DNA from: a virus
Direction: 5' to 3' (one strand)
Length of the DNA: 23,470 nt
Virus record (IMG/VR): IMGVR_UViG_3300042895_000362
Span: 1 to 23,470 of that record
The notes below the pieces were generated by a model. The model worked only from the letters and a program-made list of their open reading frames with translations. It made no database searches and was not told the origin of the DNA. Both the position numbers and the translations under genes were made by a program. Numbering within the stretch: the first letter of the stretch is position 1; every line of letters starts with the position of its first letter. Shown here one piece after another: positions 1 to 23,470 of the stretch.

Positions 1-2
1 TA

Positions 3-422
3 AGTCCGTGGTATCTAGAGATAGATGACCTTATTGAACCAACAGAAGTAAGATCAAGAGCAAATCAGTCTGGACCATTCACACAAGTCTGGAACTTAGA
101 CACAGACATTATGTATGAGCCTGTTAATAATCCAGAAGTAGGTATGCCAATAACAAGACTATTAGCAATTCAGACATATGTCTTTCCTTACTTCTTTCCT
201 CAGACAGTTAAAATAACTGGAGTCTGGGGCTTCAAAGCAATACCTTACGAAGTAGAATTAGCCTGCAAGATTCAGGCATCAAGATTATTTGTTAGAAAGC
301 AATCTCCATTTGGTATTGCAGGATCTGTAGAACTAGGGACAGTTCGTTTGAACTCTCGTCTAGATCCAGATGTTGAGATGCTTCTAAAAACATACCGTAG
401 AAACTTTGGGTTGGCATTCTAA
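3..422 (+). CDS. Head-tail connector (adaptor) protein, 5' end missing
   Basis: The reading frame is open from the window edge, so the true start lies outside; the ATG at 111 is internal. The C-terminal half has the look of actinophage head-to-tail adaptors of the HK97 gp6 type: an 'A-C-K-I-Q-A-S-R-L-F-V-R-K' helix followed by a 'SPFG' turn and a closing 'RLDPDVEMLLKTYRR' segment. Such proteins form a ring beneath the portal and open the joining section of the virion. It ends TAATG, with the stop overlapping the next start by one base, and it leads the tail gene series, which fits the role. The family call rests on recognition of the pattern and gene order, not on a search. Confidence 0.62.
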   Translation, partial: SPWYLEIDDLIEPTEVRSRANQSGPFTQVWNLDTDIMYEPVNNPEVGMPITRLLAIQTYVFPYFFPQTVKITGVWGFKAIPYEVELACKIQASRLFVRKQSPFGIAGSVELGTVRLNSRLDPDVEMLLKTYRRNFGLAF

Positions 423-829
423 TGGCTATTTCCAATATTAATGGTGTAAGAGATGCGTTAAAAGCAAATCTACAGACAATAACAAACTTAAGAGTCTATG
501 ATTTGATTCCAGATGTTATTGTTCCGCCATGTGCAGTAGTAGGACAATTAGATTTCACATTTGATATTGACAACATGCGTGGCTTAGACCAAGCATCTGT
601 TGATATATTTGTGATTGTACAAAGAATATCAGAAAGAACAGGACAAGATAAACTTGACAATTTCCTGGCTGGAAGTGGTAATGGTTCAATCAAAACTGCT
701 TTAGAGTCAGATAGATCACTAGGTGGCCTTGTTGATACACTCAGAGTTATAAGTGCTGAAAGTGGTACATATACTTCTGGTGATCAGTCTTTCTTATCAT
801 ACCGTTACAACCTCACAATTTGGGGCTAA
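422..829 (+). CDS. Probable tail terminator / tail completion protein
   Basis: A 135-residue protein whose start overlaps the preceding stop (TAATG), implying translational coupling. Its N-terminus 'ISNINGVRDALKANL' followed by short hydrophobic beta strands ('PDVIVPPCAVVG', 'SVDIFVIVQR') and a C-terminal 'YRYNLTIWG' strand resembles small tail terminator or head-tail joining proteins that cap the tail tube. It lies between the connector and the tail-tube genes, the usual place for such a protein. No catalytic motif is visible. A stopper-type joining protein is the main alternative. Confidence 0.55.
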   Translation: MAISNINGVRDALKANLQTITNLRVYDLIPDVIVPPCAVVGQLDFTFDIDNMRGLDQASVDIFVIVQRISERTGQDKLDNFLAGSGNGSIKTALESDRSLGGLVDTLRVISAESGTYTSGDQSFLSYRYNLTIWG

Positions 830-839
830 GGAGAAAACA

Positions 840-1088
840 ATGCAATATGTAGTATCAGGTGCTAAAGTTTGTGGTAAATTAAATGGTGAAAAACTTACTA
901 CAAGTGATATACTTAGTGCAGGAGGAAGTGTTGAACATCTTCTTGCTTCAGGCAATATCAAAGAATCAACAAATACACCAAAAGCAGTAAAAGAAGTAGA
1001 AGCAGTAGAAGCAGTTCAGCAGGTAGTGGATACACTCCCTGTTTTTAATCTAGATAACGAACAAGGAGAAAAACCATGGCAAGAATAG
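840..1088 (+). CDS. Small hypothetical virion-region protein
   Basis: An 82-residue protein starting at the ATG at 840, directly behind a good ribosome site (AAGGAG, 828-833) that overlaps the previous stop. Upstream in-frame codons exist but lie inside the neighbouring gene and lack such a site. The sequence is hydrophilic, with a Lys/Thr-rich N-half and a low-complexity Glu/Val/Ala stretch (about residues 50-62). Its last 13 bases overlap the first tail-tube gene, whose ribosome site (AAGGAG) lies inside it. I do not recognise the family. Position suggests a small structural or assembly protein made at the same time as the tube. Confidence 0.6.
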   Translation: MQYVVSGAKVCGKLNGEKLTTSDILSAGGSVEHLLASGNIKESTNTPKAVKEVEAVEAVQQVVDTLPVFNLDNEQGEKPWQE

Positions 1089-1513
1089 TACTAACAAATG
1101 TACAGGTAGTCGTTGGAGGTGTAGACCTCTCAAATCATGTTGCTTCAGTAACGCTTGGAAGCACATATGATGTAATTGAGACCACTGCATTCGCTGGAGG
1201 AAATGTTCCAGATGCAGCAAAGACTCGTACAGCAGGACTTGTTGATAACTCAGTAACACTTGAGTTCCACCAAGACTTTGCAGATCCTGGTGCAGGAAAC
1301 ACACCAGTAGAACAAACAATTTATCCACTACTTGGAGAAATTACGGCTATTGAAGTTCAACCAATTACTTCAGCAACACAAGGACCAACCAATCCTAAAT
1401 ACACATTTGAGGCTTTGGTTTCAGAATGGACACCACTAAACGGTGCTGTAGGCGAACTAGCCACTGCATCCGTCACCTGGCCAATTTCTGGTGTTATTAC
1501 AAAGACGGTCTAA
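1076..1513 (+). CDS. Major tail tube protein, copy 1
   Basis: A 145-residue beta-rich protein beginning 'MARIVLTNVQVVVGGVDLSNHVASVTL' in pattern (an immunoglobulin-like tube fold opening with a 'G-x-D-L-S' strand) and ending 'SVTWPISGVITK'. The 'GVDLSNHV...V...D..E.T.F' block is typical of actinophage major tail proteins that polymerise into the tail tube. It is preceded by AAGGAG and overlaps the small gene before it. The next gene is a paralogue of the same length. The size fits short-form tube proteins without an added Ig domain. Confidence 0.75.
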   Translation: MARIVLTNVQVVVGGVDLSNHVASVTLGSTYDVIETTAFAGGNVPDAAKTRTAGLVDNSVTLEFHQDFADPGAGNTPVEQTIYPLLGEITAIEVQPITSATQGPTNPKYTFEALVSEWTPLNGAVGELATASVTWPISGVITKTV

Positions 1514-1519
1514 TAACAA

Positions 1520-1957
1520 ATGAGCAAAATAGTCTTAACTAATGGATATGTCGCACTTACATCAGGAGCCACAACTTTTGATATAAGTGATTTTGTGTCA
1601 GCAATCTCGCTTAGCACAACGCATGACCTTATTGAGACAACACAAATGAATGATGTTTACAAGACAGTAATCGCAGGGCTTGGACAAAACTCTGTAAGTT
1701 TTCAGTTCTACCAAGATTTTGGTGACGCTAGTGCTTACAGTGGATTAGAACAAGTCATCTATCCTTTCATAGGAACTACTGTTACTTGTAGAATAAAGCC
1801 TGTAGCAAGTGCACCAATAAGTGCATTTAATCCAGAGTATTCATTTGGAGTATTAATTTCAGAGTGGCAACCGTTGTCTGGAGCCGTAGGTGAACTATCT
1901 ACGGCCTCAGTCACATGGCCTATATCTGGAGCAATAACTAAAGATATTACTCCGTAG
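1520..1957 (+). CDS. Tail tube protein paralogue, copy 2
   Basis: Also 145 residues and clearly homologous to the preceding gene: shared blocks are IVLTN near the start, IETT, QDF, IYP, a shared NP-x-Y-x-F, SEW-x-PL-x-GAVGEL-x-TASVTWPISG and ITK near the end. The N-terminal half has diverged most. It starts six bases after the upstream stop, with no clear Shine-Dalgarno sequence, so it may depend on re-initiation by ribosomes leaving copy 1. It could be a second tube subunit, a tail-tip variant, or a product made in smaller amount. Being intact and in frame, it is not a decaying duplicate. Confidence 0.72.
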   Translation: MSKIVLTNGYVALTSGATTFDISDFVSAISLSTTHDLIETTQMNDVYKTVIAGLGQNSVSFQFYQDFGDASAYSGLEQVIYPFIGTTVTCRIKPVASAPISAFNPEYSFGVLISEWQPLSGAVGELSTASVTWPISGAITKDITP

Positions 1958-1998
1958 TAATATTTAAAAACAATCACACCTTAGAAGGGGCAAGCAAA

Positions 1999-2277
1999 AT
2001 GGACGGACTACACATAAAAGTAAAGACTACTGACGGATTTGAAGGATTACTATCCCTAAGACCACGATCAATAGTTGCATTTGAACAAAAATTTGGCAAA
2101 GGATTCGCTAAACTACTTGGCGAAGACCAGAAACTAGAACACATCTACTTCCTTGCGTGGAGTGCTTTAAAAGATAGTGGAAAAGTTGTAAAGCCTTGGG
2201 GCGAGAGTTTCCTTGACACTTTAGATAGTGTTGAGTTAGTCGTAGACCCAAATTTAGAATCCACAGAGACAGCCTAA
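1999..2277 (+). CDS. Tail assembly chaperone, short (G-type) form
   Basis: A 92-residue protein preceded by AAGGGG. The opening 'IKVKTTDGFEGLLSLRPRSI' and the following 'FEQKFGKGFAKLL' and 'EHIYFLAWSAL' helices match phage tail assembly chaperones, which coat the tape measure protein before the tube polymerises. It sits between tube protein and tape measure genes, exactly where this gene is found in siphoviruses. A second, much shorter frame follows in the -1 register and is expected to be fused to it by frameshifting (see the longer entry). This form ends normally at the TAA at 2275-2277. Confidence 0.8.
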   Translation: MDGLHIKVKTTDGFEGLLSLRPRSIVAFEQKFGKGFAKLLGEDQKLEHIYFLAWSALKDSGKVVKPWGESFLDTLDSVELVVDPNLESTETA

Positions 2278-2399
2278 CATATTCGTTAGCAATGATTTCT
2301 GTGGAGACTGGCATATCTCCAGTTGATTTGATGGATGCTCCAGATGGAGTACTTGAAGCAATTGTTATTTACTTAAAAGAAAAAAATAAGGATCATTAA
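1999..2399 (+). CDS. Tail assembly chaperone, long (GT-type) frameshift fusion
   Basis: The -1 frame is open from 2235 to the stop at 2397-2399 and encodes a chaperone-like tail ('TYSLAMISVETGISPVDLMD' then 'GVLEAIVIYL'), but it has no plausible independent start with a ribosome site. Two overlapping canonical heptamers lie in the correct register, C CCA AAT (2247-2253) and A AAT TTA (2250-2256). A -1 slip at either gives a fusion of about 133 residues. This arrangement is known across siphoviruses (lambda gpG/gpGT). The long form bridges tape measure and tube proteins, and the ratio of the two forms is set by slip frequency. Confidence 0.82.
2247..2304 (+). promoter_or_regulatory. Programmed -1 frameshift signal
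   Basis: Slippery bases C CCA AAT (2247-2253) and A AAT TTA (2250-2256) are followed four to seven bases later by a stem: CCACAGA (2261-2267) pairs perfectly with TCTGTGG (2298-2304). An inner stem CTAAC (2274-2278) / GTTAG (2285-2289) can stack inside. Slip site, short spacer and hairpin are the classical parts of a -1 frameshift element. The zero-frame stop at 2275-2277 lies inside the stem-loop. Confidence 0.8.
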
Positions 2400-2933
2400 A
2401 TGAGCAAAGATGCAATAGTGTTGACTGGTGTTAAAGAGACACTAAAAGCATTAGAGTCTTTTGATAAGCAAGCAGTTAAAGAGTTCACTAAGGTTATTAA
2501 CTCTGAACTGAGTGTTGCTAAAAAAGATGCTCAAGGATTTGTTGCTGGTGCTCCACCTCTTAGTGGATGGAACACACAGCCTCCTAAAAAGCCTCGTACT
2601 CGTGGTGGTGCAGGATGGCCTGCATGGGATCAGAGTGTTATTAGGCAAGGAATTTCAAGCACAAAGGCTGAGGGTAAAGTACGAAAAGACTATACTACAT
2701 CAGCAGGTGCATTAAAGAACAAATCTGCTGCTGGTGTTATTTATGAATTAGCAGGAAGAACAAATAGATCTGGCAGATTTATTAGTAATCTTGAAAAGAG
2801 AGAATCACAAGCATCTCGTTTAATCTGGAAATCAGTAGACAAGAATAAAGACAGAATTATTAAGAATGTCTTTAGTGCTTTTGGAGATGTAAAGTCAAAA
2901 CTACAAAAGAATTTAGATAAGGAGAGAACATAA
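2400..2933 (+). CDS. Putative tail completion / minor tail protein
   Basis: A 177-residue basic protein starting directly at the end of the chaperone -1 frame (TAAATG). It has a helical N-terminus, a Pro/Arg/Gly-rich loop near residues 55-75 ('QPPKKPRTRGGAG'), a 'AAGVIYELAGR' strand around residue 110 and a lysine-rich helical C-terminus. The 'YELAG' strand and the size recall HK97 gp10-like tail completion proteins, but such genes usually lie before the tube gene rather than between chaperone and tape measure. The family call is therefore a guess; a virion role is supported by its place in the tail operon. Confidence 0.45.
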   Translation: MSKDAIVLTGVKETLKALESFDKQAVKEFTKVINSELSVAKKDAQGFVAGAPPLSGWNTQPPKKPRTRGGAGWPAWDQSVIRQGISSTKAEGKVRKDYTTSAGALKNKSAAGVIYELAGRTNRSGRFISNLEKRESQASRLIWKSVDKNKDRIIKNVFSAFGDVKSKLQKNLDKERT

Positions 2934-2934
2934 C

Positions 2935-5856
2935 ATGGCAACAGGTGCAGTAGTCGCCAGAATTCTTTCCCAGTATTCTGATAAAGGTAGTAAAGAAGCA
3001 CAAAGAGATATCCAAAAACTTGGTAAAAAGATTGATGCATTTGGCAAGAAGGCAACAAAATCTTTTGCAGTCGCAGGTGCAGCCACAGCCGCATTTGCTG
3101 GTAAATTAGCGTTAGACGCAGTAAAAGGTGCAGCAGCAGATGAAAAAGCCTTAACAGCATTAGATATTGCATTAAGAAATAACACTAATGCTACAGAGTC
3201 TGCAATTGCTGCTAATGCAAACTTTTTAGATGCTCTTGAATTACAAGTTGCTATTGACAACGAACAACTAATCCCTGCTCTTCAGACACTTGCTACAGCA
3301 ACTGGAGATCTTAGCCAAGCACAGGCTTTATTATCTCTATCAACAGATGTTTCAGCAGCGTCAGGAAAAGATTTAGGTGCCGTTTCAATGGCACTTTCAA
3401 AGGCTGTAAATGGTAATTTTACGGCACTCAAGAAGTTAGGCCTACCTCTTGATGAAGATGCAATCAAGGCAAAAGACCTTGGAGCAATCTTAGTTCAATT
3501 AAGTAGAATTAGTGAAGGACAGGCTGCAGCAGCAGCAAATACTTTTGCGGGGAAATTAGAAAAACTAAGACTATCAATAAACCAGGTGAAAGATAGACTT
3601 GGTGTATCATTAATGCCAGGACTCATAGTCCTTGCAACATATATTCAAGACAAGATTGTTCCTCAACTTGAATACTTTATATATTTAAACCAGTATAAGA
3701 TATCTTCTGCCCTTGAAAGTACTGTTAAAAACATTCAAGAAACTGCACATGCCTTTGGCAATATCTATGCAGTAATTGGTAAAATAAATGACATTCTTCC
3801 ACTTGGTATTGGTGGATATATTCAACTTGCAGCAATAGCCTATGCCACAACAAGAGTACTTGGCACACTTAAATTTGCAATGGCTGCAGTTACTGGTGCA
3901 TCATTTAAAATGTCTATTGCTGCTATGGCAAATGCAGATTCTCAATCAAGAGCATTAGCAAAGTTTAAAGCGTTAGATCCTGGAGTTAGAGCGGCTGCTA
4001 CAGCCTTGGTTGCATTAAGAACAGGATTTACTAGCATAGTTACTTCAGTAAAAGTAGCAACAACTGGCATCATGGCTAGTGCAACTGGAATGGGCTTTTT
4101 TGCTACAGCAACTGCTGCAGCCAATGTTGCTTTAGTAGCATTTATAGCAACACTTAAAAGCATTGGTGTTTTCCTTGCTAAATATGCAAAGCAAATAGCA
4201 ATTGCTGTTGCTGTATTAGGAGCATTAGCAGCAGCATTTGAATACTTTGATAAAGATAAGGTTAAATTATCTCCAGAAGCAGCAGCCATAGAGTGGAATA
4301 TCTATAAAACAACTGTTCTAAAGGGCATCCAGACCATGGATCAGGCTCGTGATGCTGCTATTAAAAAGCAGGAAGAGCAAAACAGTAAGACAAAAGAACA
4401 GATAGAACAAGAAAAAATATTTGCAGCAATGGAAGCAAAGAATGCTAAAGAGGCTGCTAAGAATGCAAAAGCAGTAGCATTAAGAGAAGCAGTTCTAGCA
4501 AGACTTAAGAAGTTAAATGCTGTTCCAGGAACTGGCAAAGCCAAAATTGGTAAAGGAATTACTCCTGTAAGTTCTCTTGATGCAGCAGAGTATGAAGCAA
4601 TTAACTTTAGAGCAGCAGAACTATTGCTACTTAAGCAAAAAGACAATGAAGCAGAACTAAAGAAACTTGCTGCATTAAAAGAAAACATCCTATTACAAGA
4701 AATAAGAAATACACTGTCTCTAAGATATGTTGATATTCTTCGTGTAATTGCAGATGAAAAGATTACTGATTCAGAGGTTAAAGCCCTTGCTATGGGATGG
4801 AAACTTCCAGAACAAGCAGTTAGAGCATATTTAATTCAATTCCAGGCAGTAGCAGATGGAACAATTTCAGATTATGAGATAGAACAACTTGCTAAGTCTT
4901 GGGGAAGCACTAAAGAACAAGCAGCCCAATACCTTGATTTCTTCTCATACTTAAATGATGGAGTCCTAAGCGATGCTGAAATTGAGAAATTAAAGTCTAA
5001 GTGGAAGTTAACTGAAGATCAGGTTCGTCAATATGCTGACTTTGTTGGCGTAGTAAATGACGGTAAACTAACAGATTCTGAAATTCAGAAGTTAATGTCC
5101 AAGTGGAAGATGACTACTGATGAAGTTGTTGCTTATATAGTTAAGATTGGTTCTCCTGTTTCTTATTCAGGTACCCTGATTGATCCTGCCAAGGCAGCAG
5201 AAATTGCATGGAAATCTGCAACAGCAGCATTAGATGAGTATCTAAGAAAACTTGCTGGTGGTGCATCAAGTTCATCAAGCAGTTCATCAAGTAGTTCATC
5301 ATCCTCATCAGCAGCAGATGCAGCAACAGCAGCAGCAACAACGGCAGCAGCAGCGACTGCAGCAGCAGACGCTTCTAAAGCAGCAGCAGATGCCTATGCA
5401 GCAGCCAAGGCTAAAGGTGACATGGATGCAGCAGCCATCGCTGCAGCAGGAGTAAATCCAAGTGCATTAGCAGCACAAGAATCTGGAGCAATAGGTGCAG
5501 CATCTATAGCAGCCCAACTAAGAGCAGCAGAGGCAGCAAGAGCAGCAGCAGATGCAGCAGCAAGACAGGCTTCATCATTAGCAGCATTTAAGGCTAAAGA
5601 AGCAGCAGATGCAGCAGCATCTAGAGCAGCATCAGCACAAATGGATTATGATGAAAGATTTAGATTTAGAGCAGCACAAGGAGTTATGTCAGCATCAGAT
5701 TCAGGATTTAAAAATCTGCAGGCTGGTGGAAGTACAACAGTTAATCTAACAGTTAATGGTTCTGTATCAACTCAACAAGATTTAGTTACTGCAGTCAGAA
5801 ATGGATTGCTTGCTACCCAGACAAACGGTAACACTCTAACATTGCAGGCAGTGTAA
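2935..5856 (+). CDS. Tail tape measure protein
   Basis: At 973 residues it is the longest gene here, and it follows the chaperones, as tape measure genes do. The N-terminal third is helical with heptad-like Ala/Lys/Leu content ('AQRDIQKLGKKIDAFGKKAT'). Hydrophobic stretches lie near residues 290-330 and 400-440 ('IAIAVAVLGALAAAFEYF'), which in this family may enter the cell membrane during DNA injection. A Lys/Glu-rich coiled coil follows (about 460-600), then four 34-residue repeats (606-741), a run of 15 serines (778-792) and an Ala-rich helix to about residue 900. At roughly 1.5 angstrom per residue the length predicts a tail near 145 nm, an estimate from the known scaling. It ends TAATG, coupled to the next gene. 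Confidence 0.92.
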   Translation: MATGAVVARILSQYSDKGSKEAQRDIQKLGKKIDAFGKKATKSFAVAGAATAAFAGKLALDAVKGAAADEKALTALDIALRNNTNATESAIAANANFLDALELQVAIDNEQLIPALQTLATATGDLSQAQALLSLSTDVSAASGKDLGAVSMALSKAVNGNFTALKKLGLPLDEDAIKAKDLGAILVQLSRISEGQAAAAANTFAGKLEKLRLSINQVKDRLGVSLMPGLIVLATYIQDKIVPQLEYFIYLNQYKISSALESTVKNIQETAHAFGNIYAVIGKINDILPLGIGGYIQLAAIAYATTRVLGTLKFAMAAVTGASFKMSIAAMANADSQSRALAKFKALDPGVRAAATALVALRTGFTSIVTSVKVATTGIMASATGMGFFATATAAANVALVAFIATLKSIGVFLAKYAKQIAIAVAVLGALAAAFEYFDKDKVKLSPEAAAIEWNIYKTTVLKGIQTMDQARDAAIKKQEEQNSKTKEQIEQEKIFAAMEAKNAKEAAKNAKAVALREAVLARLKKLNAVPGTGKAKIGKGITPVSSLDAAEYEAINFRAAELLLLKQKDNEAELKKLAALKENILLQEIRNTLSLRYVDILRVIADEKITDSEVKALAMGWKLPEQAVRAYLIQFQAVADGTISDYEIEQLAKSWGSTKEQAAQYLDFFSYLNDGVLSDAEIEKLKSKWKLTEDQVRQYADFVGVVNDGKLTDSEIQKLMSKWKMTTDEVVAYIVKIGSPVSYSGTLIDPAKAAEIAWKSATAALDEYLRKLAGGASSSSSSSSSSSSSSSAADAATAAATTAAAATAAADASKAAADAYAAAKAKGDMDAAAIAAAGVNPSALAAQESGAIGAASIAAQLRAAEAARAAADAAARQASSLAAFKAKEAADAAASRAASAQMDYDERFRFRAAQGVMSASDSGFKNLQAGGSTTVNLTVNGSVSTQQDLVTAVRNGLLATQTNGNTLTLQAV
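4750..5157 (+). repeat. Four tandem 34-residue repeats inside the tape measure gene
   Basis: Units begin at residues 606, 640, 674 and 708, so the period is exactly 34 codons (102 bases). The shared pattern is D-x-x-[IL]-[TS]-D-x-E-[IV]-x-x-L-x-x-x-W followed by an amphipathic helix with Q or E and an aromatic. DNA identity between units is low, so the duplication is old and kept at protein level. The 'DG-x-L-[ST]-D-x-E' core resembles the end of an EF-hand loop, but the acidic residues at loop positions 1 and 3 are missing. Confidence 0.8.
5266..5310 (+). repeat. Fifteen-serine run in the tape measure protein
   Basis: Fifteen consecutive serine codons (residues 778-792), written with a mix of TCA, AGT, AGC and TCC. 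A flexible linker separates the 34-residue repeats from the following Ala-rich helix. The DNA downstream (to about 5640) is rich in GCA repeats, reflecting the poly-alanine helix. Confidence 0.85.
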
Positions 5857-7160
5857 TGGCAATTCCAGTAATAGGCGTAGAGATTGACTTTTCAAATGGA
5901 GCATCATTTGGATATCCTTTTCTCTTAGACGATCCAGACTATGGAATTCTTGGAACTAATATTTTGGCAGACTCTGCAGCAGATATTGCTAATATTACTA
6001 ACATGGTTATGTCAGTATCTACTCGTAGAGGTCGTAACCGTATTCTTACAAACTTTGAGGCTGGAACTGCGACGGTAACGATAAATGATCCTGATTCAGA
6101 CTTTAATCCTCAGAATACAGCATCTCCATACTATGGTAAATTACTGCCATTACGCAAAATAAGAATCTATGCAGATACAGTCTTAGGAGCAACAACATAT
6201 AGAATTGGTCTATTTTCTGGATACATCAACTCATTTGATACTTCTTTCTATCAAGGAGTTCAGCAAACCTCTACAGTTACACTACAATGTACTGATGGGT
6301 TCCGTCTTTTAAACAATGTCTCTACTGGAACTGCTCCCGTTGCTGGATGTACAGCAGGTCAATTATCTGGTGCAAGAATAAATTCTTTGCTTGACTTTGC
6401 AGGATTTCCAAATTCTTTAAGAAGTATAGATGTTGGTGACTCTACAATGCAAGCAGATCCTGGTGGTAATAGAGGAATTTTGCAGGCTATTCAGACCGTT
6501 GAACAATCAGAATTTGGTGCTTTCTTTATATCAAGACAGGGCGAAGCAAGATTTTTAGATCGTACTGATGTTTCAGAGTTGGCTGATGTTAGCGTAAGAA
6601 ACTATACAGATGTTCCTACAGGCTCAACAGATTTAACATATACAAACCTAGACTTTGCATTTGACGATCAACTAATTCTTAATGATGTTACAGTCACAAG
6701 ATATGACGATAATATTGGTCCTGCACTACCTCAAACTGCTACAGATGCAGCAAGTATTGCTACTTATTTTACTAAGTCAGGACAAAGAAGCGATATCCTT
6801 GTACAGACAGATCAGGAATCATTAGATCAGGCAAATACATTACTTGCTGCCCGTAAAAATTCACAAATAAGAATTGACTCTATGAGTTTAAACTTAGCAA
6901 CAGGAACTGAGTTTGAGACACTTGTAAATCTTGGTATGGATATCTATACACTTATAAATATTACAAAAACCTTGTCTGGTGGTTCTACAATTACTCGTGA
7001 GTTGTTTGTACAAGGAGTTCAGCACGATGTAAGACCAGGAGTCTGGAATACAAAACTTCTGACAGCAGAACCAATTATCCAGGCTTTTATTCTAGATTCG
7101 CCAGAACAAGGTATACTAGGATTAACAGATCCACCTAATAATAATGCACTATCATACTAA
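5856..7160 (+). CDS. Minor tail protein, probable hub/baseplate component
   Basis: A 434-residue protein starting at the overlap with the tape measure stop (TAATG). After 'MAIPVIGVEIDFSNG' it has a motif 'VSTRRGRNRILTNFEAGTAT' followed by 'TINDPDSDFNP' (about residues 55-85). This pattern, 'RGR...L..f.aGtatv.L.N.d..f.P', is common in actinophage minor tail proteins encoded just after the tape measure gene. The rest is beta-rich, with a domain around residues 120-240 that resembles tail hub folds. It probably forms part of the tail tip through which the tape measure and DNA exit. No enzymatic motif is seen. Confidence 0.72.
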   Translation: MAIPVIGVEIDFSNGASFGYPFLLDDPDYGILGTNILADSAADIANITNMVMSVSTRRGRNRILTNFEAGTATVTINDPDSDFNPQNTASPYYGKLLPLRKIRIYADTVLGATTYRIGLFSGYINSFDTSFYQGVQQTSTVTLQCTDGFRLLNNVSTGTAPVAGCTAGQLSGARINSLLDFAGFPNSLRSIDVGDSTMQADPGGNRGILQAIQTVEQSEFGAFFISRQGEARFLDRTDVSELADVSVRNYTDVPTGSTDLTYTNLDFAFDDQLILNDVTVTRYDDNIGPALPQTATDAASIATYFTKSGQRSDILVQTDQESLDQANTLLAARKNSQIRIDSMSLNLATGTEFETLVNLGMDIYTLINITKTLSGGSTITRELFVQGVQHDVRPGVWNTKLLTAEPIIQAFILDSPEQGILGLTDPPNNNALSY

Positions 7161-7172
7161 AGGAGAAAAAAG

Positions 7173-7814
7173 ATGCCAATAGGTAGTCCAAACGCTGGAT
7201 ATCGTTTATTTACAACAGGCGATGTTCTAACTGCAGCACAGGTTCAATTTAACCTGCAGAATCAATCAATCATGTACTTTGCTAACGCTGCTGCAAGAGA
7301 TGCTGCCTTAACAGTAGGTGTTGTGCAAGAAGGAATGTTCGCATACCTTGCTGATACTAACGCTACCGTTTTCTATAACGGAACAGCCTGGGAAGGCATT
7401 GGAGACATGACCAATGGAACCCTAACCTCACCAAAGGAAACAGTTGAAATTGTTGCTGCTGGATCAACAGGCACTATTAATATTGATACTTTAACAGCAT
7501 CTGTTGAATATTATACTGGTGCTGCTACAGCAGACTGGACAATAAATGTTCGTGGAAGTGGTGCAGCAACTCTTAACTCAACAATGGCAATTGGAGAACA
7601 AATCTCTATTGTTTATCTTAATACAAATACTGCTACAGCATATATTCCAACAGCATTTACTATTGATGGATCAGCAGTAACTCCTAAGTGGCTAGGTGGA
7701 TCAGCACCTGCTTCAGGAACTGTAAACGGAATAGACGCATATGTTTATACAATTATAAAGACTGCAGCAACACCAACATATACAGTTCTTGCTTCACAAA
7801 ACAAGTTTGCTTAA
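7173..7814 (+). CDS. Minor tail / tail fibre-like structural protein
   Basis: A 213-residue protein with ribosome site AAGGAG ahead of the start. Its N-terminal segment, about residues 1-75 ('YRLFTTGDVLTAAQVQFNLQ', then 'FANAAARDAAL' and 'GMFAYLADTNATVFYNGTAW'), is a common actinophage pattern in which a 'R...G.vlTa..vn..L..Q....f' opening precedes a 'G....l.dt.....y.g..W' strand pair. Such proteins attach fibres or decorate the tail tip. The C-terminal part is Thr/Ala-rich beta sequence. It lies between the hub-like gene and the PPVV protein, suggesting that it is part of, or a base for, a host-binding appendage. Confidence 0.65.
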   Translation: MPIGSPNAGYRLFTTGDVLTAAQVQFNLQNQSIMYFANAAARDAALTVGVVQEGMFAYLADTNATVFYNGTAWEGIGDMTNGTLTSPKETVEIVAAGSTGTINIDTLTASVEYYTGAATADWTINVRGSGAATLNSTMAIGEQISIVYLNTNTATAYIPTAFTIDGSAVTPKWLGGSAPASGTVNGIDAYVYTIIKTAATPTYTVLASQNKFA

Positions 7815-7835
7815 TTAATATTTAAAAGGAGAATC

Positions 7836-8372
7836 GTGAGTCCATTATTTCGTAGCCCAAGTGGTATAGGTGTAGCATTACAATATATTGCACCAACACC
7901 TCCACCTGTGGTCCCACCTGTGGTCCCACCCGTAGTTCCTCCTGTCGTACCTCCAGTAGTTCCTCCTGTCGTACCACCTGTGGTTCCTCCAGTTGTGCCT
8001 CCTGTTGTGCCACCTGTAACTCCACCTCCTGTGGTACCTCCAGTTGTCCCACCTGTAACTCCACCTCCTGTAGTACCTCCTGTGGTGCCTCCAGTGGTTC
8101 CTCCTGTCGTACCTCCAGTTGTCCCACCAGTTGTTCCACCAGTTGTTCCACCTGTGGTTCCTCCAGTAGTACCACCAGTTGTACCTCCAGTAAGTCCATT
8201 AACAACTTATTACTGGGCATGTTGCTCTTGCGTACAAGGTTGCGACAGTTATGCATTTGCTACTTTTGCTGAAGCCTATGCCAATGCAAATGCAATTTGC
8301 GATGGAGCAGGAGTTGGTCTATGTTATGGACCAGGAACAAGCCCAGCGTCAGGTTGTGGACCATGTGCATAA
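7836..8372 (+). CDS. PPVV-repeat protein with Cys-rich C-terminal domain
   Basis: A 178-residue protein starting with GTG behind AAGGAG. Residues 1-21 are an ordinary leader without a convincing signal peptide. Residues 22-119 are about 24 four-residue units of the form PPVV (21 VV, two VT, one VS), which should adopt an extended polyproline-II rod about 30 nm long. Residues 120-178 form a small domain with eight cysteines ('YYWACCSCVQGC', then single Cys, then 'GCGPCA'), an even number that suits disulphides or metal binding. It follows the tail-tip genes, so a rigid stalk with a binding tip (adhesin or fibre) is the most natural reading. I do not know a named family. The prolines may be targets of the oxygenases encoded just downstream. 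Confidence 0.7.
   Translation: MSPLFRSPSGIGVALQYIAPTPPPVVPPVVPPVVPPVVPPVVPPVVPPVVPPVVPPVVPPVTPPPVVPPVVPPVTPPPVVPPVVPPVVPPVVPPVVPPVVPPVVPPVVPPVVPPVVPPVSPLTTYYWACCSCVQGCDSYAFATFAEAYANANAICDGAGVGLCYGPGTSPASGCGPCA
7899..8192 (+). repeat. PPVV tetrapeptide repeat tract
   Basis: About 24 twelve-base units encode PPV[V/T/S]. The units use different synonymous codons (GTGGTC, GTAGTT, GTCGTA, GTTGTG, CCTCCA, CCACCT and others), so the amino-acid repeat is kept while the DNA has diverged. Two PPVT units split the tract into blocks of 9, 2 and 10 PPVV units. The reverse strand reads open as a shadow. Confidence 0.9.
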
Positions 8373-8380
8373 TTGATTTA

Positions 8381-8389
8381 TGTTATACT
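8381..8389 (+). promoter_or_regulatory. Extended -10 promoter before the accessory cassette
   Basis: TGTTATACT is a TG-n-TATACT extended -10 element lying in the gap after the PPVV gene. The predicted start (about 8396) is just ahead of the AAGGAG at 8397-8402, giving a very short leader. No good -35 is seen. It could let the 8407-12821 genes be transcribed separately from the tail genes. Confidence 0.45.
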
Positions 8390-8406
8390 TATAAAAAAGG
8401 AGCGTT

Positions 8407-8748
8407 ATGCTAACAGATAATGATATATTCTTTTCAGAAACAGACCGTCAAGCATTAATAGACTCTGTTGCTGAAGGAGATTCCTACAGAATTCGTGGAA
8501 TTATCTTTAATTTAAAAAATGAAGATGGTGACATTGAATGGATAAAGAAAATTCAAACATATGACTGGTTCATGAACTTATTTAATAAAACAAAAACAAT
8601 TGAATGTGTTAACGAAGAATGCTCAATTGTTAAATTTATTGACTATAGTGGTGAAGAAATTGATCAATTAACAACAACACCAGAGTTTGGATCTGCTTTA
8701 GCAAGTAATCCAAATATATATTTTGGACACGCTAACTTTACAAAATAA
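8407..8748 (+). CDS. Acidic hypothetical protein
   Basis: A 113-residue, acidic protein with AAGGAG ahead of the ATG. It begins 'MLTDNDIFFSETDRQALIDS' and contains a 'WIKKIQTYDWFMNLFNKT' segment near the middle and two cysteines close together (C-V-N-E-E-C, about residues 67-72). There is no signal peptide or membrane segment. I do not recognise the family. It is the first gene of the accessory cassette, behind a possible promoter, and precedes the zinc-ribbon and oxygenase genes, so a shared process is possible but not shown. Confidence 0.6.
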   Translation: MLTDNDIFFSETDRQALIDSVAEGDSYRIRGIIFNLKNEDGDIEWIKKIQTYDWFMNLFNKTKTIECVNEECSIVKFIDYSGEEIDQLTTTPEFGSALASNPNIYFGHANFTK

Positions 8749-8764
8749 TAAAAATAGGGGCGAA

Positions 8765-8992
8765 ATGGAAACACCTTGGAAAAAATATAAAGAAAAAAAT
8801 GGAGTAACACCATTTGACTTGCTTAAGCCATCAGCACCAAAGGCTTCTGAAGAAGACTCTAGCAATAGACTAGACACCTGTAGAGCCTGTCCAGAGTTTA
8901 TGAAATCAACATCTTTGTGTAAAAAATGTGGATGCAACATGCTATTTAAAACAAAATTGCAAGAAGCAAAGTGTCCGTTAGGAAAATGGTAA
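8765..8992 (+). CDS. Small zinc-ribbon protein beside oxygenase genes
   Basis: A 75-residue protein; I chose the ATG at 8765 because AGGGG lies just ahead of it, while in-frame codons upstream belong to the preceding gene. The C-terminal half carries 'C-R-A-C-P' (about 39-43), 'C-K-K-C-G-C' (52-57) and a final 'C-P-L-G-K-W', a four-to-six cysteine ribbon. This 'CRACP...CKKCGC.m..K......CP.gKW' form is familiar from phages that also carry 2OG-Fe(II) oxygenases. Its function is unknown. It ends TAATG with the first oxygenase, so the two are probably co-translated. Confidence 0.68.
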   Translation: METPWKKYKEKNGVTPFDLLKPSAPKASEEDSSNRLDTCRACPEFMKSTSLCKKCGCNMLFKTKLQEAKCPLGKW

Positions 8993-9525
8993 TGAATAAA
9001 GAAGAACTTTCTCCAGGTATTGTAATCTATAAAGATGCAATCAAAGATAGGGCCTACCTACTTGATCTTATGAAAAGAGTCAATTATGACGAAATTGGTG
9101 GAGCCAGAGATGTTGGTATCTGTTATATTAAGCAGGATTCAAAAGAAACTACACTATTTGACATTGAAGAAATATTAGAGTCGTCATTAGACCAATGCCT
9201 AAAAGATTATTGCAGACAATACGCTATTGATGGAATTGTTCCAGAAAACTGGCAATTAGTCAGGTACGGAGAAGGACAACAATTTGGAACTCATCTTGAT
9301 GAGAATTATGATAATCCAAGAACAGTATCTCTGACCATGTATATAAACAATGATTATACTGGTGGAGAATTAGAATATGTTTGGTTCAATAAGATTTATA
9401 GACCAGATCCAGGTGATATTATTATCTTTCCTTCCAACTATGTATTCTCACATAAAGTCCACAAGGTTTTGTCAGGTACAAGATATGTAGTTGTAAGATT
9501 TTACAAATGGAGGACAATAAAATGA
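8992..9525 (+). CDS. Prolyl-4-hydroxylase-like 2OG-Fe(II) oxygenase 1
   Basis: A 177-residue single-domain oxygenase starting in the TAATG overlap with the zinc-ribbon gene. Iron ligands are visible: H101-x-D103 in 'GTHLDENYD' and a distal H154 in 'SHKVHKVLSGTRY', with R164 ten residues later to hold 2-oxoglutarate. The 'YIN-x-DY-x-GGELE' and 'PGDIIIFPS' strands between them are the double-stranded beta-helix core seen in prolyl-4-hydroxylase-type enzymes. These hydroxylate side chains, usually of a protein, using O2 and 2-oxoglutarate. The substrate is unknown; the neighbouring PPVV protein is an attractive candidate. It overlaps the next oxygenase by ATGA. Confidence 0.85.
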   Translation: MNKEELSPGIVIYKDAIKDRAYLLDLMKRVNYDEIGGARDVGICYIKQDSKETTLFDIEEILESSLDQCLKDYCRQYAIDGIVPENWQLVRYGEGQQFGTHLDENYDNPRTVSLTMYINNDYTGGELEYVWFNKIYRPDPGDIIIFPSNYVFSHKVHKVLSGTRYVVVRFYKWRTIK

Positions 9526-10088
9526 AAGAACTAGCACCAGGAATTGTAGTATTTGAAAACATATTTCCTGAATCAATGGACTATATTAAGAGAATAGAAG
9601 AAGATGGAATTTCTTGGAGACCAGCAGAAGTTCTTACAAATGAAGAACAACATGAGTCTGGCACAAATACAAAGGCTAGAGACACAGATCTAATTATGCT
9701 TCCTCATCATGAAAGCCATGGCGATGATACTTTATCTGAATATACAAGAAAGTTTCACTCTAATCTAAAGCCATGCTTAGATCAATATATGGCTCATTAC
9801 TATGCCAAGATAGAAAACTTTGAAGCACCTCAACTACTTAGATATGGTCAAAATCAAATGTTTCATGACCACATAGATGATCATCCATTCTTTACTCGCA
9901 GAATATCTTTGACCTATTATCTAAATGATGACTATGAAGGTGGAGATGTTGAGTTTAATAGACATGGCGTAAGATTCAAGGCAAAGAAAAATGACCTTCT
10001 TATCTTCCCATCAAACTTTATATATAACCACCAAGTTCATCCAGTTACAAGTGGAATGAGATATGTGACTGTACAGTGGATGGCATAG
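9522..10088 (+). CDS. Prolyl-4-hydroxylase-like 2OG-Fe(II) oxygenase 2
   Basis: A 188-residue paralogue of the preceding gene. The ATG at 9522 has GGAGG (9509-9513) at ideal distance and forms ATGA with the upstream stop, so I prefer it to the ATG at 9507. Iron ligands are H117-x-D119 ('DHIDDHP') and H170 in 'YNHQVHPVTSGMRYVTVQW', with R180 as the 2-oxoglutarate contact. The core strands 'YYLNDDYEGGDVEF' and 'KKNDLLIFPS' align with those of oxygenase 1. Two related enzymes in tandem suggest different sites or substrates, or a heterodimer. The last 13 bases overlap the next gene. Confidence 0.85.
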   Translation: MKELAPGIVVFENIFPESMDYIKRIEEDGISWRPAEVLTNEEQHESGTNTKARDTDLIMLPHHESHGDDTLSEYTRKFHSNLKPCLDQYMAHYYAKIENFEAPQLLRYGQNQMFHDHIDDHPFFTRRISLTYYLNDDYEGGDVEFNRHGVRFKAKKNDLLIFPSNFIYNHQVHPVTSGMRYVTVQWMA

Positions 10089-11035
10089 ACACAGAAATAA
10101 ATTTTCTTAAGCCAGGAGTAACATATAAGCATGTTAGATCTTTTGATCACGAAGAAAATACTATTTATGAGTTTGACAATGTTAGATATGCCATAACACA
10201 TGAAGAAACAAGAATAAGAAAGTTAAAAGGAACCTATCTTCCAATAGTTCCAACACCTCATTATTTTCATTTTCTTAAAGAGTATCTTGGATCTTTTCTA
10301 TACTACAGAGAACATATAGATCCAAATGCCAAAGTTTTATGGATAAACGCACACTGGGCAGCCCAAGATTATCATGACACACACGAACCCATTCAAAAAA
10401 CATTAGAACTTTTATCAGAAAAAAACATTCCAATTGTATTTTTAAGCATAGACGCTATTTTAAATAATAATATAGAGTTTGAAAAAGTAGCAGTAATTTA
10501 CGATACAGCAACATTCTTTGTATCTACAGAGTTTCCTTATTTTGATCAGTTTAAACATACAAACAACGAACAGGTAAGAGAATTTTTTAAAGAGTTTATG
10601 GTCAAAGATTCATCATATCCAAAAAAGGTATATGTCTCTAGAAGAAGTGTAAGCAACTATTTAGATAAACATGATATGAAAAATCATATATCTAGATATA
10701 ATGAAGAACATGTTGAAAATGCCTTAGAAGATTTCTTTGTTCAAAAAGGCTACCATGTGATAAATTTTTCAGGTATGCCAATAAAAGAACAAATAATGTA
10801 TATGTATAATGCTACACATGTTGCTGGACTAATGGGTGCAAATACATGGAACAGCATATTCTGTGATAACGGAGTAAAGCACTATTGCTTGCAAACGCAC
10901 ATGTGGTTTAATCATGAATATAACAAAGATATAGAGAGAGTCATTGATTTTGACTACCAGTTAATAAAAATTCATAGTTTAGAATCTTATGAGTCTGTAA
11001 CTAAAGAATTATTTAATCAAATTATTGATGCATGA
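10076..11035 (+). CDS. GT61-like glycosyltransferase (DUF563 type)
   Basis: A 319-residue protein. The first usable start is GTG at 10076, inside the end of oxygenase 2. In the C-terminal half 'PKKVYVSRR' (about residues 182-190), an 'NE-x-x-VE-x-x-L' element, a 'G-x-x-VI-x-F' strand, 'EQIMYMYNATHVAGLMGAN' (about 238-256) and 'NSIFC' give the recognisable profile of GT61 enzymes. That family includes capsule-type transferases and, in eukaryotes, protein O-linked sugar transferases such as EOGT. The enzyme would add a sugar to a glycan or protein. It lies directly behind the oxygenases. Its 3' end overlaps the reverse-strand gene by 19 bases. Confidence 0.75.
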   Translation: MDGIDTEINFLKPGVTYKHVRSFDHEENTIYEFDNVRYAITHEETRIRKLKGTYLPIVPTPHYFHFLKEYLGSFLYYREHIDPNAKVLWINAHWAAQDYHDTHEPIQKTLELLSEKNIPIVFLSIDAILNNNIEFEKVAVIYDTATFFVSTEFPYFDQFKHTNNEQVREFFKEFMVKDSSYPKKVYVSRRSVSNYLDKHDMKNHISRYNEEHVENALEDFFVQKGYHVINFSGMPIKEQIMYMYNATHVAGLMGANTWNSIFCDNGVKHYCLQTHMWFNHEYNKDIERVIDFDYQLIKIHSLESYESVTKELFNQIIDA

Positions 11036-11640
11036 GAATATAGTTCAACATCTTCTTGATTATATTCTTTTATAGTGTTTAATATTTCTACATTGTTATT
11101 TATTAAACTTAAAAATGGATCTTCTATTGGCATAAAAGCATATTCAAAGTCTACAGGATAGTGTGGAAACTCATGAGATATTCCAAGAGAATCAAGTACG
11201 CTCTTTCTAAATTTATTTTCATTTCCTTTTAGGCCCTCAACACGAACAAGCATATTAATTCTAGAACGATTACTTCCAATAATTTTAGACTGATAATTTT
11301 TAATATGTTTAGTCTCAAGCCAGATTAAAAGATTTTCTATTGTAAGAGTTGGGCAATCCCTGTCCCTACTTTTTGCATTTGTTCTGATCCCATTGTCTCC
11401 ATAGTTAGACCACCATATAAAATCTGAAACAGTCCTCCATATAGGATCTCTAACTAAACACAAAATAAAAGTATTTGAATCAAAGTCTTTCCACTGGTTA
11501 TGACTAGAATGAGTTTTGTTTAATTCTATTGCTGATATTCCATTGTCCTCAATAACAGTGTATAGACTATTAAACATCCTAATACCTGCAGTTTTTGCTG
11601 TAACCTTATCAAGGTGTAAAAAATAAAATTGATTATACAT
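11017..11640 (-). CDS. Sulfotransferase-like protein on the opposite strand
   Basis: The only convincing reverse-strand gene here, 207 residues. The N-terminus 'FYFLHLDKVTAKTAGIRMF' resembles the 5'-phosphosulfate loop ('H.pKtgGts') of sulfotransferases, and 'LVRDPIWRTVSDF' (R64, D65, P66, R69, S72) matches the 3'-phosphate motif RDP-x-x-R-x-x-S. The enzyme would move a sulfo group from PAPS to a sugar or tyrosine. The classical loop lysine and glycine are only partly kept, so activity is uncertain. Its start codon lies 8 bases from a reverse-strand TATACT, suggesting a leaderless message. Tail-to-tail overlap with the GT61-like gene suggests a later insertion. Confidence 0.62.
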   Translation of the reverse strand: MYNQFYFLHLDKVTAKTAGIRMFNSLYTVIEDNGISAIELNKTHSSHNQWKDFDSNTFILCLVRDPIWRTVSDFIWWSNYGDNGIRTNAKSRDRDCPTLTIENLLIWLETKHIKNYQSKIIGSNRSRINMLVRVEGLKGNENKFRKSVLDSLGISHEFPHYPVDFEYAFMPIEDPFLSLINNNVEILNTIKEYNQEDVELYSHASII

Positions 11641-11653
11641 GTATAATAGTATA
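11640..11653. promoter_or_regulatory. Face-to-face divergent -10 elements
   Basis: TATAAT (11642-11647, +, preceded by TG) abuts the reverse-strand TATACT (11653-11648), giving a near-palindrome. The + element predicts a start near 11654 for the gene at 11678; the - element predicts a start near 11641, one base before the sulfotransferase-like ATG. No strong -35 is seen on either side. Promoters with such symmetry are known to fire in both directions. Confidence 0.55.
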
Positions 11654-11677
11654 GCAAATATCTAAAAAGGAGAAAAC

Positions 11678-12379
11678 ATGAAAGCAGTAGACACAAGGTC
11701 TGTCAAGAACTTCCTTCCAGCAGAACTATTTGAGAAGGTAAGGAAGCAGTTGTTAGAAATGAATCTAGGGCCTGATGGCCCACACTTCTATCACACAGTC
11801 GCAGGACGCTGGCTAGAAGAAGTACGCTTTGATGCTGAAACTGAAGCAGAGATTCTTGAACTAGCAAAGAAGACATTTGGATCTGACACAATTCGTAGAG
11901 CAGGATTCCACACTGGAAGATACCAAAAACAAAACGGTATTAAGCCACAATTATGGAAGCACTACGATCAATCAGCCTGTCAGTATTCTCTAGATATTTG
12001 CATTGATAAGAACATTGACTGGCAATTAGCAGTAGATGATGTTTACTTTGACGAGCAGCCAAATGACTGTATTGTCTTTTGTGGAAATTATCAAATGCAT
12101 TGGAGACCAGAGTTTCCATCAGAGGATGAAGACAAGTTTGTTCATTTGCTATTTATGCAATTTGCAGAGCCTGATCACTGGGCGTTTACACCAGAAGGAC
12201 ATGCTGAAAACTCATGGAAGTCAGATTTTAGATTTAGAGCCAAGATGGGTTATTGGTCAATGCCAGACTATAGCAATGACAGACCAATATGCAAATGCTG
12301 TGACTATCGTCATGTTGCAAACTTTGAAGAAAAATATCAAGCAGAAAAAGATTTCTGGGAAGCAGAGGTAAATAAGTGA
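11678..12379 (+). CDS. Divergent 2OG-Fe(II) oxygenase-like protein 3
   Basis: A 233-residue protein with AAGGAG ahead of the ATG. 'LWKHYDQSACQYSLDICID' contains an H95-x-D97 pair, and 'DCIVFCGNYQMHWRPEFP' carries H141; between them lie strands consistent with a double-stranded beta-helix. This is how 2OG-Fe(II) oxygenases bind iron. An arginine ten residues after the distal His is not present, so the 2-oxoglutarate contact must be elsewhere (R143 is near). The C-terminus adds a Cys-rich segment 'CKCCDYRH' (about 207-214). It differs from the two prolyl-hydroxylase-like genes and may have another substrate. It ends GTGA, coupled to the next gene. Confidence 0.62.
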   Translation: MKAVDTRSVKNFLPAELFEKVRKQLLEMNLGPDGPHFYHTVAGRWLEEVRFDAETEAEILELAKKTFGSDTIRRAGFHTGRYQKQNGIKPQLWKHYDQSACQYSLDICIDKNIDWQLAVDDVYFDEQPNDCIVFCGNYQMHWRPEFPSEDEDKFVHLLFMQFAEPDHWAFTPEGHAENSWKSDFRFRAKMGYWSMPDYSNDRPICKCCDYRHVANFEEKYQAEKDFWEAEVNK

Positions 12380-12609
12380 CACCACAAGACTGGGCTGCAT
12401 TTTTTGTAGCAATCTTTACATTAGTTGGAGGACTTGCTACAGCAGTTCGTTGGATGGTAAAACACTACCTATCTGAATTAAAACCCAATTCTGGATCAAG
12501 CCTCAAAGATTCCGTTAATAGGCTAGAAATCCAGGTACAGCAAATTATGAATATTCTCATGACTGAGAATGTACGACCTAAAAGAAAAGCACCACCAAAG
12601 GAGAAATAA
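12376..12609 (+). CDS. Holin-like membrane protein with coiled-coil tail
   Basis: A 77-residue protein starting GTG in a GTGA overlap with the oxygenase stop. Residues 6-30 form one membrane segment ('AAFFVAIFTLVGGLATAVRW'), followed by a heptad-rich stretch ('LKDSVNRLEIQVQQIMNIL') and a basic end 'RPKRKAPPKEK'. Small one-span proteins of this build next to a holin are usual in actinophage lysis modules, where they act as holin partners or antiholins. The next start overlaps its stop (TAATG). The precise role is inferred from context. Confidence 0.6.
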   Translation: MTPQDWAAFFVAIFTLVGGLATAVRWMVKHYLSELKPNSGSSLKDSVNRLEIQVQQIMNILMTENVRPKRKAPPKEK

Positions 12610-12821
12610 TGGCTACAAAGAAAACAGCAAAGACAGCCAAAGATCAAGCACTAGCAGCAGGAGCCTCTTATCTTAGAGCGTCTCTAGCAGCCGTACTTGC
12701 TATGTACATGGCTGGAATCACAGACCCAAAGGTATTAGCAAACGCATTTGTGGCAGGGCTCGTTGGTCCTCTCGTAAAGGCACTACAGCCTAATGAAAAA
12801 GAATTTGGCATTAAAAAGTAA
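12609..12821 (+). CDS. Holin
   Basis: A 70-residue protein with a lysine-rich N-terminus and two hydrophobic stretches, 'YLRASLAAVLAMYMAGI' (about 20-36) and 'ANAFVAGLVGPLVKAL' (about 44-59), separated by 'TDPK'. The 'ASYLRA.LAAVLA.Y..G.TDPK.L..AF.AG..GP..KAL' pattern is one I associate with actinophage holins. It would assemble in the cytoplasmic membrane and open it at lysis time. It starts in a TAATG overlap with the preceding membrane protein, and a transcription terminator follows 78 bases later. The lytic transglycosylase is encoded about 1.1 kb downstream. Confidence 0.68.
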   Translation: MATKKTAKTAKDQALAAGASYLRASLAAVLAMYMAGITDPKVLANAFVAGLVGPLVKALQPNEKEFGIKK

Positions 12822-12834
12822 ATAAGAGTACAAT
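12805..12834 (+). promoter_or_regulatory. Promoter of small RNA 1
   Basis: TTGGCA (12805-12810), 18-base spacer, TACAAT (12829-12834). It overlaps the end of the holin gene. The predicted start is about 12841, at the foot of a long hairpin. Confidence 0.6.
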
Positions 12835-12840
12835 AGGGCT

Positions 12841-12926
12841 ATGTAGATCAAATACAGAACCACCAATATTTGTCTGTTCATTTATCTACAAGGAAGGGCC
12901 TCAGATTAAGTTCTGAGGTCTTTTTC
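12841..12926 (+). ncRNA. Candidate small RNA 1 (about 85 nt)
   Basis: A compact unit between a promoter and an intrinsic terminator, with no coding potential of note. The 5' half folds into one long hairpin: TGTAGAT/ATCTACA (12842-12848 with 12884-12890), AAAT/ATTT (12850-12853 with 12880-12883) and ACAGA/TCTGT (12854-12858 with 12873-12877), 16 pairs in all with two small bulges. The 14-base loop, ACCACCAATATTTG, is unpaired and C-rich at its start. The 3' end is the terminator hairpin. It may instead be the 3' end of the late transcript; the local promoter favours an independent RNA. It is of no known family. Confidence 0.55.
12899..12925 (+). terminator. Intrinsic terminator after the lysis/late operon
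   Basis: CCTCAGA (12899-12905), loop TTAAGT, TCTGAGG (12912-12918), then TC and five Ts (12921-12925). It ends small RNA 1 and any transcript reading through from the tail and accessory genes. Confidence 0.85.
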
Positions 12927-12932
12927 CTATTC

Positions 12933-12962
12933 TTGACATTTGTCAGTCAGATAGTCTACAAT
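12933..12962 (+). promoter_or_regulatory. Strong sigma70-type promoter for a leaderless gene
   Basis: A perfect TTGACA (12933-12938), 18-base spacer, TACAAT (12957-12962). The predicted start, seven bases after the -10, is the A of the ATG at 12969. Confidence 0.78.
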
Positions 12963-12968
12963 GGATTT

Positions 12969-13208
12969 ATGACTACACACATTAATTCATGGACAAAAGA
13001 AAAATTAGCAAATACCGTAGAGGTTTGCCCAGCATGTCATTTAAACTTTTTGACTACTGAGGCAGGAGATAAGCATCGCACAGGTAAGATAACTGAAAGG
13101 CGATGCCTAACAGCACAGGAAGCCAAGTTAATTAAATTAGTTAATGTTTATGGCTCAATTATCTGGAAGCGTAGAACTGATTCCCATAAGGGCTACAGTT
13201 TGGCTTAA
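12969..13208 (+). CDS. FDXHR-like putative zinc-binding protein, leaderless
   Basis: A 79-residue protein. I start it at the ATG at 12969, because the promoter directly ahead places the transcript start on that A, and upstream in-frame codons lie inside a terminator and small RNA. Visible motifs are 'VCPACHLNF' (CxxC, about 17-20), 'AGDKHRTG' (about 31-38) and 'ERRCLT' (about 42-47). This Cys-Cys, [FG]DxHR, RRCL arrangement is typical of small zinc-binding proteins of actinobacterial phages annotated as FDXHR-family; their function is unknown, with nucleic-acid binding suspected. Its strong leaderless promoter suggests early expression. Confidence 0.72.
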   Translation: MTTHINSWTKEKLANTVEVCPACHLNFLTTEAGDKHRTGKITERRCLTAQEAKLIKLVNVYGSIIWKRRTDSHKGYSLA

Positions 13209-13328
13209 AACCACGCTTGTTCTAAACCGTAGAAGCCTTTTCAGGTACCTACCCATACTAGATGCCCTGGAAGCAATTAAAGTGTCTTAAAAACGCTGCA
13301 GAAGGCTTAAAAAGGCTATTCCAGTAAG

Positions 13329-13357
13329 TTGCATGTCCTATAGATGTAGAGTAAAAT
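13329..13357 (+). promoter_or_regulatory. Promoter before the double zinc-ribbon gene
   Basis: TTGCAT (13329-13334), 17-base spacer, TAAAAT (13352-13357). The predicted start is near 13364, giving a leader of about 29 bases that contains ACGGACAT (13375-13382). The 120 bases between 13209 and 13328 show no gene and no clear element. Confidence 0.5.
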
Positions 13358-13392
13358 AGTACAAAAGGTACAAAACGGACATTTAGGACATA

Positions 13393-13689
13393 ATGAAATA
13401 CTGTGCAATTTGTAATATTAAAAAGCCCTATGAAGAGTTTAATAAATCTAATAGGAAATATGGCGATGGCTACGGATCCTATTGCAGACCTTGTGCCAGT
13501 CATTATTATTTTAACAAAAAACGGACGGAAGTCATAAGAAGCCACATTCAAAGAGATAGCAAGATTTGTATTAACTGTAACAAGAAGAAAGATATAACAG
13601 AGTTTGGCAAAAAGATCAGCAATCAAGATGGTCGTAATGACTATTGCAAGATATGCTGGAGTATGAATATAAGAGATGGATTAGATTAA
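13393..13689 (+). CDS. Double zinc-ribbon protein
   Basis: A 98-residue protein built of two copies of one unit: C-x2-C, a 'K-x-x-x-x-F' element, a Gly/Asp turn, then C-x2-C. The first unit is 'CAICNIKKPYEEF...YCRPC' (residues 4-33) and the second 'CINCNKKKDITEF...YCKIC' (about 58-86). Each should bind one zinc. The unit is found alone, or fused to HNH nucleases, in many phages, and related copies occur here at 17861 and 18376. Nucleic-acid binding is likely; the exact role is unknown. Only a weak ribosome site (AGGAC) precedes the ATG. Confidence 0.72.
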   Translation: MKYCAICNIKKPYEEFNKSNRKYGDGYGSYCRPCASHYYFNKKRTEVIRSHIQRDSKICINCNKKKDITEFGKKISNQDGRNDYCKICWSMNIRDGLD

Positions 13690-13715
13690 ATTAAGCCAGA
13701 TAAACGAACATAGTG

Positions 13716-13721
13716 TAGAAT
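13716..13721 (+). promoter_or_regulatory. -10 element of a second leaderless gene
   Basis: TAGAAT preceded by TG. The ATG at 13728 begins exactly seven bases after its last base. There is no Shine-Dalgarno sequence and no good -35. Confidence 0.45.
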
Positions 13722-13727
13722 TGAACA

Positions 13728-13868
13728 ATGTCAGAGTACAAAGAAGGTTTCACAGACGGATATATCTTTGCCAAGGAAGAACTGGTGGAGAGATTATTTG
13801 AGGTTGAAGGTCTAGATGACTGGACTGTTGACCAGATCTGTGATTTAATTGAGAAGAACAAATTGTAA
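13728..13868 (+). CDS. Small acidic hypothetical protein, possibly leaderless
   Basis: A 46-residue acidic protein ('MSEYKEGFTDGYIFAKEEL', then 'LDDWTVDQICDLIEKNKL'). The opening 'YKEGFTDGYIFAKEELV' is typical of tiny actinophage proteins with a 'G..dGy..g...v' start. It has no ribosome site but a -10 box at the right distance for a leaderless message. The stop is followed by AGGAGG, which serves the next small frame. Function is unknown. Confidence 0.6.
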   Translation: MSEYKEGFTDGYIFAKEELVERLFEVEGLDDWTVDQICDLIEKNKL

Positions 13869-13881
13869 AGGAGGTAAATCT

Positions 13882-13962
13882 ATGCCAATGAGTAGGGGCA
13901 GTTCAACTACCAAAGGAGAAGATTTATTAACGGAAAAATTAAATTATGGCAAAGAGCAGTAA
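13882..13962 (+). CDS. Very small peptide (26 residues), possible coupling frame
   Basis: The ATG at 13882 has one of the best ribosome sites in the window (AAAGGAGGT, spacing about seven). The peptide is polar, with no membrane segment. Its second half overlaps the start region of the transglycosylase in another frame, so it may serve to load ribosomes for that gene rather than to make a useful product. It could also be a real micro-protein. Confidence 0.42.
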   Translation: MPMSRGSSTTKGEDLLTEKLNYGKEQ

Positions 13963-14342
13963 TTGTCTCTTTACTAGCAATTTTTATTCAAGCAAGCATT
14001 ACAACAGAACAAGCAGTACCTGAGTTAGTTATATATAAAGACAGGCCACCATTGCTGAGCGTAAATGCAAAGGAAGTGGCTAAGGATTTGCTCAACAAAG
14101 AGCAATTTCTGTGTTTGACCAAGTTGATTGGAAAAGAGTCAGCCTGGAATCCAAAAGCAGAGAACCCAGTTTCTACAGCCAGTGGAATTGGACAACTCCT
14201 AGACAGCACAGCAAGCAGCCTAGGAATGAAGAAATCAGATAGTGCAGTGTCCCAATTGGTCGCTACATTATCTTATATCTCAAGAAGGCATTCACATCCG
14301 TGTGGAGCCTGGAAACATTTTCAGAAGAAAGGCTGGTACTAG
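13926..14342 (+). CDS. Exported lytic transglycosylase (SLT-like), unusual start
   Basis: The conserved domain starts near 14100: 'LTKLIGKESAWNPKAENP' carries the catalytic Glu, then 'SGIGQLL' and a final 'PCGAWKHF...GWY', the form typical of actinobacterial lytic transglycosylases, which cut the glycan strands of peptidoglycan. The frame stays open upstream to 13896 and encodes a basic start then 'AVIVSLLAIFIQA', a signal anchor. No ATG, GTG or TTG lies ahead of that segment. I take the ATT at 13926 as start because AAGGAG (13913-13918) precedes it by seven bases; a TTG at 14052 would lose the export signal. From ATT the protein is 138 residues, with catalytic E72. It probably acts as the lysin with the holins upstream. 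Confidence 0.65.
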   Translation: MNGKIKLWQRAVIVSLLAIFIQASITTEQAVPELVIYKDRPPLLSVNAKEVAKDLLNKEQFLCLTKLIGKESAWNPKAENPVSTASGIGQLLDSTASSLGMKKSDSAVSQLVATLSYISRRHSHPCGAWKHFQKKGWY

Positions 14343-14343
14343 G

Positions 14344-14439
14344 ATGGAAGAATTAAATATTGAAGATCTAGGCTTTGAGCCAGTTGAAACCTGGAGCCGT
14401 GACAAAGACGGTAATCTAGTAAAAGTAAAGATGTACTAA
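14344..14439 (+). CDS. Micro-protein A (31 residues)
   Basis: Starts one base after the transglycosylase stop (TAGgATG); a longer frame upstream lies within the transglycosylase gene and is not preferred. The sequence is acidic at first, then 'FEPVETWSRDKDGNLVKVKMY'-like with a D-x-DGN-x-x-K-x-K-x-Y ending. The next gene codes for a clear relative, so the frame is probably real. Function is unknown. Confidence 0.5.
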   Translation: MEELNIEDLGFEPVETWSRDKDGNLVKVKMY

Positions 14440-14448
14440 GGAGAAATC

Positions 14449-14538
14449 ATGACAGAAGAAATTACACAAGAAGAAGATTTTGTTGAAGTGTGGACTACTG
14501 ATGAAAACGGTAATAAAACAAAAATTAAACTATATTGA
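14449..14538 (+). CDS. Micro-protein B (29 residues), paralogue of A
   Basis: Has a proper ribosome site (AAGGAG) overlapping the end of micro-protein A. Its ending 'VWTTDENGNKTKIKLY' matches that of A position by position (W, D-x-x-GN, K-x-K-x-Y). The stop codon overlaps the -35 box of the small RNA 2 promoter. Such short paired peptides are often missed. Function is unknown; an acidic N-terminus with a beta-hairpin-like C-terminus suggests a protein-binding inhibitor at most. Confidence 0.55.
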   Translation: MTEEITQEEDFVEVWTTDENGNKTKIKLY

Positions 14539-14564
14539 CATAACCAAGTAGCACCTGCTACAAT
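14535..14564 (+). promoter_or_regulatory. Strong promoter of small RNA 2
   Basis: A perfect TTGACA (14535-14540), 18-base spacer, TACAAT (14559-14564), the same -10 and spacing as the promoters at 12805 and 12933. Predicted start near 14571. Confidence 0.75.
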
Positions 14565-14570
14565 AGAATT

Positions 14571-14655
14571 CTATGTTGTTCACCTCCAAGTAACTCATAG
14601 ACCATAGGAAGTCCTGGTTCTTTAACTCCCGTTTCTGGCCAGGGCTTCCTTTTTT
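14571..14655 (+). ncRNA. Candidate small RNA 2 (about 85 nt) with anti-Shine-Dalgarno loop
   Basis: The unit lies between a perfect promoter and a terminator and has no reading frame of note. The first predicted hairpin pairs CTATG (14571-14575) with CATAG (14596-14600), with a possible inner GTT/AAC pairing. Its loop shows TCACCTCC (14580-14587), identical to the anti-Shine-Dalgarno core at the 3' end of bacterial 16S rRNA. The second hairpin is the terminator. An RNA of this type could mask G-rich ribosome sites on messages. It does not belong to a family I know. Confidence 0.6.
14607..14655 (+). terminator. Intrinsic terminator of small RNA 2
   Basis: GGAAGTCCTGG (14607-14617) pairs with CCAGGGCTTCC (14639-14649) with one G-T wobble, 11 pairs in all, followed by six Ts (14650-14655). 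The loop is rather long (21 bases). Confidence 0.8.
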
Positions 14656-14656
14656 G

Positions 14657-14683
14657 TGTCTGTAATGTCCGTATTGTCCGTTT
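14657..14683. repeat. Three tandem 9-bp iterons
   Basis: TGTCTGTAA, TGTCCGTAT and TGTCCGTTT follow each other without gap, just after the terminator. The sequence continues into CTGTAACAT, which may be a fourth, degenerate unit. ACGGACAT, the complement of the central part, occurs also in the leader at 13375-13382. Such iterated units are typical of repressor or replication-initiator binding, but no binding protein is evident. Confidence 0.5.
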
Positions 14684-14705
14684 CTGTAACATGATTGTAA
14701 TAAAA

Positions 14706-14722
14706 GTTTACATGAATGTAAC
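14706..14722. promoter_or_regulatory. Operator-like palindrome 1
   Basis: GTTTACA-TGAA-TGTAAC, containing a perfect TTACAT-GA-ATGTAA palindrome. Its right edge lies 43 bases ahead of the first base of the -10 box at 14765, so its centre is about 62 bases upstream of the predicted transcript start. The same motif occurs at 17202-17217 with the same spacing. Confidence 0.5.
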
Positions 14723-14740
14723 ATAAGAAAAGACTTTGGC

Positions 14741-14770
14741 TTGCTTTTTAATAAACAATGCTGCTATACT
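14741..14770 (+). promoter_or_regulatory. Promoter of the small-gene operon at 14946
   Basis: TTGCTT (14741-14746), 18-base spacer, TATACT (14765-14770). Predicted start about 14777. Confidence 0.55.
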
Positions 14771-14776
14771 CTATTT

Positions 14777-14945
14777 ACTGGACAAAAGCGTTTGGCGATA
14801 ATATCAAGGGTTCGCACCAGGCAATCAGAAGATTCTTTCTGATCAGTATTCTTTAACTTATATTAATTTATAAGGTGAGGGTTGCTGCTCAGAAGGTTCT
14901 AAAAAGAAAAAAGAACAAAACAAAAAAAGAAATGGGGCAAGGAAA
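14777..14945 (+). promoter_or_regulatory. Long 5' leader of the 14946 gene
   Basis: The stretch 14539-14945 has no gene. Its last 170 bases would be an untranslated leader. Visible in it are a hairpin ATCAGAA/TTCTGAT (14824-14830 with 14837-14843), not followed by a T-run, an AG-rich zone with GTTCT/AGAAC able to pair, and a five-codon frame (ATG at 14932) whose TGA overlaps the ATG at 14946. I could not match it to a known riboswitch. GGGTTCG near 14809 resembles a tRNA T-loop, but no tRNA can be folded around it. Confidence 0.35.
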
Positions 14946-15308
14946 ATGAGTCAACCTTTTAAAAGAGACAGATTAAGTCATCAAAACAGACTACTGTCTA
15001 ATGCAAGTCATCAAGACCATAATTGGAAGCAATTAACCAACAAGTACAAGAACACATGCTGTGTATGCAACAGATCAATTGATGTTGGAGATGTTATTCT
15101 CTGGAATAAAGATCAAGGCCTTGTCTGCCATTTACCAGAGATGTGTTCATTCTTAGGTGCAAGGAAAAAGCGTAAATCAACTAGAGCAGATGCCACAAAT
15201 CCAAGGGCAAAGGGAACTAACCCAATATCTAAAAGACAACTAGAAGAAGAAAGACTTGCAAAGCGTATTGAGCAATATACATTCCCAGTGGAAGTAACAA
15301 AAATATGA
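14946..15308 (+). CDS. Zinc-finger-like basic protein
   Basis: A 120-residue basic protein with AAGGA before the ATG. The centre has 'CCVCNRSIDVGDVILW' and 'LVCHLPEMC' (about residues 38-67), giving CxxC and CHx4C, enough for one zinc site. The N-terminus is Arg/His-rich and the C-terminus a charged helix ('KRQLEEERLAKRIEQYTF'). The 'C..C...i..G..i.W......vCH...C' form occurs in small phage and plasmid proteins thought to bind nucleic acid. It is the first gene of a run of overlapping genes behind the long leader. It ends TATGA, overlapping the next start. Function is unknown. Confidence 0.6.
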   Translation: MSQPFKRDRLSHQNRLLSNASHQDHNWKQLTNKYKNTCCVCNRSIDVGDVILWNKDQGLVCHLPEMCSFLGARKKRKSTRADATNPRAKGTNPISKRQLEEERLAKRIEQYTFPVEVTKI

Positions 15309-15538
15309 GTAAATTAAGTAAAGCAAGAACAACTACTATAGTTCAAGACGGTGGTGCTAGATCTTGGTCAAAGAAGCAAAGCACTACAAAGGTTTTTCCA
15401 GTAGAAGTTACCTATAAAGAGCCAAGCACTGATTTAGGACTTCTTATTGAATATGAAGCATCATTGGCAAACAGACAGGCTGTTGGTCCAAAGGGTGGAA
15501 AATTAAGAAAGAAAAAGACAAAGGTTAAAAATGGATAA
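15305..15538 (+). CDS. Basic hypothetical protein
   Basis: A 77-residue protein starting in an ATGA overlap with the zinc-finger gene. Both ends are lysine-rich; the middle is 'STDLGLLIEYEASLANRQAV'. It shares the six-residue string FPVEVT with the C-terminus of the preceding protein, which may reflect a common binding partner or an old duplication. Function is unknown. Confidence 0.58.
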   Translation: MSKLSKARTTTIVQDGGARSWSKKQSTTKVFPVEVTYKEPSTDLGLLIEYEASLANRQAVGPKGGKLRKKKTKVKNG

Positions 15539-15662
15539 TGTATTTAAAGCCATAGTAACGGCAGGCGTTATTAATCTAGTAACAGGAAGTCCAATCATTG
15601 CAATGTCCATTGGTTGGTTAGCATATTTCTATTGGAGCAGCAAAAATGACGAAAGAGTATGA
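15531..15662 (+). CDS. Small membrane protein (43 residues)
   Basis: The frame opens at the ATG at 15531, overlapping the previous gene by eight bases, and its end overlaps the next gene by 17. It reads 'MDNVFKAIVTAGVINLVTG' then 'IIAMSIGWLAYFYW' and ends with a polar 'SSKNDERV'. This is one long hydrophobic region (about residues 6-35), probably one or two membrane passes with a Gly-Ser-Pro turn. It fills what would otherwise be a gap, and overlaps both neighbours as usual here, so I regard it as real. Function is unknown. Confidence 0.55.
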   Translation: MDNVFKAIVTAGVINLVTGSPIIAMSIGWLAYFYWSSKNDERV

Positions 15663-15891
15663 ACCAGTAATAGTTAAATCCTTTTGGAGAAAACACAATG
15701 AGGCAGAACTTAATGCTATGTCTGATGAGCAGATTATGCAGTTAATTGACTCTCATGTTGAAGCCTTCATGGATTCCTGGCAAAAAAGGAATAAAGGCAA
15801 AGACTTTCCAGATCTAGCCAAAGGCACAATTGCTGATGTAAGGAACAAAAGAACCAACATTAGCAAATCACCAAAGATAGTTAGGTCGTGA
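15646..15891 (+). CDS. Hypothetical protein
   Basis: An 81-residue charged protein. 'FWRKHNEAELNAMSDEQIMQ' and 'LIDSHVEAFMDSWQKR' form two predicted amphipathic helices; the C-terminus is basic ('VRNKRTNISKSPKIVRS'). No cysteine motif or membrane segment is present. Overlap with the membrane protein upstream suggests coupled translation. I do not recognise it. Confidence 0.6.
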   Translation: MTKEYEPVIVKSFWRKHNEAELNAMSDEQIMQLIDSHVEAFMDSWQKRNKGKDFPDLAKGTIADVRNKRTNISKSPKIVRS

Positions 15892-15897
15892 TACACT

Positions 15898-16128
15898 ATG
15901 GTAAGAAGATATTTTCATAGATATATGAATGATAAACACTATAACAAGAAATGGAGCAAACAAATGGGTGGATATACAAATTTAGACGGAGTTAGCGATG
16001 GATGGATTAGAGGACAAGTTACACCTGAACATAAAGTACAAGAAGCAGTAGATTCATTAAATGCAGCAATTACTAGATTAGATAATCTGATCCATGAGAT
16101 GCAAGGCAACTGTGAATGCAAAAACTAA
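15898..16128 (+). CDS. Hypothetical protein with coiled-coil end
   Basis: A 76-residue protein. The N-half is basic and aromatic ('YFHRYMNDKHYNKKWSKQMG'), then a 'YTNLDGVSDGWIRG' turn, and a C-terminal heptad helix ('VQEAVDSLNAAITRLDNLIH') closing with two cysteines (C-E-C). The ATG lies six bases behind the upstream stop, without a clear ribosome site. It overlaps the glycosyltransferase gene by 13 bases. Function is unknown. Confidence 0.58.
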   Translation: MVRRYFHRYMNDKHYNKKWSKQMGGYTNLDGVSDGWIRGQVTPEHKVQEAVDSLNAAITRLDNLIHEMQGNCECKN

Positions 16129-17216
16129 GGTTTCATGTCTTAGCGTTACCTCATACGCAAGTAACTGAGGAGTATTATTCTTGTGCCTATACAGCCAAGA
16201 CTCATGGCTTTGTCAGAATGATGACTTCTATAGGCCATGAAGTCTATTTGTATGCAGGAGAAGAAACAACATCTAACCCTACAGAGTTAATTACTTGTAT
16301 CTCTGAAGAACAAAGGGCTGAAGCAGTTGGAAACAACCACTTTACGAGTACCTCATTTGATAACACCTTACCTCATTGGCAAATCTTCAACGGTAATGCA
16401 ATTAAAGAAATAAGCAAAAGAATACAGCCAAAAGACTTTATATGTATCATTGGAGGGTTAGCGCAAAAGCCAGTAGCAGATGCATTTCCTGAGAACATTT
16501 CAGTGGAGTATGGAGTTGGGTACTCAGGAGTATTTAGTAACTACAAGGTCTTTGAGTCCAATACCTGGAGATCAGGAGTGTATTCACAATGGAAGAACGC
16601 TGCCTCAGTTGATATTAATTTTATGGATCAAGTAATCAATCCTTACTTTGATCCTAAGATGTTTTCTATGCAATTGGACAAAAAGGACTATTATGTCTAT
16701 TTAGGTCGTTTAACAAAGCGTAAAGGAATTGACATAGCATCTCAGGTCTGTGAGCACCTTGGAGTTGAATTAATTCTTGGTGGTACTGGAGATTATCGTC
16801 CAGCCTATGGAACTTACATTGGAAATGTTAAAGCAGAAGATAGAGCAGCACTTCTAGGAGGTGCATTAGGAGCCTTCAGCCCTACCTTATACCTTGAACC
16901 AGGATGCAACTCACACTTAGAGGCCTTGGCTTGTGGAACGCCTGTCCTGACCACGGATCTAGGCGTATTTACAGAGACAGTTAAGAATGGATTTAATGGC
17001 TACCGTTGTAATTCATTTGCTGAGTTCATAAATGCGGCGGAACAGGTAAAAACATTAGACTATAGAGAAATAGCAACAGACGCATATAAGAATTTCTCCA
17101 TGGATATGATCCGTTGGCAATATAACAGATATTTCCAAAGACTACTTAATCAATTTGATCAAGGCTGGTATCAGTTGCCCACAGACAATTCACAGGAAAT
17201 CGTTACACAAATGTAA
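16116..17216 (+). CDS. GT4-family glycosyltransferase
   Basis: A 366-residue two-domain (GT-B) enzyme. The N-terminal domain opens with a Rossmann-type strand and contains a 'GFVRMMTSIGHEVYLYAGE' segment (about 31-49). The C-terminal domain has 'YLGRLTKRKGIDIA' (about 194-207), a GG-x-G-D strand, and E261-PGCNSHLE-A with the E-x7-E pair (E261, E269) that binds the nucleotide sugar, followed by 'ACGTPVLTTDLG'. These are hallmarks of GT4 retaining transferases. It may act with the other modifying enzymes or change host surface sugars. It lies in the small-gene run, far from the GT61-like gene. Its last codons overlap an operator-like palindrome. Confidence 0.85.
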   Translation: MQKLRFHVLALPHTQVTEEYYSCAYTAKTHGFVRMMTSIGHEVYLYAGEETTSNPTELITCISEEQRAEAVGNNHFTSTSFDNTLPHWQIFNGNAIKEISKRIQPKDFICIIGGLAQKPVADAFPENISVEYGVGYSGVFSNYKVFESNTWRSGVYSQWKNAASVDINFMDQVINPYFDPKMFSMQLDKKDYYVYLGRLTKRKGIDIASQVCEHLGVELILGGTGDYRPAYGTYIGNVKAEDRAALLGGALGAFSPTLYLEPGCNSHLEALACGTPVLTTDLGVFTETVKNGFNGYRCNSFAEFINAAEQVKTLDYREIATDAYKNFSMDMIRWQYNRYFQRLLNQFDQGWYQLPTDNSQEIVTQM

Positions 17217-17217
17217 C
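17202..17217. promoter_or_regulatory. Operator-like palindrome 2
   Basis: GTTACA-CAAA-TGTAAC, a perfect 6-bp inverted repeat with a four-base gap, overlapping the glycosyltransferase stop. It ends 43 bases before the -10 box at 17260, the same distance as palindrome 1. Confidence 0.55.
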
Positions 17218-17236
17218 AATAAAAAGGCTATATTCG

Positions 17237-17265
17237 TTGCATTAGCAATACAATTATGATACAAT
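17237..17265 (+). promoter_or_regulatory. Promoter of the zinc-ribbon/HNH operon
   Basis: TTGCAT (17237-17242), 17-base spacer, TACAAT (17260-17265). The predicted start near 17272 gives a leader of about 45 bases, with GGGAG before the ATG at 17317. Confidence 0.6.
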
Positions 17266-17316
17266 TAAGTATATAGCAGCAGAGATGCTCCTAACTACAG
17301 ATAAAGGGAGAACCAA

Positions 17317-17484
17317 ATGAATAGAAATAATTTAGACAGTTTGATGTGCGTATGGTGCTTAGGCTTTGTGGCTGAGGCTCCAGATTATTCTAAGACGCAA
17401 ATATGTGAGCCATGTTTTGATTACAAGGGAATAAGTACAGTTCGTGAATACCTAGAGATCTACGAAGGTCAGGTGTTTGCATGA
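17317..17484 (+). CDS. Small zinc-ribbon protein (55 residues)
   Basis: The first gene behind the promoter at 17237, with GGGAGAA as ribosome site. It contains 'CVWCLGFV' (about 11-18) and 'CEPCFDY' (about 31-37), a CxxC pair 16 residues apart, followed by a short helix 'STVREYLEIYEG'. It ends ATGATGA, with the HNH gene starting inside its stop. The size and cysteine pattern suggest a single zinc site, perhaps a cofactor for the nuclease encoded next. Not assigned to a known family. Confidence 0.6.
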   Translation: MNRNNLDSLMCVWCLGFVAEAPDYSKTQICEPCFDYKGISTVREYLEIYEGQVFA

Positions 17485-17864
17485 TGACTATGAGTAATAA
17501 AGATAAAGCCATCAAATATGGCATAACAGATAATAAAGTAATAGATAGATTCAAGGCTAAGTTAGAAAATAAGTCAAATGGATGCGTTGAGTTTATAGGT
17601 GCAAGATGGGACTCTAGAGATAGATACCGTACATTTCGTATAACATCAGGAGTCAACGACTCTAACTCAGTAAAGGCTCATCGCTTTGCATATGCTTTGC
17701 ATTATGGCTTTGATGCTCTACCTAAAGTAGGAGATGCATTTACTGGAAAAACTAAAGTTATTAATCACATTTGCAACAATCCAAAGTGTGTAAATCCAAA
17801 GCATTTGAATGTTATGACCTCATCAGAGAATATTTCACTTATAGGAGTAGATCAAGAACTATGA
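17481..17864 (+). CDS. HNH endonuclease (homing type)
   Basis: A 127-residue protein starting in an ATGA overlap. The pattern 'GCVEFIGARWDSRDRYRTF' then 'AHRFAYALHYG' (about 70-80), then 'INHICNNPKCVNPKHLNVMT', is the HNH fold of many phage free-standing endonucleases: a zinc site made by two cysteines, with catalytic histidines in 'NHIC' and 'KHL'. Such enzymes nick DNA and often act as homing genes or as part of phage competition. It is flanked by zinc-ribbon genes. Two further ATGs within four codons leave the start a little uncertain. Confidence 0.8.
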   Translation: MMTMSNKDKAIKYGITDNKVIDRFKAKLENKSNGCVEFIGARWDSRDRYRTFRITSGVNDSNSVKAHRFAYALHYGFDALPKVGDAFTGKTKVINHICNNPKCVNPKHLNVMTSSENISLIGVDQEL

Positions 17865-18130
17865 TAGAGAGCAATGGATTTAAAAGTTGTAAGAGATGCA
17901 ATACTCCTAAGCATGTAGACTTCTTCTACAAGTTAAAGGCCTTGCGTCCTAACGATGATGGCTATGACTACTATTGTAAAGAATGTCGTAACCTAGCAGT
18001 TAAGAAAACATTTAAAACAAATAGAGTAAAGTGTTCAGATATAGATTGCAATAAGCCAAACTATGCTCGTCAACTATGTAGAATGCATTATGATAGACTA
18101 ACTAGACAAGAGAAGAAGGCAAACAAATGA
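17861..18130 (+). CDS. Zinc-ribbon protein with two cysteine modules
   Basis: Starts at 17861, where ATGA overlaps the HNH stop; the longer frame upstream lies within the HNH gene. Of 89 residues, the first half is 'CKRCNTPKHVDFF...DDGYDYYCKEC' (about 10-42), the same unit as in the gene at 13393. The second half is 'CSDIDCNKPNYARQLCRMH' (about 58-76), a second, C-x4-C...C-x2-H-type site. It ends in a basic helix. It resembles accessory domains of phage HNH proteins, and lies directly after one. DNA binding is likely. Confidence 0.68.
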   Translation: MIESNGFKSCKRCNTPKHVDFFYKLKALRPNDDGYDYYCKECRNLAVKKTFKTNRVKCSDIDCNKPNYARQLCRMHYDRLTRQEKKANK

Positions 18131-18375
18131 TACAGCAAGAACAAGTAAATCCAAGCACAGTACTTAAAAGTGGAGTAATGCTTTATGAAGCACAGAAGAT
18201 TGTTAACTTCCTTGAAACAGGCGTTATGATTCTTCCAAGCACAAGCAGATCAGATTGGCCAAACACAACTGATGAGCAGTTTGACTATATGCTTGCTATG
18301 CACAGCAGACTAAATGCGCTACATGCCTTGTACAATCCTACTGATTCAGTACCACAAGGGATAGACAACGCATAA
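18127..18375 (+). CDS. Hypothetical protein
   Basis: An 82-residue protein, ATGA-coupled to the gene before. 'LKSGVMLYEAQKIVNFLETG' suggests a helix pair; the end is 'YMLAMHSRLNALHALYNPTD'. It has no cysteine motif or membrane segment. The next gene starts right after its stop (TAAATG). Function is unknown; translation as part of the zinc-ribbon operon is all that can be said. Confidence 0.58.
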   Translation: MIQQEQVNPSTVLKSGVMLYEAQKIVNFLETGVMILPSTSRSDWPNTTDEQFDYMLAMHSRLNALHALYNPTDSVPQGIDNA

Positions 18376-18699
18376 ATGGAATACAGAACCTGCTCTAACT
18401 GTAAGATAACAAAGCCTTTGACTGATGAGTTCTTTGGTCCTCAGCAAAAGAATAAGGCTAGACTTCATACAGAGTGTAGGGTCTGCAAGAAGGCATATAT
18501 GAGAAAATGGCAGCAAAATAAAAGGGCAGAGCAAGAAGTAGACAAGAAGAGAGACAAGCATATGTACACTATTAAAGAGTACACAGAAGAAGAGAAGAAG
18601 CAAAGAATGGCAGAGGCTTATGCTTATATGCACTATCAAGCATTTGGTAAGCCAATACCAGCATGGAAGTTAAAAGAGTTAGAAGGCATTGAAGAGTGA
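18376..18699 (+). CDS. Zinc-ribbon protein with basic coiled-coil
   Basis: A 107-residue protein beginning 'MEYRTCSNCKITKPLTDEFF' and continuing to 'ECRVCKKAYMRKW' (about 34-46), again the C-x2-C...F...C-x2-C unit seen at 13393 and 17861. The following 60 residues are highly charged helix ('QQNKRAEQEVDKKRDK' and 'KKQRMAEAYAYM'). One zinc site with a basic helix suggests nucleic-acid binding. Its stop overlaps the GTG of the next small gene (GTGA). Confidence 0.65.
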   Translation: MEYRTCSNCKITKPLTDEFFGPQQKNKARLHTECRVCKKAYMRKWQQNKRAEQEVDKKRDKHMYTIKEYTEEEKKQRMAEAYAYMHYQAFGKPIPAWKLKELEGIEE

Positions 18700-18827
18700 T
18701 CTACAAGATTTACTATTGTAAAGATTGTAAGGCAGCATCAAAGGACGAGACAGAGTGTATCGTTTGTGGAAGGACCCAACAAGAAATTGGTTGGGTAGAA
18801 ACAGAAGAATGGGAGAAGAAGAAATGA
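18696..18827 (+). CDS. Tiny rubredoxin-like zinc-ribbon protein (43 residues)
   Basis: Starts GTG in a GTGA overlap with the preceding stop and ends ATGA with the next gene. 'YYCKDCKAASKDETECIVCG' contains two CxxC pairs 11 residues apart, a minimal zinc ribbon; the rest is 'TQQEIGWVETEEWEKKK'. It is too short for usual gene calls but is tied at both ends to its neighbours. Function is unknown. Confidence 0.58.
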   Translation: MIYKIYYCKDCKAASKDETECIVCGRTQQEIGWVETEEWEKKK

Positions 18828-19081
18828 TGCAATTTGTTTGGATGGCATGTGCAGGAATTATTGCTTTGACAAAAGGCAGAGGAGTTCTTAGATGGATTCT
18901 TGCTGCTTATTTCTTAAGTTGGATTGCACCAGTAATACTAATGTTTCTATCAATTAAGGTAGATAAACTTAATCAAAGAAAAGAAATGTTTAAAGAAGCA
19001 GCAGAAGAACATGTAGTCAAGCAAGAATTTAAAGGTGTTAATAATGTTGAGGATCTGTTTAATCAATTAGAAAAGAAATAG
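18824..19081 (+). CDS. Two-span membrane protein
   Basis: I choose the ATG at 18824 (ATGA with the gene before, GGGAGAAGAAG ahead); the longer frame upstream overlaps the zinc-ribbon gene in another register. From there it has 85 residues. 'FVWMACAGIIALTKG' (about 4-18) and 'WILAAYFLSWIAPVILMFLS' (about 23-42) are membrane segments, followed by a charged cytoplasmic helix ('KVDKLNQRKEMFKEAAEEHV') and 'VEDLFNQLEKK'. It may alter the cell envelope or exclude other phages, but no family match is evident. Confidence 0.6.
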   Translation: MMQFVWMACAGIIALTKGRGVLRWILAAYFLSWIAPVILMFLSIKVDKLNQRKEMFKEAAEEHVVKQEFKGVNNVEDLFNQLEKK

Positions 19082-19090
19082 GGGCAAGCA

Positions 19091-19837
19091 ATGCAATGTG
19101 CAATATGTAGGTTTAATGTAGAGTCAGGACAGGTATGCAAGAAGTGCTACTCATCCTTGAAGTCTGCATTGACTGAGTTGCCTGCATTACAGCAAGGTGC
19201 TGCTGGATTTGTCACACCAGGAAGATCAGGCTCAGGCTCACCAAGCACAGAGAGATCAATTGGATTCAATGTTAATGCACTAGATTATTCTATGGGTAAG
19301 GAACTTCTGGGGCTGCTGCATAAGTATGAAGCCCTTATCCGTAGAGCAAGATCCCTTACTCCTCCAGCCTTACTGCAGAGAGAAGCAACAGTGGAGAAAG
19401 AGGTTGCTGCAACAGTCTCATTCCACCTAGCCCATCTTGAATGGACAGTCCAACAGGATTGGTTGGAGGATTTTGCGGGATCAGTAAAAGAACTACACAA
19501 TAAAGGTATGGCAATCAATAAGAACTTCACAGAGAAGCCTAGAAGAATACCATGCCCAACAGATGAATGCAGATCACATATTGCCATAGATATAGAGAAT
19601 CTATTGGCAGGAGTAAGATGCCATAAATGTCGTACATCCTGGACATTGTATAGACTATTAGCCTTGGCTATGAATAATCCCAATAGAACCTTTTGGCTAG
19701 ATATAGAAGCCATTTGTCTATGGATGAATCTATCAAAGGTAGAGATTAATAAGATAGTTAGAGAACACAATGTACCAGTAAAGAATGGTTTATATGATAT
19801 CTCTGCCATAGCGAAAGCGAGAAGTTTAATTGACTAA
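19091..19837 (+). CDS. Zinc-finger and helix-turn-helix DNA-binding protein
   Basis: A 248-residue protein. The N-terminus is a zinc ribbon, 'CAIC...VCKKCYSSL' (residues 3-23). The middle (about 60-150) is helical. A second zinc ribbon follows, 'CPTDECRSHIAID' and 'VRCHKCRTSW' (about 155-185). The C-terminus, 'WLDIEAICLWMNLSKVEINK' then 'LYDISAIAKAR' (about 204-245), looks like an excisionase- or MerR-type winged helix-turn-helix. This layout is common in actinophage regulatory proteins of unknown target. It could be the regulator that reads the palindromes or iterons in this window, though nothing proves that. A strong promoter begins within its last codons. Confidence 0.7.
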   Translation: MQCAICRFNVESGQVCKKCYSSLKSALTELPALQQGAAGFVTPGRSGSGSPSTERSIGFNVNALDYSMGKELLGLLHKYEALIRRARSLTPPALLQREATVEKEVAATVSFHLAHLEWTVQQDWLEDFAGSVKELHNKGMAINKNFTEKPRRIPCPTDECRSHIAIDIENLLAGVRCHKCRTSWTLYRLLALAMNNPNRTFWLDIEAICLWMNLSKVEINKIVREHNVPVKNGLYDISAIAKARSLID

Positions 19838-19858
19838 ACATAAAAGTTCCTGTATAAT
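19830..19858 (+). promoter_or_regulatory. Strong promoter
   Basis: TTGACT (19830-19835), 17-base spacer, TATAAT (19853-19858) preceded by TG. Predicted start near 19865; the 40-base leader carries AGGAGG (19891-19896), and AGCCT (19876-19880) can pair with AGGCT (19897-19901) around it. Confidence 0.75.
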
Positions 19859-19905
19859 AAGAAGCGACAGTGCAGAGCCTACCCAAAATCAGGAGGAGGC
19901 TAAAC

Positions 19906-20088
19906 ATGGATAAAACAATACAGTCCATCAAAGAACATCTACTTATAAAAGTCAAAGCAATTAACGCATTAGGTAGCCAATTAAATGGTTATGGGATGCA
20001 GTTATTAGTCATTGATATTATTAATGATCTAGATAATTTTGACGGGATAGATAAAGATACCAACAACCATAAGGATAACAATGTTTAG
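19906..20088 (+). CDS. Hypothetical protein
   Basis: A 60-residue protein. The ATG at 19906 follows AGGAGG with nine-base spacing, so the upstream in-frame codons are ignored. It has a helical N-terminus ('MDKTIQSIKEHLLIKVKAIN'), then 'LLVIDIINDLDNFDGIDKD' and an Asn/Asp/His-rich end. It is the first gene behind a strong promoter. Its last eight bases overlap the next gene. Function is unknown. Confidence 0.58.
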   Translation: MDKTIQSIKEHLLIKVKAINALGSQLNGYGMQLLVIDIINDLDNFDGIDKDTNNHKDNNV

Positions 20089-20296
20089 TATGAGTATGAG
20101 TTTAGGTCCAGTTAATGTTCAGATAGATACAGATGAGAGATTATCATTTGATGCAATTGATTCCCTTTTAAATAGAGGTGCTGCTACAACTCTAACATTA
20201 TTTGATGAGCACCTGGGTAGCATGATCAAGTATGATAATTATGATAATGATATAGACTGTGATGAGTGCTCAAGTATTGCAGAAGAATTAGATTAA
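20081..20296 (+). CDS. Acidic hypothetical protein
   Basis: A 71-residue, strongly acidic protein ending 'YDNYDNDIDCDECSSIAEEL'. The first half, 'MSMSLGPVNVQIDTDERLSF' then 'IDSLLNRGAATTLTLFDEHL', may form a short beta strand plus helix. One C-D-E-C pair is present. Such acidic phage proteins sometimes mimic DNA, but there is no evidence beyond the charge. The start lacks a clear ribosome site, so it is probably coupled to the gene before. Confidence 0.55.
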   Translation: MFSMSMSLGPVNVQIDTDERLSFDAIDSLLNRGAATTLTLFDEHLGSMIKYDNYDNDIDCDECSSIAEELD

Positions 20297-20336
20297 TTAG
20301 TTATAATATATATTAATCAGAATAAATAAATATAAT

Positions 20337-20627
20337 ATGAAATTTAATAGGCCGTGCCCTGGCTGTGGAATCCTAGTAAGAAAATCTAGATGCGATCAAT
20401 GTGCAAGACTGCAGCAAGCAAGGAATCCCAGAAGAAGACATAATCAATATGACTGGGAGTGGCAGCAAATGTCACGATTAGCAAGACAGATGCAACCATG
20501 GTGTACAAAATGTGGATCAACAAAAGACCTAACGGCGGATCATATACTTTCAATAGCAAATGGTGGATTAAATACTTTAGATAACATATCTGTTTTGTGT
20601 AGAAAATGCAATAGTTCTAAAGGTTAA
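20337..20627 (+). CDS. HNH endonuclease next to the terminase genes
   Basis: A 96-residue protein. The N-terminus has a zinc ribbon 'CPGCGILVRKSRCDQC' (7-22). The HNH core follows: 'WCTKCGSTKDLTADHILSIA' (about 55-74), a 'NGGLNTLDNISVLCRKCNS' closing part, with CxxC...CxxC for zinc and the catalytic His in 'ADH'. HNH proteins encoded next to the terminase are required for genome packaging in HK97-like phages, where they cut cos together with the large terminase. Here the gene is followed by a G+C-rich gap and then the small terminase, which fits. The ATG has no ribosome site; a TATAAT at 20302-20307 lies upstream. Confidence 0.82.
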   Translation: MKFNRPCPGCGILVRKSRCDQCARLQQARNPRRRHNQYDWEWQQMSRLARQMQPWCTKCGSTKDLTADHILSIANGGLNTLDNISVLCRKCNSSKG

Positions 20628-20654
20628 ATAATCTAAATAAACTAACATAAGGCA

Positions 20655-20740
20655 ACCACCCTCACCCCCATCCCTGGCAGACCCTGGGTATGGGTCAAAA
20701 GTTGAGCGTGAATAATTCTTCCTTACCCTGGCTGCCCTGT
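20655..20740. other. Candidate packaging (cos) region
   Basis: The gap 20628-20838 holds no gene. A G+C-rich patch stands out in AT-rich surroundings. It contains CCCTGG three times (20672-20677, 20682-20687, 20726-20731), in the partly repeated form CCCTGGCAGACCCTG and CCCTGGCTGCCCTG, and an inverted CCCAT/ATGGG (20667-20671 with 20690-20694). The position between an HNH gene and the small terminase is where cos usually lies. The exact cut cannot be read from sequence. Confidence 0.45.
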
Positions 20741-20744
20741 TCTG

Positions 20745-20750
20745 TATAAT
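20745..20750 (+). promoter_or_regulatory. Possible promoter before the terminase genes
   Basis: TATAAT preceded by TG; no good -35 lies upstream. Predicted start near 20757, ahead of the small terminase. Confidence 0.4.
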
Positions 20751-20838
20751 ATAGCAATATTATCAGATTTGGACATTTGGCCAAGTTTTGTCAACGATGT
20801 TGCAAAAAGGAATTCGTAGAAAAGGAAAAAATAAACTA

Positions 20839-21357
20839 ATGGCTCAACCAACTGCGGGAAGACCTCCTAAGCCTAATGAATTAAAGAGGCTTATGGGCAA
20901 CCCTGGAAATCATCCTTTGCCTGATTTAAATGTGATTACGCATTTACCAATGGCTAAGGAAATACCAACACCACCAGAAAATCTTAATCAGTCTGGATTA
21001 GATTTGTGGAATCGTGCTTGGGGCGTGGCTATAACTTGGCTTAGTCCAGTTAGTGATATTGAGTCAGTTAAGAATGCAGCAAACCTTGCTGATGCCAATG
21101 AAGCAGCAAGAGAGCGTTATATGATTTCCACAGAGCCTGCAGATGCTAAAGCATATGTAGCAGTTAACAAAGCATTTACGGATGCTCTGACCTCACTGGC
21201 ATTTGATCCAGTTTCAAGATCTCGTTTAGGAGTTGCAGAAGTAAGAGCAGCAACCTCAATTGATAAATTGTTAGAGAAAAGGCAGAATCGTGCCAAAGTA
21301 ATTTTTGAAGAAGAAGACATAAACCAAGGGGCTGAGTATGAACCAAGTAACACTTAA
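20839..21357 (+). CDS. terS: Terminase small subunit, P27 type
   Basis: A 172-residue protein. I take the ATG at 20839, since 'MAQPTAGRPPKPNELKRLMG' is the standard start of P27-family small terminases; an ATG at 20797 adds a basic stretch of 14 residues and cannot be excluded. 'GRPPKP...LMGNPGNHPLP' is the conserved element, followed by 'LNQSGLDLWNRAWGVAITWL' and a helical body. The protein binds packaging sites on the genome and hands DNA to the large subunit. It lies just after the HNH gene and cos candidate. Its end overlaps the S1-like gene by 20 bases, an unusual neighbour. Confidence 0.88.
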   Translation: MAQPTAGRPPKPNELKRLMGNPGNHPLPDLNVITHLPMAKEIPTPPENLNQSGLDLWNRAWGVAITWLSPVSDIESVKNAANLADANEAARERYMISTEPADAKAYVAVNKAFTDALTSLAFDPVSRSRLGVAEVRAATSIDKLLEKRQNRAKVIFEEEDINQGAEYEPSNT

Positions 21358-22138
21358 CGATATAGGAACACCAGAAGACTTCCTAAGAGCAATAGACGAA
21401 TCAATGAAGGAGTACTTTGTTGGTGATATTGTCACAGGAACAGTTGTTCAAATTGATCGTGAAGGCATACTTCTAGATATTGGCTGTAAGAGCGAAGGCC
21501 ATATCCCAAAGAAGGAAGTAACTGCCAAGAGGATATTTGATATTCATGATGTTGTCTCAATAGGCCAGGTTTTACAGGCTACTGTAATAGGGCTAGATGA
21601 CGAAGGCTATGTTCTCTCTATGAAAGAGGCAGAGGTTGAGATTCTATGGAACTCTATTGAGGCCATATGGAATTCAGATAATAAAATTGTCTCTGGAGAA
21701 ATCACTAGAATTGTCAAGGGTGGCATGATAGTAGATATTGGCCTAAGAGCATTTTTGCCAGCATCACAATTCCATGTTGATAAGTCAGAGGATTTGGCTA
21801 ATTATGTTGGCCAAAGAGTAGAAGCCAAGATCATTCAATTTGATAGAGCAAAGGGCAATATCGTCATCTCACGAAAAGCACTTGTTGAGTTTGATCAGAA
21901 GGAAGATAAGAAGATTCAATTTAGTAAATTGGCTATTGGCCAAGTACATACAGGCAAGGTTTCAGGTATTACTAACTTTGGAGTATTTGTTTCTCTTGGC
22001 TTAGTATCTGGTTTAATCCATCAATCTAAAATGGGTAAACTTACTCCTGAGCAATTTACGGTTAGTCAGCCAATTCAAGTAGAGATTATTGACATTGATT
22101 TTGACAAGGATAGGCTCTCGTTAGCATTTAAGGGATAA
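21338..22138 (+). CDS. Ribosomal protein S1-like protein with three S1 domains
   Basis: A 266-residue protein made almost wholly of three S1 RNA-binding domains. Domain 1 spans about 26-100 ('GDIVTGTVVQIDREGILLDI', then 'SEGHIPKKE'), domain 2 about 115-182 ('VKGGMIVDIGLRAFLPASQF', 'YVGQRVEAKII'), and domain 3 about 198-266 ('GKVSGITNFGVFVSLG', 'DKDRLSLAFKG'). These follow the first three domains of actinobacterial RpsA in order and in linker position; the last domain and the tail are missing. S1 helps the 30S subunit take up mRNA. The phage copy could steer ribosomes to phage messages, replace host S1, or protect RNA. It is placed between the terminase genes and coupled to the first. Confidence 0.88.
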   Translation: MNQVTLNDIGTPEDFLRAIDESMKEYFVGDIVTGTVVQIDREGILLDIGCKSEGHIPKKEVTAKRIFDIHDVVSIGQVLQATVIGLDDEGYVLSMKEAEVEILWNSIEAIWNSDNKIVSGEITRIVKGGMIVDIGLRAFLPASQFHVDKSEDLANYVGQRVEAKIIQFDRAKGNIVISRKALVEFDQKEDKKIQFSKLAIGQVHTGKVSGITNFGVFVSLGLVSGLIHQSKMGKLTPEQFTVSQPIQVEIIDIDFDKDRLSLAFKG

Positions 22139-22140
22139 GC

Positions 22141-23470
22141 ATGGAGAAAATACAATCATGGCCTCCAACATATCTCTCTCCAATTTCCGCACTTGAAAGA
22201 ATTAATAGTCGTGGATATGATGTTATTGATTTTGCTGAAACATTATGTCGTATTACTGAGGATTCAATTGCTGGTAATGTAGGCGAGAAATTAGTCCTTC
22301 GTCCCTGGCAGAAAGAACTGCTAATTAATTTATATGCAGAAGATGAGAATGGCCTTCTAAAACATCGCCGTGCTTTGATTGGGATTCCTCGTAAAGCAGG
22401 CAAGTCTGCACTACTAGCGACTCTGGTCCTAGAGCAGTTATTGCTTGGAGTAAACGGTGGACAGATTTATTCATGTGCTGCAGATAAAGACCAGGCTAAG
22501 ATTATTTTTAAAACGGTAAAGAGAATGATTGAGTTAGAACCAGAACTATCTGCCGTACTAACTACATATAGAGATGTTATTTATAATCCAGGAACAGGTA
22601 CAGTTTACAGAGCCCTATCGTCAGAAGCGTTCACGAAAGAAGGTCTGAACTCTACATTTGTGGCATTTGACGAGTTGCACTCACAGCCAAATAGAGAGTT
22701 GTATGACACTATGTCATTATCTATGGGTGCTCGTTTAGAGCCAATGCTTGTAGCAATCACCACTGCTGGAACGAAGTATGACTCATCAGGTAAAGAATCT
22801 TTGTGTTATCAGATGTACCAAAGAGGAGTTCAACTCTCAAAGGGTGAGGTTGAGGATCCTTCCTTCTTTTTCGCCTGGTATCAGGGCGATGAAAAACTTA
22901 ACTACAAGGACGAAGATAATTGGCGTATTGCAAATCCATCATATGGCGATATCCTATCTGCAGAAGATATGAAGTCTGCTTCGCTCTTGACTCCAGAGGC
23001 TGAATTTAAAACTAAAAGACTTAATCTATGGACTGATTCTGCTCAGACTTGGATACCAACGGACGCATGGGATTCATTAACTCTTAAGAATAGAGAACAA
23101 ATTCCTGGCGAAGATGTTATCTTAGGCTTTGACGGATCCTTTAATGGAGACTCAACAGCAATTGTTGTCTGGTATTTAGGTGGAGAAAAGCCTCATTTAG
23201 ATATATTAGACATTTGGGAAAGACCAGATGATGCAGATCAGAACTGGTTTATTCCAGTTGCTGAAGTAGAATCCTGTATAATAGATGCATACAGAAATCC
23301 AAACTACAGCATTCGTGAAGTAGTATTTGATCCTGCACGATATTCTAGAACTTTTATGTTGTTTGATGAAGAGGGAATGCCAGTGGTGAGTTATCCAAAC
23401 TCTGCAGAACGAATGGTTCCAGCAACTGCCAAATTTTACGAGGCAGTGATGAATAACTCATTTACACACT
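22141..23470 (+). CDS. terL: Terminase large subunit, 3' end missing
   Basis: The frame is open from the ATG at 22141, two bases after the S1-like stop, to the window end (443 codons). The ATPase domain has 'GIPRKAGKS' (residues 81-89) as Walker A and 'VAFDELH' (174-180; D177, E178) as Walker B, with 'LRPWQKELL' before it, the usual adenine-binding region. The nuclease domain begins with 'GFDGSFNGDSTA' (D331) and a second acidic strand 'VVFDPARYS' (D397); the last catalytic Asp lies beyond the window. The type is that of HK97-like/P27-associated terminases. It drives DNA into the prohead and cuts it. Portal and capsid genes are expected next. Confidence 0.95.
   Translation, partial: MEKIQSWPPTYLSPISALERINSRGYDVIDFAETLCRITEDSIAGNVGEKLVLRPWQKELLINLYAEDENGLLKHRRALIGIPRKAGKSALLATLVLEQLLLGVNGGQIYSCAADKDQAKIIFKTVKRMIELEPELSAVLTTYRDVIYNPGTGTVYRALSSEAFTKEGLNSTFVAFDELHSQPNRELYDTMSLSMGARLEPMLVAITTAGTKYDSSGKESLCYQMYQRGVQLSKGEVEDPSFFFAWYQGDEKLNYKDEDNWRIANPSYGDILSAEDMKSASLLTPEAEFKTKRLNLWTDSAQTWIPTDAWDSLTLKNREQIPGEDVILGFDGSFNGDSTAIVVWYLGGEKPHLDILDIWERPDDADQNWFIPVAEVESCIIDAYRNPNYSIREVVFDPARYSRTFMLFDEEGMPVVSYPNSAERMVPATAKFYEAVMNNSFTH

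Follow-up and report, generated by a model that had tools for sequence, protein, structure and literature searches.

A conserved candidate small RNA with a predicted anti-Shine-Dalgarno loop in phages of probable actinobacterial hosts

Introduction

Does a short segment lying between two operons of an uncultured phage encode a small RNA that displays the anti-Shine-Dalgarno (anti-SD) sequence of 16S rRNA, and if so, which messages might such an RNA act upon? Bacterial chromosomes are known to encode small RNAs of the anti-SD type. The segment analysed here belongs to a virus record of 23,470 bases, the whole of which is referred to as the window, and it was brought to attention by a first-pass annotation made from the sequence. 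The window carries tail, lysis-type, small zinc-finger and terminase genes, as well as one for a phage FDXHR zinc protein; behind the tail genes, at 7836-8372, lies a protein made largely of proline-valine repeats (PPVVPPVV). The RNA unit follows the transglycosylase operon and precedes the next one (Table 1). All isolate matches of the transglycosylase (240/240) were to phages of actinobacteria, so that, judged by sequence, the window probably represents a family of uncultured phages with actinobacterial hosts, the host likely being a low-GC aquatic actinobacterium. It may be mentioned that the transglycosylase appears to start in all subfamilies examined at a conserved AUU following AAGGAG (AAAGGAGAAGATTTATTAAC, window 13911-13928); AUU starts are rare and often regulated.

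Results and discussion

Structure of the locus

The first-pass annotation had described a perfect promoter, a non-coding stretch of about 85 bases and a strong terminator, and each of them was found in its place; the promoter motif and its spacer of 18 stood as well, but with a score of 11/12 the promoter is not perfect in the strict sense. Promoters scoring at least 11/12 were observed three times in the window against 0.9 expected, that is, about one per window by chance, and a promoter of this score is on its own weak evidence. The predicted fold of the window RNA gave a z of -4.4, with none of 200 shuffles equally good, and contains two C-rich loops, that of the CCUCC hairpin and that of the terminator (CUCCC/UCCC). 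As had been claimed, TCACCTCC lies at the loop of the first hairpin with its CUCC exposed, but the full 8-mer is not unpaired: in the minimum-energy fold its 'AC' pairs with 'GU', leaving CUCCAA as the strict apical loop, and UCA is partly paired. Dinucleotide shuffling of the 85-nt RNA produced TCACCTCC in 0.6% of cases, and about 0.06% would be expected at genome composition, so that the single sequence is suggestive, short of conclusive; the first-pass annotation had called an 8-base match unlikely by chance but not impossible.

Table 1. Features of the RNA unit and of two neighbouring or associated genes, in window coordinates
Feature	Position	Strand	Basis or remark
Free-standing transcription unit (promoter, CCTCC hairpin, terminator)	14535-14657	+	Sequence prediction
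Sigma-70-type promoter, TTGACA-18-TACAAT	14535-14564	+	-10 TG-extended
-35 element, TTGACA	14535-14540	+	Spacer 18
-10 element, TACAAT	14559-14564	+	
Inferred small RNA, about 85 nt (85-90)	14571-14657	+	Start inferred 7 nt past the -10
5' hairpin, TCTATG...CATAGA	14570-14601	+	Fold, alignment of relatives
Anti-SD element, TCACCTCC	14580-14587	+	Constant core CCTCC 14583-14587, CUCC exposed
Intrinsic terminator, 14-bp stem and T tract	14606-14657	+	Hairpin 14606-14650; sequence replaced between relatives
CTCCC in terminator loop	14626-14630	+	UCCC invariant in the window's subfamily (A)
Transglycosylase gene	14052-14342	+	Anchor of comparison; PHROG matches; possible AUU start at 13926
S1-like protein, three S1 RNA-binding domains (Pfam PF00575)	21338-22138	+	Adjoins terminase small subunit

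Conservation among related phages

Relatives were sampled by the upstream transglycosylase protein without any use of the RNA, so that loss of the loop would have shown up, and 55 related viral contigs were returned. Those with an upstream protein at least 60% identical and sufficient downstream sequence were taken as informative (n=43), and 42 of them had a CCTCC hairpin and a terminator at the equivalent position, including one (L048) whose predicted fold differs. The sole exception, L021, has a different hairpin there with UGCUCCCUUUC in its loop (CUCCC), so that CUCC is still on offer. CCTCC was also present in L024, which is cut short and stands outside the 43, while seven remoter relatives (37-57% protein identity) had no CCTCC RNA. 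The first-pass annotation had named loss of the loop from relatives that keep the hairpin as the result that would speak against it, and its observation came through this comparison essentially intact; the observation is real, it is much stronger with the relatives than without them, and conservation in 42/43 relatives is the deciding evidence. A promoter with TTGACA or a close variant and a -10 of TACAAT, TATAAT or TATACT type was kept upstream of the RNA in nearly all relatives.

When 2.9 million viral contigs were scanned for the promoter together with TCACCTCC, the same phage RNA family was recovered, and the remaining matches, judged by eye, resembled ordinary ribosome sites or coding sequence. 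Further copies turned up by pattern searches were confined to phages of this kind (e.g. L060). A model search of the whole of the longer RNA-bearing records gave mostly one good match each and two in none, and among isolated phages neither the locus nor the RNA had a blastn match.

The 36 distinct RNAs fall into three subfamilies. Subfamily A, to which the window belongs, has a TCTATG...CATAGA stem with UCACCUCC; subfamily B combines different stems with CACCUCCU, frequently with an additional hairpin at the 5' end; subfamily C has GUUGAUU(A/G)CCUCCU(A/G)AGUGUCAAC and an extra middle hairpin. CCTCC was the only 5-mer common to all 36, a count biased by the extraction script, which searched for CCTCC, so that the fair figure is the census of 42/43, in which an exception was detected. 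The runner-up, ACCTC, which belongs to the same element, occurred in 33/36 and the best stem 5-mer in 24/36. Since the loop variants UUACCUCC and UUGCCUCC occur besides UCACCUCC, the constant part, as refined by these sequences, is CCUCC/CUCC rather than UCACCUCC, though most members have the latter. CUCC was predicted unpaired in nearly all relatives, with a mean unpaired probability of 0.86-0.96, and the enclosing hairpins, 27 of them distinct, had a mean z of -1.9 (below -1 in 23). Changing stems around a constant CCUCC loop are best read as an anti-SD seed, although the exposed core is short, at 4-5 nt. In the RNAalifold analysis six pairs changed on both sides, of which five belong to the terminator and one to the hairpin; a G-C to A-U change is seen in the hairpin of L010. 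Pair counts within the AAGU-type hairpins did not demonstrate base-pair covariation, in part owing to a one-base shift of the inner stem among the aligned sequences.

Subfamily A shows several hairpins joined to terminators of at least four unrelated kinds, and UCCC in the terminator loop does not vary. Terminators (window 14606-14657, L004-L060) are swapped as modules with their pyrimidine-rich loops kept (CUCCCGUU, UUCCCAG, UCCCAUUCUC, CUCUCAUUCUC).

Proposed mode of action and likely targets

We propose that the locus probably, though by no means certainly, encodes a trans-acting phage small RNA with its own promoter, whose loop masks the Shine-Dalgarno (SD) sites of mRNAs and blocks binding of the 30S subunit. 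The RNA would be transcribed from its own strong promoter, its 5' hairpin would present the anti-SD core CCUCC (mostly UCACCUCC), this loop would pair with GGAGG(UGA) ribosome-binding sites, and 30S subunits would thereby be kept from binding. A second contact may come from the C-rich loop of the terminator (CUCCC/UCCC). The RNA thus probably binds ribosome-binding sites of messages and prevents their translation. By prediction it has two features of this functional class, namely a promoter and terminator of its own and an exposed, conserved anti-SD seed. Masking of ribosome sites had been suggested in the first-pass annotation and is partly supported; what stands behind it is a discrete, conserved and apparently non-coding RNA with the exposed anti-SD core as its sole constant internal element, the look to be expected of a masking RNA, and from such sequences we infer transcription, pairing, translational repression and the identity of the targets.

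The duplex of the window loop with the extended SD site AGGAGGUGAAU was predicted at -18.8 kcal/mol and that with the phage-type site AAGGAGAAAA at -7.2 kcal/mol, against -9.3 for 16S rRNA on AAGGAGAAAA; the weaker pairing of the loop is due to the letters that follow CCUCC, which are AA, GU or UG as opposed to UU in 16S rRNA. GGAGG sites were found at 1/32 genes of the window and at 4/149 and 9/153 genes in relatives, while Pontimonas phage phiPsal1 had them at 10/44. However, relatives without the RNA were also GGAGG-poor (2/55 genes), so the comparison of SD usage is only a hint, and the scarcity of GGAGG in this low-GC phage may have other causes. As phage genes rarely carry GGAGG and AAGGAG-type sites pair better with 16S rRNA, we suggest, with moderate confidence, that the main targets would be host messages with strong SD sites. 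If the mechanism is true, start sites of the GGAGGUGA kind should be repressed, with GGAGGUAA, AAGGAGA and leaderless starts for comparison, and the dozens of natural loop and stem variants make the idea directly testable with reporters.

The RNA could instead regulate the phage's own genes by timing particular GGAGG-bearing phage messages, a possibility we regard as doubtful but worth keeping in view. GGAGG does precede the window genes starting at 9522 (TGGAGGACAATAAAATG) and 19906 (AGGAGGAGG), in subfamily A an GGAGGTAA site lies before the transglycosylase, 700 bases upstream of the RNA, and in subfamilies B and C a small Cys-rich gene carries TGGAGGAA. But no site is common to all subfamilies, the GGAGGTAA site is missing where the loop is UUACCUCC, and the loop flanks do not co-vary with the sites. 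A single conserved phage target was sought across the subfamilies and none was found; the GGAGGTAA site before the transglycosylase was rejected as a universal target, being missing from the other subfamilies.

As an observation apart, the small Cys-rich protein of subfamilies B and C (e.g. MGGPT...CDCEDGCCK; L018, L019, L020, L026, L027, L036, L037 and L039) has GGAGG as its ribosome site; several records show GGAGG again directly after the start codon.

Returning to repression of host messages, the window also encodes an S1-like protein, and so do nine RNA-bearing relatives; its gene lies downstream of the RNA by about 6-7 kb in the window and in several of these relatives. It was missing from three near-full-length (30-34 kb) relatives without the RNA; RNA-bearing records that do not have it mostly end near or before its expected position. 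A search of genome contigs for the protein gave only a 30% match in a MAG. This distribution suggests that the RNA and the S1-like protein may form a joint translation programme. In a two-part takeover, the RNA would mask host GGAGG(UGA) sites while the S1-like protein would load ribosomes on AAGGAG-type, A-rich phage leaders; taken as a whole we think this scheme rather unlikely, although selective host shutoff is an attractive, unproven idea given the GGAGG-poor phage genes and the S1-like protein. Were it true, a phage RNA would shut off the host by acting on the SD sequence as such.

Other readings of the locus

It was also considered that the RNA is a decoy of the 3' end of 16S rRNA which soaks up a host RNase or toxin (e.g. 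a MazF cutting C^ACCU) or another reader of the 16S tail. The loop copies the 16S tail, in L037 matching GGAUCACCUCCU across 12 bases, and the mycobacterial MazF-mt11 cleaves at C^ACCU, immediately ahead of the anti-SD (PMC12274833), the host here probably being an actinobacterium. Yet constancy is limited to CCUCC while the wider 16S sequence varies, AC is paired in many members, and 6/36 distinct RNAs have UACCUCC or UGCCUCC and hence no CACCU; such variants weaken the idea of a MazF decoy in particular, and we judge a decoy improbable.

Less probable still is a cis element. This could be a transcription attenuator or leader, given that a hairpin and then a terminator stand ahead of the next operon, or a mini-gene, AUG UUG UUC ACC UCC AAG UAA, a 6-codon ORF of the window beginning about 4 nt from the inferred RNA start. 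Promoter and terminator of the RNA are its own, and relatives have a separate, new promoter past the terminator, which argues against a leader for the gene that follows. The mini-ORF does not persist among relatives: its frame shifts (MLSPPSNS, MLTPP) and AUG is absent in L010 and in the other subfamilies. Both forms were rejected by the comparison of relatives, which largely refutes them.

Separately, at 14740-14945 the window has another promoter-like site followed by a long, possibly structured leader ahead of the ORF at 14946. Four records (L001, L025, L039 and L040) have a different leader in common, which is well conserved over about 200 nt (CTTCAGAGCGTTTAGAGATC...) and had no Rfam match among the loci tested.

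Comparison with known systems

That the phage picked up a host-like or known RNA family, e.g. 6C RNA, is scarcely credible, for although actinobacterial 6C RNAs likewise have two C-rich loops, no Rfam family reached the gathering threshold in the window or in the loci of nine relatives, and at E<=10 the window gave chance matches only (the best being rhtB, 17.4 bits against a cut-off of 55).

A close likeness to an anti-SD small RNA of the kind proposed here is seen in the cuckoo RNAs (alpha-r14), in which the stems vary while an identical anti-SD motif (CCUCCUCCC) stays unpaired (PMC10746234); one of them, NfeR1 of Sinorhizobium meliloti, represses ntrB through its anti-SD loops by pairing at the start site (PMC10746234). 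The phage RNA similarly has a constant anti-SD loop in 27 distinct hairpins, with CCTCC in 36/36 RNAs of the CCTCC-guided extraction. In contrast, the cuckoo RNAs belong to alpha-proteobacterial chromosomes and repeat one 9-nt motif in all of their three hairpins, whereas the phage RNA, in place of CCUCCUCCC, has only CCUCC in one hairpin, accompanied by a C-rich terminator loop and otherwise different sequence. The actinobacterial 6C RNA B11 has two redundant C-rich loops and acts as repressor of a target whose 5' UTR contains a G tract (PMC10470900). It resembles the phage RNA in being a small RNA with two C-rich loops in an actinobacterial setting, but it is chromosomal and has C runs rather than CCUCC; the 6C hallmark of two hairpins with loop runs of about six C was not seen, as the CCUCC and CUCCC/UCCC loops hold no C6, and the 6C covariance model (RF01066) gave no match at the gathering threshold, nor up to E 10 on 14480-14720. 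In the absence of a covariance match and with different loop motifs, the phage RNA is a member of neither family.

Among phages, c4 of P1/P7 and other antisense RNAs have loops that pair around ribosome-binding sites (reviewed in PMC12197685); c4 is complementary to a single specific phage target, whereas the RNA described here has a generic anti-SD loop and no specific target was found for it. The passages of that review on Shine-Dalgarno, 16S and the ribosome contain no such anti-SD RNA, and our search of the open-access literature brought up no phage RNA family described as having a constant generic anti-SD loop. MazF-mt11 likewise disturbs recognition of the SD, acting on the same 16S sequence (PMC12274833), but it is a protein RNase that cuts 16S rRNA, while the phage RNA would cover the mRNA side. 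If our reading is true, a phage of little-studied and probably aquatic actinobacteria would tune or shut down translation by copying the recognition sequence of the ribosome into an RNA of 85 nt. The phage RNA most likely works like NfeR1 and 6C/B11 but forms a new family of its own.
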